From Pseudophaeobacter flagellatus (lineage in GTDB: Bacteria > Pseudomonadota > Alphaproteobacteria > Rhodobacterales > Rhodobacteraceae), in NCBI RefSeq assembly GCF_021228235.1, contig NZ_JAJQRG010000004.1, forward strand, positions 186,001-250,000: a stretch of DNA of 64,000 bases, read 5' to 3'. The notes under the pieces are model-generated. The model was not told the origin of the DNA and ran no database searches. It was given only the letters and a program-made list of their open reading frames with translations. The position numbers and the translations under genes are program-made. Shown piece after piece: positions 1 to 64,000 of this stretch. Positions within the stretch are counted from its first letter, which is position 1. Every line of letters starts with the position of its first letter.

Positions 1-471
1 CCAACGCTCTATGTGATCATCATCATGTTTGCCATTCTGGGCCGCAGTTTCTGGCTGCTGGTGGGATTGATGATCCTGTTCAGCTGGACCTCGCTGGTGG
101 GCGTGGTGCGGGCAGAATTCCTGAGGGCGCGCAATCTGGAATATGTTCGTGCGGCCAAGGCCCTAGGGGTGGGCAATATGACCATCATGCTGCGCCACAT
201 GCTGCCCAATGCCATGGTGGCGACGCTGACCATGCTGCCGTTCATCATCACCGGCACCATCAGCGCGCTGGCGGGGCTGGATTTTCTGGGCTTTGGCCTG
301 CCGTCCTCGGCCCCCTCCTTGGGAGAGCTGACCTTGCAGGCAAAACAAAACCTTGAGGCCCCCTGGCTGGCCTTTACCGCCTTTTTTACCTTTGCTCTGA
401 TGCTGTCGCTGCTGATCTTCATCTTTGAAGGCATCCGTGACGCCTTTGATCCCAGAAAGACCTTTTCATGA
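1..471 (+). CDS. ABC transporter permease (YejE-like), 3' part only
   Basis: This is the C-terminal part of an inner-membrane permease of the oligopeptide/microcin C family of ABC importers; the gene starts left of the window. The visible 156 residues contain about four hydrophobic segments and the cytoplasmic EAA loop (EYVRAAKALGVGN then RHMLPN), which docks onto the ATPase subunit. The ATPase gene follows on the same strand at 602. The family (YejABEF, OppBC) moves short peptides from periplasm to cytoplasm. The identification as YejE rather than OppC/DppC is from the partner ATPase and is only probable. Confidence 0.85.
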   Translation, partial: PTLYVIIIMFAILGRSFWLLVGLMILFSWTSLVGVVRAEFLRARNLEYVRAAKALGVGNMTIMLRHMLPNAMVATLTMLPFIITGTISALAGLDFLGFGLPSSAPSLGELTLQAKQNLEAPWLAFTAFFTFALMLSLLIFIFEGIRDAFDPRKTFS

Positions 472-601
472 TCAGGAAAGGGGCTTTTCACAGCGGCCCG
501 CCGGTCGGCCGGGCAGTGCCCGCCTGCCCCGATGGGGGGGCACGTCGTTTCCGCCCGCGGTCAGGCACCGCCCTCTTTGTTGCTGCAGGCAAGAGACAGA
601 C

Positions 602-2188
602 ATGACAGAAAATCCTATCCTTCAGGTCAAAGACCTGCGTGTGTCCTTTCGTCAGGATGGCGCGATCAGCCAGGCCGTCAAAGGCGTATCCTTTTCCGTA
701 GGGCGCGGTGAAACCGTGGCCCTGGTGGGCGAGTCCGGATCTGGCAAATCCGTCTCGGCCTTGTCAACGGTTTCGCTGTTGGGGGATAGCGCCATTGTCA
801 GCGGCTCTGTCACCTATGACGGGGTTGAAATGGTCGGCGCCTCGGAAAAGCACCTGATGCAGGTGCGCGGCAATGACATCAGTTTTATCTTCCAAGAGCC
901 GATGACTTCGCTCAACCCGCTGCACACCATTGAAAAACAGCTGGAGGAATCGCTGGCGCTGCATCAGGGGTTACAGGGTGCCCCGGCGCGGGCACGCATT
1001 CTGGAACTGATGCAAAAGGTGGGTATTCGCGACGCTGAAAGCCGCCTTGGGGCCTATCCGCACGAGCTGTCGGGTGGGCAGCGTCAGCGGGTGATGATCG
1101 CCATGGCCCTAGCCAATAAGCCAGAGGTGCTGATCGCGGATGAACCGACCACGGCGCTGGATGTGACCATTCAGGCGCAGATCCTGGAACTGCTGGCCGA
1201 GTTGAAGAAAAGTGAAGGCATGGGCTTGTTGTTCATCACCCACGATCTGAACGTGGTGCGCCGCATTGCTGATCGCGTCTGCGTGATGAAGGGCGGCGAA
1301 ATCGTCGAGGAAGGCCCGGCGAACGAGGTCTTTGATAACCCGCAACATGCCTATACCCGGAAACTCTTGGCGGCAGAGCCGTCGGGCCAGCCGGCGCCTG
1401 TTTCATCAGATGCGGCCGAGCTGATCGAGACCCGCGATCTGAAGGTCTGGTTTCCGATCAAAAAGGGATTGCTGAAGCGCACCGTTGGCCATGTGAAGGC
1501 GGTGAACCCATGTTCCATTTCGGTACGGGCTGGAGAAACTCTTGGCATCGTTGGCGAATCGGGATCGGGCAAAACCACCATGGCGCTGGCGATCATGCGG
1601 CTGATCGCATCCGAGGGCGCTGTGCGGTTTTGCGGTGATGACCTGCGCCAATGGTCGACGCGCGATCTGCGAAGTCTGCGCAAGGATATGCAGATCGTGT
1701 TTCAAGATCCCTTTGGCTCGCTCAGCCCGCGGATGACCTGCGCCCAGATCATTGCCGAAGGGCTGGCCATTCACAAGGTCGATCAGCACCGCGCCCCGCG
1801 CGATCTGGTGGCGGAGGTGATGGTCGAGGTTGGATTGGATCCGGCGACGATGGATCGCTACCCGCATGAGTTTTCCGGCGGCCAGCGTCAGCGTATCGCC
1901 ATTGCCCGTGCCATGGTGCTGCGCCCCAAACTGGTGGTGCTGGATGAACCAACCTCAGCGCTGGATATGACCGTGCAGGTGCAGATCGTCGAACTGCTGC
2001 GCGATCTGCAAACACGTTATGGGCTGGCCTATCTCTTCATCAGTCACGATCTGAACGTGGTGCGCGCCATGTCGCATCAGGTTGTGGTGATGAAGCAGGG
2101 CGATATCGTCGAAGCGGGGACGGCCGACGCGCTGTTTGAAAACCCACAGCAGGGCTACACCCGGCAGTTGCTGGCCGCGACCCGCTAG
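602..2188 (+). CDS. ABC transporter ATP-binding protein, duplicated ATPase (YejF-like)
   Basis: A 528-residue double ATPase that would power the upstream permease. Two complete nucleotide-binding domains are visible: Walker A GESGSGKS at residues 43-50 with signature LSGGQRQR near 155, and Walker A GESGSGKT near 318 with signature FSGGQRQR near 423, each followed by a DEPTTALD or DEPTSALD Walker B. Fused OppD-OppF-type ATPases of this length are typical of YejF. The reading frame is open upstream to 425, but the ATG at 602 is preceded by AGAGACAG and gives the normal N-terminus, so I prefer it. The substrate (peptide, possibly microcin-like) is inferred from family. Confidence 0.9.
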   Translation: MTENPILQVKDLRVSFRQDGAISQAVKGVSFSVGRGETVALVGESGSGKSVSALSTVSLLGDSAIVSGSVTYDGVEMVGASEKHLMQVRGNDISFIFQEPMTSLNPLHTIEKQLEESLALHQGLQGAPARARILELMQKVGIRDAESRLGAYPHELSGGQRQRVMIAMALANKPEVLIADEPTTALDVTIQAQILELLAELKKSEGMGLLFITHDLNVVRRIADRVCVMKGGEIVEEGPANEVFDNPQHAYTRKLLAAEPSGQPAPVSSDAAELIETRDLKVWFPIKKGLLKRTVGHVKAVNPCSISVRAGETLGIVGESGSGKTTMALAIMRLIASEGAVRFCGDDLRQWSTRDLRSLRKDMQIVFQDPFGSLSPRMTCAQIIAEGLAIHKVDQHRAPRDLVAEVMVEVGLDPATMDRYPHEFSGGQRQRIAIARAMVLRPKLVVLDEPTSALDMTVQVQIVELLRDLQTRYGLAYLFISHDLNVVRAMSHQVVVMKQGDIVEAGTADALFENPQQGYTRQLLAATR

Positions 2189-2301
2189 AGATTGTTGCCT
2201 TCACTTGCAGTCACGCGATGGGCTCTGCTTATTTGATTACGCATCTATTGGATGCGCAAAACCGGCCCCCACGTTTGCGCTGCTGGCTCTGACAGGCTGG
2301 G

Positions 2302-2325
2302 GACGATGCCAGGGGCACCATCGTC
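2302..2325. terminator. Hairpin between convergent genes
   Basis: GACGATG (2302-2308) pairs with CATCGTC (2319-2325) and an inner GCC/GGC can extend the stem. It lies between the convergent ABC ATPase and hemN genes and touches the hemN stop codon. There is no T-run, so termination is only a possibility. Confidence 0.35.
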
Positions 2326-3680
2326 TAGGCTGCTGGTATGCGCTGCGGTGGGGTGTCGGTGTAGGCGTCAAAGGCGCGTGCGACCACCCGTGCCAGAGGG
2401 CGCGCACCAGGCGGCAGATCAGCGCCTTCGGCGGTGCGGATCAATACCTCGGGAAACGCTGCGCAGGCTGAGTCTAGCAGGGCATTGACCTGTGGCGCAG
2501 ACCCTGGGAAATCGGCCACCAGATCGGCGCTACGAATTGTGAAATGACACAACAGCGTCTCGATCATGCGCCCCCGCAGGCGATCGTCACCCTGAAAGGC
2601 ATGCCCCCGCGCCGAGGCCAAGGCACCGCGATCAACCGCGTCCATATAGTGCGCGGTGCCGGGGGAGTTTTGCACATATCCCTGCGGCAGTCGCGATATG
2701 GCCGAGGCACCAAGACCAATCAAGATATCCGTCGGCGCGTCGCTATAATCTTGAAACTCCCGGTGCAGATGCCCGCTGTCGCGGGCGCGGATCAGGCTGT
2801 CGCCGGGACGCACGAAACTCTCAAGCCCGATCTGCTGATAGCCTGCCTGCAGACAGCATCGTCTGGCACTCTCAAACAGGGCCAGCCGGGCCTCTGGTGT
2901 GGGTAGGGTTTCTGAGGGAATCATCGCTTGGCGACGGATCCGAGCCGGAAGATGCTTGTACCCATAAAGGGCAACGCGGTCGGGCGAGAGCGACAGCAGG
3001 TCTGTGATGTCTTGGGTGATCTGAGTCTGGCTTTGATGCGGCAGGCCAAACAGCAGATCGGTGCTGAGCGCGCGAATCCCACCACGCCGCAGCATTTCGA
3101 TGCAGTCTTGCAGCGTTTCAAACTTCAGATTCCGCCCAATTGCCTGCTGTGTCTTTGCGCCAAAGCCCTGAACCCCAATCGAGGCCCGCGTCAACCCGGC
3201 CTTTATCAGGGCATCGCAGCGGGGCTGGTCGAAATCATTCGGGTCTATTTCAACAGAAAACTCGGCCTCTGGTGCCAGCGGGGCAAGCCCGGCGATAGCG
3301 GTTGACAGTGCAGCGATTAATTCAGGTGGCAAGATAGTCGGTGTGCCGCCGCCCCAGTGTAGCCGGGCCAGGTGAACTCCACGTGGCAGATGCGGTTTTA
3401 GCAGCGCGATTTCCTGTTCCAATGCTGCGACATAGGCCTCAACCTGCGCCACAGAGCGCGCCCCTTGGGTGCGGCACATGCAAAACCAACAAAGATTCTG
3501 GCAGTAGGGTATATGAAGATACAGCCCGATCTGACTGCCCTCGGGAATCTGCCCCAGCCAGGATGCAAAGTGTTCGGGACCGACGGTGGGGCTGAAATTC
3601 TCTGGTATTGGATAGCTGGTGTATCGCGGCACTTTGGCGCGAAACAATCCGAGCTTGGCCAATTGTGATTCCTGAGACAT
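2325..3680 (-). CDS. hemN: Oxygen-independent coproporphyrinogen III oxidase
   Basis: A cytoplasmic radical-SAM enzyme of heme synthesis that converts coproporphyrinogen III to protoporphyrinogen IX without oxygen. The 451 residues match normal HemN length. The iron-sulphur motif reads C60-QNL-C64-WF-C67-M-C69, the CX3CX2CXC pattern specific to true HemN, and GGGTPT follows at 110-115. True HemN is thereby separated from HemW, which lacks the fourth cysteine. The gene is divergent from fnrL, and an FNR box with a well-spaced TAGAAT -10 element (3687-3692, minus strand) lies in front, so anaerobic or microaerobic activation by FnrL is expected. A hemF gene at 23155 supplies the oxygen-dependent alternative. 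Confidence 0.95.
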   Translation of the reverse strand: MSQESQLAKLGLFRAKVPRYTSYPIPENFSPTVGPEHFASWLGQIPEGSQIGLYLHIPYCQNLCWFCMCRTQGARSVAQVEAYVAALEQEIALLKPHLPRGVHLARLHWGGGTPTILPPELIAALSTAIAGLAPLAPEAEFSVEIDPNDFDQPRCDALIKAGLTRASIGVQGFGAKTQQAIGRNLKFETLQDCIEMLRRGGIRALSTDLLFGLPHQSQTQITQDITDLLSLSPDRVALYGYKHLPARIRRQAMIPSETLPTPEARLALFESARRCCLQAGYQQIGLESFVRPGDSLIRARDSGHLHREFQDYSDAPTDILIGLGASAISRLPQGYVQNSPGTAHYMDAVDRGALASARGHAFQGDDRLRGRMIETLLCHFTIRSADLVADFPGSAPQVNALLDSACAAFPEVLIRTAEGADLPPGARPLARVVARAFDAYTDTPPQRIPAA

Positions 3681-3714
3681 ATCCCTATTCTAGGCGGCAA
3701 TGGCACGACTGAAA

Positions 3715-3728
3715 TTGACCTGGATCAA
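3715..3728. promoter_or_regulatory. FNR box shared by hemN and fnrL
   Basis: TTGACCTGGATCAA matches the FNR consensus TTGAT-N4-ATCAA at 9 of 10 defined positions. Read toward hemN, its centre is 32 bp from the centre of a TAGAAT -10 element, which is class II activator geometry. Read toward fnrL it immediately precedes the first possible ATG (3729), where binding could give autoregulation. The match is seen; FnrL binding is inferred. Confidence 0.8.
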
Positions 3729-3740
3729 ATGGGATTACTT

Positions 3741-4481
3741 ATGACCGTCGAGACCCTGGCCCATGTCGGCTGCGCTGATTGTCCGATTCGCCACCGCGCC
3801 GTTTGCGCCCGCTGCGAAGAAGATGAATTGGCTGCGCTGGATGGTATCAAATATTATCGTAGCTATGAGGCTGGGCAGCTGATCATCTGGTCTGGAGACG
3901 TGATGAACTTTGTTGGTTCTGTGGTCTCTGGCATCGCGACGCTGACCCAGACAATGGAGGATGGCCGCACCCAGATGGTGGGGCTGTTGTTGCCAAGCGA
4001 TTTTGTCGGCCGTCCGGGGCGCAGTGGTGCCGCCTATAATGTGGTGGCCACCACTGATCTGGTGATGTGCTGTTTCCGCAAGAAACCCTTTGAAGACCTG
4101 ATGGCGCGGACGCCGCATATTGCGCAACGCTTGCTTGAAATGACCCTGGATGAGCTGGACGCTGCGCGTGAATGGATGCTGGTGCTGGGCCGGAAAACCG
4201 CGCGGGAAAAAATCGCCAGCCTGCTGACGATCATTGCTCGCCGAGATGCCTCGCTGACGCCGCAAGGGGTGGTCAATACGCTTACCTTTGATCTGCCGCT
4301 CACTCGCGAGGCCATGGCAGATTATCTGGGGCTCACACTGGAAACGGTCAGCCGTCAGATGTCTGCGCTGAAAAAGGACGGGGTAATTACCCTGGAAGGC
4401 AAGCGCCGTATCCATGTGCCGAATATGGCCCGCCTGTTTGAAGAAGCCGGCGATGACAGCGATGGCGGTTTCCTCAGCTGA
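3741..4481 (+). CDS. fnrL: Crp/Fnr-family oxygen-sensing regulator FnrL
   Basis: A 246-residue global anaerobic regulator. It has an N-terminal cysteine cluster (C11, C14, C22, C25) and a further Cys pair at 110-111, suited to an oxygen-labile [4Fe-4S] cluster, a cyclic-nucleotide-like domain, and a C-terminal helix-turn-helix with LETVSRQMSAL. The E--SR recognition residues are those of proteins that read TTGAT. An ATG at 3729 is also in frame, but it abuts the FNR box and lacks a ribosome site, while the ATG at 3741 follows GGGA and gives the usual FnrL N-terminus. Boxes matching its expected site lie in front of hemN, ccoN and ccoG and after ccoP. Confidence 0.93.
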   Translation: MTVETLAHVGCADCPIRHRAVCARCEEDELAALDGIKYYRSYEAGQLIIWSGDVMNFVGSVVSGIATLTQTMEDGRTQMVGLLLPSDFVGRPGRSGAAYNVVATTDLVMCCFRKKPFEDLMARTPHIAQRLLEMTLDELDAAREWMLVLGRKTAREKIASLLTIIARRDASLTPQGVVNTLTFDLPLTREAMADYLGLTLETVSRQMSALKKDGVITLEGKRRIHVPNMARLFEEAGDDSDGGFLS

Positions 4482-4508
4482 TAGTCTCTGGTTCGGCTTA
4501 TCCGGACC

Positions 4509-4545
4509 AGACAGATAGCCCGCCGGACAGATAGCCCATGTGACT
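4509..4545. repeat. Short direct repeat in convergent gap
   Basis: The 12-mer GACAGATAGCCC occurs nearly twice (starting around 4509 and 4525) in the 66-base gap between the convergent fnrL and LysR genes, and GATAG pairs with a nearby CTATC. It may act as a weak transcription stop or be a chance duplication. Confidence 0.3.
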
Positions 4546-4547
4546 AT

Positions 4548-5423
4548 CTAGCCAGGGTTTTTGCACAGCCAATCGGCAACCTGGCGACTAGCAGAATCGG
4601 CGCTTCGGCCGGACATGTGCCACAGGCGCAGGGCGCGTGTCAGGCGCGCGCGATGGGCAAAGGGGGCAACCAGGCGACCGCTGGCCAGATGCGGTGCCAA
4701 CAAGGCTTGGTGCCCGATCAAGATCCCGGCTCCGTTCAGCGCCTCTTCCACCGCCAGCGCATAGAGCGAATATAGCGGCCCACGCGGGGTGATCTGGTGC
4801 TGCGGCGCGGCGGTGGCAAGCCAGTGATGCCAGTCGCCCTCCCAGGTGGTGTCAAACAGGCAGGGGTGATCTGTTAGATCCTGCGGGCTGTGCAGTCGGG
4901 CTGCCAACTGCGGCGTGCAGACCGGAAAGATCACATCCTCGGCCAGCACATCCCCGCGATCCGCGTCAAAGAACAGGCACAGATCATAGGGCGTGCGCTT
5001 GAGATTCGGCGGCTGCTCCAGCGCAGTGATAGAGATTTCGGTACTGGGGAGGGCAGCGCGCAGCTGCGGCAGGCGTGGCGACAGCCAGAATTGCGCAATC
5101 GCGGGCAGGGTGGCGATATGCACCACCCGCGGCGCAGCCTTGTCGCGCATCATTTGCACGGCCTGCCCCAGTTGGTCAAAGGCCTGGCTGAACCCCGGCA
5201 GCGCCTGCGCCCCCAGCGGGGTAAGCACCACCCCCTTGGCGCTGCGTTGAAACAGCGGCGCACCCAGGGCGCTTTCCAATGCCTTGATCTGGGCCGAAAT
5301 TGCGCCGGGGGTAACGCCGAGTTCATCCGCCGCAGCAGAAAATCCGCCCAGTCGCGCGGCGGCTTCAAAGGCCCGCAGGGAGGTCATGGCAAAGGATTTG
5401 AGTCGGGGAGGGGAGACGGGCAT
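4548..5423 (-). CDS. LysR-family transcriptional regulator (GcvA-like)
   Basis: A 291-residue regulator with an N-terminal winged helix-turn-helix (residues about 10-70; AADELGVTPGAISAQIKALE) and a C-terminal type-2 periplasmic-binding-like effector domain. The helix-turn-helix resembles the GcvA/AmpR branch. It is divergent from the PLP enzyme at 5548, the usual arrangement for a LysR protein controlling its neighbour, and a dyad sits in the shared promoter (5438-5463). Target and effector are unknown; an amino acid or its derivative is a reasonable guess given the enzyme. Confidence 0.88.
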   Translation of the reverse strand: MPVSPPRLKSFAMTSLRAFEAAARLGGFSAAADELGVTPGAISAQIKALESALGAPLFQRSAKGVVLTPLGAQALPGFSQAFDQLGQAVQMMRDKAAPRVVHIATLPAIAQFWLSPRLPQLRAALPSTEISITALEQPPNLKRTPYDLCLFFDADRGDVLAEDVIFPVCTPQLAARLHSPQDLTDHPCLFDTTWEGDWHHWLATAAPQHQITPRGPLYSLYALAVEEALNGAGILIGHQALLAPHLASGRLVAPFAHRARLTRALRLWHMSGRSADSASRQVADWLCKNPG

Positions 5424-5437
5424 GGATTAGCCTTAAT

Positions 5438-5463
5438 TTTTCTGACCCTAGATTTTCAGAAAA
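5438..5463. promoter_or_regulatory. Dyad in LysR/SHMT-like divergent promoter
   Basis: TTTTCTGA (5438-5445) and TCAGAAAA (5456-5463) form perfect 8-base arms separated by 10 bases, 15 bases upstream of the LysR start. Size and position suit a LysR autoregulatory site. Binding is inferred. Confidence 0.6.
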
Positions 5464-5547
5464 CTGATTTGCGCACAAGCCCGCCCTGGGGCCAACTGAT
5501 GCAAAGCGCCCCCTGCGGCGGGCGCTGCCCTATTTGGAGACCATGAA

Positions 5548-6882
5548 ATGACAAGACTCGGCAACCGCCCCTGGGTGCCCGCTCAATGTGAGGCCCGCGT
5601 TCAGGCAATTGATGCTGCCACTGATGGCTTGCCCAGCAGTGCCGTTGCCGCGCGCATAGAGGCTCTGATCCAGCGTAACAGTCAGATCCACGATCATGAC
5701 TGTTTCAACCTCAACCCAGCAACCAATGTGATGAACCCCGCCGCCGAGGCGGTTTTGGCGCGGGGCTTAGGCAGCCGTCCTTCCCTGGGCTATCCCGGTG
5801 ACAAATACGAAATGGGGCTGGAGGCGATCGAAGAGATAGAGGTCATGGCGGCGGCTCTGGCCGCACAGGTCTTTGGTGCAAAATATGCCGAAATCCGGGT
5901 GGGTTCCGGGGCGCTGGCCAATCTCTATGGCTTTATGGCGCTGACCAGTCCCGGCGATATCATCATTGCGCCGCCTGCGACTGTGGGTGGCCATGTGACC
6001 CATCACAGCGATGGCTGTGCCGGACTCTATGGGCTGGTGCCACATTCTGCGCCGGTCAATGCCGATGGCTACACGGTGGATCTGGCGGGGCTGCGCGACC
6101 AGGTGCAGCAGTTGCGGCCCCGGCTGATTACCATCGGCGGCAGTCTCAACCTCTTTGCGCATCCGGTGGCCGAGATCCGTGCCATTGCCGATGAGGTCGG
6201 TGCCAAGGTGCTGTTTGATGCGGCGCATCAATGCGGCATGATCGCGGGGGGCGTATGGGCCAACCCCCTGGAGCAGGGCGCGCATCTGATGACCATGAGC
6301 ACCTACAAAAGCCTCGGTGGTCCGGCTGGCGGGCTGATTGTTACCAATGACAGCGCGATCGCCGAGCGACTGGATGCCATCGCCTTTCCAGGCATGACGG
6401 CAAATTTTGATGCGGCGAAATCTGCCTCTCTGGCATTGAGCCTGCTGGACTGGGTTGATCACGGGGCGTCTTATGCTGAGGCGATGGTCGCGTTGGCTCA
6501 GGCCCTGGCGACAGAGTTGGAAATGTTGGGGATGCCGGTCTACAAGCCGGGCGGCGGCAGGCATGCGCAGGCCACCAGTTCGCATCAGTTTGCGCTGGAG
6601 GCGGCGCGATTTGGTGGCGGGCAGGTGGCGTCAAAGCGGCTGCGCCAGGCTGGGTTCCTGGCCTGCGGGATTGGCCTGCCGATTGATCCGGTAGAGGGCG
6701 ATATGAACGGGCTGCGCATTGGCACCCCGGAATTGGTGCGCCGTGGCGTCACCCCGCAGGATGCCCCGGCCTTGGCCCGTCTGATTGCGGCGGGGTTGAC
6801 TGGAAATGACCCGGCTGCGGTGGCCCAATCCGTGCAGCAGATGCGGGCGCATTTCCAAGGTCTGCACTTTATGCGTCGCTGA
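5548..6882 (+). CDS. Serine hydroxymethyltransferase-like PLP enzyme
   Basis: A 444-residue fold-type I PLP enzyme of the serine hydroxymethyltransferase family. Visible marks: YPGDKYEMG (like the SHMT substrate loop YPG--Y-GG), GSGALAN for phosphate binding, DAAHQCGMIAGG after the PLP aspartate, the Schiff-base lysine in STYKSLGGPAGG, and the carboxylate-binding arginine in GLRIGTPE. The housekeeping GlyA motif near the N-terminus (IASENF) is replaced by LNPATNV, and the lysine loop reads YKSLGGP instead of HKTLRGP, so I do not call it glyA. It may be an SHMT variant acting on another hydroxy- or methyl-amino acid. Control by the divergent LysR is likely. Stops just before a strong terminator. 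Confidence 0.8.
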   Translation: MTRLGNRPWVPAQCEARVQAIDAATDGLPSSAVAARIEALIQRNSQIHDHDCFNLNPATNVMNPAAEAVLARGLGSRPSLGYPGDKYEMGLEAIEEIEVMAAALAAQVFGAKYAEIRVGSGALANLYGFMALTSPGDIIIAPPATVGGHVTHHSDGCAGLYGLVPHSAPVNADGYTVDLAGLRDQVQQLRPRLITIGGSLNLFAHPVAEIRAIADEVGAKVLFDAAHQCGMIAGGVWANPLEQGAHLMTMSTYKSLGGPAGGLIVTNDSAIAERLDAIAFPGMTANFDAAKSASLALSLLDWVDHGASYAEAMVALAQALATELEMLGMPVYKPGGGRHAQATSSHQFALEAARFGGGQVASKRLRQAGFLACGIGLPIDPVEGDMNGLRIGTPELVRRGVTPQDAPALARLIAAGLTGNDPAAVAQSVQQMRAHFQGLHFMRR

Positions 6883-6918
6883 GCAGCCGTCATGGCGCCT
6901 GGTGCCATCTGGATCGTA

Positions 6919-6948
6919 AAAAGGCCTGCCAGATTTGGCAGGCCTTTT
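6919..6948. terminator. Bidirectional rho-independent terminator
   Basis: AAAAGGCCTGCC (6919-6930) and GGCAGGCCTTTT (6937-6948) form a perfect 12-bp stem with a 6-base loop and end in a T-run on both strands. It serves the convergent SHMT-like gene and uspA. Confidence 0.92.
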
Positions 6949-6968
6949 GTGTTGTGGATGGGAAAAGC

Positions 6969-7808
6969 TTAATGCGCCATGAGCACCGGAACTGTCGCTT
7001 TTTCCAGCATGTTGCGGGTGGCACCACCCAGGATTGCCTCGCGAAAGCGCGAATGGCCATAGGCCCCCATCACGATCAATTCGGCCTGGGTGTCGCTCGC
7101 GTGCCGGATCAGCACATCCGAGACCCGTGGCAGTGTTTTGCTAAGCACATCAATTTCACAAGCCACCCCATGGCGCGCCAGCATCTGTGCCAGCAAGCCG
7201 CCAGGGTCGGAGCGATCAGGTCCGTGTTGCGGCGGGTCGATCACCACAATGCGTACCAAATCCGCGCCGGCCAAAAACGGCAGCGATTTGCGAATGGCGG
7301 CCATGGCTTCGGTACTTTCATTCCAGGCGACCAGCACGGTTTTGGGCTGGCCGATCTGCGGCGCATCATCCGGCACGACGAGTACCGGCGCGCGCCCTTC
7401 AAACAGTGCGGATTCGACCACTGGCTCGGCCTCTACCCCCTTGTCTTTGCCGTAGGGTTGCCCAAGAACCACCAGATCCGAGAACCGCGCCTGCTGTGCA
7501 ACATGGCGGCCCATATCGGCAATCTGCGCGATGCCGGCATCGCTGGAAAACGGAATACCAGCCTTTTGCAATTCTGCGTCGGCATAGGCCTGCAGGTTTG
7601 CTGCATCTGTCTTGGCGCGGGTCATGGTTTCTTGCAGGATCATCGCATTGGTTCCGGCGTAGTAATAGCCGGTCTGGGTGTGATCGACCCCAAGACAGAG
7701 CGCCTCAACATGGCTGTTAAAGGTCGTGGCCAGTGCCGTCGCCTGTGCCAGAGGTGTCGCTGCGGTGTCCTGTGACGTCAGAACTGTGAGAATGGTTTTA
7801 TAGGTCAT
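6969..7808 (-). CDS. Universal stress protein, tandem UspA domains
   Basis: A 279-residue cytoplasmic protein of two UspA folds. The second domain keeps the nucleotide-binding pattern G-AYGHSRFRE-A-LGG-ATRNML, so it probably binds ATP; the first domain is more degenerate. The start at 7808 is preceded by GAGGGGAAAC, a good ribosome site; an in-frame ATG 36 bases upstream lacks one. A universal stress gene between fnrL and ccoN is a known arrangement in Rhodobacter. It is divergent from ccoN, and the FNR box at 7904 lies about 96 bases upstream, so co-control is possible but I see no matching -10 on this strand. Confidence 0.9.
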   Translation of the reverse strand: MTYKTILTVLTSQDTAATPLAQATALATTFNSHVEALCLGVDHTQTGYYYAGTNAMILQETMTRAKTDAANLQAYADAELQKAGIPFSSDAGIAQIADMGRHVAQQARFSDLVVLGQPYGKDKGVEAEPVVESALFEGRAPVLVVPDDAPQIGQPKTVLVAWNESTEAMAAIRKSLPFLAGADLVRIVVIDPPQHGPDRSDPGGLLAQMLARHGVACEIDVLSKTLPRVSDVLIRHASDTQAELIVMGAYGHSRFREAILGGATRNMLEKATVPVLMAH

Positions 7809-7903
7809 GTTTCCCCTCATCTGGCTATAGGTTTCACCCCTCAAAGGTGAGGGTTGTGGTGGTTGATCGCTTTCTGATGTGTCACAATTGAAATGGGATT
7901 GTC

Positions 7904-7917
7904 TTGATGCAGATCAA
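7904..7917. promoter_or_regulatory. FNR box of the ccoNOQP promoter
   Basis: TTGATGCAGATCAA is a perfect FNR consensus site. A TTTAGA -10-like element at 7942-7947 is 34 bp downstream centre to centre, giving class II geometry and a start near 7953, about 60 bases before ccoN. FnrL activation at low oxygen is strongly expected. Confidence 0.88.
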
Positions 7918-8010
7918 TGTATTCGCGGCATATGTTTTGCATTTAGAGTGTTGAATAGATGGGTTTCACGCGACTGCAAGAATCGCGGAAACATGGTGAA
8001 GGGACGTAAT

Positions 8011-9621
8011 ATGTCTAATTATATCAAGCTGATAGCGCTTGGTCTGGTCACGCTTTTTGCGATGATCGGGACCAATTATGCGCGGGACTTAGCCTATCAG
8101 GTGCATGCGATTATCGTTATGCTCGTGGCGGGTGGTCTGTTTTTGTATACGCTGCGCCGTACGGGGGAAGCCAAGCCTGCCGGAGAAGGTGCGCAAAACG
8201 AATATTTTGACAGCGTCGTCCGGGCTGGTGTGATCGCCACCGCCTTCTGGGGGGTTGTTGGCTTTATGGCTGGGACCTTTATCGCCTTTCAGCTGGCCTT
8301 TCCGGGGCTGAACTTTGAATGGGCGCAGGGCTTTGCCAATTTTGGCAGACTGCGTCCTCTGCATACCTCGGCGGTGATTTTTGCCTTTGGTGGCAACGCG
8401 CTGATTGCGACCTCTTTCTACGTCGTGCAGCGCACCAGCGCCGCGCGCCTCTGGGGCGGCAACCTGGCTTGGTTTGTGTTCTGGGGCTATCAGCTGTTTA
8501 TCGTTCTGGCGGCAACCGGTTACCTGTTTGGCGGCACCCAGTCGAAAGAATACGCCGAGCCGGAGTGGCATGTTGACCTGTGGTTGACCATTGTCTGGGT
8601 TGCCTATCTGGCAGTTTTCCTTGGCACCGTGATCAAACGTAAAGAGCCGCATATCTATGTGGCCAACTGGTTCTACCTGGCCTTTATCGTCACTGTAGCG
8701 ATGCTGCACCTGGTCAATAACCTGACCGTACCTGTCTCGATCTGGGGCTCCAAATCGGTCATCGTCTGGTCCGGTGTGCAGGATGCCATGGTGCAGTGGT
8801 GGTACGGCCACAACGCTGTGGGCTTCTTCCTGACGGCGGGTTTCCTTGGCATGATGTATTACTTTGTACCAAAGCAGGCTGAACGCCCTGTCTTTAGCTA
8901 CAAGCTGTCGATCATCCACTTCTGGGCGCTGATTTTCCTGTACATCTGGGCGGGTCCGCACCATCTGCATTACACCGCGCTGCCGGACTGGGCTTCGACC
9001 CTTGGCATGGTGTTCTCGATTGTTCTGTGGATGCCCAGCTGGGGTGGCATGATCAACGGTCTGATGACGCTGTCTGGCGCCTGGGACAAGCTGCGCACCG
9101 ATCCGGTTATCCGGATGATGGTAATCTCGATCGGCTTTTACGGCATGTCGACCTTTGAAGGTCCGATGATGTCGATCCGCGCGGTGAATTCGCTGTCGCA
9201 CTACACCGACTGGACCATTGGCCACGTGCACTCTGGTGCGCTGGGTTGGAACGGCATGATCACCTTTGGCGCGCTGTACTTCCTGGTTCCGGTTCTGTGG
9301 AAGCGCGAAGGGCTTTATAGCCTGAAACTGGTGTCCTGGCATTTCTGGCTGGCGACGATTGGTATCATTCTCTACGCCGCATCCATGTGGGTGACCGGGA
9401 TCATGGAAGGCCTGATGTGGCGCGAAGTTGATGCCAATGGTTTCCTTGTGAACTCTTTCGCGGATACCGTTGCTGCCAAGAAACCGATGAACATCGTGCG
9501 CGGTCTGGGTGGGGTCATGTTCCTCTCTGGTGCCATCATCATGTGCTATAACCTGTGGATGACAGTCCGTCGTTCCCCCGCCAAAGAAGCGAGCCTCACC
9601 GTCTCGGTTCCGGCAGAATAA
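8011..9621 (+). CDS. ccoN: cbb3-type cytochrome c oxidase subunit I
   Basis: The 536-residue catalytic subunit of the cbb3 high-affinity terminal oxidase, an integral membrane heme-copper protein with about 12 transmembrane helices. Metal ligand histidines are recognisable in [26 protein letters not shown] and HVHSGALGW, covering the heme b and the heme b3-CuB centre. The chosen ATG at 8011 follows GAAGGGA by eight bases; an in-frame ATG at 7993 is less well placed. It heads ccoNOQP, whose products reduce oxygen to water at low oxygen tension. A perfect FNR box lies upstream. Confidence 0.97.
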
Positions 9622-9634
9622 GGAGGGATAGCAA

Positions 9635-10363
9635 ATGTCCATTCTCGACAAACACAAAATCCTCGAGACCAACGCGACCCTGCTGCTGGTCTGCAGCTTT
9701 CTGGTCGTGACCATTGGCGGGCTGGTGCAGATCGCACCCCTGTTCTGGCTGGAAAACACCATCGAAGAGGTCGAGGGCATGCGTCCTTACACGCCTCTCG
9801 AATTGGCAGGGCGTGACATCTATATCCGCGAAGGCTGTTACACCTGTCACAGTCAGATGATCCGCCCGATGCGGGATGAGGTCGAACGCTACGGCCACTA
9901 CTCGCTGGCGGCAGAGTCGATGTATGACCACCCCTTCCAGTGGGGGTCAAAACGCACCGGGCCGGATCTGGCCCGTGTGGGTGGTCGCTATTCGGATGAA
10001 TGGCATGTTGACCACCTGCGCAACCCGCAGGCGGTGGTGCCGGAATCAGTCATGCCTAAATATGGCTTTCTGGAACGGGCCCACGTCGATGGTAAATACA
10101 TCGGGGATCTTATGGCGGCCAATGCTTTGGTCGGCACGCCCTATAGCGATGAAATGATCGCCAGCGCCCAGGCCGACTTTAAGGCCCAGGCCGATCCGGA
10201 TGCCGATTACGATGGCCTACTTGAACGCTATGGCGACAAGGTCAGCGTGCGCAACTTTGATGGCCAACCCGGTCTGTCAGAGGCTGATGCCCTGATCGCC
10301 TATCTGCAAATGCTGGGGACTTTGGTTGACTTCTCGACCTTCACCCCCGACGCAAGCCGCTAA
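9635..10363 (+). CDS. ccoO: cbb3-type cytochrome c oxidase subunit II
   Basis: A 242-residue membrane-anchored monoheme cytochrome c that passes electrons to CcoN. One N-terminal transmembrane helix (about residues 14-36) anchors it, and a single c-type heme site C68-YTC-H72 follows; the methionine axial ligand is probably in [14 protein letters not shown] ends eight bases before the start. It lies 13 bases after ccoN in the same operon. Length and motif order are those of normal CcoO. Confidence 0.97.
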
Positions 10364-10375
10364 GGAGACATACAG

Positions 10376-10588
10376 ATGGAAATCTACACCCTCCTGCGGG
10401 AATTCGCAGATAGTTGGATGCTCTTGTTTCTGTTCTCGTTTTTCACCCTGGTTGTAATCTGGGCTTTCCGCCCTGGCAGCTCAGCGGTCTATGAGGACAC
10501 AGCCAGCATTCCCTTTCGCCACGTAGACGCTCCGGCCCCCGACGAGGCCGAGGTGACACCCGCCGCACATAAGGAGGCGCGGACATGA
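10376..10588 (+). CDS. ccoQ: cbb3-type oxidase small subunit
   Basis: A 70-residue single-span membrane protein: a hydrophobic helix at about residues 13-31 ends in WAFRPGS, then a short polar tail. In Rhodobacter CcoQ stabilises the assembled oxidase and protects the oxidase-to-regulator signal from oxygen; that role is known for the family and not visible here. TAAGGAGA precedes the start, and the stop overlaps the ccoP start by four bases (ATGA). Confidence 0.93.
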
Positions 10589-11454
10589 GCAAACCCGTCA
10601 AAAAATACGATGATGATCCCAACACCACTGGTCACAGCTGGGACGGGATTGAGGAATTCGACAATCCAATGCCGCGCTGGTGGCTTTGGACCCTCTATGC
10701 AACCATTGTCTGGGCGATTGGCTACACCATTCTGTACCCGGCCTGGCCAATGGTGAACTCGGCCACCTCTGGGTTGTTGGGCTGGTCGACGCGGGCGGAT
10801 GTTGCCGATGAAATCGCGGCGGTCGAAGAGGCCAACGCGCCGATGAACGCCAAACTGGAAGCGGCTGATCTGACCGCCATTTCCGGGGATGCCGATATGG
10901 GGCCCTATGCGGTTTCGGCGGGGTCTGCCGTGTTCAAGACTTGGTGCGCCCAGTGCCATGGATCTGGTGCGGCTGGGGCCAAGGGCTATCCTAACCTGTT
11001 GGACGATGATTGGCTGTGGGGCGGCTCGATTGAGGAGATCCATACAACCGTTTCACACGGGATCCGGAATGAAGAAAGCGACGATGCGCGCTATTCCGAA
11101 ATGCCTGCCTTTGGCCGTGATGAACTGCTGGAGAAAGACGAAATCCACCAGGTGGTGAACTTTGTCATGTCGCTTTCGGGTGAGCCGCAGGATGCATCGG
11201 CGGTTGCCGCTGGGGCCGTGGTCTTTGAAGACAACTGTTCTGCCTGCCACATGGAAGACGGTAGCGGTGATCGCGGCCAGGGCGCGCCCAATCTTGGGGA
11301 TGCGATCTGGCTCTATGGGGGCGATTACGCCACCCTGACCGAGACGGTGACAAATTCCCGCTATGGGGTGATGCCGCCTTGGAACACCCGCCTGACCGAG
11401 GCAGAAATTCGCGCGGTTTCGGCCTATGTGCATCAGCTGGGTGGCGGCGAATAA
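10585..11454 (+). CDS. ccoP: cbb3-type cytochrome c oxidase subunit III, diheme
   Basis: A 289-residue diheme cytochrome c. The N-terminus is cytoplasmic, one helix spans the membrane (about residues 32-52), and two periplasmic cytochrome c domains follow with heme sites C121-AQC-H125 and C218-SAC-H222. It accepts electrons from soluble or membrane cytochromes and hands them to CcoO/CcoN. Start overlaps ccoQ, so translation is coupled. A strong terminator follows at 11489, ending the structural operon before ccoGHIS. Confidence 0.97.
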
Positions 11455-11488
11455 TCGCAGCCCGGCACGGATGCCCTGATGACAGTTT

Positions 11489-11515
11489 GGGCCGCCCCAG
11501 GGGGCGGCCCTTTTT
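11489..11515 (+). terminator. Terminator of ccoNOQP
   Basis: GGGCCGCC (11489-11496) pairs with GGCGGCCC (11503-11510), with a loop of six bases, followed by TTTTT. A textbook rho-independent terminator 34 bases after ccoP. Confidence 0.92.
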
Positions 11516-11557
11516 CGTGTGAATGATCCGGCGGGGCGGCTATATTTCTGGCCCCAT

Positions 11558-11571
11558 TTGACAGAGGTCAA
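11558..11571. promoter_or_regulatory. FNR-type box without a protein gene behind it
   Basis: TTGACAGAGGTCAA is a perfect palindrome (extended TTTGAC...GTCAAA) of FNR type. A TTTATT element at 11594-11599 is 32 bp downstream centre to centre, class II spacing, predicting a transcript start near 11606 on the plus strand. No credible coding region follows on that strand before 12135; a structured segment does. Confidence 0.6.
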
Positions 11572-11605
11572 ATCGCCACGCAACAAAACCGGCTTTATTG
11601 AAACG

Positions 11606-11750
11606 CAGGAGGACGCAGGCTGAGACAGCGCGCTGGGGGAATGGCGGGCCGGTCAGCCGGAGATCCCAAAGATCCCCTGTAGGATCCTTGGGCGGCGGCG
11701 TCGGCTTTTCGATCTGTTCGCGCGTTTCCTGAAAAGCCGACGCCCTTTCC
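11606..11750 (+). ncRNA. Candidate FnrL-controlled small RNA
   Basis: Between the ccoP terminator and the next gene lies a segment with two consecutive strong hairpins: CCCAAAGATCC/GGATCCTTGGG (11665-11675 and 11682-11692, one mismatch) and a perfect 14-bp stem, GGCGTCGGCTTTTC/GAAAAGCCGACGCC (11697-11710 and 11731-11744, 20-base loop), followed by a pyrimidine-rich CTTTCCTTCTCTC. An FNR box with a correctly spaced -10 element precedes it. A small RNA made at low oxygen is the simplest reading. Alternatively the hairpins are the 3' end of the minus-strand gene at 11831. The only ATG inside starts a 13-codon frame with poor ribosome spacing. Confidence 0.45.
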
Positions 11751-11830
11751 TTCTCTCACACGACCGCGACCCAACACCGGACCCTAACCTGAAGCTGCTA
11801 GCCGAGTGGTCAGGGATTCTGCCATAGGGG

Positions 11831-12034
11831 TCATAGGCTTTTGACCTCACCGCAGCAGGCAGGCTGGCAGACCGGTTGCGCCGGGATGCGGGCTGTGCCC
11901 CAGAGCCTGAGGGCGCGCAGCAGCGTGGCGATTCTGCGCCGGGGCGGGGTGGTGGTCTTGGGAAGATCCCGCAGGGGCACCTGGCTGTGCCGGGTCGCGG
12001 TCAACAAGGAGCGGGCGTAGATATCAGTCAGCAT
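11831..12034 (-). CDS. Small protein of unknown function
   Basis: A 67-residue protein I do not recognise. The start at 12034 is preceded by AGGAGGT with seven-base spacing, a near-perfect Shine-Dalgarno sequence, which is the main reason to accept it. The protein has a short N-terminal helix-like part, a basic central segment (TTTPPRRRIATLLRALR) and a cysteine-containing tail (CQPACCGE). It resembles small basic DUF1127-type proteins only loosely. It is divergent from a LysR regulator with a dyad in the shared promoter, so regulation by that protein is likely. It interrupts the usual ccoNOQP-ccoGHIS order. Confidence 0.65.
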   Translation of the reverse strand: MLTDIYARSLLTATRHSQVPLRDLPKTTTPPRRRIATLLRALRLWGTARIPAQPVCQPACCGEVKSL

Positions 12035-12115
12035 CTTGAAACCTCCTATGCTGGTGTTCTGTGTCTGCACTCTGGTCAAATAGCGCGCGACATGCGACTC
12101 AGGAAGAATGTAGTT

Positions 12116-12134
12116 ATGTAAGTCGAGGTTACAT
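12116..12134. promoter_or_regulatory. LysR-type dyad before the 12135 regulator
   Basis: ATGTAAGTCGAGGTTACAT has perfect 6-base arms and the T-N11-A core expected of LysR operators. It ends directly at the ATG of the LysR gene, where binding would block translation start or transcription, and lies 80-100 bases upstream of the divergent small gene, where it could activate. Inferred function. Confidence 0.6.
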
Positions 12135-13019
12135 ATGGACTGGCTATCCCTGCCGCCACTTGCGGCCCTTCGGGCCTTTTGTGCCTACGCAGAACATGGA
12201 AATATCGCAAAGGCTGGCATGGCCCTGAATGTCAGCCATGCTGCCATCAGCCAACAGCTGCGCAGCCTGGAGGACCACCTGGGTACGCCGCTGTTGGATC
12301 GCAGTCACCGCAGTCTGGAGCTGACACAAGAGGGCGCGCATCTGGCTCAGGCGCTGTTGCTGGGCTTTGGTGCCGTTCAATCGGCGGTGCAGGATATCAG
12401 CACCCAGGGGGCCGCCCGCCCCTTGCATATCAGCTGTACCCCGATGTTTGCCGCCAATTGGTTGATGCCGCGCTTGGCCGAATTTCGCCTGAAACACCCC
12501 GAGATCGACCTGGTTATCGACCCGCGTGGTGAACTGGTCGAATTGCAGCCTGGTGGCATTGATATTGCCCTGCGCTATGGCGCTGGCCAGTGGCCGGGCC
12601 TTGAGTGCGAGCCGCTGCTGCCGACGCCCATGGTGGTGGTGGCCAATCCCAGCCTGTTGCGGGGGCGGCAGGTGCACTGCCCCGAGGATTTGCTCGACTA
12701 TCCCTGGCTTGAAGAACTGGGCACCACCGAGTCGGATCTCTGGCTGCGCTCGCGCGGGGTGGCAAAGGCGGTCCGGGGGGCCAGCATCAAATTGCCGGGC
12801 AATCTGTTGATGCAGGCCGTTCGCGACGGCCAGGGCGTCGCGGTGGGGGTGAAGGCCTTTGTCGCAGAGGATTTACAGGCGGGGCGGCTGGTTGAATTGT
12901 TCACCGAACACCAGGACCGGGGCTACCATATCGTGACCCGCCCCGGGGTGCAGCGGCGCCAGCTGCGCCTGTTCATTTCCTGGCTGCGGCGGCATAAAAA
13001 TTCAGGCACAATCACCTAG
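12135..13019 (+). CDS. LysR-family transcriptional regulator (GcvA-like)
   Basis: A 294-residue LysR regulator: N-terminal helix-turn-helix (about residues 12-70, with MALNVSHAAISQQLRSLE) and a substrate-binding-like domain. The AISQQLR helix is of GcvA/AmpR type. It is not close in sequence to the LysR at 4548, so the two are not a recent duplication. It is divergent from the small gene at 11831 and lies in front of ccoG, from which it is separated by an FNR box. Effector unknown; a link to respiration is suggested only by location. Confidence 0.88.
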   Translation: MDWLSLPPLAALRAFCAYAEHGNIAKAGMALNVSHAAISQQLRSLEDHLGTPLLDRSHRSLELTQEGAHLAQALLLGFGAVQSAVQDISTQGAARPLHISCTPMFAANWLMPRLAEFRLKHPEIDLVIDPRGELVELQPGGIDIALRYGAGQWPGLECEPLLPTPMVVVANPSLLRGRQVHCPEDLLDYPWLEELGTTESDLWLRSRGVAKAVRGASIKLPGNLLMQAVRDGQGVAVGVKAFVAEDLQAGRLVELFTEHQDRGYHIVTRPGVQRRQLRLFISWLRRHKNSGTIT

Positions 13020-13065
13020 GGCATAAGCGGGCAGGCTATAAAGATGCTTATCCGATGTGCTTTTT

Positions 13066-13079
13066 TTGATCCACGTCAA
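13066..13079. promoter_or_regulatory. FNR box of the ccoGHIS operon
   Basis: TTGATCCACGTCAA matches the FNR site at 9 of 10 defined positions, 63 bases before the preferred ccoG start. The reading frame of ccoG is open across the box back to 13044, which argues that the true start is the later GTG at 13143. No clear -10 element is seen at class II distance. Confidence 0.75.
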
Positions 13080-13142
13080 AGAGCCGCCTCGGAAGATTTG
13101 AAAGAACCGCAAGACAAGACACAAATTCAGTGGAGTGAGTCC

Positions 13143-14588
13143 GTGAGTGATTCCGATCCCGCCCCCAGCCTCTATGCCGCCAGAGAACCAGTTTTTCCAC
13201 GGCGCGTCTCTGGGGCTTTTCGCAACCTGAAATGGTATATCTTGGTGATTACCCTTGGGATTTATTACATAACCCCTTGGATACGCTGGGATCGAGGCAC
13301 GTCTTTGCCGGATCAGGCGGTGCTGCTGGATCTGGCCAACCGTCGCTTTTACTTCTTCTGGATCGAAATCTGGCCGCATGAATTCTATTTTGTCGCCGGT
13401 CTGCTAATCATGGCGGGGCTGGGGCTGTTCCTGTTCACCTCGGCGCTGGGGCGGGTCTGGTGCGGCTATGCCTGCCCGCAGACCGTCTGGACCGATCTGT
13501 TCATTCTGGTTGAACGTTGGATCGAAGGCGATCGCAACGCCCGCCTGCGGCTGCACCGGCAGAAAAAGATGGATCTGCGCAAGGCGCGTCTGCGGTTGAC
13601 CAAATGGCTGTCCTGGCTGCTGATTGGCCTGGCAACAGGCGGTGCCTGGGTGTTCTATTTTGCCGATGCGCCAACGCTGTTTGTTGATCTGGTGACCGGT
13701 CAGGCGCATCCCATTGCCTATACCACCATGCTGGTTCTGACCGCGACGACCTTCTTCTTTGGCGGTATCGCCCGCGAACAGATCTGCATCTATGCCTGCC
13801 CCTGGCCGCGCATTCAGGCGGCGATGATGGACGAAGACACCCTGGTCGTGGGCTACCGCGACTGGCGTGGCGAACCACGTGGCAAGCTGCACAAGAGCAA
13901 GGGCAAGGCTGAAATCGCGGAACCGCCCCAGGGCGACTGCATCGACTGCATGGCCTGTGTCAACGTCTGCCCGGTGGGGATTGATATCCGTGATGGTCAG
14001 CAGCTGGAATGTATCACCTGCGCGCTGTGCATTGATGCCTGCGATGATGTGATGGAAAAGATTGGTAAACCACGCGGGTTGATCGACTATATGGCGCTCT
14101 CGGATGAGGCGCATGAACGCGCAGGCCAGCCGCCCAAGAATATCTGGAAACACATCCTGCGCCCGCGTACCATCCTCTATACCAGCCTATGGAGCTTCGT
14201 TGGCCTGGGGCTGATCTTTGCCTTGTTCATCCGATCTGATATTGATTTGACTGTGGCACCGGTGCGCAACCCCACCTTTGTGACCCTGTCGGATGGCTCG
14301 GTGCGCAATACCTACGATGTGCGCCTGCGTAACAAACACGGCGAACCACGGCCCTTTGAATTGTCGCTGAAGGGGGATCCAAGCATGCGGATCCAGCTGG
14401 AAGGCACGCCCTATGCCTCGGTTGAGGTTCCGGCGGATACTGCCTACCTTCAACGGGTCTATATCGTAACGCCCAAAGGCGCAGAGCCCTCTAGTGCGGA
14501 GGCTACGCCCGTGCGGATCTGGGTCGAAGATCTGATCACCGGGGATCGGGCCTATAAGGACACCACCTTCAATGGCAGAGGAAACTGA
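13143..14588 (+). CDS. ccoG: Cytochrome c oxidase accessory protein (RdxB/FixG-like)
   Basis: A 481-residue membrane ferredoxin-like protein of cbb3 oxidase assembly, thought to reduce Cu(II) for insertion. It has about five transmembrane helices, CGYACPQTVW and CIYACPW cysteine pairs near membrane segments, then two [4Fe-4S] motifs, CIDCMACVNVCP and CITCALCIDAC, and a C-terminal Ig-like periplasmic domain. The GTG at 13143 preceded by GTGGAG is preferred over an in-frame ATG at 13044, since an FNR box lies between. It opens ccoGHIS. Confidence 0.93.
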   Translation: MSDSDPAPSLYAAREPVFPRRVSGAFRNLKWYILVITLGIYYITPWIRWDRGTSLPDQAVLLDLANRRFYFFWIEIWPHEFYFVAGLLIMAGLGLFLFTSALGRVWCGYACPQTVWTDLFILVERWIEGDRNARLRLHRQKKMDLRKARLRLTKWLSWLLIGLATGGAWVFYFADAPTLFVDLVTGQAHPIAYTTMLVLTATTFFFGGIAREQICIYACPWPRIQAAMMDEDTLVVGYRDWRGEPRGKLHKSKGKAEIAEPPQGDCIDCMACVNVCPVGIDIRDGQQLECITCALCIDACDDVMEKIGKPRGLIDYMALSDEAHERAGQPPKNIWKHILRPRTILYTSLWSFVGLGLIFALFIRSDIDLTVAPVRNPTFVTLSDGSVRNTYDVRLRNKHGEPRPFELSLKGDPSMRIQLEGTPYASVEVPADTAYLQRVYIVTPKGAEPSSAEATPVRIWVEDLITGDRAYKDTTFNGRGN

Positions 14589-14592
14589 CCAG

Positions 14593-15057
14593 ATGGCAAA
14601 AACGACACGAGAATTTACCGGTCGACATGCGCTAATGATCTTTTGCGGTGCCTTTACGGTCATCATCGGTGTCAATCTGGCGCTGGCCTATAATGCGATC
14701 AATACCTTTCCGGGGCTGGAGGTGAAAAACTCTTATGTTGCCAGCCAGGAATTTGACGTGCGGCGCTCGGCGCAACAATCCTTGGGCTGGTCGGTCTACG
14801 CCTCGGCGCAGGAGGATCAGGTCACGCTGGAAATCACCGATGCCGAAGGACAGCCGGTTGAGGTCGCCAAGCTCAGCGCGACGCTGGGGCGGGCAACCCA
14901 TGTCAAGGACGACCAGGAACCGGATTTTCAGTTCAATGGCACCGCCTATGTGGCCCCGGCAGATCTGGGGCCGGGTAACTGGAATATCCGTATGGTGGCA
15001 CGGGCCAAGAATGGCGTCGAATTCACCCAGCGGGTGATCCTGCATGTAAAGGGATAG
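14593..15057 (+). CDS. ccoH: cbb3 oxidase maturation protein (FixH-like)
   Basis: A 154-residue protein with one N-terminal transmembrane helix (about residues 14-34) and a periplasmic domain, as in FixH/CcoH, needed for cbb3 assembly and stability. AGAGGAA precedes the ATG at 14593 by nine bases. An in-frame ATG at 14572 would overlap the end of ccoG by 17 bases and is the alternative. It lies between ccoG and ccoI, the conserved order. Confidence 0.9.
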   Translation: MAKTTREFTGRHALMIFCGAFTVIIGVNLALAYNAINTFPGLEVKNSYVASQEFDVRRSAQQSLGWSVYASAQEDQVTLEITDAEGQPVEVAKLSATLGRATHVKDDQEPDFQFNGTAYVAPADLGPGNWNIRMVARAKNGVEFTQRVILHVKG

Positions 15058-15064
15058 GCCCGAT

Positions 15065-17245
15065 ATGACTGCTCAGATGCGCCCCGCGATGGCCGTATGC
15101 CCCGGCTGTGTCGCCGCCCCGTCAGAGATGCCGGAACAGGCCCCAAGCGAGGTGCGTCTGGCCCTGTCGCTGCCAACGATCCATTGTCAGGCCTGTATCT
15201 CGACGGTGGAACGGGGGCTGAACGCCCATCCCGGCATTCATTCGGCGCGGGTCAACCTGACGCTAAAGCGCGCCCTGATCGAGGCAGATCCGGATCTGCG
15301 CGCTGCCGATCTGATCCCGGTGCTGGCAGGCCTGGGGTTTGAGGCGCATGAGCTGGATCTGGCCAGTCTTGCCGCCACCCAGAGCGACCGCGCCGGGCGT
15401 GATCTTTTGATGCGACTGGCGGTGGCGGGCTTTGCCTCGATGAATGTGATGCTCTTGTCGATCTCGGTCTGGTCCGGTGCCAGCGATGCGACCCGCGACA
15501 TGTTCCACTGGATTTCGGCGGCCATTGCCTTTCCGGCGGTGATCTTTGCCGGGCAGCCCTTCTTCAAGAACGCCTGGAGCGCCCTGCGGGTAGGGCGGCT
15601 CAATATGGATGTGCCGATTGTTCTGGCGCTGGTGCTCGCCTTGCTGACCTCTCTTTGGGAGACCAGCCTTTCGGGAGAGCACGCCTATTTTGATGCGGCT
15701 CTGACACTGACCTTCTTTCTGCTGGCGGGGCGCTATCTGGACTATCGCACCCGCGCGGTGGCGCGGTCCGCAGCAGAGGAGCTGGCGGCGCTAGAGGTGC
15801 CGCGCGCCCTGTGTATGCAGGATGGCGCGCCGGTCGAAGTGCCGGTGGCGGATCTGGCCTTGAATGATCTGATCCTGGTGCGCCCCGGTGGGCGGATGCC
15901 GGTGGATGGTTGCATCACCGAGGGTCAGTCCGAGCTTGACCGCTCTTTGCTGACCGGCGAGACGCTGCCGGCTTTTGTTGAACCTGGCGCCCAGGTTTCT
16001 GCTGGCGAGGTCAATCTGACCGGGCCGCTGGTGGTCCGGGCTGAAGCGGTGGGCGAGGATACCTCGCTGCACCGGATGGCGGAACTTGTTGCCATCGCGG
16101 AATCGGGGCGATCGCGCTATACATCGCTGGCGGACCGGGCGGCGAAACTTTATGCGCCGGGGGTGCATATTCTGTCGGCCTTGGCCTTTGTCGGCTGGTA
16201 TCTTTATACATTCGATCTGCGTATGGCGTTGAATATCGCAGCGGCGGTGCTGATTATCACTTGCCCCTGTGCGCTGGGGTTGGCAGTGCCGGCGGTGACC
16301 ACGGCGGCCTCGGGACGGCTGTTCAAACGCGGTATGTTGATCAAGGATGCCACTGCGCTGGAACGGCTGGCCGAGGTCGATACCGTGGTTTTTGACAAGA
16401 CGGGCACCCTGACAGCAGGCACACCGCAGTTGGAAAACCCAGATGATTTTTCGCAGGCCGATCTGGCGCTGGCGCTGGCGCTCGCGCAGGGGTCGGCCCA
16501 TCCCCTGTCGCAGGCGCTGACCAGGGCGGCGCAGGCTGCAGGCGTCGATCCGGCTGCGGTCAGCACCCTGCAAGAGCATCCAGGCTATGGCACCGAAGGT
16601 CTGTTTCAGGGGCGTCGGGTACGCCTTGGCCGTGCGGCCTGGCTTGGCGCAGAGCAGGGCGGGCAGACGGCAGCCTGGCTCGACAGGGGCGATGGCACAG
16701 CACCGCGGGCCTTTCTGTTTCACGATGCGCTGCGCCCCGGCGCCGCACAGGCGGTGGCGCAGTTGCAGGCGGCAGGCAAAGAGGTGCTGCTGATTTCTGG
16801 CGATACCAGCGCCGCAGTGGCGGATCTGGCCACCCGTCTCGGGATCAAGACTTGGCAGGGAGAGGCCCTGCCCAAGGATAAGGCGACGCGGATACAGGCG
16901 CTGTCTGATCAGGGGCATCGGGTTTTGATGGTGGGGGATGGGTTGAATGACACGGCGGCGCTGACGGCGGCACATGTGTCGATCTCGCCGGCCTCGGCGC
17001 TGGATGCGGCGCGGGTGGCTTCGGATATCGTGTTGCTGGGGCAAGACCTCGAACCGATTGCCGAGGCCTGCGTTCTGGCCCGCAAGGCAACCAGACGCAT
17101 CCGAGAAAACTTCCGCATTGCAACCCTTTACAACGTGGTGGCTGTGCCGCTTGCCATCGCCGGTTTTGCAACGCCCTTGATTGCGGCGCTGGCGATGTCT
17201 ACCTCTTCCATTACCGTATCCTTGAATGCCCTGCGCCTGAAATAG
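15065..17245 (+). CDS. ccoI: Copper-translocating P1B-type ATPase for cbb3 oxidase
   Basis: A 726-residue copper pump of the CopA2/FixI type, which exports copper to the periplasm for the oxidase rather than for detoxification. Visible: CPGC at residues 12-15, a heavy-metal domain with C41-QA-C44, eight membrane helices, the ion-path CPC in ITCPCALGLAVP (about 398), the phosphorylated aspartate in DKTGTLT (about 445) and GDGLNDT (about 624). Lies seven bases after ccoH. The FixI assignment rests on operon context. Confidence 0.95.
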   Translation: MTAQMRPAMAVCPGCVAAPSEMPEQAPSEVRLALSLPTIHCQACISTVERGLNAHPGIHSARVNLTLKRALIEADPDLRAADLIPVLAGLGFEAHELDLASLAATQSDRAGRDLLMRLAVAGFASMNVMLLSISVWSGASDATRDMFHWISAAIAFPAVIFAGQPFFKNAWSALRVGRLNMDVPIVLALVLALLTSLWETSLSGEHAYFDAALTLTFFLLAGRYLDYRTRAVARSAAEELAALEVPRALCMQDGAPVEVPVADLALNDLILVRPGGRMPVDGCITEGQSELDRSLLTGETLPAFVEPGAQVSAGEVNLTGPLVVRAEAVGEDTSLHRMAELVAIAESGRSRYTSLADRAAKLYAPGVHILSALAFVGWYLYTFDLRMALNIAAAVLIITCPCALGLAVPAVTTAASGRLFKRGMLIKDATALERLAEVDTVVFDKTGTLTAGTPQLENPDDFSQADLALALALAQGSAHPLSQALTRAAQAAGVDPAAVSTLQEHPGYGTEGLFQGRRVRLGRAAWLGAEQGGQTAAWLDRGDGTAPRAFLFHDALRPGAAQAVAQLQAAGKEVLLISGDTSAAVADLATRLGIKTWQGEALPKDKATRIQALSDQGHRVLMVGDGLNDTAALTAAHVSISPASALDAARVASDIVLLGQDLEPIAEACVLARKATRRIRENFRIATLYNVVAVPLAIAGFATPLIAALAMSTSSITVSLNALRLK

Positions 17246-17275
17246 GATGGCAGGGCCCGACCGACAGGACAGACC

Positions 17276-17434
17276 ATGAGCGTTCTTGCCTATCTTATTC
17301 CCATATCCCTGCTGCTGGGTGGCGGCGCATTGGTGGCCTTTATCTATACGGTGCGGTCCAATCAGTATGATGACCCGGAAGGCGATTCACGCCGCATCCT
17401 AAGTGAAGAATGGGATGATCACCCCAAGCCCTGA
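17276..17434 (+). CDS. ccoS: cbb3 oxidase assembly protein
   Basis: A 52-residue single-span protein closing ccoGHIS. A hydrophobic helix (about residues 3-25) is followed by the CcoS hallmark of an acidic tail with DDPEGDSRRIL. In Rhodobacter CcoS is required for insertion of heme b and copper into CcoN. Start lies 30 bases after ccoI; the ribosome site is weak (GGACAGACC), so translation may be coupled to ccoI. A terminator follows at 17480. Confidence 0.9.
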   Translation: MSVLAYLIPISLLLGGGALVAFIYTVRSNQYDDPEGDSRRILSEEWDDHPKP

Positions 17435-17479
17435 TGACGACCAGCCGGAATGGAACTGGCCCCGCCTGGGCGGGGCAAA

Positions 17480-17510
17480 AAAGGCCCCTTCGCTAAAAAG
17501 GGGCCTTTGT
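17480..17510. terminator. Terminator between ccoS and the D,D-carboxypeptidase
   Basis: AAAGGCCCCTT (17480-17490) pairs with AAGGGGCCTTT (17498-17508) around a 7-base loop, flanked by A-rich and T-rich ends on the two sides. It can stop transcription from both directions between convergent genes. Confidence 0.88.
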
Positions 17511-17564
17511 TCTTGTGCGTCACGCGCTAAAGCGGTGGCGGTGGTATTTCCGTTTGTCGGGCGG

Positions 17565-19208
17565 TTAGGACGCTGGGCCCAGCGTGTCACAGCTGATGTT
17601 GCGGGCGCGCAGGCGGCGACAGGCCAGCTCGGCGCCTTCTTTGCTCATTCCCAGGAAATTGGCGTCAAAGCCCAGTCGCGACTGGGCCACCTTGCGCAGG
17701 GTACCATCGAGGGTCTCCATTTCCGACAGGGCGGTGCGAAGAAGTACTTTTTCCGCCTGATAGCGGCTGGTGTAGCGCCCTACATTGATCCCCCAATAGC
17801 GCCCGCCAGAGGTGGACAAGCGGGTGATCACGATAGGTTCAGCCGCCGCCGCAGTGGCAGATTCTGCACGGGCCAACTGGGTTGGGCGGGCCATTGGCCG
17901 CAACCCGGTAAAGGGGCGCACCTGCACGGCGGGTGTTGCGACCTGTGTCTCAGCCTGTTCTCCGGCCAGTGCAAGGGCCAGGGTTGCGGTAGCTTCGCCA
18001 GCGGCAGAGGCGGTAGAGGCGGATGATCCGGTTGCGGAGGGCAGAACCTCGGCCTCGGCCATCGCGGCCGAGATGCTGGCCTGCAGCACTTCGGGGTCAA
18101 GCGTGGTTGTGTCCTCTGTTGCGGTTTCCGCCTCGTTTGTGGTTTCGGCGCTGGCGACCAATACCGGGGTTTCGTCTTCTATGACACTTGCGGGACGGCC
18201 CTGGGGGCGCAGGCTGGTGGAAACCAGGCCATTGACGCGCACGGTCTTGCCCGCCGTGCCATTGCTGGCCACCTGGGTAGAGACATTCAGCCCCCTGTTG
18301 CCCACATAGGCCGGCAGGGCAGGGGCGCGCACACGGGCCCGGGATGGGGCACGGCGAAAGCCCAGGTCCAGCAGCTCGGCGACCTTGGCGTTGCGCGAGG
18401 TGGAGGATTTGCCACCAAAGACGGTTGCAATGACGCGTTCATTGCCCCGTTTGGCCGAGGCCACAAGGTTGGAGCCAGCCGCGCGGGTATAGCCGGTCTT
18501 GATACCATCGGCCCCCCGGTAAGAGGCGAGCAGGCGGCGGTTGGTATTGGGCACGGTCCGCACTCCGGCATCCGCTGTCTTGCGCGAGAACAGGTTATAA
18601 TATTCTGGATAGTCGTACAGAATGTGACGGCCCATGGTGGTCATGTCACGGGCGGTGGACAGATGACCAGATTCGGTCAGCCCATGAGCGTTTTTGAAGG
18701 TGGTGCGCGACATGCCTAGCGCCTTGGCGGTACGGGTCATGCGCCGGGCAAACGCAGCCTCCGAGCCAGAAATAGCCTCGCCGATTGCGGTGGCTGCATC
18801 ATTGGCGGATTTCACGGCGGCAGCACGGATCAGATAGCGAAAGGCGATGTGCTGACCGGATTTCAGCCCCAGCTTGGAGGGGGGTTCAGCGGCGGCATTG
18901 CGGCTGATGCGTACTTTTTGATCCAGAGAGATTTCACCATTCCGCACCGCTTCAAAGGCAATGTAGAGCGTCATCATCTTGGTCAGGGAGGCAGGGTGCA
19001 GGCGGGTATCGGCGTTGCGCGAATGCAAGACCTCGCCGGTCCGGGCATCCACGACCATGGCCGCATAGGGGGCTGCCTGGGTCGGGCTCGGAGGCAGCAG
19101 AACCACCCCTAGAGTGAGAAAAACACTCACGATCCACAGCACAAGCCGGGCACGTACCCGCTGTCCGCGAATCAGGTAAGCACACCTGATCTGCTCAAAA
19201 ACTGCCAT
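17565..19208 (-). CDS. D-alanyl-D-alanine carboxypeptidase with SPOR domain
   Basis: A 547-residue penicillin-binding protein of the S11 family that trims the terminal D-Ala of peptidoglycan peptides. Signal sequence at about residues 20-46 (cleavage near TQA-AP), catalytic S74-LT-K77, S133-A-N135 and K236-T-G, then a 150-residue alanine/threonine-rich linker and a C-terminal SPOR domain (from about 475; GRYWGINVGRY...) that binds denuded glycan at the septum. S11 enzymes usually have a PBP5 C-terminal domain instead; the SPOR form suggests a division-site role. Start at 19208 is preceded by GAGGCAG; a longer frame begins at 19274. Confidence 0.92.
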   Translation of the reverse strand: MAVFEQIRCAYLIRGQRVRARLVLWIVSVFLTLGVVLLPPSPTQAAPYAAMVVDARTGEVLHSRNADTRLHPASLTKMMTLYIAFEAVRNGEISLDQKVRISRNAAAEPPSKLGLKSGQHIAFRYLIRAAAVKSANDAATAIGEAISGSEAAFARRMTRTAKALGMSRTTFKNAHGLTESGHLSTARDMTTMGRHILYDYPEYYNLFSRKTADAGVRTVPNTNRRLLASYRGADGIKTGYTRAAGSNLVASAKRGNERVIATVFGGKSSTSRNAKVAELLDLGFRRAPSRARVRAPALPAYVGNRGLNVSTQVASNGTAGKTVRVNGLVSTSLRPQGRPASVIEDETPVLVASAETTNEAETATEDTTTLDPEVLQASISAAMAEAEVLPSATGSSASTASAAGEATATLALALAGEQAETQVATPAVQVRPFTGLRPMARPTQLARAESATAAAAEPIVITRLSTSGGRYWGINVGRYTSRYQAEKVLLRTALSEMETLDGTLRKVAQSRLGFDANFLGMSKEGAELACRRLRARNISCDTLGPAS

Positions 19209-19569
19209 TTTTCTGCCTCTATGCCGCCGGTTTTCCGGCTGACGATTTTGCCTGCTATCCGTAAATGCTAGCATATGATGCGGTTGGAATAAACCGCAGA
19301 GATCCGGCTGGCGGCGCCCGGTATCGCTACATGTAGTAAGACCGGAAGGCGGTGCTTCTAGATCGGCGTTACCTTAATAAAGTGTGAATAAAATTCCGGC
19401 GATATGTGGTGGTTTATTGGCGGATGCAGGGGCGATTTTTAACAAGCTGGTGCCGATTGGCCACGCATTTTTCCTCGTACCGGCCTTGATTCGTCCAACC
19501 GGCTGCGGGATCAGCCATGTATCGCAGGCTGTTCCAGCCGCAGCGCATGCGGACCGGACGGGGGCGGGG
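19209..19569. other. Intergenic region
   Basis: A 361-base spacer between two minus-strand genes. It should hold the carboxypeptidase promoter (AT-rich TTACCTTAATAAAG near 19370). I see no convincing gene, dyad or RNA in it. Confidence 0.5.
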
Positions 19570-19896
19570 TTATGCCGTCAAGCGGCGGGTCACGTAAAAC
19601 GGGGTGGAATACTGTAGCCCGAGCGAAAATTCGCATGGCCGTGGCAGCATTGCGCCGATTTCCTGGTTCAGCTGGCTGAGCAGTGCGTTTGAAAAGGCGC
19701 TGTCTCGGTGCGCTTTGACCAGCAGAGTCACGCTGATGGCGACATGGCTGTGATGGTATTGCGCGAGGGGATAGGCGCGACCCTTGCAGAGCCCGGCGCT
19801 GGCATCATGGTCCTGGATGATCGTCTCGATCCTCGCCAGAATGGCGGCGCTGTCGATCTTCAGATCGTCAGAATATTTGAGCTCGGCATGGGGCAT
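19570..19896 (-). CDS. 5-carboxymethyl-2-hydroxymuconate isomerase family protein
   Basis: A 108-residue tautomerase-superfamily protein. Pro2, which becomes the catalytic N-terminal proline, is present (MPHAELKYS), and the length fits the HpaF/CHMI family, which isomerises a homoprotocatechuate ring-cleavage product. No other homoprotocatechuate genes are nearby, so the physiological substrate is uncertain. It stands between the carboxypeptidase and a HAD hydrolase on the same strand, 67 bases after the latter. Confidence 0.8.
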   Translation of the reverse strand: MPHAELKYSDDLKIDSAAILARIETIIQDHDASAGLCKGRAYPLAQYHHSHVAISVTLLVKAHRDSAFSNALLSQLNQEIGAMLPRPCEFSLGLQYSTPFYVTRRLTA

Positions 19897-19963
19897 TGGG
19901 CCTGTCCTGTCTTATGGGGGGGGGCGTGTCGGGCCAGCGCAATGGGGCATTGGCGTATCGCGC

Positions 19964-20683
19964 TCAGAGGGCTTTGATCCTGGCAACCAGGTCCGGCAGC
20001 TGGCCCAGATGCTCTATCGCGTGATAGCGGGGGCTTTCGCTGGGGGGCTCGGCGTGCTCAACCTCCCAGATCTGGCCATGCGGGACATAGATGCCCCAGC
20101 CGCCTGCTGTGATCAGGGGGACCACATCCGAGCGCATGGAATTGCCTACCATCATGGCGCACTCTGGCCCCTCGGCGTGGCGGGTAAAAATCTCATGGTA
20201 GATTTGCGGCGTTTTCTCAGAGACAATTTCAACCGCGTCAAACAGATCGCCCAGGCCAGACTGGGCCAGCTTGCGCTCCTGATCCAGTAGATCGCCCTTG
20301 GTGATCAGGATCAACCGGTGGTGATTGGCCAGCTGTTCGACAGCGGCGCGGGCATGGGGCAGCAGCTCTATCGGATAAGTCAGCATCATCTGCCCCGCCA
20401 CAATCAGCTCCTGGATCACCGCAGCAGGCACCCGCTGGTTGGTCACCTCAATGGCGGTTTCGATCATAGACAGGGTGAAGCCTTTGACGCCGTAGCCATA
20501 GCGCCCGAGGTTGCGCCTTTCCGCAGCAAGCAGGCGGCGTTCCAGCCCGGTGCGATCCAGCGACGCCGGGGTGTGATCAAGCAAAAGCGTGGCAAAGCGG
20601 TCCTGGGTGACCCGGAAAAATCGCTCGTTGTGCCAAAGGGTATCGTCGGCATCAAAGCCAATGGTTGTCAAATTGCTTGTCAC
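19964..20683 (-). CDS. HAD-family hydrolase (YjjG-like)
   Basis: A 239-residue haloacid dehalogenase-type phosphatase. Motif I is GFDADDTLW (nucleophile aspartate in DxDDT), motif II ends in LILITKGD, and motif IV is VGNSMRSDV; a helical cap of about 75 residues lies between I and II. Such proteins dephosphorylate nucleotides or sugar phosphates. The specific substrate cannot be read from sequence. It is divergent from clpS. Confidence 0.87.
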   Translation of the reverse strand: MTSNLTTIGFDADDTLWHNERFFRVTQDRFATLLLDHTPASLDRTGLERRLLAAERRNLGRYGYGVKGFTLSMIETAIEVTNQRVPAAVIQELIVAGQMMLTYPIELLPHARAAVEQLANHHRLILITKGDLLDQERKLAQSGLGDLFDAVEIVSEKTPQIYHEIFTRHAEGPECAMMVGNSMRSDVVPLITAGGWGIYVPHGQIWEVEHAEPPSESPRYHAIEHLGQLPDLVARIKAL

Positions 20684-20770
20684 AGTGCTGCGTCAATCCC
20701 TTTTCCTGCGCTGTCTTTACGCTATATAAGCAGTGAATAGAATTCCACTCATGACTGGAACCAAAAGCCG

Positions 20771-21115
20771 ATGCCGTTGCTGCCTGTTAGGATGTCCAAA
20801 TTTTCGGATGACGATGAGACCGATCTTGGCCTGCTGACCAAGACGCGTCCCAAAACCCAGCGCCCGCCGCGCTATAAGGTGCTGTTGCTGAATGATGATT
20901 ACACGCCAATGGAATTCGTCGTGTTGGTGCTGGAGCGGTTTTTTGGCATGACCCATGCGCAATCCTTCGAGATCATGCTGACCGTGCACAAAAAGGGGCT
21001 TGCAGTGGTGGGGGTCTTTACCCATGAAATTGCCGAGACCAAGGTTGGTCAGGTGATGGATTTTGCCAGCCGTCATCAGCATCCTCTGCAATGCACGATG
21101 GAAAAAGAAGAATAA
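20771..21115 (+). CDS. clpS: ATP-dependent protease adaptor ClpS
   Basis: A 114-residue adaptor that delivers N-degron substrates to ClpAP. The core [18 protein letters not shown] and [12 protein letters not shown] motifs are diagnostic; the NDDYTPM stretch carries the N-terminal residue-binding pocket. The N-terminus may instead begin at the ATG at 20792 ([10 protein letters not shown]); neither start has a clear ribosome site. No clpA lies next to it here. Followed 25 bases later by rsmC. Confidence 0.93.
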
Positions 21116-21140
21116 TATCAAACTGAAAGAGGCACCTGTT

Positions 21141-22142
21141 ATGTCCCTGCGCCTGTCCCTTGCCCTTGAGACGGGTGGCTGCGTCGTGCCCGATGAGGGC
21201 CGCATCGCCGTCTTTTCCCCGCATGCTGATCTGGATCTGTCTGCCCTGCCAAAGGAGCGGGTGCTGATCCTTCACCCAAGACGCCCTGAGTATGAAAGCC
21301 ATGAGGCAGCCGGTTTTGCCTGCCTGCCCGGACTGGCAGATCTGCCAGAGGCCGAGCACTTTGCCGCTGCGGTGGTTTTTCTGCCCCGCGCCAAGGCCGA
21401 GGCCCGTCTTCTGGTGGCCCAGGCCGCGGCCGTGACTGCAGGCCCGGTGCTGGTGGATGGTGCCAAGACGGATGGTATCGATTCGATTCTGAAAAACCTG
21501 CGTAAACTTACCGAGACCTCTGCACCGATATCAAAGGCGCATGGCAAGATCTTCTGGTTCCAGGGCGGCAACAATGCCTTGGCAGACTGGGGCTGCGAAG
21601 CGGCGGCAGAGGTGGCAGGTTTCACCACCGCGCCGGGGGTGTTTTCTGCCGACGGCATTGATCCGGCTTCGGCGCTGCTGGCAGAGTGCCTGCCGCAAAA
21701 GCTGGGGCGTTCGGTTGTCGATCTTGGGGCTGGTTGGGGTTATCTGTCATCGCAAATTCTGGCTCGCGCCGGGGTAGAGCAGCTGCATCTGGTAGAGGCC
21801 GATTATACGGCCCTGGGCTGTGCCCGGCAGAATATCAGCGATAGCCGCGCCCGGTTCTACTGGGCGGATGCCCGCAAGTGGAAACCCGCAGAAGCGGTGA
21901 ACACCGTGGTGATGAACCCTCCCTTCCATAGCGGACGCAGCGCTGAGCCAGAATTGGGGCAGGCCTTTATTGCGGCGGCGGCGGATATGCTGGTGGCCTC
22001 GGGGCATCTGTGGATGGTTGCCAACCGCCACCTGCCCTATGAAACTGTTCTTGGGGTCCGGTTCGCAGCGGTCAGCGAAGTGGCTGGCAATACGCGGTTC
22101 AAGGTGCTGCACGCGCAGCGCCCGCGCCGGATCAAGGCCTAG
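21141..22142 (+). CDS. rsmC: 16S rRNA methyltransferase, RsmC-like
   Basis: A 333-residue class I SAM methyltransferase. The C-terminal catalytic half has VDLGAGWGYLS for SAM and NPPFHSGR, the NPPF motif of guanine-N2 methyltransferases, matching RsmC, which methylates G1207 of 16S rRNA. The N-terminal half is the degenerate, RNA-binding copy. AGAGGC precedes the ATG at 21141; the frame is open further upstream over the end of clpS. RsmC versus RlmG is not fully settled by sequence inspection. Confidence 0.85.
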   Translation: MSLRLSLALETGGCVVPDEGRIAVFSPHADLDLSALPKERVLILHPRRPEYESHEAAGFACLPGLADLPEAEHFAAAVVFLPRAKAEARLLVAQAAAVTAGPVLVDGAKTDGIDSILKNLRKLTETSAPISKAHGKIFWFQGGNNALADWGCEAAAEVAGFTTAPGVFSADGIDPASALLAECLPQKLGRSVVDLGAGWGYLSSQILARAGVEQLHLVEADYTALGCARQNISDSRARFYWADARKWKPAEAVNTVVMNPPFHSGRSAEPELGQAFIAAAADMLVASGHLWMVANRHLPYETVLGVRFAAVSEVAGNTRFKVLHAQRPRRIKA

Positions 22143-22280
22143 GTCGCGCCGCCGCGCGCGGTTTTACCTGCGCGGCCTGTTTCAGATAGACCCGCTTTGC
22201 GGCCAACACTTCTCCGTTTCCAAACCGGGCATCGGGGGCTAGGCTCGCAACCAAAATCAAACCCAGGGAGTATGCCGCGC

Positions 22281-23084
22281 ATGTCCTTTTCCATTTCCGG
22301 CAAGACAGCCATCGTCACAGGGTCCTCGACCGGTATTGGGCTGGCCATTGGCCGCCAGTTTGTTGCAGCGGGTGCCAATGTGATGTTCGCCGACACCAAC
22401 GAGGCCGCATTGGTGAACGAACTTGGCCCCAAAGTTGAGGATAGCAATATCCGCTATTTCGCCGGGGATCTGCGTGAACGGCTGACCATTGCTAACCTGC
22501 TTTCGGCCACTATTGATGCCTTTGATGACATCGACATCCTGGTCAATGGCGCTCGCCAGGTGGTGCAAAGCGATCCGCTGGACCCCGAGGATGACTCGCT
22601 GGAGCTCTTGCTCACAGAGAACCTGTTGCCGACCCTGCGCCTGTCACAGCAGGTGGCGCGGCGGATGATCAAACAGGGCGAAAGGCGGGATGATCTTGCC
22701 CCCCTGGGCGCGATCATCAACCTGTCGTCCATTGCTGCCCGGCGTACCCACCCCGAGCTTCTGGCCTATTCTGTCGCCTCGGCGGCGCTGGATCAGCTGA
22801 CCCGCTCGCTCTCGGTGTCTTTGGCGCCGCATCGGATCCGGGTGAATTCCATCGCCTTTGGCTCAGTCATGAGCGCCTCAATGCGGTCGACCCTGAAGGA
22901 CAACCGCAGCTACCGCGCAGATATCGAAGAGCACACGCCGCTGTGTCGTATTGCCTCTCCGACCGAATTGACCGAAGCGGCGCAGTTTCTCGCCTCCGAG
23001 GCCTCGGGCTTTATGACCGGACAGATCATGACGCTGGATGGTGGCCGCACCCTGCTGGACCCGGTCGCAGCGCCGGTACACTAA
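22281..23084 (+). CDS. SDR-fold protein lacking the catalytic lysine
   Basis: A 267-residue short-chain dehydrogenase fold. The cofactor glycine motif TGSSTGIG (13-20) and C-terminal GQIMTLDGG are normal. The active site is not: the catalytic Y-x3-K reads Y163-SVA-S167, and the structural NNAG motif reads VNGAR. The family normally needs that lysine to bind the nicotinamide ribose and lower the tyrosine pKa, so dehydrogenase activity may be lost or altered. AGGGAG precedes the ATG at 22281. It stands alone before hemF with a 70-base gap. Confidence 0.85.
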   Translation: MSFSISGKTAIVTGSSTGIGLAIGRQFVAAGANVMFADTNEAALVNELGPKVEDSNIRYFAGDLRERLTIANLLSATIDAFDDIDILVNGARQVVQSDPLDPEDDSLELLLTENLLPTLRLSQQVARRMIKQGERRDDLAPLGAIINLSSIAARRTHPELLAYSVASAALDQLTRSLSVSLAPHRIRVNSIAFGSVMSASMRSTLKDNRSYRADIEEHTPLCRIASPTELTEAAQFLASEASGFMTGQIMTLDGGRTLLDPVAAPVH

Positions 23085-23154
23085 TTTTCCAGACGACATC
23101 ACATCCCTGTTCTGGGCCTAGCCTGCCCAGTTGTCCGTATCGCAGAAAGATCCC

Positions 23155-24069
23155 ATGATGCCCGCCGAAACCCCAACCCACGCCGATATGACGCAGGAAA
23201 AGGCCCAGGCCGCCGCCTGGTTCCGCCAGTTGCGTGATGAAATCACTGCCGCCTTTGAAGGGCTGGAAGACAGCCATACCCAGGGTCCCTTTGCCGAACT
23301 GGAGCCGGGCCGCTTCGAGGTTAGCGAAACAAGTCGCGCCGCAGCCGATGGCATCGACGCGGGCGGTGGTTTGATGAGCGTGATGCGCGGTGGCCGGGTG
23401 TTTGAAAAGGTCGGCGTCAATATTTCCGAGGTCTATGGCACTCTGGGCGAGAAGGCACAAAACGCTATGGCCGCGCGCAAGGGGCTACCGGGGATGAAAG
23501 AGGATCCGCGCTTCTGGGCCTCGGGGATTTCCCTGGTGGCGCATATGCGCAACCCGCATGCGCCTGCGGTTCATATGAACACCCGGATGTTCTGGACGCC
23601 GCATGCCTGGTGGTTTGGCGGTGGCTCTGACCTGAATCCCTGCTTGGAATACGCCGAGGACACGGCGCATTTTCATGCCACCCAGCAGAAATACCTCGAT
23701 CCACATGGCGCGGATCTCTACCCGCGTCTGAAGGAATGGGCGGATGAGTATTTCTATATTCCGCATCGCAATCGGGCGCGGGGCGTTGGCGGCATTTTCA
23801 TGGATGATCACAACACCGGCGACTGGGCTGCGGATTTTGCCCTGACCCAGGACATTGGCCGCGCCTTTCTGCCGGCCTATCTGCCCCTGGTGGAAAAACG
23901 CCGCAGCCAGCCGTTTGACGCGGCCGACAAGGACGCGCAGCTGGTGCATCGCGGGCTCTATGCCGAATACAACCTTGTCTATGATCGCGGCACCAAATTT
24001 GGTCTCGAAACCGGCCATGATGCCAATGCGGTCCTGATGAGCCTGCCGCCAATGGCAAAATGGGTCTGA
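23155..24069 (+). CDS. hemF: Oxygen-dependent coproporphyrinogen III oxidase
   Basis: A 304-residue cytoplasmic enzyme that oxidatively decarboxylates coproporphyrinogen III using oxygen. The core (SLVAHMRNPHAP, FGGGSDLNP, FYIPHRNRARGVGG, LYAEYNLVYDRGT) is well conserved and the C-terminus LMSLPPMAKW is that of alphaproteobacterial HemF. The frame begins at a TTG at 23131, but the ATG at 23155 behind AGAAAGA is more likely. Together with hemN (2325) the cell can complete this step with and without oxygen. No FNR box is seen here. Confidence 0.95.
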   Translation: MMPAETPTHADMTQEKAQAAAWFRQLRDEITAAFEGLEDSHTQGPFAELEPGRFEVSETSRAAADGIDAGGGLMSVMRGGRVFEKVGVNISEVYGTLGEKAQNAMAARKGLPGMKEDPRFWASGISLVAHMRNPHAPAVHMNTRMFWTPHAWWFGGGSDLNPCLEYAEDTAHFHATQQKYLDPHGADLYPRLKEWADEYFYIPHRNRARGVGGIFMDDHNTGDWAADFALTQDIGRAFLPAYLPLVEKRRSQPFDAADKDAQLVHRGLYAEYNLVYDRGTKFGLETGHDANAVLMSLPPMAKWV

Positions 24070-24210
24070 CCCGGGCGCCTATCTTGCGGGAACACGCCCA
24101 AAAGCCTTTGCCGACGGTTTGGCCCTATGCAAGGCAGTGTCTTCGATAGAGATTAACAGAACCAGTGCTATCTGCGCTGGTTCTTTTGATTTCAGTCGTT
24201 GGGTTTTTGC

Positions 24211-25035
24211 ATGCATAATAAGGTATTGAGCATTCTGATGGTGGCGGCGCTTGCCAGTTGCGGCCAAAAGGCACCGCCCCCGCCTGACATCGCAACAGCC
24301 CAGTCCGCGCCGTCGCAGCGCCCGACCCAGGCGCAGTTGTCGCAGTTGGTCCGCTATCCGCATTTTGACGATACCGATCCGCATGAATGGCAGGGTCGGG
24401 GGCCGCGCAGCTATCCGATCCACGGTATTGATGTCTCGCGCTATCAGGGGGATATCGACTGGGGACAGGTGCACCGTTCCGGCGTGTCCTTTGCCTATCT
24501 CAAGGCGACTGAAGGTGGCGATGTGGCTGATCCTGCCTTTGCTGCGAACTGGCGTGGCGCAGCGCGCGCCGGGGTGCCACGCGGGGCCTATCATTATTAT
24601 TACTTCTGCCGCAGCGCGGCAGAGCAGGCCCGCTGGTTCATCAAACATGTGCCGCGCGATGCCAATGCGCTGCCGCCGGTGCTGGATATGGAATGGAACC
24701 CGCGTTCGCGCACCTGCACCAAACGCCCTGATGGCCAGGTGGTGCGGGCCGAGGCGCGCAAATTTCTCGCGCTGCTAGAGGCGCATTACGGCCAACGTCC
24801 GATGGTCTACACCACTGTGGATTTCTTTGCCGATACCGGTATTGGCCGCCTGCGCGATACCGAGTTCTGGCTGCGCTCTGTCGCGGGCCATCCGCGTCAG
24901 ATCTATCCCGGTGCCCATTGGCGGTTCTGGCAATATACTGGCACTGGGGGGGTGCCGGGGATCAAGGGGAATGTGGACCTGAATGTGTTTCACGACAGCC
25001 CCGAAACCTGGCTGCGCTGGTCCGGACAGCTTTAG
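24211..25035 (+). CDS. GH25-family lysozyme, lipoprotein
   Basis: A 274-residue muramidase. The N-terminus is a lipoprotein signal (MHNKVLSILMVAALASC), with lipobox LASC giving Cys17, so it should be anchored to a membrane facing the periplasm. A short proline-rich linker leads to a GH25 barrel: HGIDVSRYQGDIDW, FAYLKATEGG, GAYHYYYF and the catalytic LDMEW (D-x-E). GH25 enzymes cleave the MurNAc-GlcNAc bond. Most studied ones are phage or secreted lysozymes; a chromosomal lipoprotein form suggests a wall-remodelling role. Confidence 0.9.
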   Translation: MHNKVLSILMVAALASCGQKAPPPPDIATAQSAPSQRPTQAQLSQLVRYPHFDDTDPHEWQGRGPRSYPIHGIDVSRYQGDIDWGQVHRSGVSFAYLKATEGGDVADPAFAANWRGAARAGVPRGAYHYYYFCRSAAEQARWFIKHVPRDANALPPVLDMEWNPRSRTCTKRPDGQVVRAEARKFLALLEAHYGQRPMVYTTVDFFADTGIGRLRDTEFWLRSVAGHPRQIYPGAHWRFWQYTGTGGVPGIKGNVDLNVFHDSPETWLRWSGQL

Positions 25036-25072
25036 GCAGTGCGCGGGGCATGGGGCGTAGCGGGGTGTGGGC

Positions 25073-26017
25073 TCAGCTGCGTTTCCAACCCGCCTCTGCC
25101 AGGGCCTGACCATAGCCAGACGCAATCCGCATATCCGGACCTATTCCCTTGTCCAGCAGGGCCTTGTGCATGTTTTTCAACTGCCAGCAGGGCACATGCA
25201 TGACCATATGGTGCTCTAGATGGTAGTTGACCCAATAGGGCGCCACAAACAGCCGCGCGATGGGGCCGGCCTTGGTGGTGCGCACATTCTGCAGCGGATT
25301 GTCGGATTGCTCGGTGGCCCCGTGTTCCGCAATATTGCGCACCCGCAGCACAAACTGAAACCAGGTCAGATAGGGCAGCACCCAAAAGGCCAGCCCCCAC
25401 CACCAGTCGCCAACCAGGCTCATGCCCAGTGCGATGCCGATAAACACCGGCAGGGCGTGCCACAGATGTGATGCCTTGAAACTCTGGGCAAAATCAGAGG
25501 CTGCGGCCTCCATCGCGTCATCGTCCCCTGCCAGGCGAAAGCTCATGAGGATCTGGCCAATCAGCTGCTTGGTCCCGGTCTGTCCGGTCAGGTCACGGGT
25601 GAATTTTCGCTTCAACGATGCCTTTGTGGTGGGGAATTTGGAGCTGAGCACCAGATCGGGGTCTTTTTCGGACTGGGTAAACCGGTGATGCGTCAGGTGA
25701 TAGTGGCGATAGGCCGCGAGCTCGGCCAGAATGGGCCGCCCACAGAGCCACTCGCCTATGCGATCATTCCATTTGCGGTTTTTGAAAAGCGCATTATGGG
25801 CCGCTTCATGCATCAGGATCGCCAAACCCAACTGGCGTGAACCGATAATCATGATTGCCAGTACAAACGTCAGCGGGTTGTGCCAGAGCGCAAACAGGGT
25901 CAATGCGCAGGCAATTGTCCCCCAGCAGTGCAGCACCAGCCAGGCCCCCATGGCATTCGAACGTGCCGCCAAGGGGCGGATTTCTTCCGTGCTGAGATAG
26001 GATTTTCCGGGTGTCAT
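25073..26017 (-). CDS. Membrane fatty acid desaturase family protein
   Basis: A 314-residue integral membrane di-iron protein. Three histidine boxes are present: HEAAH (about 70), HYHLTHH (about 105) and NYHLEHH (about 263), with four to six hydrophobic spans between them. The family desaturates or hydroxylates acyl chains or related lipids using oxygen and ferredoxin or cytochrome b5-type donors. The substrate is unknown. Ends 37 bases from the convergent lysozyme gene. A second desaturase-like gene at 55095 is of a different subgroup. Confidence 0.87.
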   Translation of the reverse strand: MTPGKSYLSTEEIRPLAARSNAMGAWLVLHCWGTIACALTLFALWHNPLTFVLAIMIIGSRQLGLAILMHEAAHNALFKNRKWNDRIGEWLCGRPILAELAAYRHYHLTHHRFTQSEKDPDLVLSSKFPTTKASLKRKFTRDLTGQTGTKQLIGQILMSFRLAGDDDAMEAAASDFAQSFKASHLWHALPVFIGIALGMSLVGDWWWGLAFWVLPYLTWFQFVLRVRNIAEHGATEQSDNPLQNVRTTKAGPIARLFVAPYWVNYHLEHHMVMHVPCWQLKNMHKALLDKGIGPDMRIASGYGQALAEAGWKRS

Positions 26018-26132
26018 TTTGCGCTCCTCCTGTGACAGAGGGTCGCCTGCATTGGCGCAGCGGTCAAATGGGGCGTCGCGTCATACCCTTGGGTATGTTG
26101 TGCTATCTGGGCCGGTCTGTCGGCTGGTGGGG

Positions 26133-27092
26133 CTATCGACGCCAGTCAAAAAAGCCGGGTCCGGCAGCGGCCAGCAATTTTTCCGCCATCTCGCGTCCCA
26201 GGTCGGCGCCATCCGCAATGGTGCAAGTCTGGTCTTCGGAAATGGATTCGGATCCATCCGGGCGCAGCACTTCGCCGCGCAGCCGCAGGGTTGTGCCATC
26301 CAGTTCCGCCAGCCCCGCAATGGGGGTTTCGCAGGATCCATCCAACGCCGCCAGAAAGGCCCGCTCTGCCGCCAGCCGCTGGCCGGTGGTCTTGTCGTGG
26401 ATCGCTTCCAGCATCGTTGCCACGCGGGTGTCATCGCCGCGGCGTTCAATACCAATTGCCCCCTGCGCCACCGCAGGCAGCATATCCGTGGTCTCGATTG
26501 CGCTTGCCGGTACCTCGGCCATGGCCAGCCGGTTCAGCCCCGCCATCGCCAGGAAGGTGCAGTCAGCAACGCCAGCGTTCAGCTTTTTCAGCCGGGTCTG
26601 CACATTGCCGCGAAACTCCACCACTTGCAGATCGGGGCGACGGTTCATCAACTGGGCGCGCCGTCGCAGCGAAGAGGTGCCAACCACGGCCCCCGCCGCC
26701 AGATCCTGCAAGCGCGACACCCGGGGCGACACAAAGGCATCCCGCACGTCTTCGCGCGGCAGATAGCAATCCAGCACCAATCCCGCAGGCTGCGCCACTG
26801 GCATGTCCTTCATCGAATGCACCGCAATGTCGATGGCTCCTGACAAAAGGTCCTCTTCGATCTCCTTGGTGAACAACCCTTTGCCCCCCAGCTCTTTCAG
26901 TGGCTTATCCGCTGCGATCAGCGCCTGATTGTCACCGGTGGTCTTGATCACCACAATTTCGAACGCCTCTGGCGGCAGATCAAAGGCGGCAGCCAGACGG
27001 CGGCGCGTCTCATAGGCCTGGGCCAGCGCCAGCGGTGATCCACGGGTGCCGATTTTCAGCGGAGAAGCGGGGGAGGGCAGGTTCTGTGTCAT
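26133..27092 (-). CDS. hemC: Porphobilinogen deaminase (hydroxymethylbilane synthase)
   Basis: A 319-residue cytoplasmic enzyme of heme synthesis that links four porphobilinogens into hydroxymethylbilane on a dipyrromethane cofactor. Visible: KIGTRGSPLALAQ at the N-terminus, HSMKDMP, GTSSLRRRAQL and the cofactor-bearing cysteine in GSCETPIAGLA. A frame open to 27257 exists, but the ATG at 27092 gives the family N-terminus. It is divergent from hemE, with a 178-base promoter region. Confidence 0.96.
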   Translation of the reverse strand: MTQNLPSPASPLKIGTRGSPLALAQAYETRRRLAAAFDLPPEAFEIVVIKTTGDNQALIAADKPLKELGGKGLFTKEIEEDLLSGAIDIAVHSMKDMPVAQPAGLVLDCYLPREDVRDAFVSPRVSRLQDLAAGAVVGTSSLRRRAQLMNRRPDLQVVEFRGNVQTRLKKLNAGVADCTFLAMAGLNRLAMAEVPASAIETTDMLPAVAQGAIGIERRGDDTRVATMLEAIHDKTTGQRLAAERAFLAALDGSCETPIAGLAELDGTTLRLRGEVLRPDGSESISEDQTCTIADGADLGREMAEKLLAAAGPGFFDWRR

Positions 27093-27270
27093 GCACAAAC
27101 CACTAGTGCATTTTTCGCAGAAGTGGAAAGCAGTTTTGCGCCAGAAAAGGCTCAATTTGCCAGGCCAGCGGCGATTTGCCGTTGCAGCTGCGGCGTGGCT
27201 GCCCTTGACAATTCGCTGCTTTGGGTCGACCTGATGGGGCAAGAAAACGTAAGACAAGCTTGAGGATGAT

Positions 27271-28305
27271 ATGGCCGAACAGAAGAAACTGCTGCGCGCA
27301 TTGGCAGGCGAAACACAGGATGTACCGCCGATCTGGATGATGCGTCAGGCTGGTCGCTACCTGCCAGAATATCGCGCCACGCGGGCCCAGGCCGGGGATT
27401 TTCTGTCGTTGTGCTACAATCCGGAACTGGCCGCCGAAGTCACCCTGCAACCGATCCGGCGCTACGGATTTGATGCGGCCATCCTGTTTGCCGATATCCT
27501 GCTGATCCCCCAGGCGCTGGGGGCCGATCTGTGGTTTGTCACCGGCGAAGGCCCTAGGCTGTCGACCATCACGACAGAGGCGGATTTTGCCAAACTCGGT
27601 CGGGCGACAGATATCCATGAGACCCTGAACCCGATCTACGAGACGGTGAAAATCCTGGCGGGCGCGCTGCCAAAAGAGACCACATTGATTGGTTTTGCTG
27701 GGGCGCCATGGACCGTGGCAACCTATATGATTGCCGGGCGCGGCACCCCGGATCAAGGTCCGGCGCATGCGCTGCGGCAGGAAAACACACCTCTGTTCGA
27801 GGCGCTGCTGGCGCGCATCACCGAGGCGACAATCGATTACCTCTCCAAACAGATCGAGGCCGGCGCCGAGGTGGTCAAGATCTTCGACAGCTGGGCTGGT
27901 TCGCTGAAAGGGGATGATTTCCGCAAATACGCGTTGCAGCCCTGTCTGCAGATCACTGCCGCCCTGAAAGAACGTCATCCTGGCATTCCTGTCATCGGCT
28001 TCCCCCGTGAGGCGGGTGAAAACTACCTCGGCTTTGCCAAAGAGACTGGTATTGATTGCCTGGCGCTGGACAATTCGGTTGATCCGGTCTGGGCTGCACA
28101 GCATCTGCAGGTCGATGGCTGTGTGCAGGGCAATCTCGCCTCGCGCCACATGGTCACCGGCGGACAGGATCTGGTCGACGAAACCCGCGCCATCGTGAAG
28201 GCCTTCAAAAATGGCCCGCATATCTTCAACCTTGGCCATGGGATTACCCCGGATGCGGATCCGGATAATGTGCAGGTGATGATCGACACGGTGCGTGGTG
28301 GCTGA
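27271..28305 (+). CDS. hemE: Uroporphyrinogen decarboxylase
   Basis: A 344-residue cytoplasmic enzyme that removes four carboxyl groups from uroporphyrinogen III to give coproporphyrinogen III, the substrate of HemF and HemN in this same window. The signature [17 protein letters not shown] lies at residues 20-36, and [10 protein letters not shown] and NLGHGI mark the C-terminal half. TTGAGGATGAT precedes the start. The end overlaps the next gene by 11 bases. Confidence 0.96.
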
Positions 28306-28837
28306 CAGCGCGGCAGCAAAGATCACGCTGCGGCCCGGCTGCCAGACCGATGCCGCCAGCCTGGCCGCCCTCTCGATCGAGGTCTGGCTGGGCACCTATC
28401 TGCGCCATTGCATCAGTAAGCGCTTTGCTGATTATGTCTTTGAAACGCTGACGCCAGATCGGTTTGCGCAGCACCTGCAAACCTCAAGCGAGATATTCAT
28501 CCTGTCGCAGAACCAAGAGGGCATCGACGGTTTCCTGCGCCTGTCACAGGGGGTAGAACCGCCGACAGGCCCTGGCTCGGCGCTTGAAATTGCCACGCTC
28601 TACGTGCAGCCCCGCCACCAGGGGCGTGGCATTGGCCAGTCATTGCTGCAGGCCGCAGTGCAGCGCGCGCAGGACCTTGGCGCGCCAAGGCCGTGGCTGA
28701 CCACAAATGCGCAAAACACCAAGGCCATAGGTTTTTATCAGCGCCAGGGCTTTGCAATCACTGGCGAGACCGCCTTTTGCCTCGGCGCCGAGAGCTACCC
28801 CAACACGTTGCTGACCTATTCCCCGGCGCTGGTGTAA
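28295..28837 (+). CDS. GNAT-family N-acetyltransferase
   Basis: A 180-residue acyltransferase with the acetyl-CoA-binding motif [17 protein letters not shown] (Q-x2-GxG), and the C-terminal [13 protein letters not shown] strand typical of the family. The GTG start at 28295 lies inside the end of hemE, so translation is probably coupled. GNAT proteins acetylate amines on proteins, antibiotics or metabolites; no substrate can be assigned. Confidence 0.85.
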
Positions 28838-28883
28838 CCACCGGCCTTCGCCCTTCATCTTACTCGAAATACCGCGGGGTGAA

Positions 28884-28924
28884 TTGGCCTTTGGGCCAAG
28901 AGGGGCAGCGCCCCTCTCTTGTTG
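28884..28924 (+). terminator. Tandem hairpins after the GNAT gene
   Basis: TTGGCC/GGCCAA (28884-28899, 4-base loop) is followed at once by AGAGGGGC/GCCCCTCT (28899-28917, 3-base loop) and CTTGTTG. The second stem is a plausible rho-independent terminator for the hemE-GNAT transcript. Confidence 0.65.
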
Positions 28925-29003
28925 CATCCACAGCGACACCCCCTTGCTGAAATGCGCAAACTGTATCATCACCCTTGCAGTCCCTAACCCAAAGGCCACC
29001 GAC

Positions 29004-29168
29004 ATGGATTACAGCAAAAAAGGCGGCCCGCGTATGGGCCGCAACAGCCCCCGGCACGCCGAGCACAATGCCAAAGGCAGCCAGAAAAACCCCTACGACA
29101 AGCGCGATGATAAATCCGCCCTGTTGGGACGGATGAAGGTCGCAGCGGAAAAAGCAAAAGAATCCTGA
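29004..29168 (+). CDS. Small basic protein of unknown function
   Basis: A 54-residue highly charged protein (MDYSKKGGPRMGRNS...), rich in Lys, Arg, Asn and Gly and without hydrophobic segments; the C-terminal third (ALLGRMKVAAEKAKES) could form a helix. It looks like a cytoplasmic nucleic-acid-binding or ribosome-associated protein, but nothing in the sequence proves it. Ribosome site is weak (AAAGGCCACC). It starts after a terminator, so it is its own transcription unit. Confidence 0.6.
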   Translation: MDYSKKGGPRMGRNSPRHAEHNAKGSQKNPYDKRDDKSALLGRMKVAAEKAKES

Positions 29169-29220
29169 AGCTTGTCGTGTTCATGTGCAGTGACGCGACT
29201 GGCGCTACTTGTTGATTTTT

Positions 29221-29258
29221 CATGTTGCGCAATACCGGTACCCACTTTGCGCAACATG
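29221..29258. repeat. Perfect 12-bp inverted repeat
   Basis: CATGTTGCGCAA (29221-29232) and TTGCGCAACATG (29247-29258) flank a 14-base loop in the convergent gap between the small basic protein and the acyl-CoA dehydrogenase. Each arm contains the 8-bp palindrome TTGCGCAA. No T-run follows, so it is either a weak terminator or a protein-binding site. Confidence 0.6.
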
Positions 29259-29329
29259 CGCGTGGCGCGGGGGCAGCGCACCCCTGCGGCGTGGTAGCCC
29301 TGTCGCGGGCCAAAGGGGGGAGCGGTGGG

Positions 29330-30487
29330 TCAGTCGGTCAGGCTGCGGGCGATCAACTCTTTCATGATCTCATTTGCACCACCATAGATTTTTTGCACTC
29401 GCGCGTCGGCATACATGGTCGAAATCGGATAGTCCGACATATAGCCATAGCCACCAAAGAGCTGCAGGCACTCATCCATGGTGTCGCATTGCATCTGCGT
29501 CACCCACCATTTTGCCATGGATGCCGTGGTGGCATCCAGTTCACCGCGCAGATGTTTGGCAATACAGTCATCCAGAAAGACCCGCGCGATATGGGCCACG
29601 GTCTTGACTTCGGCCAGTTTGAACCGGGTGTTTTGCATCTCCAGCAGCGGCTTGCCAAAGGCGTGGCGCTCTGCGGTGTAGGCGACAGTTTCCTCCAGCG
29701 CCTTGTCCATCGCAGCGGCGCCGCCCAGGGCCACCACCAGGCGTTCCTGTGGCAGGGATTTCATCAGTTGATAAAATCCCTGTCCCTCGCGGCCACCCAG
29801 CAGGTTTTCCGGTGGTACCCGCACAGTGTCAAAGAACAACTCGGAGGTATCCTGACTTTTGAGGCCGAGCTTCTCCAGTTTCCGCCCGCGGGCAAAACCG
29901 GGAGCCTCGGCGGTCTCCACCACAATCAGTGAAATACCTTTGGATCCCAGGCTCGGGTCTGTCTTGGCAACAACAATGACCAGATCGGCCTGCTGGCCAT
30001 TGGTGATAAAGGTCTTTGAACCATTGAGGACATATTCATTGCCGTCCAGCTTGGCGGTGGTCTTGATGTTCTGCAGATCGGATCCAGTGCCGGGTTCTGT
30101 CATGGCGATGGCGCAGACCATTTCGCCACTGGCCATCTTGGGCAGCCAGCGCCGTTTCTGCTCTTCAGAGCCATAGTCGAGGATATAGCCCGCACAGATC
30201 TGGCTGTGCACCGAATTGCCAAAGCCGGAAAATCCGGCGGCGCGGTACTGCTCGGTGGCAATCACTGCCTCGTGGCGAAAATCGCCCCCCATGCCGCCGT
30301 ATTCTTCTGGTACCGAAGCGCAGAGAATGCCAAATTCGCCCGCCTTGTTCCAGAAATCCCGGTCGATATGGCCCTGTTCCTGCCAGCGTTTTTCATGCGG
30401 GACCATTTCCTTGGCATAAAAATCGCGCAAGGACTCCTGCAGCATGGTCAGCTCGTCATCCATCCAGGGAGAAATATGAGGGGTCAT
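29330..30487 (-). CDS. Acyl-CoA dehydrogenase
   Basis: A 385-residue FAD enzyme that introduces the alpha-beta double bond into acyl-CoA thioesters. Conserved stretches: CAIAMTEPGTGSDLQ, GSKTFITNG, LGGAAAMDKALE and the C-terminal IYGGANEIMKELI. The C-terminal motif reads Y-G-G rather than Y-E-G, so the catalytic glutamate is expected on another helix, as in isovaleryl- and long-chain-type enzymes. Last gene of the operon that starts with the thiolase at 34653; it overlaps the racemase-like gene by four bases. Substrate unknown. Confidence 0.93.
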   Translation of the reverse strand: MTPHISPWMDDELTMLQESLRDFYAKEMVPHEKRWQEQGHIDRDFWNKAGEFGILCASVPEEYGGMGGDFRHEAVIATEQYRAAGFSGFGNSVHSQICAGYILDYGSEEQKRRWLPKMASGEMVCAIAMTEPGTGSDLQNIKTTAKLDGNEYVLNGSKTFITNGQQADLVIVVAKTDPSLGSKGISLIVVETAEAPGFARGRKLEKLGLKSQDTSELFFDTVRVPPENLLGGREGQGFYQLMKSLPQERLVVALGGAAAMDKALEETVAYTAERHAFGKPLLEMQNTRFKLAEVKTVAHIARVFLDDCIAKHLRGELDATTASMAKWWVTQMQCDTMDECLQLFGGYGYMSDYPISTMYADARVQKIYGGANEIMKELIARSLTD

Positions 30488-31584
30488 CGTGGGTCTTCCT
30501 TGATAAGGCCGAGTTCGGCCAGGATGTTGTTGCTGTCTTGGCCGCGCTCGGGGGGGGCTGTGGGCTGCCACGCCGGGCTGTGATCAAAACGCGGGGCGGG
30601 GGCCGCCTGCAACACGCCGTCCTGTTCAACCCAGGTGCCTCGGGCATTCATCGGATGTGCCAGGGCCTCATCGGGGCTCAGTACCGGGGCAACACAGGCA
30701 TCGGTGCCGTCAAACAGCGCCGCCCAATGGGCGCGGGGCTGAGCGGCAAATATCCCGGCCAGCCGCGCGGTCAGGACGGGCCAAGTGCTGGTGTCGAACT
30801 GATGTTTGAACTCCGCATCCTCCGCTAGCCCCATCAGCGACAGAAACTGTGCGTAGAATTTGGGCTCCAGGCATTGCACCGTCATGTAGCCGCCATCGGC
30901 GCAGGCGTAGGAGCGGCTCCAATGGGGGCCATCCAACAGGTTCTGCCCGCGCGTCTCGCCAAAGCCACCGGCCTGGCGGATGCTCATCAGCAGGTTCATC
31001 ATATGGGCCGATCCGTCATAGATCGCGGCGTCGACCACAGTGCCGACACCGCTGGTTTTTGCCCGCAGCAACCCGGCCAGCATACCTGCCACCAGATACA
31101 TCGCACCGCCGCCAATATCACCGACCAGCGTGGCGGGTGTCAGGGGCGCATCGCCCGGATTGGACGCATACCAAAGCGCGCCGGAGAGCGAGATATAATT
31201 CAGATCATGGCCGGCAGTCTGCGCCAGCGCACTGTCCTGACCCCAGCCGGTCATCCGGCCAAAGACCAGCGCAGGGTTCACCGCCTGGCAGGCCTCGGGG
31301 CCGATGCCCAACCGCTCCATCACGCCGGGGCGAAAGCCTTCGATCAGCCCATCCGCCGTGGCGACCAGTGCCAGGAAGGTTTTGATGTCATTCGGGTCTT
31401 TCAGATCCAACTCGATCGAGCGTTTGCCTCGATCCAGTATTGAACGTTCTGGCATTCCGGGGGTGACGCCACCGCCCTTGCGATGGACGCAGATCACATC
31501 AGCGCCCATATCCGCGAGTGTCATGGCGGCAAAGGGGCCGGGGCCGAGGCCTTCCACTTCGATAATGCGTGTCCCTTGGAGCAT
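30484..31584 (-). CDS. CaiB/BaiF protein, alpha-methylacyl-CoA racemase-like
   Basis: A 366-residue family III CoA-transferase fold. The motif AGHDLNYISLSG carries the catalytic histidine of alpha-methylacyl-CoA racemases, and VVDAAIYDGSAHM the aspartate, so I favour racemase over CoA-transferase. Such an enzyme would epimerise a 2-methyl branch so that an acyl-CoA dehydrogenase can act, and the dehydrogenase gene follows with a four-base overlap. The alternative is transfer of CoA to the starting acid, since the operon has no CoA ligase. Confidence 0.85.
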   Translation of the reverse strand: MLQGTRIIEVEGLGPGPFAAMTLADMGADVICVHRKGGGVTPGMPERSILDRGKRSIELDLKDPNDIKTFLALVATADGLIEGFRPGVMERLGIGPEACQAVNPALVFGRMTGWGQDSALAQTAGHDLNYISLSGALWYASNPGDAPLTPATLVGDIGGGAMYLVAGMLAGLLRAKTSGVGTVVDAAIYDGSAHMMNLLMSIRQAGGFGETRGQNLLDGPHWSRSYACADGGYMTVQCLEPKFYAQFLSLMGLAEDAEFKHQFDTSTWPVLTARLAGIFAAQPRAHWAALFDGTDACVAPVLSPDEALAHPMNARGTWVEQDGVLQAAPAPRFDHSPAWQPTAPPERGQDSNNILAELGLIKEDPR

Positions 31585-31647
31585 CCTGCCCTCCCTGTTG
31601 TGAACGTCTTGCGGGGTGGGCCCGCTGTCGGCCCCGCCCCGGTTGCC

Positions 31648-32475
31648 TCAGGAGCCGCCGAAACCACCGCCGACGATCAGCGTCTGTCCCGAGACATAGT
31701 TGCTTTCGGGAATGCAGAAGAGATAGACGCCACCGGCGGCTTCTTCGGCGGTGCCTGCACGGCCCAGCGGGATCATCATCTCCATGCCCTGTACCAGTTT
31801 CTTGGGGATGCCAATCGCGACCTTGTTGCCTTCCACCTCGATGGATTTCTTTTCATCTGTGGCTTCGGTCAGGCGGGTGGAGATCATGCCAAAGGCAACC
31901 GCGTTGACGTTGACCTTAAAGCGTCCCCATTCTTTGGCCATGGTTTTGGTCAATCCGATGACGCCGGATTTGGCGGCAGAGTAATTGGCCTGGCCTGCAT
32001 TGCCGCCGGTGCCCGAGATAGAGGAGATATTCACCACTTTGCGAAACACCTCGCGCCCCTCGGCGGTCTCGATGGCCACCTGTTCGGCGATAAAGGGGGC
32101 TGCTGCACGCATGATCTGAAACGGCGCTTTCAGGTGCACGTCGATCATGGCGTCAAACTGTTCGTCGCTCATCTTGCCGATGAAGCCATCCCAGGTGTAG
32201 CCGGCATTGTTGACGATAATGTCGACGCCACCAAACCTGTCGATGCCCGCCTGGATGAAGTCATTGGCAAAACCGGGGGCGGTGACCGAACCGGCAACGG
32301 CCAGGGCCTTGCCGCCCATGGCTTCGATCTCTGCCACCACCTGCTGCGCGGGGTCTGCGTCCAGATCGTTCAGCACCACATTGGCGCCATCCCCGGCCAG
32401 TTTCAGCGCAATTGAGCGGCCAATGCCGCGCCCGGCGCCGGTGACATAGGCGGTTTTGCCTGTAAGTTTTGTCAT
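31648..32475 (-). CDS. Short-chain dehydrogenase, probable 3-hydroxyacyl-CoA dehydrogenase
   Basis: A 275-residue SDR with all catalytic features: TGAGRGIG (about 12-19), NNAG, serine in ISSISG and Y-SAA-K. Between the catalytic tyrosine and the C-terminus lies an insertion with EKKSIEVEGN. In an operon with MaoC hydratases and a thiolase the natural role is NAD-linked oxidation of the 3-hydroxyacyl-CoA. A 3-oxoacyl-ACP reductase role is the alternative. Confidence 0.88.
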   Translation of the reverse strand: MTKLTGKTAYVTGAGRGIGRSIALKLAGDGANVVLNDLDADPAQQVVAEIEAMGGKALAVAGSVTAPGFANDFIQAGIDRFGGVDIIVNNAGYTWDGFIGKMSDEQFDAMIDVHLKAPFQIMRAAAPFIAEQVAIETAEGREVFRKVVNISSISGTGGNAGQANYSAAKSGVIGLTKTMAKEWGRFKVNVNAVAFGMISTRLTEATDEKKSIEVEGNKVAIGIPKKLVQGMEMMIPLGRAGTAEEAAGGVYLFCIPESNYVSGQTLIVGGGFGGS

Positions 32476-32532
32476 GGTTCAAGTTCCGTTTCATTCTCAG
32501 TTGAAGGCCCACCCGGCCTTTGGCCGAGTAGC

Positions 32533-32581
32533 GCCCGTCCGCCCCCATGGGTGGGCGCTTCGCTTCCGCCCACGGACGGGC
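32533..32581. repeat. Structured palindromic element inside the operon
   Basis: GCCCGTCCG (32533-32541) and CGGACGGGC (32573-32581) close a stem over a 31-base loop that itself contains GCCC/GGGC (32541-32556). It fills the 117-base gap between the MaoC and SDR genes and resembles a REP-type intergenic palindrome. It could attenuate or stabilise mRNA between the two cistrons. Confidence 0.55.
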
Positions 32582-32592
32582 TGCTGTTATCG

Positions 32593-33015
32593 CTAGGGCA
32601 GTTCCACCACGGCTTTACCTGCCAGTTTTACGTCACCATTCTGATCTGAGGCCTCGATCTCCAGCGCCACCAGATTGCCCTCGCGTTTCTCCACCACGCG
32701 GCCGGTGCAGGTTACCACCGCATGCACCTGGGTGATGGAAACAAACCTGGTCGAGAATTCCCGTACCGCGCGCTGTGGTACCCAGGCAGTCAGCAGGTGG
32801 CCCAGATAGGCCATGCCCAGCATGCCATGGGCAAAGACATCCGGCATGCCGGCGGCCTTGGCAAAATCAATGTCGATATGAATTGGATTGTGATCGCCCG
32901 AGGCGCCGGCAAACAGCGCCAGCGTGGTGCGGCTGATGGGTTTTGAGGTCACGGCGGGCAGGCTGTCGCCCACGTCTACCCCGGCAAAGGTCACGTCATG
33001 TGCAAAGGTGCTCAT
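32593..33015 (-). CDS. MaoC-family hydratase
   Basis: A 140-residue hot-dog protein with the R-hydratase motif: FAGASGDHNPIHID (catalytic Asp and His) and the following AAGMPDVFAHGMLGMAYLG. It would hydrate enoyl-CoA to 3-hydroxyacyl-CoA. Start overlaps the end of the preceding MaoC-type gene by four bases, so the two half-proteins probably form one heteromer, as described for other split MaoC pairs in steroid and side-chain degradation. Confidence 0.88.
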   Translation of the reverse strand: MSTFAHDVTFAGVDVGDSLPAVTSKPISRTTLALFAGASGDHNPIHIDIDFAKAAGMPDVFAHGMLGMAYLGHLLTAWVPQRAVREFSTRFVSITQVHAVVTCTGRVVEKREGNLVALEIEASDQNGDVKLAGKAVVELP

Positions 33016-33458
33016 TTTGGATCCCTCACGACGATGGTGCCGGTCATGCCGCCCAGATCTTCACCCAGCTGATTTGTGGCTTGGGTTTTCAGGATTACAA
33101 ACTCCATGGCGCCGCCCTTTTTGTCGTAGATGTCCATGCAGGTGCAGGTAAGGGTCACGCGGTCCCCGGCGCAGATCGGCACACCATAGGTAAAGGCCTG
33201 TTCGCCATGCAGCACATGGCCCAGCTCAATGCCCATGGCGTTGATGAAATAGAACCGGTCCTCGCGCTCCTGATCCAGTGTGAACAGAAAAGTCAGCGGC
33301 GCGGGCACGGCGCGATAGCCTGCGGCCTTTGCTGCGTCCTCGTCCCAGTAGATCGGATCACGCTGGCCGGTGGCGCGGGCAAAGGCGCGCAGCTGGCCGG
33401 ATTCTACATCTACATGCAGCGGTGGAAAACTGCGGCCAATGAAAGCTCGGTCAATCAT
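33012..33458 (-). CDS. MaoC-like N-terminal domain protein
   Basis: A 148-residue hot-dog protein of the FAS1-dehydratase/MaoC N-terminal type. It keeps YWDEDAAKAAGYRAVPAPLTF but has no full D-H catalytic pair, which in split hydratases sits on the partner chain (the next gene). GAGGAGAGCC precedes the ATG at 33458. It is probably the non-catalytic, substrate-binding partner of the 32593 protein. Confidence 0.82.
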   Translation of the reverse strand: MIDRAFIGRSFPPLHVDVESGQLRAFARATGQRDPIYWDEDAAKAAGYRAVPAPLTFLFTLDQEREDRFYFINAMGIELGHVLHGEQAFTYGVPICAGDRVTLTCTCMDIYDKKGGAMEFVILKTQATNQLGEDLGGMTGTIVVRDPK

Positions 33459-33468
33459 GTGGCTCTCC

Positions 33469-34653
33469 TCAGGCTGCCTGGTACAGGGTGATGACGCAGG
33501 CTCCGCCCAGACCAAGGTTATGCTGCAGTGCGGTGCGCGCGCCCGCGACCTGGGTGGGGCCGGCAGTGCCGCGCAATTGCCGCGTCAGCTCATAGCACTG
33601 CGCCAGGCCGGTGGCCCCCAGGGGATGGCCCTTGGACAGTAGCCCGCCCGAGGGGTTGGTGACATATTTGCCGCCATAGGTGTTGTCGCCATCCGCGATG
33701 AACTTGCTGGCGCCGCCTTCGGGGCACAGACCTAGGCCTTCGTAGGTGATCATTTCGTTATGGGCGAAACAGTCGTGCAGTTCGACCACATCAACGTCGT
33801 CGATACTGATGCCGGTCTGTTCCTGCACCTGTTTGGCGGCGGCTGCGGTCATGTCATAGCCGACCAATTGCATCATGTCGTGGGCCTCAAAGGTGGAGGC
33901 ATAGTCGGTGGTCATCGCCTGGCCTTTGATGCGCACGGCCTGATTTAGCCCGTGTTTCTTGGCGTAATCTTCGCTGACCACAATTGCCGCTGCCGCTCCG
34001 CAGGTGGGGGGGCAGGCCATCAAACGGGTCATCACGCCTTCCCAGATCATCGGGCTGTCCAGCACGTCCTGAGGCGACAATTCCTGCCGGAACAGCGCCA
34101 GCGGGTTGTTCACCGCATGGCGGCTGGCCTTGGCGCGGATTCGGGCCAGATCGGTGAGAGAGGAGCCGTGTTTCTCCATGTGGGATTTGCCGGCGCCGCC
34201 AAAATAGCGCAGCGCCAGCGGAATCTCTGGGTGGCCGACCAGATCGTCGGTCTCGGCGTCAAAGGCATCAAAGGGGCTGGGCCGATCGTCCCAATGCGAA
34301 GTCAGCGCGCCGGGCTGCATGTGTTCAAAGCCAAGGGCCAGCGCCACATCCACCGCGCCGGACTGCACCGCCTGGCGCGCCATGAACAGCGCAGTCGAGC
34401 CGGTCGAGCAGTTGTTGTTCACATTCATCACCGGAATGCCGGTCATGCCCACCTTATAGAGCACCGCCTGCCCGCAGGTGCTGTCGCCATAGACATAGCC
34501 CGCATAGGCCTGCTGCACCGCGTCATAGGGCAGGCCCGCATCCGCCAGAGCATCGCGCAGGGCTGCGGCCCCCATCTCGGTATAGGGGGCGTTTTGACCG
34601 GGTTTGGCAAATTTGGTCATGCCCACTCCGGCGACCAGTACATCTGATGTCAT
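33469..34653 (-). CDS. SCP-x-type thiolase (lipid-transfer protein family)
   Basis: A 394-residue thiolase-fold enzyme. The nucleophilic cysteine is in NNNCSTGST, the histidine in ELHDCFA, and the C-terminal site in GGLLSKGHPLGATG. This branch is closest to SCP2-thiolase rather than FadA-type thiolases and usually acts on branched or sterol-like 3-ketoacyl-CoA. Retro-aldol enzymes of the same branch (Ltp2-like) are an alternative. First gene of the minus-strand operon, divergent from a TetR regulator. Confidence 0.9.
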   Translation of the reverse strand: MTSDVLVAGVGMTKFAKPGQNAPYTEMGAAALRDALADAGLPYDAVQQAYAGYVYGDSTCGQAVLYKVGMTGIPVMNVNNNCSTGSTALFMARQAVQSGAVDVALALGFEHMQPGALTSHWDDRPSPFDAFDAETDDLVGHPEIPLALRYFGGAGKSHMEKHGSSLTDLARIRAKASRHAVNNPLALFRQELSPQDVLDSPMIWEGVMTRLMACPPTCGAAAAIVVSEDYAKKHGLNQAVRIKGQAMTTDYASTFEAHDMMQLVGYDMTAAAAKQVQEQTGISIDDVDVVELHDCFAHNEMITYEGLGLCPEGGASKFIADGDNTYGGKYVTNPSGGLLSKGHPLGATGLAQCYELTRQLRGTAGPTQVAGARTALQHNLGLGGACVITLYQAA

Positions 34654-34691
34654 TGGTGTTCTCCTTGGTGCAGCTTTGCGTCGGGATGAAA

Positions 34692-34759
34692 TTACACTTG
34701 CGGGTTACTATTGTGCCGGCTGGCAAAAAGGTCAATCTTGATGTAACTGGCAGGTGTAA
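34692..34759. promoter_or_regulatory. Inverted pair of 17-bp sites, candidate TetR operator
   Basis: TTACACTTGCGGGTTAC (34692-34708, plus strand) and TTACACCTGCCAGTTAC (the minus-strand reading of 34743-34759) share 14 of 17 bases and face each other 34 bases apart in the divergent thiolase/TetR promoter. They are likely binding sites of the TetR protein. Confidence 0.6.
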
Positions 34760-34800
34760 TTACTGGACGTCACAAGCAGAGCGGCCTCGGCCTGTTTTGG

Positions 34801-34845
34801 CTGTGACAGGCAAAACTGTGATGGGCAAAACTGTGACGGGGCAAA
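34801..34845. repeat. Three tandem 15-bp repeats before the TetR gene
   Basis: CTGTGACAGGCAAAA, CTGTGATGGGCAAAA and CTGTGACGGGGCAAA follow one another at 34801, 34816 and 34831, ending just before the TetR ribosome site. They could arise by slippage, or be multiple binding sites. Confidence 0.7.
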
Positions 34846-34852
34846 GGGGGCT

Positions 34853-35521
34853 GTGGTGAGCGACGGTAAAAAGAACGTAGGGCAATCCTGCTGGACCACG
34901 CCCGATGCCAGCGCGGCACCTGACCCGGGTGCCAGCCGCGACGCCAAGCGAGAGGCCAAGCGGCGTGCGGTCTTGCAGGCGGGAGCGCGGCTGTTCAATG
35001 ATCACGGCTATGAGCAGACGTCGCTGGAAGACATAGCAGCAGCCCTGAAAATCACCAAGCGAACAATCTATTACTACGTTGAAAGTAAAGAAGATATTCT
35101 CTTTGGATGTCACCTGTTGGGGTTGGATTTTCTGGGGCAGACCATGGCGCAAAGTCAGGATGAAAGCCTGCCGGTGGTGGATCGCATTGCGCTGTTGGTG
35201 CGGGGCTATTGTTTCTGGGTGTCCACCGATCTTGGTGCCACGATTGCCATGGTGCGCGAGCAAAGCCTGTCGCCAGCGCGCCGCGCGGCGCTGCGGGCCA
35301 GCAAGGCCGAGGTTGATTTTCTGCTGCGGGATTTGATCAGCCAGGGTGTTGCCGAGGGCAGTCTGCAGCCCTGCGACCCACGGCTGGTGGCGGCGGCGGT
35401 CTTTGGCGCGCTGAACTGGATCCCCCATTGGAATCGGGTTGCAGACCCGGTGCCGCCCGAAGCCATCGCGGCGCAGTATCTGCAGCTGATCTTCACTGGG
35501 ATGGCGGCCCCTTTGCCCTAG
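34853..35521 (+). CDS. TetR-family transcriptional regulator
   Basis: A 222-residue repressor. After a 35-residue polar extension comes the helix-turn-helix (residues about 45-85; TSLEDIAAALKITKRTIYYYVESKEDIL) and a helical ligand-binding domain. It is divergent from the acyl-CoA operon and very probably represses it until an acyl-CoA intermediate binds, as for other regulators in such operons. Start is GTG at 34853 or 34856 behind AAAGGGGG. Confidence 0.88.
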   Translation: MVSDGKKNVGQSCWTTPDASAAPDPGASRDAKREAKRRAVLQAGARLFNDHGYEQTSLEDIAAALKITKRTIYYYVESKEDILFGCHLLGLDFLGQTMAQSQDESLPVVDRIALLVRGYCFWVSTDLGATIAMVREQSLSPARRAALRASKAEVDFLLRDLISQGVAEGSLQPCDPRLVAAAVFGALNWIPHWNRVADPVPPEAIAAQYLQLIFTGMAAPLP

Positions 35522-35555
35522 TGGCATATGGTTCGGACTGCGCGCTCTGAGACGG

Positions 35556-36416
35556 CTATCTGGTCTCGCTGACTGTTTGGCGAAACACTTTGGGCGGCAG
35601 GCCGGTACCCTTGGCAAACACCCGGCTGAAATGCGCCGGATCGGAAAACCCCAGATCATAGGCGATCTGCGCCGCTGTCAGGTTGGTGTAGATCAGCATC
35701 CGGCGCGCCTCTCGCAGCATGCGCTCGTTGATCAACCGCGAGGCCGATTGCCCGGCAGAACGGTGAGAAATGCGGTTCAGATGGGTTGGTGAGATCGCCA
35801 ACTCGCGGGCATACTCGGCCAGCGGGCGGCGGCTGCGGAAATCACGTTCGATCATCGCCTCGAATCGGTTGAACAACGGGCTGCCGGCCAGCGGTTGATT
35901 GGCGCTGTCGGCCTCAAATATGGCCCGTGCCGCCAGGGCGATTAGGGCCCCGGCCAGCGACCGAAGCACCTGGGCGCGGGCAAAATCCTGGCGGTGATAT
36001 TCGTCAAACAGATGCTCTGCCAGATTCCGCAACGCTGCGGGCAGGGGCAGCACGGCAGCCTGTTCCAACGGCGCGCGCAGTCCCTCGCCGGGATGGATGC
36101 AATGGTCCAGCAGATCCGAGGTCAGCGTCACCACCCAGCCCCGTGTCTGTGGTGCAAAGTCATAGCCATGTACCACGCCGCGCGGAATATTGACAAAACT
36201 GCCCTGCGGGATCGGTTCGGCCCGCCCGTCTATCTCTGCTTCGCCGCTGCCACTGGTCAGGAACAGCAGCTGATGCAGCCGCGTGTGGCGATGCGCCTTC
36301 AGCTGCCAGTCATGCAGTGCCGAGCGCGAGCGAATGGTTTCGACATGTAAAACATCGGCAAGTTCGGCAGTTTCGCCAAACAGATTGTAGCTACGGATAT
36401 GAGAGGCGCTGGACAT
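35556..36416 (-). CDS. pobR: AraC-family regulator, probable PobR
   Basis: A 286-residue activator: N-terminal cupin-like sensing domain (RHTRLHQLLFLTSGSGE, IPRGVVHGYDF) and a C-terminal AraC double helix-turn-helix (ISPTHLNRISHRSAGQSAS; LTAAQIAYDLGFSDPAHFSRVFA). It is divergent from pobA, and AraC-type PobR proteins activate pobA on 4-hydroxybenzoate. The ATG at 36416 is chosen over an in-frame one five codons upstream. Confidence 0.85.
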   Translation of the reverse strand: MSSASHIRSYNLFGETAELADVLHVETIRSRSALHDWQLKAHRHTRLHQLLFLTSGSGEAEIDGRAEPIPQGSFVNIPRGVVHGYDFAPQTRGWVVTLTSDLLDHCIHPGEGLRAPLEQAAVLPLPAALRNLAEHLFDEYHRQDFARAQVLRSLAGALIALAARAIFEADSANQPLAGSPLFNRFEAMIERDFRSRRPLAEYARELAISPTHLNRISHRSAGQSASRLINERMLREARRMLIYTNLTAAQIAYDLGFSDPAHFSRVFAKGTGLPPKVFRQTVSETR

Positions 36417-36524
36417 GTGCGAAATATACAAGGGCCTGCGCGCTCAGTCCATTCGCAAAGTGGTTTTTTTGCTGCACATTAAGGAACGCTCATTGGCCCA
36501 CGCCGGGTCGTCGCGCGTTTGTGA

Positions 36525-37742
<1,218 letters not shown>

Positions 37743-37800
37743 CAGGGGGGGGCGGTCTGCCGGGTGGCTGGCCGTCGTCGTCGAAATCTAATCTTTGACC

Positions 37801-38322
37801 TTACTTTGCCGTGGGTCTGGCAAGAGCTGCATCCTCGGCCCTATCTGTTGTGGGCAGATCTGCCGCGCTTTGGCCGGTGGCAGGCTTGGGCACCATCAAA
37901 ACGGTGCGATGGGTCAGTTCTTGCCCGCTCTTGCGGTCGGTCACGACCGGTTCGACCTCCTCGCCGCCATCGCGGGTGACAAAGGCAAAGGGCGTTGGGG
38001 TGGGGCTGGGCAGGTTGTGCTCGGCCCAGTCTTGCATCGCCAGCAACACCGGCGCAAAGCTCTTGCCGCTGGGGGTGAGACGGTATTCATGCCGCAGCGG
38101 TCGCTGTTGATAGGGGTGGCGTTCCAGTACCCCCATTGTTTCCAGCCGTTTTAGTCGCTCTGCCAGCAGGTGGCGGGTGACGCCAAGGCGTTTCTGAAAA
38201 CCGTCAAACCGGCGCACCCCAAGGAAACATTCCCGCAGGATAAGTAGGGTCCAGCGGTCGCCAACCACGCCCATGGCGCGGGCCAGGGGGCAGGCGTCCG
38301 CGTTGAGATCATGCCATTTCAT
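37801..38322 (-). CDS. HxlR-family transcriptional regulator
   Basis: A 173-residue regulator with the HxlR winged helix: CPLARAMGVVGDRWTLLILRE, RHLLAERLKRLETMGVLER and the EYRLTPSG wing. The cysteine next to the helix (Cys 11) is the position of redox-sensing cysteines in YodB/HypR-type members. It is divergent from an alpha/beta hydrolase, and two matching palindromes lie between them (38351-38389). The proline-rich C-terminal 60 residues are longer than usual. Confidence 0.88.
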   Translation of the reverse strand: MKWHDLNADACPLARAMGVVGDRWTLLILRECFLGVRRFDGFQKRLGVTRHLLAERLKRLETMGVLERHPYQQRPLRHEYRLTPSGKSFAPVLLAMQDWAEHNLPSPTPTPFAFVTRDGGEEVEPVVTDRKSGQELTHRTVLMVPKPATGQSAADLPTTDRAEDAALARPTAK

Positions 38323-38350
38323 GGGCTGATTCCTATCATGGATTGACAGA

Positions 38351-38389
38351 GTTCTCAAATGGAACTGATAATGAGTTCTAAAATAGAAC
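38351..38389. promoter_or_regulatory. Two palindromes, candidate HxlR operator
   Basis: GTTCTCAAATGGAAC (38351-38365) and GTTCTAAAATAGAAC (38375-38389) share GTTCT-N5-GAAC-type arms and are 24 bases apart, facing one side of the helix about two turns on. They lie between the HxlR start and the hydrolase start, where a repressor could control both. Confidence 0.7.
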
Positions 38390-38416
38390 CGACTCAGTCC
38401 TGAAGGAGGACCCCCG

Positions 38417-39349
38417 ATGGTCACTGCCATATCTGCCTGCCCTACCGCTGTCCGCCGCTCCGGTTCTGCGCCCCGTCGGCAAGCGCCCAAATGGATGCAG
38501 CGGATCACGCGGACGCTCAGCTTCTGCGCCCCCTCTGTCGCGGCCCAGCTCTTAGCCTATCTGTTCACCCGACCAAGACGGCAGAAACTACCGCGGCACG
38601 AACGCGCCTGGCTGCTGGCAGCGCGGGCGCGGCCTATGCGGCTGAGCACCGGAGAGCTGGTGCCGCTTTATGAGTGGCGCGACCAGACCCCGGGGCAGGG
38701 CGTTCTGGATGAAGCCCCGCTGCCGACAGTGCTTTTAGTGCATGGCTTTGGCGGGCGCGCCGGGCAGATGGGGGGCTTTGTCGCGCCACTGGTGGCAGCA
38801 GGCTACCGGGTGGTGGCCTTTGATGCGCCAGCACATGGTGCGGCGGCGGGTCACCGCAGCTCGCTGCCCGAAATGCGCCTGGCGGTGCAAGAGGTGGCGG
38901 CGGCGCTGGGGCCGCTGGCCGGAGTTGTGGCCCATTCCAATGGCGCGGCGGCAGTGCTTGTCGCGCTCAGCCGTGGCATGCAGGCGCAGCGTCTGGCGTT
39001 TCTGGCACCAATGCCCGATGTCGAAGGCTTCTTGCAGCGGCTGGCCGCGCAGCTCGGGTTTTCGCAGCGGGTGGCCAAGGCAACGCAACAGCGGATTGAG
39101 GCCCGCTATGGCCTGCCTTTTGCAGCGTTGAAGGCGGTGCAATTGCTGCCACAGCTGTCCCAAACAGCGCTGATCGTGCAGGACCGCGATGACCCGATTG
39201 TCCCCCTGGCAGAGGTCGAAGAACTGGCACAGCACTGGCCCGGCGCCAGGTTGCAGGTGACAACGGGTCTGGGGCACAATCGCCTGCTGCGCGATGCCAC
39301 CAGCATTGCCGGTGTGGTTTCCTATCTGGGCGCGCCGCAACAGCCCTAG
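38417..39349 (+). CDS. Alpha/beta-fold hydrolase
   Basis: A 310-residue protein with an alpha/beta-hydrolase core from about residue 100: LLVHGFGGRAGQ (oxyanion region), FDAPAHGAAAGHRSS, nucleophile elbow AHSNGAAA (serine in H-S-N-G), an acid in VQDRDDPIV and the histidine in TTGLGHNRLLRD. The first 60 residues are basic and may bind the membrane. GAAGGAGGA precedes the start. Esterase or thioesterase activity is likely; substrate unknown. Probably repressed by the divergent HxlR protein. Confidence 0.85.
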   Translation: MVTAISACPTAVRRSGSAPRRQAPKWMQRITRTLSFCAPSVAAQLLAYLFTRPRRQKLPRHERAWLLAARARPMRLSTGELVPLYEWRDQTPGQGVLDEAPLPTVLLVHGFGGRAGQMGGFVAPLVAAGYRVVAFDAPAHGAAAGHRSSLPEMRLAVQEVAAALGPLAGVVAHSNGAAAVLVALSRGMQAQRLAFLAPMPDVEGFLQRLAAQLGFSQRVAKATQQRIEARYGLPFAALKAVQLLPQLSQTALIVQDRDDPIVPLAEVEELAQHWPGARLQVTTGLGHNRLLRDATSIAGVVSYLGAPQQP

Positions 39350-39497
39350 GGGCAGCGGCGGGTGCTGCTGCGCTCTGCCCCTTACGCCTTGGCAGAGCCG
39401 GTGCCTGTCGGTTAGATCTAGAGATGAGAGAGCTAACAGGTTTACAACAGGGCCCAGAGGTCGCGTTCTGCGCCAATCCCCCGACAGGAGAGCCACC

Positions 39498-40034
39498 ATG
39501 CAGATGAGTGATAGCAAAGAAATCGCCGCCCCCCCGGCAGAGGTCTATGCCGCCTTGTTGAATCCAGAGGTGCTGAAGGCCTGCGTGCCCGGCGCCCAAG
39601 AGGTCAGCGGTAGCGTAGAGGACGGCTTTGAGGCCTCGGTGACGCAGAAGGTTGGCCCGGTGAAGGCGACGTTCAAAGGCCAGGTCACCCTGTCGGATTT
39701 GATCGAGAATGAAAAACTGACCATCACCGGAGAAGGCAAGGGCGGCGCGGCGGGCTTTGCCAAGGGCGGCGCGGTTGTCAGCCTGACCCCCAGCGAGACT
39801 GGGACGCTGCTGTCCTATGAGGTTGAGGCCAAGGTCGGTGGCAAGCTGGCGCAGCTGGGCAGCCGCATCATCGACGGCTTTGCCAAAAAGATGGCTGATC
39901 AGTTCTTTGTCAATCTGCAGACCTATCTGGCCCCTGCGGATCCCCCCGAGACTGCCGCCAGTGACGACGTGGCGGGCGAAGATGCGCCACAGGCAGGCAA
40001 AAAGGGCTGGTTCAAAAAGATCACCGGTAACTAA
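39498..40034 (+). CDS. CoxG-like SRPBCC-domain protein
   Basis: A 178-residue protein with an SRPBCC hydrophobic-cavity fold (MSDSKEIAAPPAEVYAALLNPEVLKACVPG) and a C-terminal acidic linker ending in a basic, aromatic tail (GKKGWFKKITG). CoxG anchors or matures CO dehydrogenase at the membrane through such a tail. No CO dehydrogenase genes are in this window, so it may serve another molybdenum hydroxylase elsewhere. Start at 39498 follows GACAGGAGAGCC. Confidence 0.85.
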   Translation: MQMSDSKEIAAPPAEVYAALLNPEVLKACVPGAQEVSGSVEDGFEASVTQKVGPVKATFKGQVTLSDLIENEKLTITGEGKGGAAGFAKGGAVVSLTPSETGTLLSYEVEAKVGGKLAQLGSRIIDGFAKKMADQFFVNLQTYLAPADPPETAASDDVAGEDAPQAGKKGWFKKITGN

Positions 40035-40208
40035 CCGGCACGCGATCCGCCTGGGTCCGTCTGGGTCCAGCCGTCGGGTCAGGCCGCGCAACCCTCCGAC
40101 ATTGGATCCCTGCGCAGGCGCACATGTCCCTGCGCATCCTGTCTCTGGTGGCTGGCCTGCTGCCCCGGTAGGTTGTGCGAAATGAACTCTCAGTCTAGTG
40201 GAGGCTCC

Positions 40209-41138
40209 ATGGCGGCGATCCTATCCATTTCCGATCTGCGCAAATCCTATGAAGGTGGCTTTGAGGCGCTGAAAGGGGTCTCTCTCGAGATCGAAGAGGG
40301 GGAAATCCTGGCCCTTCTGGGCCCCAATGGTGCCGGAAAGACCACTCTGATTTCAACTGTTTGCGGTATTATCACTCCCAGCTCTGGCAAGGTGCTGGTG
40401 GGCGGCCACTGCATCTTGGACGATTTTCGCGCCGCGCGCTCGCTGATCGGCTTGGTGCCGCAGGAAATCAACCTGGAACCCTTTGAAAAGGTCATCAACT
40501 CGGTTCGGTTCTCGCGCGGGTTGTTTGGCAAGCCCAAAAACGATGTGCTGATCGAAGAGATCCTGAAGAAACTGTCGCTTTGGGATAAGCGCAACAGTCA
40601 GGTCAAGGAGCTGTCCGGTGGCATGAAGCGCCGGGTGCTGATCGCCAAGGCGCTGGCCCATGAACCGCGCGTGCTGTTTCTGGATGAACCCACTGCGGGC
40701 GTGGATGTCGAGCTGCGCAAAGACATGTGGGATGTGGTGCGAGAGCTGAAAGCGAACGGCGTTACCATCATCCTGACCACCCATTATATCGAAGAAGCCG
40801 AGGCCATCGCCGACCGTGTCGGGGTGATTGCCGACGGTCAGATTCTGCTGGTCAAGGATAAGGACGACCTGATGGCGCAGCTGGGACAAAAGCAGCTCTG
40901 CGTGCATCTCAGCACTGCCATCGACACAGTGCCAGAGGCGCTGGCACCACATGGGCTGGCGCTGAATGGGGCAGGGGACGCCCTGATCTACACCTATGAC
41001 ACCAAGGCAGAGCGCACCGGCATCACCGCCCTGTTGAACGATGTTGCTGCGGCGGGGCTGGTCTTGTCGGATGTCTCGACCCGGCAATCCAGTCTGGAAG
41101 ATATTTTTGTGGGTCTCGTGTCAGGAGATAAATCATGA
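40209..41138 (+). CDS. ABC-2 type exporter ATP-binding protein
   Basis: A 309-residue ATPase with Walker A GPNGAGKT (about 37-44), Q-loop VPQEINLEP, signature LSGGMKRRV, Walker [13 protein letters not shown] and H-loop TTHYIEEAE. The C-terminal 80 residues are the regulatory extension of the YadG/NodI/DrrA group. It overlaps its permease by four bases. GGAGGCTCC precedes the ATG at 40209. Probably exports a lipid, polysaccharide or drug-like molecule; the substrate cannot be told. Confidence 0.92.
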
Positions 41139-41896
41139 ACTGGATGGCAATCTGGTCTATCTACCGTTTTGAAATGACTCGGTTCTTTCGAACACTATTT
41201 CAAAGCTTTCTCTCGCCTGTCCTGTCAACCTCGCTGTACTTTGTGGTCTTTGGCGCCGCCATCGGCAGCCGTATCGACCAGGTGGATGGCATCGATTACG
41301 GTGCCTTTATCGTGCCGGGGCTGATCATGCTCAGCGTGATGACGCAGAGCATTTCAAACGCGTCTTTTGGCATCTATTTCCCCAAATTCATCGGCACCAT
41401 CTATGAGCTGCTGTCGGCACCGGTGAATTTTCTTGAGATCGTGCTGGGCTATGTCGGCGCGGCGGCCACGAAGGCGCTGTTCATTGGCTTTGTCATCCTG
41501 GCCACAGCAACCCTGTTTGTTGATCTGACCATCGCCCACCCGCTGGCCATGGTGTTGTTTTTGCTGCTGACCTGCCTCAGTTTTGCGCTGATGGGCTTTA
41601 TCATCGGGATCTGGGCCAAGAACTTTGAACAGCTGCAACTGGTGCCGCTGCTGGTGGTGACGCCACTGGTGTTTCTGGGCGGCTCTTTCTATTCAATATC
41701 CATGCTGCCGCCGATCTGGCAGAAGATCACCCTGTTCAATCCGGTGGTCTATCTGATTTCGGGCTTTCGCTGGTCTTTCTTTGGCACCTCGGATGTGCCG
41801 GTAGGGATAAGCCTGCTGGCCATTGGAGGCTTTACGGCGCTGTGCCTTGCGGTGATCTGGTGGATTTTCAAGTCCGGCTGGCGCATCCGGTCCTGA
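41135..41896 (+). CDS. ABC-2 type exporter permease (YadH-like)
   Basis: A 253-residue membrane subunit with six transmembrane helices. The ABC-2 family features [21 protein letters not shown]-like first helix, the [17 protein letters not shown] coupling region and [17 protein letters not shown] are clear. It forms the exporter with the ATPase encoded just upstream (four-base overlap). YadGH in E. coli has no firm substrate. Confidence 0.9.
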
Positions 41897-42047
41897 TCCG
41901 GCACTGCGGTAGGGGATTGCGCAGATAGCGCGCACCCTGTCGTGGAGCGTTGCAAATATACACAGGCCCCCCCTCAGTTTTGGCTGGAACGGGTTTTGTG
42001 AGGGCGGTTCCCTTGTTTCACCTCCGGTGGGCATCTACATCGGCGCC

Positions 42048-42845
42048 ATGATGCTGCGCATACCCTTTGTGAAAAACCCGCCCCTCGTTTCTGTTGTGCG
42101 TCTCTCCGGAGCCATTGGCATGTCAGGCCGTGGTGCCTTAAACGATGTCTCCCTGGCACCGGTGCTGGAGGCTGCCTTTACCAAGGGCAAGCCTGTCGCC
42201 GTTGCGCTTGAAATAAATTCCCCTGGGGGATCGCCGGTGCAAAGCGCCCTGATCGGCGCGCGCATCCGGCGTCTGGCCGAGGAAAAGAACATTCCTGTGC
42301 TGGCCTTTGTCGAAGATGTTGCTGCCTCGGGGGGCTATTGGCTGGCGGCCTCGGCGGATGAAATCTGGGCCGACGCCAGCTCTATTCTGGGCTCTATCGG
42401 GGTGATTTCGGCCGGCTTTGGTGCCCAAGAGTTGTTGATCCGGCACGGGGTCGAACGCCGCGTTTATACGGCTGGCAAAAGCAAATCCATGCTGGATCCG
42501 TTTCAGGCGGAAAACCCCGAAGATGTGGCCCGGCTGAAAACTCTGCTGGGCGAGATCCACACCAATTTCATTGACTATGTCACCCAGCGGCGCGGCGATA
42601 AGCTGGACAGCAGCCAGGATCTGTTCACCGGCGAAATCTGGCTGGCCAAACGCGCCAGCGAGTTGGGCCTGATTGACGGGCTTGGCCATCTTAAACCGCA
42701 GTTGGTGGCGCGGTTCGGCGACAAGGTAAAGCTGCGGCGCTATGGCGTCAAAAAGCCTTTCCTCAGCCGGTTTGGCCTGCAACTGGCGCAGGATGCCCTG
42801 GCCGGGATAGAGGAGCGGGCAGAGTTTGCCCGCTTTGGGCTCTGA
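42048..42845 (+). CDS. S49-family peptidase (SppA/SohB-like)
   Basis: A 265-residue serine peptidase of the signal-peptide peptidase A family. The serine is in DVAASGGYWLA and the general-base lysine in YTAGKSKSMLDPF, the Ser-Lys dyad of S49. It has no clear N-terminal membrane anchor, unlike E. coli SppA, and is half its size, so it should work as a multimer, at the cytoplasmic face or associated with the membrane. Starts at 42048 or 42051 are both poor in ribosome sites. Two small-gap genes follow. Confidence 0.87.
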   Translation: MMLRIPFVKNPPLVSVVRLSGAIGMSGRGALNDVSLAPVLEAAFTKGKPVAVALEINSPGGSPVQSALIGARIRRLAEEKNIPVLAFVEDVAASGGYWLAASADEIWADASSILGSIGVISAGFGAQELLIRHGVERRVYTAGKSKSMLDPFQAENPEDVARLKTLLGEIHTNFIDYVTQRRGDKLDSSQDLFTGEIWLAKRASELGLIDGLGHLKPQLVARFGDKVKLRRYGVKKPFLSRFGLQLAQDALAGIEERAEFARFGL

Positions 42846-42846
42846 C

Positions 42847-43020
42847 GTGATTTTTAAGATTGTTACCCTGTTCTTGGTGGTCATAGCGGTGCTGGCGATG
42901 TTCGGGAAATTTACCTTTCCTGGACAAAAACGCCTGCAGTCTGCGCGCTGTCCGTCTTGTGGGCGGTTCAAAATTGGAAAAAGCCCCTGTGGGTGCAAAC
43001 TAAAAGGACCGCGTAAATGA
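42847..43020 (+). CDS. Small membrane protein with C-terminal zinc-ribbon-like cysteines
   Basis: A 57-residue protein with one N-terminal membrane helix (about residues 3-25) and a short cytoplasmic tail holding C-PSC-...-C-GC (CPSCGRF...SPCGCKL), a likely four-cysteine zinc ribbon, ending in basic residues. It begins with GTG two bases after the S49 peptidase stop and ends four bases inside the antiporter start (ATGA), so it is locked into this operon. I know of no named family. Confidence 0.7.
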   Translation: MIFKIVTLFLVVIAVLAMFGKFTFPGQKRLQSARCPSCGRFKIGKSPCGCKLKGPRK

Positions 43021-43973
43021 TTCCGTGGCTGCTGTGTGGTTTGGGTCTTGTGATCCTGCTTTTGGCTGGGGATGCCTTGGTACGCGGAGCGGTGAACCTG
43101 TCGCTGCGCCTGGGCGTGCCTGCACTGATCGTCAGCCTGACCATTGTTGCCTTTGGCACCTCTGCGCCAGAGCTGCTGATCGCGATCAATGCAGTGGCGG
43201 TTGATGCCGACGGGATTGCCCTGGGCAATGTGGTGGGGTCCAACACTGCCAATATCTTGATGGTTCTGGGTATTCCGGCGCTGATTGCCACCCTGCATAC
43301 CAGCCAATGTGACACCCGCAAAAGCTATGTCTTTATGCTGGTGGCGTCACTGCTGTTTATTGGTCTGGCCATGTGCGGCACCCTGACCATCTGGTCTGGG
43401 CTGATCCTGTTGGCGGCGCTCACCTTCTTTCTTGGGGATGCCTTCCGCGAGGCTCGCGCCCATCGCAAGATCTGTTGCGGCGATGCCGACGACGACCTGC
43501 TGGAGGGCCTGGAAGAAGCGGATCCCGATATGCCCTATTGGCGCGTTGGTATCTATCTTGTCCTCGGGCTGATCGGTTTGCCTCTGGGGGCGGATCTCTT
43601 GGTGGATAACGCCACAATCATTGCCCGGATGTATCATGTCAGCGAAACGGTTATTGGCCTCACACTGGTGGCAATTGGCACCTCGTTGCCAGAGCTATCG
43701 ACCACGGTGATGGCAACCCTGCGGCGGCAGGCAGATGTCGCGCTTGGTAATGTCATCGGCTCTAACATGTTTAACCTGCTGGCCATTATCGGTATCGCCA
43801 CCTTGGTTGGGCCGATCTCGGTTGATCCTGAATTCCTGCGTTTTGATCTTTGGGTTATGTTGGCAGCCTCGCTCCTGATCTTTCCGTTTGTCTTCCTGAA
43901 AAAAGATATCACGCGGGCCTGGGGGATCGGTCTGACCGGGCTTTACATCACCTATCTGGTGGTGCTGTTCTGA
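43017..43973 (+). CDS. Calcium/sodium antiporter family protein
   Basis: A 318-residue inner-membrane exchanger of the Ca2+/cation antiporter family (YrbG-like). The two alpha repeats are both present: VAFGTSAPELLIAINAV with GNVVGSNTANILMVLG, and VAIGTSLPELSTTVMA with GNVIGSNMFNLLAIIG, in inverted halves of about five helices each joined by an acidic loop (ADDDLLEGLEEADPD). It extrudes calcium against sodium or protons. Start overlaps the small zinc-ribbon gene. Confidence 0.92.
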   Translation: MIPWLLCGLGLVILLLAGDALVRGAVNLSLRLGVPALIVSLTIVAFGTSAPELLIAINAVAVDADGIALGNVVGSNTANILMVLGIPALIATLHTSQCDTRKSYVFMLVASLLFIGLAMCGTLTIWSGLILLAALTFFLGDAFREARAHRKICCGDADDDLLEGLEEADPDMPYWRVGIYLVLGLIGLPLGADLLVDNATIIARMYHVSETVIGLTLVAIGTSLPELSTTVMATLRRQADVALGNVIGSNMFNLLAIIGIATLVGPISVDPEFLRFDLWVMLAASLLIFPFVFLKKDITRAWGIGLTGLYITYLVVLF

Positions 43974-44053
43974 TCCTGTTTTGAGACCGCCCCCAGCGAT
44001 CAAACCGGGCAGAACGCAGCCGGGGCCAGCCAAACCCTGAGGGAGGGCATGAT

Positions 44054-44800
44054 ATGCGCGCATTGGTAACCGGGGCGGGCAAGCGGCTTGGTCGCGCCAT
44101 GGCGCTCAAACTTGCCACCGAGGGTTATGACGTGGCGGTGCATTACAACCGCTCTGCCGCCGCCGCTGAAGAGGTGGCGGCGCAGATCCGCGCCATGGGG
44201 CGTCAGGCGGTGACCCTAGAGGCCGATCTGTTGTCAGAGGCGGCCAGCGCTGATCTGCTGCCCCGCGCCGCAGCTGCGCTTGGCGGGGCGGTGACCTGCC
44301 TGGTGAACAATGCTTCTATCTTTGAACCGGACCTGCTGGAGAACGCCACTGCTCGCAGCTGGAACCGGCATTTTGGCAGCAATCTGCGCGCGCCCTTTGT
44401 GCTGATCCAGGCGCTGGCGCAGCAACGTGTCGCGCCGCGATACGACAGCAAGGGCGAATCCCTGGCCTGGGGGCTGGTGGTCAATATGGTTGATCAGCGG
44501 GTCCGCAACCTGGCCCCGGATTACATGAGCTACACCCTGGCGAAATCGGCGCTCTGGACCCTGACCCAAACCGCGTCACAGGCGTTGGCGCCGGGGATCC
44601 GTGTCAACGCGATCGGGCCGGGACCAACCCTTGCCAATATCCACCAAAGCCCGGCGGAATTTGCTCAGGAGCGCGCTGCCACCCCGCTGCAACGGGGGGT
44701 ACACCCCGAGGATATCACCGCTGCGCTTGGCTATCTGCTTGCCGCGCCTGCAGTGACTGGCCAGTTGATCTGCGTCGATGGCGGTGAACATCTGGGTTGA
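44054..44800 (+). CDS. Short-chain dehydrogenase (FolM/pteridine reductase-like)
   Basis: A 248-residue SDR with TGAGKRLGRAMA at the N-terminus; the basic KR after the glycine motif fits NADPH use and resembles pteridine reductases. NNAS replaces NNAG, and Y-TLA-K is intact. Pteridine reductases and FolM dihydromonapterin reductases are the closest guess. GAGGGAGGGCATGAT precedes the start. A long AT-rich spacer follows before uvrC. Confidence 0.83.
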   Translation: MRALVTGAGKRLGRAMALKLATEGYDVAVHYNRSAAAAEEVAAQIRAMGRQAVTLEADLLSEAASADLLPRAAAALGGAVTCLVNNASIFEPDLLENATARSWNRHFGSNLRAPFVLIQALAQQRVAPRYDSKGESLAWGLVVNMVDQRVRNLAPDYMSYTLAKSALWTLTQTASQALAPGIRVNAIGPGPTLANIHQSPAEFAQERAATPLQRGVHPEDITAALGYLLAAPAVTGQLICVDGGEHLG

Positions 44801-45133
44801 TCGCCTCGCACTGGTGCCTGGGTAAAGCTTTGCCCGATTTAGCTGTTATTTGCGTTGACCCCAGAAAAGTTGTGCACCTACGTTGCCGCCGTCACAGATT
44901 CGTTACAAAAGAGTCTTTAAATTCAAAAACTTGAAAGAGCTTATAAAATTTATCCTTACATTACAGTGACTTAATAATTTGCCCAAATATTAAGCATCCG
45001 TCAAAATCTGGCCTGAAATAAGGGAAAAGCGCGGATAGCCCAAAGATATCTTCAGCCTTATCCACAGGTACCGTGGATTTGTTCAGCCCTTGAAATTGTC
45101 GGGCAGTCATTGCAGCGCGGCGCTGGGAATCAT
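44801..45133. other. AT-rich intergenic region with a DnaA box
   Basis: A 333-base spacer that is strikingly AT-rich from about 44890 to 45000 in an otherwise GC-rich window. It holds a perfect DnaA box TTATCCACA (45058-45066), a near-palindrome with CTTAATA/TATTAAG arms (44967-44995 region) and ATCCAC/GTGGAT around a KpnI-like GGTACC next to the box. It contains the uvrC promoter. No gene is apparent. Confidence 0.6.
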
Positions 45134-47023
45134 ATGACTAACAGCATGACAGACGACAGATCAGAGCTCGCTGCCGAACAGCCCAGAACCGGCTACGGTG
45201 TCATCCAGGACTATGTCAAAATGCTGGATGCCTCTCCGGGGGTTTATCGTATGCTGGATAGCGAAAGCCGGGTGCTTTATGTCGGCAAGGCGCGCAATCT
45301 CAGGGCGCGAGTGTCGAACTATACCCGGCCGGGGAATTCGCCTCGGATTGAACGGATGATCGCGCTGACTGCGACCATGATGTTTCTTACCACCCGGACG
45401 GAAACCGAGGCGCTGCTGCTGGAGCAGAACCTGATCAAGCAGCTGAAGCCCAAATACAACGTGCTGCTGCGCGATGACAAAAGCTTCCCCAATATTCTGG
45501 TGGCCAAGGATCACCCCTTTGCTCAGCTCAAGAAACATCGCGGAGCGCGCAAACAGAAGGGCAGCTATTTTGGCCCCTTTGCCAGTGCTGGCGCGGTGAA
45601 CCGGACGCTCAACCAGCTGCAAAAGGCGTTTTTGTTGCGCGATTGTTCCAATGCGATGTTTGAAAGCCGCACCCGCCCCTGCCTGCAATATCAGATCAAA
45701 CGCTGTTCAGCCCCCTGCACTGGCGAGATCTCGCAGGAAGACTATGCTCTGGCAGTGCGCGATGCCGAACGCTTCCTCGCCGGGCGCTCGACCAAGATTC
45801 AGGAAGAGCTGGGCGCTGAGATGATGAAGGCCTCTGAGGCGATGGAGTTTGAACGCGCGGCAGCGCTGCGCGATCGCATCAAGGCCCTGACCCAGGTGCA
45901 ATCGGTGCAGGGCATCAACCCGCGCGGCGTTGCCGAGGCCGATATCATCGGCCTGCATATGGAGGGTGGCCAAGCCTGTGTGCAGGTGTTCTTCATTCGC
46001 GCCAACCAGAACTGGGGCAATCAGGATTTTTATCCCCGCGTTGAGGCCGATATGTCGGCAGCCGAGGTCATGGAGGCCTTTCTCGGTCAGTTCTATGACA
46101 ACAAAGAACCGCCCCGGCAGTTGATCCTGTCGGATGCCATTGAAAACACCGATCTGATGGAGGACGCGCTGAGCGGGAAGGCCGGACGCCGGGTTGAACT
46201 TTTGGTGCCGCTGCGCGGTGAAAAGACCGAGCTGGTCGCCGGGGCTGTGCGCAATGCCCGCGAAAGCCTGGCCCGGCGCATGGCCGAAAGCGCGACGCAA
46301 ACCCGGCTGCTGAAAGGTCTGGCCGATGCCTTTGGCCTGAAGGCACCGCCGCAGCGGATCGAGGTCTACGACAACTCGCATATTCAGGGCACCAATGCGG
46401 TGGGTGGCATGATTGTTGCCGGGCCCGAGGGCTTTATGAAAAACGCCTATCGCAAATTCAACATTCGCGGTGATGATCTGGTGCCGGGGGATGACTTTGG
46501 CATGATGAAAGAGGTGCTGAACCGGCGGTTTTCGCGCCTGAAAAAGGAAGACCCTGACCGCGAAAAGGGAATGTGGCCGGATCTATTGCTGATCGACGGT
46601 GGCGCGGGGCAGGTTTCGGCGGTGGCAGAGATCATGGCCGAACACGGGGTGCAGGATATTCCCATGGTTGGGGTCGCCAAGGGGGTTGATCGCGATCACG
46701 GCAAAGAGGAATTCCACCGCCTGGGCGAGGCTGCCTTTGCGCTGCAGCGCAATGACCCGGTTTTGTATTTTGTCCAGCGGATGCGCGATGAGGCGCACCG
46801 CTTTGCCATCGGCACCCATCGGGCCAAACGCGCCAAGGCCGTTGGCGCCACGCCCCTGGATGAGATCCCCGGCGTTGGTGCCAGCCGCAAGCGCGCCCTG
46901 CTGGCGCATTTTGGCAGTGCCAAGGCTGTCAGCCGTGCCGATTTGCCAGATCTGAAAGCGGTCGACGGTATTTCCCTTGCCCTGGCAGAACGGATCTATG
47001 ATCATTTCCACAGTGGGAAATAG
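45134..47023 (+). CDS. uvrC: UvrABC system excinuclease subunit C
   Basis: A 629-residue nuclease that makes both incisions in nucleotide-excision repair after UvrB has bound damage. In order: GIY-YIG domain for the 3' cut ([21 protein letters not shown] at 37-55), UvrB-binding UVR motif (about 235; [13 protein letters not shown]), RNase H-like domain for the 5' cut ([24 protein letters not shown]), and C-terminal helix-hairpin-helix pairs. Start chosen at ATG 45134 with upstream CGCTGGGAATC; a TTG at 45110 is in frame. No Rhodobacter-type LexA box (GTTC-N7-GTTC) is seen nearby. Confidence 0.96.
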
Positions 47024-47171
47024 GAAGCGCGCCCCAGGCTAGGAACGGGCGCCCCCCTGGTTGCCCTTGGCCCCGGTGCGTTGCACATATGCGCTGGAGT
47101 CACAGCATTCTGAAACCGAAAGTGTCTTATGCGTCTTTTATGTTTGCAGGGCGCATTGTAGGGTCCGCCGC

Positions 47172-47843
47172 ATGAAATGGACCCTGCCCAATATCCTGAC
47201 CCTGGTGCGCCTGCTGGCGGCCCCCGGTCTCGCCGTTATGTTTCTCTACTTTTCCCGCCCTCTGGCGGATTGGTTTGCCCTGATCCTGTTTGTGGGGGCA
47301 GCCATCACCGATTGGTTTGATGGCTATCTGGCCCGCGCCTGGAAACAGGAAACCAAGATGGGCGCAATGCTGGATCCCATCGCCGACAAGGCCATGGTGG
47401 TGATCGCATTGATGATCCTGGTGGGCTATGCTGACGAACACTGGACCCCCTGGCTGGTACTGCCGGCGACCGTGATTCTGTTCCGCGAGGTCTTTGTGTC
47501 TGGCCTGCGAGAATTCTTGGGCGATACGGCGGGAACGCTGAAGGTCACCCAGCTGGCCAAGTGGAAAACAACGGCGCAGATGGTGGCGATTGCCACGCTG
47601 TTCTCGCAGGGGGTTTTTGAACATTATCTGGTGATGTCCTCCATTGGGATGGATGAGACCTTGATCGAACAGATCCTGAACGGTCAGGTCGAAGACGTGA
47701 ACGGGCTGCGCTGGAAGCTGGATGGTATGGTCTGGACCGGGCGGATCGGGCTGTGGCTCTTGTGGATTGCGGCGGCTTTGACCCTGATCACCGGTGCGGA
47801 TTACATGCGCAAGGCGCTGCCGCATCTGAAGGAGAGCCGCTAA
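47172..47843 (+). CDS. pgsA: CDP-diacylglycerol-glycerol-3-phosphate 3-phosphatidyltransferase
   Basis: A 223-residue inner-membrane enzyme that makes phosphatidylglycerophosphate, the committed step to phosphatidylglycerol and cardiolipin. The CDP-alcohol phosphatidyltransferase motif is complete: D-G-x2-A-R-x8-G-x3-D-x3-D (DGYLARAWKQET then KMGAMLDPIAD), with four or more membrane helices. Follows uvrC by 148 bases. Its stop shares one base with the start of moaD. Confidence 0.94.
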   Translation: MKWTLPNILTLVRLLAAPGLAVMFLYFSRPLADWFALILFVGAAITDWFDGYLARAWKQETKMGAMLDPIADKAMVVIALMILVGYADEHWTPWLVLPATVILFREVFVSGLREFLGDTAGTLKVTQLAKWKTTAQMVAIATLFSQGVFEHYLVMSSIGMDETLIEQILNGQVEDVNGLRWKLDGMVWTGRIGLWLLWIAAALTLITGADYMRKALPHLKESR

Positions 47844-48088
47844 TGGATATCGTTTATTTTGCCTGGGTACGTGAGCGAATCGGCCTGGCCCGCGAAGAAG
47901 TTGAAACCAGCGCTGCAACGGTTGCCGATCTGGTGACAGAGCTGAGCGGCCGCGAAGAGCGCTACGCCGCCGCCTTTGCCGATCTGTCGGCACTGCGGGT
48001 GGCGCTGGATCAAGAGCTGTCCGATTTTGACGCGCCGCTTGCCGGCGTGCGCGAAGTGGCCTTCTTTCCTCCGATGACGGGGGGGTGA
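47843..48088 (+). CDS. moaD: Molybdopterin synthase small subunit
   Basis: An 81-residue ubiquitin-like protein ending in the obligatory Gly-Gly (PPMTGG), which carries the thiocarboxylate sulphur for molybdopterin synthesis. GGAGAG precedes the start inside pgsA, and start and stop share one base (TAATG). It forms the MoaD2-MoaE2 complex with the product of the next gene. Confidence 0.93.
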   Translation: MDIVYFAWVRERIGLAREEVETSAATVADLVTELSGREERYAAAFADLSALRVALDQELSDFDAPLAGVREVAFFPPMTGG

Positions 48089-48092
48089 TCGG

Positions 48093-48539
48093 ATGCAGGT
48101 GCGGGTGCAGGAGGCCGGGTTTGATCTGGGCGCGCAGAGCGATGCATTTGCCGCAGGCTGTTCTGGTGCCGGGGCCATTGTGACCTTTACCGGGGTGGTC
48201 CGCGATGCCGAGGGCGGAGGCCTGGTTGCGATGGAGATCGAGCACTATCCGGGAATGACGCAAAAGGCATTGGAAAAGATCGCCGCAGAGGCCGAGGCCC
48301 GCTGGTCCCTGGCGGATGTGCTGGTGATTCACCGCTATGGACGCCTGAAGCCGGGGGCGCGGATCATGATGGTGGCCACCGCAGCCCGTCACCGCAGAGA
48401 TGCCTTTGAGGCGGCGGAATATATGATGGACTACCTGAAATCGCGCGCGCCGTTCTGGAAGAAGGAAATCCTGCAGGATGGGGCATCTGAATGGGTCTCG
48501 GCCAAGGCTGATGACGAAGATGCCCTGACGCGCTGGTAA
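48093..48539 (+). CDS. moaE: Molybdopterin synthase catalytic subunit
   Basis: A 148-residue subunit that inserts two sulphurs into precursor Z (cPMP) to form molybdopterin. Family marks: GAIVTFTGVVRD, the active-site lysine region RAPFWKKEIL and HRYGRLKPG. Lies four bases after moaD. The C-terminus is normal. Part of a uvrC-pgsA-moaD-moaE run. Confidence 0.95.
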   Translation: MQVRVQEAGFDLGAQSDAFAAGCSGAGAIVTFTGVVRDAEGGGLVAMEIEHYPGMTQKALEKIAAEAEARWSLADVLVIHRYGRLKPGARIMMVATAARHRRDAFEAAEYMMDYLKSRAPFWKKEILQDGASEWVSAKADDEDALTRW

Positions 48540-48878
48540 GCAGCGGGCCTGGCATCCGGCGATCTGTTCACTGGGGCGGCTAACTGGTCACACAGGCTGG
48601 TGATACTGGCCAGGCACCTGGTGCGCGGTGCCGAAACTCTTTCAGACAGTCTAGTTGCCCTGGAGCGGGCATGCCTTGAGCAGAGCATCCTAGGCTGCGG
48701 GGGCAGGGGGCTCCCGCCTGTTGCGCCACATTCATAGAATATGGCTGCTCAGTTGGGTCCGGCTCTGCGCGAGGCGCAGAGCCGTCGCGTGCGGTGGCAC
48801 CTGGTGTCCGCCTGTTTGCCGGGCGGTCTACCTGATTGGCCTGACAGGGACTGGCCGGTTTGTCGCAGCCTGCCCCTG
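48540..48878. other. Intergenic region
   Basis: A 339-base gap between the convergent moaE and coiled-coil genes. The only feature I see is the hairpin at 48761-48783; the rest has no promoter-like or coding signal that stands out. Confidence 0.5.
48761..48783. terminator. Perfect 10-bp hairpin with a 3-base loop
   Basis: GGCTCTGCGC, loop GAG, GCGCAGAGCC. Very stable but without a T-run on either strand. It lies between convergent genes, 96 bases past the stop of the minus-strand coiled-coil gene, and may end transcription or protect mRNA. Confidence 0.5.
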
Positions 48879-49196
48879 TCAGTCCCGGTGCAACTGGCTG
48901 CGTATTTCCTCGGCCTCGCGGCGGGCATCGCGCAGGCCATCCATGGCGGCGCGCAGTTCCGCTTCGGTTTGGGTCAGCTGGTTGGTCAGCTCTGCCTCGC
49001 GCTGTTGCAGATAGGTGATCGCCTGATCGCGGGTTTCCTCGGCCTCGTGCAGTTCTTGGCTCATCCGGTCCAGATCGGCGACGTCGCTTTGGCGCACGCG
49101 GGTAAAGCGGTGGACCAGCCAGTTTGCAAACCAGCCCAGGGCAAAGGCGGCAAACAGGATGATTGCGGTGGTGAGGATGAACTCTGCTCTGTTCAT
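48879..49196 (-). CDS. Membrane-anchored coiled-coil protein
   Basis: A 105-residue protein with an N-terminal membrane helix (residues about 6-27) and a long heptad-rich helix to the C-terminus (SQELHEAEETRDQAITYLQQ). No catalytic residues. Its ATG lies four bases inside the end of the OmpA-like gene (49193), so it is co-translated with it. It could bridge the OmpA-like protein to the inner membrane or scaffold a wall complex. I do not recognise a family. Confidence 0.8.
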   Translation of the reverse strand: MNRAEFILTTAIILFAAFALGWFANWLVHRFTRVRQSDVADLDRMSQELHEAEETRDQAITYLQQREAELTNQLTQTEAELRAAMDGLRDARREAEEIRSQLHRD

Positions 49197-51154
49197 TGTC
49201 CTGAGGTCTCCTGTTCGGTGTTGCTGGTGGTGTTGCTGTCCTGATCGGCGGGGGGATCTTGGGCGTCGTCGGTGTCAGCCTGGTCTTCGGTGGCGGCGGT
49301 GGCGGCTGCCCCTTCGAGGGTGGTTTCCCCTTCGGCATTGGTTTCCGGCAGGATCAGGCGGAATTCGATGCGGCGGTTGGCCTCGCGGCCCTCTTCGGTG
49401 TCGTTAGAGGCAATGGGTCGGCTTTCACCATAGCCGCTGGCAACGTAGGCAGAGGTACGAATACGCCGGGCACGCAGTTCGTTGAGAATTGACTGCGCCC
49501 GCGCCTGGCTTAGCGTCTGGTTCATGCCCTCACGGCCCTGACTGTCGGTATGGCCTTGAATTTCCAGCCGCACGGGACCGCAGCGTTCCAGAATGGTAGA
49601 GATATGATCCAGCACGACACTACTGCCGGCGGCAACGGTGGCAGAGCCGGGTTCAAAGCCGATCTTGCCAGAGCTGGCCTGCGCCCCGGCCAGCTGTGCG
49701 GCGCAGAGTTCGGCTGGCAGCGGCTGGTCTTCGGGGATGGGCGGTTCTTCATAGGTGAGGGCCAGCTCATAACTTTCGGCCTCTCCCAGTTTTTCCGCCA
49801 GAAACCCCGATACTACGGCGAGGGTGTCTTCCCGGTGGCTCATACCGCGCAGTTGCAGGTTGTCAGGGGTGACAGTGACCGCGCCGCGCTCCAGATGTGA
49901 CAGGGCCTCTAGCCCGGCAAGAACCCGCACCGGCCAGTCGCGGGGCAAATCCGTCACCACGCGGGTGGCGGTATGCACCGCATCAGAGCCAAAGCGCGCC
50001 TGGGCATAGCTGCTTGCGATGTCGCGGGATATCTCATCATTGATACGCCCCCGCAGCTGGACCTGCCCCTCGGGACTAAGGGTTGCGGTGAATTCGGGCG
50101 GTCCGGCGCTGGCATCGCTGCTGGGCGTTGGCAGCACCGCATGTAGGGCAAAGACCTCGGGAAGGGCGTTTTCCAGCTCTCCGACCACCTTGTCGAACAG
50201 GGCAGGTGGGGTGGCTTCGGCGGCGACCAGGGTGATATCGGCATTGGCGATTGTTACGGTGCCCTGGCCCAGGGCGGCCAGGCTGGCGATACTAAGAGCG
50301 CTGGCGCGCGACCAGTTGGGTGAAGGCACGCCCATGCCGATGACGCAGTCCGCCCGCCCCTCTAACCCAGCGGCGCGGGCCGCATTCAGGATATAGGCGC
50401 GGCTCTCGGCGCTTTCGGCAGAGCAGGCGTCAAAATGGGCGCCGCCCTCGTCGATCAAAAAGCGCAGGGTAAAGGGTGTGATGACCGGCCGGGCGGCGGT
50501 GATGTCCAGCACCAGATGCAGCTCTGGTGGGGCCAGCCGGGTAAGCTGGTCCCGCAGAATGTCTTTGGCGGCGGCAGATTCCGCCATGGTGGTGATCTTG
50601 ATGCGTTCTGCATCAACCGAAATCTTTGCTCGTGGCAGCAGCTCCAGCGCGGCAATGGCATAGCGCAGCGCAGCCTCCCAGCCCTTGGGCACCGGGTATT
50701 CGGCGGTTTCAAGCAGATCAGCAACCTGGCCTGCCTCGCGCAGCCCGTTCAGCTGTTTCACCAGATCGGCGCGGGAGGAGGAGGTCGGGATCAGCCCGAT
50801 TATGGATATGCCACTATGATTGCGCAGAATTTCCGCAGAAAAACGTGGTGGCGCGATCCCCTTTGAGGGGGGGACGGACATCTCGTCGATCACCCGTGAG
50901 GCATCAACAATGCCCCCCGCCAGCGACAGCGCCGCAAAGCGCGTGGCCTCGTCCGGGGCGGTGCCTTGCAGGCGAACCCGCAATCCGTCAGAGGTGACCT
51001 CGGCCCAGCCCATATCTCTGTCATCCAGGGCACGACGCAGGTTGGTTTCGCTGTTCTGTTCTACTGCGGTCACGGCAAAACTGGCGGCAACAAGGCTGAT
51101 ACCAGCTGCTGCGGCAAAGGTCAGAGTCGGGATCAAAAGCGATGACAGGCGCAT
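49193..51154 (-). CDS. OmpA-family protein with BON-like domains
   Basis: A 653-residue envelope protein. Signal sequence or N-terminal anchor at about residues 5-30 (LLIPTLTFAAAAGISLVAASFA), repeated BON-like segments (RVRLQGTAPDEATRFAAL; VQLRGRINDEISRDIA), and a C-terminal OmpA domain that binds peptidoglycan (LEIQGHTDSQGREG; GYGESRPIASNDTEEGREANRRIEF). A low-complexity acidic tail (residues about 615-653) ends it. It is likely a periplasmic or outer-membrane tether to the wall. ATG at 51154 follows CCGGGGAA. Confidence 0.85.
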   Translation of the reverse strand: MRLSSLLIPTLTFAAAAGISLVAASFAVTAVEQNSETNLRRALDDRDMGWAEVTSDGLRVRLQGTAPDEATRFAALSLAGGIVDASRVIDEMSVPPSKGIAPPRFSAEILRNHSGISIIGLIPTSSSRADLVKQLNGLREAGQVADLLETAEYPVPKGWEAALRYAIAALELLPRAKISVDAERIKITTMAESAAAKDILRDQLTRLAPPELHLVLDITAARPVITPFTLRFLIDEGGAHFDACSAESAESRAYILNAARAAGLEGRADCVIGMGVPSPNWSRASALSIASLAALGQGTVTIANADITLVAAEATPPALFDKVVGELENALPEVFALHAVLPTPSSDASAGPPEFTATLSPEGQVQLRGRINDEISRDIASSYAQARFGSDAVHTATRVVTDLPRDWPVRVLAGLEALSHLERGAVTVTPDNLQLRGMSHREDTLAVVSGFLAEKLGEAESYELALTYEEPPIPEDQPLPAELCAAQLAGAQASSGKIGFEPGSATVAAGSSVVLDHISTILERCGPVRLEIQGHTDSQGREGMNQTLSQARAQSILNELRARRIRTSAYVASGYGESRPIASNDTEEGREANRRIEFRLILPETNAEGETTLEGAAATAATEDQADTDDAQDPPADQDSNTTSNTEQETSGQ

Positions 51155-51214
51155 AAATTGGCTATTCCCCGGAAAAACTGCCTCTTGTGTATAGCCCCAA
51201 GCCCGGCGGTTCAA

Positions 51215-52177
51215 TCAGGTGAACATGGCAAGGATAAAGAAAATAAGCGGAATCAAGCCGGTATCGCGGTTGAGTCGAAACAGTTGCAACAGGCGCTGGT
51301 TGTTAGAGGCGTCAAAAACCCGTAATTGCCAGGTCATATGCCAGCCCATGGCCCAGGGGCCAACCAGGGCCAACCCCAGGGTCCAGTAGTGCTGCTCCAG
51401 ATCAAGGGCGAGAATGATCGCCAGTGCCATCAGGCTGACAGTGGCGACAATAAAGCGGCGCAGCCAGGCTGGGGTGTCGTCGCCAAACAGCCGGGCGGTG
51501 GATTTCACCCCGATCAGCGCGTCATCCTCGGTGTCCTGATGGGCATAGATGGTGTCGTAAAACAGGGTCCAGCTGATCCCGGCAAGATAAAGAAACACCG
51601 CAGGCCAGTGCAGAGCGCCTGTATGCGCCGTCCAGGCCAAAAGCGCGCCCCAGTTGAAGGCCAGCCCCAAAAACACCTGCGGCCACCAGGTAAAGCGTTT
51701 GGCAAAGGGATAGATGGCCACTGGCAGCAGGGCCAGAATCCCCATCGAGATGGCCATCTGGTTGAAGGTCAGCAGAATGCCAAAGGACAGCAAGGCCTGC
51801 ACCACCATCCAGATGACCGCGCCGCGCAGCGTTACCTGCCCCGATGGGATCGGGCGCGAACGGGTGCGTTCTACTGCGCCGTCGATATTGCGATCAGTGA
51901 TGTCATTCCAGGTGCAGCCCGCCCCGCGCATCAGCCAGGCCCCAAGGGCGCAGGCCAGGGCGATCCAGGCGTCTTCCCAGCGCGGCGCGCCATCCCAGAG
52001 GATCGCCAGCGCCAGCCCCCACCAGCAGGGGATCAGCAAAAGCCAGGTGCCAATGGGTCTGTCCGCCCGGCTCAGCCGCAGGTAGGGGCGGCTCCAGGCT
52101 GGTGCAATTTGATCAACCCAGTTGTCTTTGACCGCATCTGCGACCTGCCCATCTGGTTTTGGCGCGTCACCTTGCAT
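51215..52177 (-). CDS. ubiA: 4-hydroxybenzoate polyprenyltransferase
   Basis: A 320-residue inner-membrane prenyltransferase of ubiquinone synthesis, attaching the polyprenyl chain to 4-hydroxybenzoate. It has eight to nine transmembrane helices and both aspartate motifs: NDITDRNIDGAVERTRSRP (first) and YAHQDTEDDALIGVKSTA (second). The start at 52177 has GAGG eight bases upstream; only 11 bases separate it from the divergent rsmE. 4-hydroxybenzoate is also the PobA substrate. Confidence 0.93.
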   Translation of the reverse strand: MQGDAPKPDGQVADAVKDNWVDQIAPAWSRPYLRLSRADRPIGTWLLLIPCWWGLALAILWDGAPRWEDAWIALACALGAWLMRGAGCTWNDITDRNIDGAVERTRSRPIPSGQVTLRGAVIWMVVQALLSFGILLTFNQMAISMGILALLPVAIYPFAKRFTWWPQVFLGLAFNWGALLAWTAHTGALHWPAVFLYLAGISWTLFYDTIYAHQDTEDDALIGVKSTARLFGDDTPAWLRRFIVATVSLMALAIILALDLEQHYWTLGLALVGPWAMGWHMTWQLRVFDASNNQRLLQLFRLNRDTGLIPLIFFILAMFT

Positions 52178-52188
52178 ATGTAGGCCTC

Positions 52189-52914
52189 ATGAGTGCAAAA
52201 ATCAGACTGTATGTAGAGCACCCCTTGGGGGCAGGGCAATCCATTCCTCTGGAGAAGGAACAGGCGCATTACCTCTTTGGGGTGATGCGACTGCGTCTGG
52301 GCGGGGCTGTGGCGCTGTTCAACGGCCGCGATGGCGAATGGCAGGCCGAAGTGACAGAGGCGGGGAAACGCACCGGCGTGCTGACCTGTCTTGAACAAAG
52401 CAAACCGTTGCAGATGCCGCCGGATCTGTGGCTGATCTTTGCCCCGATCAAAAAGGTGCGTACCGATTTTATCGTGGAAAAGGCGGCCGAGATGGGGGCC
52501 GCGCGCATCCTGCCGGTGGGGACTGATTACACCAATTCGGAACGTATCCGTCAGGACCGGCTGCAGGCCCATGCGGTTGAGGCCGCCGAGCAATGCGGCG
52601 GCACCTATGTGCCCGAGGTCGGCGAGTTGCAGAAACTGTCGCGCCTGTTGGATGACTGGCCCGCCGATCGCCAGCTGATGTTCTGCGATGAGGCCGAGGT
52701 GGGCAATGCGCTGCAGCTTGCCGCGCAGGATCACAAAGATGCGCCTTGGGCGATTGTGATCGGCCCCGAGGGCGGCTTTTCCGACAAGGAACGCAGCCGC
52801 CTGCACGCGATGGAACAGGCGCATGTTGTCAGCCTTGGCCCGCGCATCCTGCGGGCGGATACCGCCGCCGTGGCGGCCATGACCCTGTGGCAGCAAACAC
52901 TTGGGGATTGGTGA
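52189..52914 (+). CDS. rsmE: 16S rRNA (uracil1498-N3)-methyltransferase
   Basis: A 241-residue SPOUT (knotted) methyltransferase that modifies U1498 of 16S rRNA. Clear marks: N-terminal PUA-like domain, KKVRTDFIVEKAAEMG, VIGPEGGFSDKE and SLGPRILRADTAAVAA, the knot region that binds SAM. ATG at 52189 chosen for the family N-terminus; an in-frame start at 52159 would run into ubiA. Followed after 102 bases by an uncharacterised gene and gshA. Confidence 0.94.
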   Translation: MSAKIRLYVEHPLGAGQSIPLEKEQAHYLFGVMRLRLGGAVALFNGRDGEWQAEVTEAGKRTGVLTCLEQSKPLQMPPDLWLIFAPIKKVRTDFIVEKAAEMGAARILPVGTDYTNSERIRQDRLQAHAVEAAEQCGGTYVPEVGELQKLSRLLDDWPADRQLMFCDEAEVGNALQLAAQDHKDAPWAIVIGPEGGFSDKERSRLHAMEQAHVVSLGPRILRADTAAVAAMTLWQQTLGDW

Positions 52915-53016
52915 TAACTCGAAGACAGGCCTGGCCCTTCCCCAAGGCAGCCCCCAAGGCAGCGCCGCACTAACTAATATGAGCTTGCAATCAATGCCCC
53001 TGATGGGAGAAAGCAG

Positions 53017-53544
53017 ATGAGTTTCATTCGGCCCGAGGCCCGCGAAGCGCTTTGGCGCTGGCGTGAATTGATCGTGGCGGCGTTGATGCTGCTGGTGGGG
53101 CTGAAATGGGCCTTTACCTCCTATGGTGTGACCGAAGTCACCGGCTGGGCCTTGGTGGCGGTCGGCCTGGTGATTGCCGTGATTGGCGCGCAGCGGCTGC
53201 GCTTTCGTATAGGGGCTGGTGGCCCCGGTGTGGTGCGGGTGGACGAGGGGCAGATCGCCTATTTTGGTCCGCTTACCGGGGGGGCGGTTGCCACCTCTGA
53301 ACTGCAGCGGTTGCGGCTGGACCATACTGCCAAACCGCCGCATTGGGTGTTGGAACAAGAGGGACAGGAGCCTTTGGAAATTCCGGTCAATGCCGAAGGG
53401 AACGAGGCCCTGTTCGACGTTTTTGCCGCCCTTCCGGGCCTGCGCACCGAACGGATGCTCAGCGAGCTGCGCCGCAATGGTTCTCACCAGGTCGTGATCT
53501 GGGAGCGCAGCCCATCGCGCCCTGCGCACCAAAGGCTGCATTGA
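53017..53544 (+). CDS. Membrane protein of unknown function
   Basis: A 175-residue protein with two closely spaced membrane helices near the N-terminus (about residues 20-37 and 41-59) and a soluble C-terminal domain of about 110 residues rich in beta-strand patterns (VVRVDEGQIAYFGPLTGG), reminiscent of bacterial PH-like domains. GGGAGAAAGCAG precedes the start. Lies between rsmE and gshA on the same strand. No family recognised with certainty. Confidence 0.82.
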   Translation: MSFIRPEAREALWRWRELIVAALMLLVGLKWAFTSYGVTEVTGWALVAVGLVIAVIGAQRLRFRIGAGGPGVVRVDEGQIAYFGPLTGGAVATSELQRLRLDHTAKPPHWVLEQEGQEPLEIPVNAEGNEALFDVFAALPGLRTERMLSELRRNGSHQVVIWERSPSRPAHQRLH

Positions 53545-53608
53545 CACCAGCATTGATTCCGCTCACCACTGTTTTCCCAAGATAACCCTACAGGACGGAG
53601 TGCCCGGC

Positions 53609-54979
53609 ATGTCCATTCCCCAGTCCGGCGGCGGACCCATTGAGCGCCACGAACAATTGGCCGAATATCTGGCCAGCGGCTGCAAACCCCGCGATGCCTG
53701 GCGCATCGGGACCGAGCATGAAAAGTTCGGCTATTGCAAGGATACGCTCAAACCGCTGCCCTTTGAGGGAGAGCGCTCTATCGTGGCGGTGCTGCAGGGG
53801 CTGCGCGACAGCTATGGCTGGTCCGAGGTGACCGAGGGCGGCAAGCTGATCGGGTTGGAAAAGGACGGTGCCAATGTCAGCCTGGAACCTGGCGGCGCGC
53901 TGGAACTGTCTGGCGCCCCACTGGAAACCATTCATGAGACTTGCGACGAGGTGAACACCCACCTGCGCGAGGTCAAGGACATCTCTGACAAGATCGGCGT
54001 CGGTTTTATCGGTCTGGGCGCCGCCCCCATCTGGACCCACGATGAAATGCCGCTGATGCCCAAGGGACGTTATCGGCTGATGAACGACTACATGGCCAAG
54101 GTTGGCACCATGGGGCGCGACATGATGCGCCGTACCACCACGGTGCAGGTCAATATCGACTTTGGGTCTGAGGCAGACATGGTGCAGAAATTGCGCGTCG
54201 CTCTGGCGCTGCAGCCAGTGGCCACGGCGCTGTTTGCCAATTCGCCCTTCTTTGAGGGCAAGCCCAATGGCCACAAATCCTGGCGCAGCAAGATCTGGCG
54301 GCATCTGGACGACAGCCGCACCGGCATGTTGCCCTTTGTCTTTGACGAAGGCTTTGGCTTTGAAGCCTATGTGCAATATGCGCTGGATGTGCCGATGTAT
54401 TTTGTCTACCGCGACGGCGAATACATCAATGCGCTTGGCATGTCTTTCCGCGATTTCCTGCAGGGGAAACTACCGGCCCTGCCCGGTGAAACCCCCAGCC
54501 TGTCGGATTGGGCGGATCACCTGACCACAGCCTTCCCCGAAGCGCGGATCAAGAAATACATGGAAATGCGTGGGGCTGATGGTGGCCCTTGGCGGCGTCT
54601 TTGCGCGCTGCCTGCCTTCTGGGTGGGGCTCACCTATGATCAGAGTGCACTGGATGCGGCCTGGGATCTGGTCAAACACTGGGACGCCGAGACCCGCGAA
54701 GGGCTGCGCGTTGCGGCCTCGCGCGATGGGCTGCAGGCTGAGGTCAATGGCATCAAGATGCACGACCTGGCACGTGAAGTGGTGGCGATCTCGGAGTCGG
54801 GACTGAAAAATCGCGCCTGTCCCGGTGCCGGCGGGTTGGTGCCGGATGAGACCCATTTCCTGAATGCGCTGAAAGACAGCCTCGACAGCGGCAAGGTGCC
54901 GGCGGATGAGCTGCTGGAGCGCTATCACGGGGACTGGGGCGGCGATCTGACCCGGATCTACGCTGATTACAGCTATTAA
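53609..54979 (+). CDS. gshA: Glutamate-cysteine ligase, plant-type
   Basis: A 456-residue ATP-grasp-like ligase that makes gamma-glutamylcysteine, the first step of glutathione synthesis. It belongs to the plant/alphaproteobacterial class: GTEHEKFGY, EPGGALELSGAP, GKPNGHKSWRSKIWRHLD and RRTTTVQVNIDFGSE are diagnostic. GGACGGAG lies in front of the ATG at 53609; a GTG nine bases earlier is in frame. A terminator follows. Confidence 0.95.
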   Translation: MSIPQSGGGPIERHEQLAEYLASGCKPRDAWRIGTEHEKFGYCKDTLKPLPFEGERSIVAVLQGLRDSYGWSEVTEGGKLIGLEKDGANVSLEPGGALELSGAPLETIHETCDEVNTHLREVKDISDKIGVGFIGLGAAPIWTHDEMPLMPKGRYRLMNDYMAKVGTMGRDMMRRTTTVQVNIDFGSEADMVQKLRVALALQPVATALFANSPFFEGKPNGHKSWRSKIWRHLDDSRTGMLPFVFDEGFGFEAYVQYALDVPMYFVYRDGEYINALGMSFRDFLQGKLPALPGETPSLSDWADHLTTAFPEARIKKYMEMRGADGGPWRRLCALPAFWVGLTYDQSALDAAWDLVKHWDAETREGLRVAASRDGLQAEVNGIKMHDLAREVVAISESGLKNRACPGAGGLVPDETHFLNALKDSLDSGKVPADELLERYHGDWGGDLTRIYADYSY

Positions 54980-55002
54980 AGACCAAGAGACAAACAGATA
55001 TA

Positions 55003-55031
55003 AAGGGGGCGCCGCTGAGACGCCCCTTTTT
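55003..55031 (+). terminator. Terminator of gshA
   Basis: AAGGGGGCG pairs with CGCCCCTT (one bulged G) around a loop of nine bases, followed by TTTTT (55027-55031), 24 bases after gshA. Confidence 0.85.
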
Positions 55032-55094
55032 CTTGCTGCTGTTGGTCTTAGGCGGCGCCTGCCAGTGGATCGGGTGTGGCGACGACGCCAGTCC

Positions 55095-55910
55095 TTAGAG
55101 GGTGGGGCGATCCAGCAACTGGAAAACCGGAAGGCGGCTTGCGGCATAGCCCGGGACACCGGCGTCCAGACGGTTGGCCAGATCTGGCAAGCGAATGACG
55201 GGGACCCTTGGAAACAGGTGGTGTTCGCGGTGATAGAACATCAGATAGGCAAGTTTTGCCAGTACCCCGCGCTGGCTACGCCCTGCCAGACCAGATTGTG
55301 CAGTGCCCTGATGGGTAATCCAGACCGCAAAAAACGCGGTTAGGCATTGCGCGACGATCATGGCCACCATGTGGAGCAGCAAAAAACGATAGCCACTCCA
55401 GAGGCAGAGCCCAACAAAGAGGGCGACAAATGCCCCGTCTCTCAGGATCCGCCACCGCCACTTTTGTGCAGCAAGACGCCAGCATGCGCGGATCAAATCG
55501 ATGGGAAAGCGTGGCCCGTAGATCAGCACCTGTGTCGCAGTCATGCGCCCGCAACGACCTTCGTGGTCATTTGGCCCCATGGCGTGGCGGTGATGTTGCA
55601 TGTGGCTCCAGGCGATGGAGGTATTACAGCCAAGCATCACGGCGCTAAGCAGGTGCAAAAGCGCGATGTCCCATTTTCTGGAAATCCCGAGATTCCCGTG
55701 AATCGCTTCATGGTTCAGCCGTAGGGCGCAGAGAAAGAACATGAAGCTCGCCACTGCCCCAAATGGCCAAAGAGGCGAGACATACAGCCCCCAAGAGAGT
55801 ATGAGCCAGGGCAGAGGGAGGCTGACTTCGAGCCAGAGTTGATACTTTGGCAGCTGCACCAGGTCTTTCCAGCGGACATTTTGTGGGGCGTGTTCACAGG
55901 GGGCGCACAT
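55095..55910 (-). CDS. Membrane desaturase/hydroxylase-fold protein
   Basis: A 271-residue di-iron membrane protein with histidine boxes HEAIH (about 78), HMQHHRH (about 113) and HREHHLF (about 236), flanked by four to six membrane helices. It is short for a fatty acyl desaturase and close in size to carotenoid ketolases and hydroxylases of the same superfamily; the EHHLFP ending is seen in both. Sequence alone does not decide. Its promoter contains a near-match to the operator of the adjacent GbsR-type regulator. Start chosen at 55910 behind ACGGAAG. Confidence 0.82.
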   Translation of the reverse strand: MCAPCEHAPQNVRWKDLVQLPKYQLWLEVSLPLPWLILSWGLYVSPLWPFGAVASFMFFLCALRLNHEAIHGNLGISRKWDIALLHLLSAVMLGCNTSIAWSHMQHHRHAMGPNDHEGRCGRMTATQVLIYGPRFPIDLIRACWRLAAQKWRWRILRDGAFVALFVGLCLWSGYRFLLLHMVAMIVAQCLTAFFAVWITHQGTAQSGLAGRSQRGVLAKLAYLMFYHREHHLFPRVPVIRLPDLANRLDAGVPGYAASRLPVFQLLDRPTL

Positions 55911-56001
55911 TGGTACTTCCGTTCTTTCGCGAGGGTTTGGCAAAGAGGTTCAGGTCTTTCTTAGGTGGTCTTGATTTTCTATTATTTCTGCGCTGGTAGT
56001 C

Positions 56002-56021
56002 ATTTCTGTCATTTGAGAAAG
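56002..56021. promoter_or_regulatory. Second copy of the GbsR-type operator
   Basis: ATTTCTGTCATTTGAGAAAG matches the minus-strand reading of the palindrome at 56601-56620 at 17 of 20 positions, with the first 12 bases identical. It lies 92 bases upstream of the desaturase-like gene, where the neighbouring regulator could control it. A further half-site ATTTCTG is at 55984. Confidence 0.6.
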
Positions 56022-56048
56022 CTCTAGGTAAATTTTTTTGCGACTGGT

Positions 56049-56585
56049 TTAGTCCTTGGGTTTGCCGCCTGGCAGAAAGCGCACCAGCCTGGCGCCCAGC
56101 TTCAGCACTGCCAGATGCACGGATCGGGGCAGGCGGGCGAAATCGACATACCAGTCGTCAAACATCTGCATTACCCGCAGGGTCTCCCCCATGCGCTCCT
56201 TGACCACGGCGGGCGTCTTATCGGTCTCGGCCTCTTGCATCCCCGCGTCCAGCGCCCGCAGGGTGGGGGCAAATTCGCGCTCGCGCCGGGCTGCGATCAC
56301 CGCATCCACCAGATCAAACATGTCGCGGATCGAGGTGAAGTGATCGCGCCGATCCCCCAATTGCCGCGAAGCTTTAACCAGCCCTTGGGATTGCAGCTCT
56401 TTCAGCCCGTTGGAGACATTGGAGCGTGCCAGATTCAGCGTCTCGCAGATTTCATCCGCCGTCATGGCATCGGGGGAGATATGCAGCAGCGCGTGGATCT
56501 GCGCCACCGACCGGTTCACCCCCCATTTGGAGCCCATCTCCCCCCAGTGGAGGATAAAGTTCTGCATTGCAGGGGTGAGGTTCAT
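56049..56585 (-). CDS. GbsR/MarR-family transcriptional regulator
   Basis: A 178-residue regulator: helix-turn-helix at about residues 45-90 (MTADEICETLNLARSNVSNGLKELQSQGLV), a D-RR basic wing and a helical C-terminal dimerisation part with DMFDLVDAVIAARRERE. It fits the GbsR branch of the MarR superfamily (choline, stress or membrane-related repressors). A perfect 20-bp palindrome lies just upstream of its start, so it is likely autoregulated, and a similar site precedes the desaturase-like gene. Confidence 0.85.
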   Translation of the reverse strand: MNLTPAMQNFILHWGEMGSKWGVNRSVAQIHALLHISPDAMTADEICETLNLARSNVSNGLKELQSQGLVKASRQLGDRRDHFTSIRDMFDLVDAVIAARREREFAPTLRALDAGMQEAETDKTPAVVKERMGETLRVMQMFDDWYVDFARLPRSVHLAVLKLGARLVRFLPGGKPKD

Positions 56586-56600
56586 TTCGTAAGTCCTGTT

Positions 56601-56620
56601 ATTTCTGTAATGACAGAAAT
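56601..56620. promoter_or_regulatory. Perfect 20-bp palindrome, GbsR-type operator
   Basis: ATTTCTGTAATGACAGAAAT has 8-base arms around AATG and sits 15 bases upstream of the GbsR-type start, between it and the divergent small membrane protein at 56710. It is the best operator candidate in the window. Confidence 0.75.
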
Positions 56621-56709
56621 GCATGAAATCAGTGCGGCGTCAAGATAATTTCCTTGTCAGGATACAGCAGGGGCGCGACAAATGTGGCCGTTGAACCTAG
56701 GAGGATAAA

Positions 56710-56967
56710 ATGCGCGATACATTTATTGGTCTGTTTGAAAAACTGGTTGGGGTCTTTGTAATCCTGCTCTGTGTCGGTGTCCTGGTCGGCACTGTCGCGG
56801 CCTTTCTGGCCCCTGCGCCAAACGGAGGCCTATTGCCAGCCCTGGGCATCCTGGTGGTGGGATCCATCTACGCCATTTTTATGGGGGGGATGATGTATCT
56901 CTTTCTGGGCGTATATCACAACACAAAGCGCACGGCTGAGGCTATTGAAGAGCTGGCAAATCGCTAA
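56710..56967 (+). CDS. Small two-span membrane protein
   Basis: An 85-residue protein with two hydrophobic helices (about residues 12-34 and 43-68) and a polar, charged C-terminal helix (HNTKRTAEAIEELANR). CTAGGAGGA precedes the start. It is divergent from the GbsR-type gene and may share its operator. Function unknown; the size suggests a membrane-stress or subunit-like role. Confidence 0.8.
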   Translation: MRDTFIGLFEKLVGVFVILLCVGVLVGTVAAFLAPAPNGGLLPALGILVVGSIYAIFMGGMMYLFLGVYHNTKRTAEAIEELANR

Positions 56968-57069
56968 CCGCGTCTAAGGAAATGACCAACCGGCGAGGCT
57001 CAATTGCTCCGCCGGTTGTGAGCGGTGCAAGTTAGGATGGCCAAAGTAAAGCCGCCCTGACTGCCTGAC

Positions 57070-57543
57070 TTACTGCTGCAAGGCTGCTGGCTCTACGTCG
57101 GCAATGGTTTCCCAATGGCCATTGGCGTCTTCCACGAAACCTGGGATATTGCCTTCCCAACGGGTCTGAATGTCCTTGGACAGGTTCAGGTACAGTGTGT
57201 TGTCGACGATCTTCCAGTAGGTTGGGTCGCCATCAAACTTGAATCCCATGGCGGTGCCAAAGGCGCAGTAGCCGCCATAGGCGGGCAGATATGCTTCGGG
57301 GTTGGCCTCAAACTGGGCTTTGTGCTCTTCCGAGGCAAAGCGGTATGTCGCGTCGTCAAATACAGTTGTGATTTTATAGCTGCCCTTGGCGGGGGCGCCG
57401 TCGGTGAAATAGGCGACGGGGTCATAGCCCTGCAGCGCAAGCCCGGTCGAGGAGGCGTTGATTTCGACGCCAGCGGCCAGGGCAGAAGTGGCCAATGCAA
57501 CCGAAAGGGCCACGCCGCCCAGCAGGGTTTTGAATGTGTTCAT
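57070..57543 (-). CDS. Secreted YHS-domain protein
   Basis: A 157-residue exported protein. The signal peptide (residues 1-22) cleaves near ALA-AG; a YHS domain follows with LQGYDPVAYF, FASEEHKAQFEANPEAYLP and YGGYCAFGTAMG. YHS domains bind metals or heme; this secreted form is common in proteobacteria near metal or redox genes. Substrate unknown. AAAGGAAAAG precedes the start at 57543. Confidence 0.88.
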   Translation of the reverse strand: MNTFKTLLGGVALSVALATSALAAGVEINASSTGLALQGYDPVAYFTDGAPAKGSYKITTVFDDATYRFASEEHKAQFEANPEAYLPAYGGYCAFGTAMGFKFDGDPTYWKIVDNTLYLNLSKDIQTRWEGNIPGFVEDANGHWETIADVEPAALQQ

Positions 57544-57968
57544 GGGTCTTTTCCTTTCCATATCGTGCCGGGGCTGTCATCCTGCCCAGGACCGATGTTT
57601 CATTAATATCTGTGCTGACCAGTCTGCTGTGGACTTTGCGTTCTGGCTGTCACAACACCGATGTGGCGCGGGCCGTGTTCACGTTCAATCAAACTGTTTT
57701 TGATTGCGCGCCTGCCCAAAGGGGATGTTCGTATATGCACGCAAATATCGATCACGATGTGATGAGGTGCAGTAATGCAAATGTTCTGGCGCGGGCTAAC
57801 CTAGTGAAGATATTGTGTATTAATTAATTTTTACAAATAGTTAGGTGAAGTGTGGCGCGTGACGACCACTCCGGTTAGGTCGGCGTGGGCAGGATCTTAA
57901 CCCTCGGCAGTAGGACAGGCAAAACCGGCCCTTGCAGGCGAAGACACATCCAAACAGGAGCACGAAGC
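57544..57968. other. Intergenic region
   Basis: A 425-base gap between divergent genes (YHS protein and small secreted protein). It should hold both promoters. Visible features are CAATCAAA/TTTGATTG (57686-57706, 5-base loop) and an AT-rich stretch near 57820. I found no gene. Confidence 0.55.
57686..57706. repeat. Inverted repeat, 8-bp arms
   Basis: CAATCAAA and TTTGATTG flank CTGTT. Position in a divergent promoter region suggests a regulator site or a small mRNA hairpin; nothing more can be said. Confidence 0.4.
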
Positions 57969-58331
57969 ATGGCAAATCTATTTTCCCGACGCAGAGCGAT
58001 GGGCGGCCTGACCGCGCTATTGACGCTTTCTCTGGTGTTTCTGGCCGATTTGGCGAGCGCCCAAAGCGTTACAGGCAGCTACCGCGTCGAGGGGCGCAAT
58101 CCCGATGGCAGCGCCTATAGCGGCAGGGTGCAGATAAGCGGCACTGCCAAGGCGCTGGTTGTGGAATGGCAGGTGGCCAATCAGCGGTATACGGGCAAGG
58201 GCAGTCGCAACGGCGATGTGGTCTGGATCGATTGGGGGCAGAGATACCCGGTGGTCTATCTGCGCATGCCCAGTGGCGAGTTGCACGGCACCTGGGCTAA
58301 TGGTCGCGGGTTGGAGCGGCTTATCCCGTGA
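57969..58331 (+). CDS. Small secreted protein of unknown function
   Basis: A 120-residue protein with a signal peptide: basic SRRRAMGG then a hydrophobic run and a cleavage site near ASA-QS (about residue 31). The twin arginine suggests possible Tat export, but SRRxFL is not complete. The mature part has a beta-rich pattern (VEGRNPDGSAYSGRVQISGT; RYTGKGSRNGDVVWIDWG). CAGGAGCACGAAG precedes the start. No family recognised. Confidence 0.78.
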   Translation: MANLFSRRRAMGGLTALLTLSLVFLADLASAQSVTGSYRVEGRNPDGSAYSGRVQISGTAKALVVEWQVANQRYTGKGSRNGDVVWIDWGQRYPVVYLRMPSGELHGTWANGRGLERLIP

Positions 58332-58417
58332 CGCCCGCGCCCGCCCCCATCGGGCTGGTACGCGCCGGTTTTCCGCCAGCGGCCTGTGCCCGTTTCAGGG
58401 GCGGGCATAGGCCTCAG

Positions 58418-59023
58418 TCACTTTTGGCCAATGCGGGGTTCCATGCCTGTGCGCAGCCGGGTGATATTGGCGCTATGGCGCCAAAAGACGATCACCGCCA
58501 GCAGCACTGCCAGTGCCATGCTGGATTGATAGTGCAACAGGTAGGCCCAGATCGGAGCAGCCAGTGCTGCGGTCAGGGCGCTGAGCGATGAAATCCGGCT
58601 GACTGCCGCTGCCGCAACCCAGCTCAGGCAGCAGGCAATGCCCACCGGCCAGGCTAGGGCAAGCATTAATCCGAGAAAGGTTGCGACCCCCTTGCCACCT
58701 TTGAATTTTAACCAGACCGGGAAACAATGTCCGACAAAGGCCATCAGCCCAGCCAGCTGCGCCGCATCCTCGCCGGCCAAAGCGCGGGTCAATAGCACCG
58801 CCGCCGCGCCCTTGCCGCCATCCAGGATCAATGTCGCCGCCGCGGCGGCCTTGCTGCCGGTGCGCAGCACATTGGTGGTGCCGATATTGCCCGAACCGAT
58901 CTCGCGCAGATTGCCCAGCCCCATGGCGCGCGTCAGCACCAGCCCAAAGGGGATCGACCCCAAGAAATAGCCAATCACGGCCCAGAGCAGTAAGAGGGGA
59001 AGGGCGGTCTCAAATACGGGCAT
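58418..59023 (-). CDS. plsY: Acyl-phosphate glycerol-3-phosphate acyltransferase
   Basis: A 201-residue inner-membrane enzyme that makes lysophosphatidic acid from acyl-phosphate. PlsY marks are clear: GSIPFG near residue 23, GSGNIGTTNVLR, GGKGAAA, HCFPVWLKFKGGKGVAT and five to seven helices. It is the last gene of the pyrB operon, one base overlapping pyrC. The pairing of pyrimidine and lipid genes is only a matter of genome layout as far as can be seen. Confidence 0.93.
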   Translation of the reverse strand: MPVFETALPLLLLWAVIGYFLGSIPFGLVLTRAMGLGNLREIGSGNIGTTNVLRTGSKAAAAATLILDGGKGAAAVLLTRALAGEDAAQLAGLMAFVGHCFPVWLKFKGGKGVATFLGLMLALAWPVGIACCLSWVAAAAVSRISSLSALTAALAAPIWAYLLHYQSSMALAVLLAVIVFWRHSANITRLRTGMEPRIGQK

Positions 59024-60333
59024 CAGTCTCTCCGGTATACCGGCGCGCCGGTGACATAGGTTGCCAGCACCCTGCCCTGCATGCGCTGGCCATCATAGGG
59101 GGTATTTTGCGATTTTGACTTCAATTGGAACCGATCCATCACAAAGGGTTGGTCAGGGTCAAACAGTACTAGATCGGCCGGAGCCCCGGTCGCCAGCCGC
59201 CCAGAGGCCAAGCCAAGCCGTTTGGCCGGGTTCAGGGCAAGGGCCCGGAACAGGGTGGGCAGGTCCAAAAGATCCGCATGATATAGACGCATCGCGGCCG
59301 CCAGCAATGTCTCCAGCGCCACGGCCCCGGCGGCGGCCTCTTCAAAGGGCAGGCGCTTGCTTTCTTCATCCTGCGGCGTGTGCATCGAGGAAATCGTGTC
59401 GATCAGCCCGGTGCGCACCGCTTCGGCGACCGCCAGCCGGTCGTCCTCGCTGCGCAGTGGCGGCTTTACCTTGAAGAAGGTGCGATAGTCCGCCACGTCC
59501 AGTTCGTTCAGGGTCAGATGGTGGATCGAGGTGCCAGCGGTGATGTCCAGGCCATTGGCCTTGGCCCGTTCCAGCGCGGGCAGGGCGCGGGCGGTGGTGA
59601 TCTGGTCGGCATGGTATTTGGCCCCGGTCATTTCCAGCAGCGCAATGTCGCGATCCAGCCCCATTCGTTCCGCCATCGGCGATACGGCAGGCAATCCGCG
59701 AAGCGCCGCAAACTTGCCCGATGTCGCCGCAGCCCCGGCGCTGAGCAGCGGTTCCTGCGGATGGGCAATCACCAGCGCCCCGCAAGAGCGCGCATAGGTC
59801 AGCGCGCGGGAAAACACCTTGGTGTTGCTGACCACATGGTCACAGTCGGAAAAGGCCACCGCACCGGCATCCATCAGAAAACCGATTTCCGTCATCTCGC
59901 ATCCCTCGCGCCCCTTGGTCAGTGCGGCCATGGGCAGCACATGCACCGGCGCATCTGCCTGGGCGCGCCGGGTGACAAATTCCAGGGTTTCCGGGCTGTC
60001 GATGCTCGGCGTGGTATCAGGCCGGGTGACAATGGTGGTTACACCGCCAGCGGCAGCGGCGAGGCCAGCAGTCTTATAGCTCTCCTTGTGGCGCTCGCCC
60101 GGTTCGCAGACCTTGACGCCAATATCGACAATGCCGGGGGCCAGACATTTGCCACCACAGTCGAAGACCTCGGCGCTGTTTTCGTCAATGTTTCGCGCAC
60201 GAAACAGTTGCCCAGGCTCCGTTCCCTCGGGCAAGACCTCGGTAATCTTGCCATCCTGAACCAGTAAGGCCCCCAGACTATCGGTGTCGGCTTCGGGGTC
60301 AATCAGGCGGGCGTTGATAAAAAGAAGGGTCAT
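59023..60333 (-). CDS. pyrC: Dihydroorotase-like protein, metal-ligand deficient
   Basis: A 436-residue amidohydrolase-fold protein of the class I dihydroorotase group, which sits in a pyrB operon. It lacks key catalytic residues: the metal motif D-x-H-x-H reads D70-I-G-V-K74, and the later T-D-H-A-P-H motif reads S-M-H-T-P-Q. Both zinc-ligand histidines and the catalytic aspartate are changed, so it is probably an inactive structural partner of PyrB (PyrX type). A second, active dihydroorotase would be expected elsewhere in the genome. Flanks of four and one base overlap tie it to its neighbours. Confidence 0.85.
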   Translation of the reverse strand: MTLLFINARLIDPEADTDSLGALLVQDGKITEVLPEGTEPGQLFRARNIDENSAEVFDCGGKCLAPGIVDIGVKVCEPGERHKESYKTAGLAAAAGGVTTIVTRPDTTPSIDSPETLEFVTRRAQADAPVHVLPMAALTKGREGCEMTEIGFLMDAGAVAFSDCDHVVSNTKVFSRALTYARSCGALVIAHPQEPLLSAGAAATSGKFAALRGLPAVSPMAERMGLDRDIALLEMTGAKYHADQITTARALPALERAKANGLDITAGTSIHHLTLNELDVADYRTFFKVKPPLRSEDDRLAVAEAVRTGLIDTISSMHTPQDEESKRLPFEEAAAGAVALETLLAAAMRLYHADLLDLPTLFRALALNPAKRLGLASGRLATGAPADLVLFDPDQPFVMDRFQLKSKSQNTPYDGQRMQGRVLATYVTGAPVYRRD

Positions 60334-60725
60334 GCAACGGGCCTTTCGATGGCGTGATTTAGGGCAGCGACGGTGGTGCTGGGCGACGATTGATATTTGA
60401 TCAGGTGCTTGTCACCGCCTTTGGTGATCACCTGCACATAGGATCCCATGGTCTTGACCGCCTCGATCTGATCCAGCGGCACCCGGCGCTCGGCAGGGCC
60501 GGTCAGCACACCATCAGAAATACGCCAGACCACGGCCAGCTCTTCGCTCATCATGTACCAGCCACGCAGGCCGATGGCCCCCAGCCCGCCAATGGCTCCG
60601 GTCCAGACATAGGGGTTTCCAATTGCCCAGAGGATCACCATGCCCGCCACCATGGCAATCGCGGCCATCCAGGCATGGGCGGTGATATAGGCGCTGCGGT
60701 TTGGGTTGAATTCGATCACATTCAT
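60330..60725 (-). CDS. Membrane protein with PH-like domain
   Basis: A 131-residue protein with two membrane helices (about residues 18-36 and 40-58) and a C-terminal beta-rich domain (SEELAVVWRISDGVLTG; VPLDQIEAVKTMGSYVQVITKGG), resembling bacterial PH-like domains. It overlaps pyrC by four bases and is separated from the next gene upstream by one base. Unknown function; position in the pyrimidine operon is the only clue. Confidence 0.8.
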   Translation of the reverse strand: MNVIEFNPNRSAYITAHAWMAAIAMVAGMVILWAIGNPYVWTGAIGGLGAIGLRGWYMMSEELAVVWRISDGVLTGPAERRVPLDQIEAVKTMGSYVQVITKGGDKHLIKYQSSPSTTVAALNHAIERPVA

Positions 60726-60726
60726 T

Positions 60727-61263
60727 TCAGAACACCAGAACATAGAGGATCAACGCAATCAGGCCCATCACCACGGCAAAAAAGCTGGCCCCAATGCGCC
60801 GGGCCTGATCGCGGGTGGCCCGGGGGGGCGGTTTGGCGGCAGAATAGGGCTTGCTGCTGTCGGGCGCGGGCATGGGGGGGGCGCTCCATTGGGTTTCCGG
60901 CTCGCCGTAGCTGGCCACAAGGCGGATTTGATCCGCTGGGGTCAGCCGGGTGGCCGTGCCGCCAAAGGCCCGCGAGCGCAGCAGCAGTACATAGCCGGAC
61001 AGTGTCCGCAGCGCCGCCAGATCCGGCGCGATCTCGGCCTGCGGCACGCCGCAGCCCTGGGTCAGATAGCCGGGCAGGCCCAGCTCTTCGAGATCAGAGA
61101 CCGGGAAGATTTCCACATGCGTCAGGTCAATTTCGGCAATCCCCAGCACCTGCGCCAGAGCACCGGGTTCGCGCAAGAATTGTGCCTGTTCGGGGGGCAT
61201 CTGCAGGTCAAAGACCCGGATCACGCCGCGCTCGGAGGCGGGAATATGGAGTGTAGTTTGCAT
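60727..61263 (-). CDS. Protein of unknown function with C-terminal membrane anchor
   Basis: A 178-residue protein between pyrB and the PH-like gene. The N-terminal 110 residues are soluble and beta/alpha in pattern; a proline-rich linker (APPMPAPDSSKPYSAAKPPP) follows, then one C-terminal helix (about 155-175) to the membrane. Four bases separate it from pyrB. I do not recognise a family. Confidence 0.8.
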   Translation of the reverse strand: MQTTLHIPASERGVIRVFDLQMPPEQAQFLREPGALAQVLGIAEIDLTHVEIFPVSDLEELGLPGYLTQGCGVPQAEIAPDLAALRTLSGYVLLLRSRAFGGTATRLTPADQIRLVASYGEPETQWSAPPMPAPDSSKPYSAAKPPPRATRDQARRIGASFFAVVMGLIALILYVLVF

Positions 61264-61267
61264 GGCT

Positions 61268-62272
61268 TTAGCCAGCGGTGGCGCTGCGCTCGGCGCGCAG
61301 GTTCTGGGCCAGAAGATCCATTGCGGCCATGCGTACGGCAACGCCCATTTCCACCTGTTCCTGAATGACCGAGCGGTTGATGTCATCGGCCAGGGTGCCG
61401 TCGATTTCAACGCCGCGGTTCATCGGGCCGGGATGCATGACAATGGCATCGGATTTGGCATGCGACAATTTTTCGGCATCCAGCCCGTAGCGGTGGAAAT
61501 ATTCGCGCTCTGAGGGGATGAACCCGCCGTCCATCCGCTCTTTTTGCAGGCGCAGCATCATCACCACATCGACGTCTTTCAGACCTTCGCGCATGTCGTC
61601 GTAAATTTCAGCGCCAAATTCGGCGAACTGACTAGGCACCAGGGTTGGCGGGCCAATCAGGCGAATGCGGTTTTCCATCTTGCCAAGCAAGATCAGGTTC
61701 GACCGGGCCACGCGGGAATGGGCAACATCGCCGCAGATTGCAATGTTCAGCCGATGCAGCCGCCCCTTGGCGCGGCGGATGGTCAGGGCGTCCAGCAGCG
61801 CCTGGGTCGGGTGCTCGTGCTTGCCATCGCCGGCATTCAACACCGCGCAGTTGACCTTTTGCGCCAAGAGATCCACGGCCCCGGAATGCGGGTGGCGCAC
61901 CACCAACAGATCGGGGTGCATGGCGTTCAGGGTCATGGCAGTATCAATCAGGGTTTCGCCCTTTTTGATCGACGAGGCCTGCATCGCCATGTTCATCACA
62001 TCAGCGCCCAGACGCTTGCCCGCGATTTCAAAGCTTGCCTGGGTGCGGGTGGAGTTCTCGAAGAACATATTGATCTGGGTCAGGCCGACCAGCGCATTGG
62101 CGTGTTTCTCCGGGCGGCGGTTCAGCTCGGCATAGCTGTCAGCCAGATCCAGGATTGCGGTGATCTCATGCGGTTTCAGCGGCTCTATGCCCAGCAGATG
62201 CCGATGGCCAAAGACGGGCTGGACCGGCGGCTGGGGGGCTGTGGAGGAGGGCGATGACACAGGAGTAGACAT
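61268..62272 (-). CDS. pyrB: Aspartate carbamoyltransferase
   Basis: A 334-residue cytoplasmic enzyme that joins carbamoyl phosphate and aspartate, the first committed step of pyrimidine synthesis. Carbamoyl-phosphate residues are in [13 protein letters not shown] (STRT loop) and VVRHPHSGA; the aspartate-binding loop is in [22 protein letters not shown] is also typical. First gene of the operon pyrB-unknown-PH-pyrC-plsY. An N-terminal Pro/Ser-rich extension of about 20 residues precedes the fold. Confidence 0.95.
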
Positions 62273-62472
62273 AGGGGGCAGGCTCCGCTCTGTTTGTCGC
62301 ACCTTATAGGCAGGCTCTGGCCTATGGGCAAGGCGGCTGGCGGCTTTGTGCCCTGCGGGGCAGGGCGGTAAACCGGGGCGTGTCTTCCGCCTGGCTTTGG
62401 TTGTGCGGGGCCAGGTGCATAAGGCCAAATTAGGGGTGTTCCGCTTGCCGCCGTGGCAGGGTAGCTTGTGCT

Positions 62473-63273
62473 ATGGAATCGGCATTGGATTATTGGAGCG
62501 CAAAAGCGCTGTTGGAATGGCAGGTGGAGCTTGGTGCCACCGAGGCGCTGTGCGAGGCGCCCATCAACCGCTATGAGCTGGCCGCCGCTGCCGCCAAGGC
62601 CCCAGTCGCCGGCCGCGCAGGTGAGACGCAAAAGCCCGGCAGCCCGCCGCCGCTGCCGCCCAAGCCCAAACCGGTGGACCCGGTTGTGGTGGCGCGCAGC
62701 TGCGCCCAGGCCGCGCCGGACCTGGCGGCGTTGCGCGCGGCGCTGGCGGATTTCCCCCACTGTGATTTGAAGCGCGGCGCCCGCAATCTGGTCTTTGCCG
62801 ATGGCCAGCCCGGCGCGCGGGTGATGATCATTGCCGAGGCGCCCGATCGAGAGGAAGACCGCGCCGGTCGGCCCTTTGCGGGTCCGGCGGGCGATTTGCT
62901 GGATCGGATGCTGGCGGCCATTGATCTGGGACGCGACAAGACGGTCTATCTGGCCAATGTGCTGCCCTGGCGGCCACCGCAGGGGCGGGATCCCTCTGGT
63001 GATGAGATAGCGATGATGGTGCCGTTTCTGCAGCGTCATGTAGAATTGGCGCAGCCCGAGATTCTGCTGCTGATGGGCAATACCAGCTGCCAGGCGGTTC
63101 TGGGGAAACGCGGCATCTCTCGGCTGCGGGGGCAATGGGGACACGCCTGGGGCAGGATGGTGCTGCCGATGCAGCACCCAACCGCCCTGCTGGGCCAGTC
63201 GGCATTGAAATCCAGCGCCTGGGCAGATCTATTGGAGCTGAAGGCGCGTCTGGCCAGTGCAGAACAAGGCTAG
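62473..63273 (+). CDS. Uracil-DNA glycosylase family protein, no iron-sulphur cysteines
   Basis: A 266-residue protein. After a 70-residue N-terminal part with a PPPLPPKPKP linker comes a family 4-type UDG fold: EAPDREEDRAGRPFAGPAGDLLDRML (active-site loop), NVLPWRPPQGRDP and MQHPTALL. Standard family 4 enzymes bind a [4Fe-4S] cluster by four cysteines; here only C97 is in place, with F94, W166 and V183 or M182 at the others. The cluster is therefore probably absent. Uracil removal is inferred from the motif. Confidence 0.85.
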   Translation: MESALDYWSAKALLEWQVELGATEALCEAPINRYELAAAAAKAPVAGRAGETQKPGSPPPLPPKPKPVDPVVVARSCAQAAPDLAALRAALADFPHCDLKRGARNLVFADGQPGARVMIIAEAPDREEDRAGRPFAGPAGDLLDRMLAAIDLGRDKTVYLANVLPWRPPQGRDPSGDEIAMMVPFLQRHVELAQPEILLLMGNTSCQAVLGKRGISRLRGQWGHAWGRMVLPMQHPTALLGQSALKSSAWADLLELKARLASAEQG

Positions 63274-63320
63274 CCGCTGCGCATCGCATGACGCGTGTCG
63301 CAACACACAAGAGGGCCGAG

Positions 63321-63863
63321 ATGTCACGTATCGATGAAACCCTGGACTTTATTCCGGTCCGCATAGCCGTTCTGACCGTCTCGGACAGTCGCAGCCTGGC
63401 CGAGGATCGTTCTGGTCAGGTGCTGGTAGATCGGCTGCAGGCGGCGGGGCATCTGTTGGCGGACCGCAAGATCCTGGCCGATGAACGCAGCGAAATCGCC
63501 ACCCAGCTGCGCGCCTGGATCGCCGATCCCGATGTTGATGTGGTGATCTCTACCGGCGGCACTGGGCTGACCGGCCGCGATGTCACGGTAGAGGCGCACA
63601 GGGATGTCTATGAAAAAGAGATCGAGGCCTTCGGCACTGTCTTTACCATTGTGTCGATGAAAAAGATCGGCACCTCTGCGGTACAGTCGCGCGCCACGGG
63701 CGGTGTCGCGGGTGGGACCTACCTGTTTGCGCTGCCGGGCAGCCCCGGTGCCTGCAAGGATGGTTGGGATGAAATTTTGGCGTTTCAGTTGGATTATCGC
63801 CACCGGCCCTGCAATTTTGTGGAAATAATGCCCCGTTTGAGCGAAACCCAACGACGGAAATAG
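63321..63863 (+). CDS. moaB: Molybdenum cofactor biosynthesis protein B
   Basis: A 180-residue MoaB/MogA-fold protein that adenylates molybdopterin before molybdenum insertion. The family motifs ISTGGTGLTGRDVTVEA and LPGSPGACKDGWDEI are present, and length fits MoaB. AAGAGGGCC precedes the ATG at 63321. It complements moaD and moaE at 47.8 kb, though not in the same operon. Distance to the UDG gene is 47 bases. Confidence 0.92.
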   Translation: MSRIDETLDFIPVRIAVLTVSDSRSLAEDRSGQVLVDRLQAAGHLLADRKILADERSEIATQLRAWIADPDVDVVISTGGTGLTGRDVTVEAHRDVYEKEIEAFGTVFTIVSMKKIGTSAVQSRATGGVAGGTYLFALPGSPGACKDGWDEILAFQLDYRHRPCNFVEIMPRLSETQRRK

Positions 63864-63979
63864 CGCGCTGCTGCGTTTGGTCATAGGCACCTCATGTGGC
63901 CAGCGATACGGCATGCGCCCGATCAGGTAGAATGAAAACGGTAGCCAGAGCGATCTGCCGCCACCAAGGGGAAATAGGC

Positions 63980-64000
63980 ATGCGCTTTTTGCGGCATAGT
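63980..64000 (+). CDS. Start of a further gene, cut by the window edge
   Basis: An ATG at 63980 behind CAAGGGGAAATAGGC opens a frame MRFLRHS that continues past the edge. The basic start followed by hydrophobic residues would suit an exported or membrane protein. Too little is present to say more. Confidence 0.4.

Follow-up and report, generated by a model that had tools for sequence, protein, structure and literature searches.

Which product does an FNR box serve when it stands behind the terminator of ccoNOQP, ahead of a segment that holds no protein gene on its strand? A sequence-only reading of 64,000 nucleotides of Pseudophaeobacter flagellatus DNA (hereafter, the window) had proposed an FnrL-controlled regulatory RNA at this place. 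Following comparisons across Rhodobacteraceae, we consider it probable that FnrL activates a small RNA of ~140–150 nt here, running from ~11606 to the hairpin at 11697–11744 or beyond, and that its loop most likely acts in trans (Table 1).

Table 1. Positions of the features discussed, in window coordinates
Feature	Position	Strand	Basis or remark
fnrL, presumed activator	3729–4481	+	NF045989, 452.2 bits (cut-off 300)
ccoP	10585–11454	+	TIGR00782, 401.4 bits (cut-off 179.95)
Strong terminator of ccoNOQP, between ccoP and the element	11489–11510	+	9 GC pairs, then TTTTT
FNR (FnrL-type) box, TTGACAGAGGTCAA	11558–11571	+	Exact match; centre 11564.5
Predicted −10 hexamer TTTATT, weak	11594–11599	+	Box centre set at −41.5
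Predicted 5′ hairpin, arms 11618–11623 / 11653–11658	11618–11658	+	Fold; consensus fold of 13 sequences
Conserved two-hairpin element, HRC-8-4 type	11663–11752	+	Covariance model, 83.4 bits, E 5.9e-14
Variable hairpin, arms 11665–11675 / 11682–11692	11665–11692	+	10 pairs, one A·C mismatch
Conserved-loop hairpin	11697–11744	+	Perfect 14-bp stem, 11697–11710 / 11731–11744
Loop core CTGTTCGCGCGTTTCC	11714–11729	+	Inner 14-mer near-invariant
Pyrimidine-rich tail CTTTCCTTCTCTC, possible 3′ end	11745–11757	+	Weak U tract
67-aa ORF between element and LysR gene	11831–12034	−	Matches in genus
LysR-family regulator 3′ of element	12135–13019	+	PF00126, PF03466
ccoG	13044–14588	+	TIGR02745; own FNR box 13066–13079

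The box and its predicted promoter

Exact TTGAYN4RTCAA boxes occur four times in the 64-kb window (at 3715, 7904, 11558 and 13066); the background, from 89 other Rhodobacteraceae loci collected for three other genes, is 11 boxes in 291,797 nt, equal to 0.0098 per 260 nt. The palindromic box under study is exact and lies 3′ of the ccoP terminator, as had been reported, and within the window's genus each of the 12 genomes searched has a box at the equivalent position. Profile matches also place ccoN and ccoO in the window, together with hemN, whose score falls below the cut-off (TIGR00538, 301.6 bits; cut-off 324.95).

With the box centre at −41.5 (class II spacing), the predicted +1 is 11606. 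The arrangement is that of an FNR class II promoter, with a box near −41.5 and a −10 element at fixed spacing, the start being a prediction and the window's −10 being weak. The claim of a correctly spaced −10 element holds for the spacing. A generic sigma-70 scan of 10500–13100 returned zero promoters; an activator could replace the −35 element at the predicted promoter. The same spacing had been noted for hemN and was recovered there, where the minus strand of the 3715–3728 box yields TAGAAT, directed at hemN.

A protein-coding reading of 11598–11732 (a 44-aa ORF) was rejected. Its matches with E ≤ 0.02 cover only the last 11–27 residues, which correspond to the hairpins, and two weaker matches elsewhere have E values of 0.42 and 5.1 (12 related loci compared). 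No coding pattern was seen in these 12 loci, and the earlier statement that this strand carries no protein gene stands.

Structure and covariation of the element

Two hairpins form the conserved element, and the predicted 5′ hairpin lies outside its family-wide extent. The first hairpin of the element had been described as of a 13-bp class with one mismatch; the single mismatch is there, and the pairs number 10. The second was found as described, a perfect 14-bp stem followed by a pyrimidine-rich run, and its loop is 20 nt long (11711–11730). The 90-nt element has a fold of −41.4 kcal/mol (z = −4.67; 0/200 shuffles as low), and the whole 150 nt from 11606 reach only z = −2.13 (6/200 shuffles as low).

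Both stems covary, and compensatory changes, which the sequence-only reading had expected in relatives, were found in alignments of 13 and 35 rows. The unfitted 13-row alignment contained 16 cells changed on both sides versus 4.7 in shuffles (0/500); two weaker measures gave 6 double-change pairs versus 3.1 (7/500 shuffles) and 19 pair types versus 17.3 (81/500 shuffles). In the 35-row alignment, which was fitted to the structure and is hence biased towards it, 22 of 25 pairs changed on both sides versus 14.9. These comprise 12/12 modelled pairs of the variable hairpin, with 89.3% of cells paired, and 10/13 of the conserved-loop hairpin, with 99.6% of cells paired (35 sequences).

Of the 145 matches that have a loop (147 matches in all), 143 carry the identical 14-mer TGTTCGCGCGTTTC; they were collected with covariance models that favour sequences retaining it. 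Dimerization of the loop through its CGCGCG palindrome was considered separately and found unsupported (246/500 shuffles as low). The 14-bp stem is absent from the terminator scan list because the scan permits loops of 3–8 nt only, a limit that the 20-nt loop exceeds.

Relation to known RNAs

By position, taxon, neighbour gene and shape, the element is HRC-8-4, a motif published in RNA Biology in 2021 with 160 representatives, from Rhodobacterales only (PMC8632094); we set the two equal by description, not by consensus figure. As described there, HRC-8-4 sits between ccoNOQP and ccoGHIS, often with a LysR gene (hvrB) 3′ of it, and is a terminator-like stem with a conserved tip (PMC8632094). 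In the window, the element lies between ccoP and ccoG, and its 14-bp stem carries the conserved 14-mer in the loop and a weak U run. A LysR gene follows at the position that hvrB occupies in the HRC-8-4 paper (PMC8632094), with the 67-aa reverse-strand ORF in between. The taxonomic restriction also agrees: 179 of 394 family genomes matched, and a class-wide draw added three family genomes and one loop-less weak match (see below). The reverse-strand ORF itself matched no Pfam or NCBIfam family, and the label DUF1127 is unsupported by either.

The section on HRC-8-4 in that paper contains no FNR promoter, sRNA reading or division into attached and free forms, unlike the present analysis, nor does it mention the upstream hairpin that the element has here (PMC8632094). 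In the literature searched, the name HRC-8-4 occurs only in PMC8632094, and as far as that literature goes the motif was published in 2021 without known function. The main texts of PMC5107571 and PMC4809877 contain no ccoP or cbb3, and the terms sought were not found in PMC8625941.

A search of the window against Rfam at gathering score returned 0 matches, and 8 loci gave two chance-level sub-threshold matches to other families, both off the element. A known Rfam RNA as the identity of the element is ruled out by this search, and we take FnrS to be among the models searched. Enterobacterial FnrS, an sRNA described as under direct FNR regulation (PMC4263372), would be comparable to the proposed RNA in that regulation, although the window matches no Rfam model at gathering score.

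Closer relatives offer two further comparisons. PcrZ of Rhodobacter sphaeroides is described as a low-oxygen sRNA of 136 nt with its own promoter, whose induction needs PrrA and FnrL, the latter perhaps indirectly (PMC6238624, PMC8307010, PMC8139620). The proposed RNA would resemble it as a low-oxygen, FnrL-dependent sRNA with its own promoter, but the loci differ: the PcrZ 5′ end is given as 2,565,820 (PMC6238624) and the FnrL ChIP peaks of ccoNOQP and rdxB as ~2,436–2,441 kb (PMC4263372), about 125 kb apart by these published coordinates. SorX and others are reported as 3′-UTR-derived sRNAs of R. sphaeroides (PMC6238624); an attached element (see below) would likewise be cut from an mRNA 3′ end, whereas the host genes of the SorX-type sRNAs are other ones and a promoter of its own is predicted for the copy in the window. 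In the FnrL ChIP-seq of R. sphaeroides, 2 of the 13 sites outside annotated promoters are described as lying at sRNAs, RSs0019 and RSs2461 (PMC4263372).

Distribution among Rhodobacteraceae

A DNA search of 60 relatives gave matches in 11/11 congeners and in a single genome from a different genus; each match covered the second hairpin, and an upstream box was present at every one of the 12 loci. Of 394 family genomes, the first covariance model, built from 13 sequences, hit 166 and the second, built from 35, hit 179; the RNA is not peculiar to the window's genome. In the class-wide draw, the second model matched 4 of 385 genomes, namely three of the family (the window's own included) and one weak match, L068, which was not accepted because it has no conserved loop. 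ccoP scored over the cut-off in 355 of the 394 family genomes, whereas the element was unmatched in 215, a count to be read with the fast filters of the covariance search in mind, which miss weak matches. These numbers suggest that the RNA is an addition rather than a fixed companion of the oxidase. One genome, G147, had a second covariance-model match.

Genomic context was read for 132 of the 179 genomes with a match, most of them with higher scores (47 were left out), together with 10 congeners and L068. An antisense match of L016 was dropped before counting (148 rows to 147), and the sample came to 147 matches in 143 loci, one locus per genome.

Attached and free-standing forms

The distance to ccoP separated two forms. 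Among the 81 matches beginning at most 100 nt after the ccoP stop (attached; 77 of them begin 3–23 nt past it), an exact box within 260 nt upstream was found in none, and a box with one mismatch permitted in 5. Where the gap exceeded 100 nt (detached), 55 of 58 matches had an upstream box, the other three being second or third tandem copies; where ccoP was out of view, 6 of 8 had one. In 80 of the 141 classified loci, the element is the 3′ end of ccoNOQP. Judged from sequence context, the element would therefore be the tail of the ccoNOQP message in some lineages, whereas in others it would stand as an independent gene headed by an FNR box. This dichotomy is new relative to the published HRC-8-4. 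Together with the box in 12/12 genus genomes, the contrast of 55/58 with 0/81 lends support to the candidate regulatory RNA of the sequence-only reading.

A repeat set was collected with an exact 18-mer in named genomes, partly the same ones, and comprised at least 119 stretches and at least 122 matches, the gap being measured to the loop with a limit of 150 nt. Among the matches listed, a box was present in 0/70 attached and 28/31 detached copies, the three boxless detached ones being extra copies in L217 and L273. A further 21 of the listed matches had no visible ccoP: 8 of these had hairpin and box, 12 were without a hairpin and chance-like, and one was cut by the edge.

At class II spacing, the box-bearing promoters have −10 and +1 features in common. 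In 49 box-bearing matches outside the genus, A occupies −11 in 84% and T −7 in 61%, with G at −14 in 67% and A at +1 in 59%; in the window's genus, T is at −7 in 12/12 and T replaces A at −11 in 83%. The box lies 39–51 nt 5′ of the element in 11 of the 61 box-bearing matches, so that transcription is predicted to begin close to where the first hairpin starts, and the two hairpins alone therefore seem sufficient. A run of at least four T follows the stem in 25/81 attached and 25/61 box-bearing matches; given the weak U tract, the 3′ end may differ from a plain intrinsic terminator.

An exact box stands 5′ of ccoN in 22 of the 34 attached and 11 of the 14 detached loci that have sufficient upstream DNA, and allowing one mismatch adds two attached loci, so that FNR control of the attached form may not extend to every locus. 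The other 12 attached loci (L207, L256, L263 and others, with Ruegeria and Roseovarius among them) had no exact box in the 500 nt preceding the ccoN match, and ccoNOQP may be controlled differently there. When the two forms are placed on a quick CcoP tree (129 loci), they require 25 changes, whereas shuffled labels require 39.3 on average (minimum 33 in 200 shuffles); the count was made without branch support and carries no direction of change.

Since 81 of the 147 matches begin within 100 nt of ccoP, one might see here a 3′-end element only, that is, the ccoNOQP terminator and an RNase barrier whose loop contacts a protein and which has no role in trans. Such an element would leave unexplained both the own FNR promoter of the detached copies (55/58), which in the window lies behind a separate ccoP terminator, and the near-invariance of the 14-nt loop. 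At L098, the copy right behind ccoP (1086–1173) still matches the covariance model but is loop-less, whereas an intact boxed copy with the loop stands free, 931 nt past the ccoP stop. We regard this explanation as unlikely.

Downstream genes and possible action in cis

A LysR gene was the nearest recognised 3′ gene for 24 of the 81 attached matches and 38 of the 61 box-bearing ones, and the authors of HRC-8-4 themselves guessed at a terminator-embedded riboswitch-like or HvrB-binding role (PMC8632094). As a riboswitch or attenuator in cis, the terminator-like stem, with its unusually conserved tip, would be opened by a ligand or protein (perhaps HvrB) into hvrB or ccoG. However, ccoG is commonly preceded by a separate FNR box: in 20/20 box-bearing and 46/51 attached matches with ccoG as the next recognised gene, and in 38/51 matches in which a LysR gene comes first. 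The LysR match itself starts 175–650 nt away in 61 of the 63 LysR-first matches, and in the window the reverse-strand ORF, which has matches in the genus, separates it from the element. At L159 and L160, both attached, the following gene points back towards the element (RtcB-like and a methyltransferase, respectively), and the tandem copies in L135 and L164 would be odd for a switch. The separate ccoG box and the convergent next genes favour a trans-acting RNA over a cis riboswitch. We hold the cis reading to be improbable; it is weakened overall, yet may apply at loci where a LysR gene follows.

The ccoG box of the window falls within the longest ccoG ORF, and the true start is therefore probably 3′ of the first ATG (13044). 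That ccoG too has an FNR box (13066) would fit a box near the element that is a relic of the ccoG promoter, or a chance box beside an ordinary terminator. The comparative data, both the conservation and the dichotomy, contradict this, and the two boxes coexist in 20/20 box-bearing matches with ccoG next; we give it almost no credence.

Searches for targets

The complement of the loop (17-mer, at most 3 mismatches) matched the own genome 28 times, counting the element, as often as the reversed pattern did (28). The counts of GGAAACGCG before ATG cover 36 genomes in all. Within 14 nt before ATG, the counts were 8 versus 9 for the own genome, 144 versus 144 for the genus (12 genomes), 132 versus 82 for 10 further genomes of the family and 107 versus 64 for 14 genomes from other families. 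An equal excess outside the family indicates that it is not linked to the element. Pairing of the loop with the 5′ regions of coxB, sdhC, sodB, hvrB and ccoG was no better than that of shuffled loops, which were as low in 20, 35, 7, 23 and 16 of 60 cases, respectively; this is a weak test of five candidate genes with starts set by a crude rule, and the coxB, sdhC and sodB sets hold a detected element in only 17 of 29 genomes.

Instead of pairing with mRNAs, a trans RNA could titrate a protein. The near-invariant loop and the tandem multiplication in some genomes are compatible with titration, as is the lack of an mRNA target signal linked to the element, but a candidate protein is lacking, and we think it very unlikely.

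Proposed role

Taking the element, its structure, its loop, the box and the two contexts as the sequence evidence, we propose the following for the trans-acting RNA. At low oxygen, FnrL would activate RNA polymerase, giving a transcript from ~11606 that ends at or past the hairpin at 11697–11744, ~140–150 nt in total. The family-wide working part may be ~85 nt, a structural hairpin plus the hairpin presenting the near-invariant loop UGUUCGCGCGUUUC. In 80 of the 141 classified loci, the RNA would be cut from the 3′ end of the ccoNOQP mRNA, whereas the window's genus and further lineages would make it from an FNR promoter of its own. Either way, it could be made together with the cbb3 oxidase, through the ccoN promoter if attached and its own FNR promoter if detached. 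The loop would act in trans, either pairing with mRNAs or binding a protein, and the RNA may tune gene expression while the oxidase is produced.

More broadly, we lean towards the view that a low-oxygen sRNA, common across Rhodobacteraceae, originated as the 3′ tail of the cbb3 mRNA and was repeatedly freed by gaining an FNR promoter, with the loop kept. The FNR-box dichotomy gives HRC-8-4 a likely regulator and condition, and moves attention from a ligand of HRC-8-4 to the targets of the RNA. If the proposal is true, HRC-8-4 would be an oxygen-responsive trans regulator and no riboswitch, and many Rhodobacteraceae, marine ones included, would possess, next to FnrL, an RNA arm that responds to oxygen, with a role comparable to that of enterobacterial FnrS, to which it is unrelated by Rfam. 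The family would then also represent a natural series of sRNA gene birth, in which repeated switches between 3′-UTR and stand-alone forms could be traced genome by genome.

Loci with several copies

Tandem copies number three in L135 and two in L164, and extra copies also occur in L273; two copies lie 91 nt apart in L213 and two 286 nt apart in L217. None of the extra tandem copies in these five loci has an exact upstream FNR box. In Shimia thalassica CECT 7735, the locus, which spans two neighbouring tiles of a single contig (L216 and L231), has the order ccoP, attached copy, LysR, boxed copy, ccoG, and the attached copy lies 83 nt (to the loop) past the ccoP stop.
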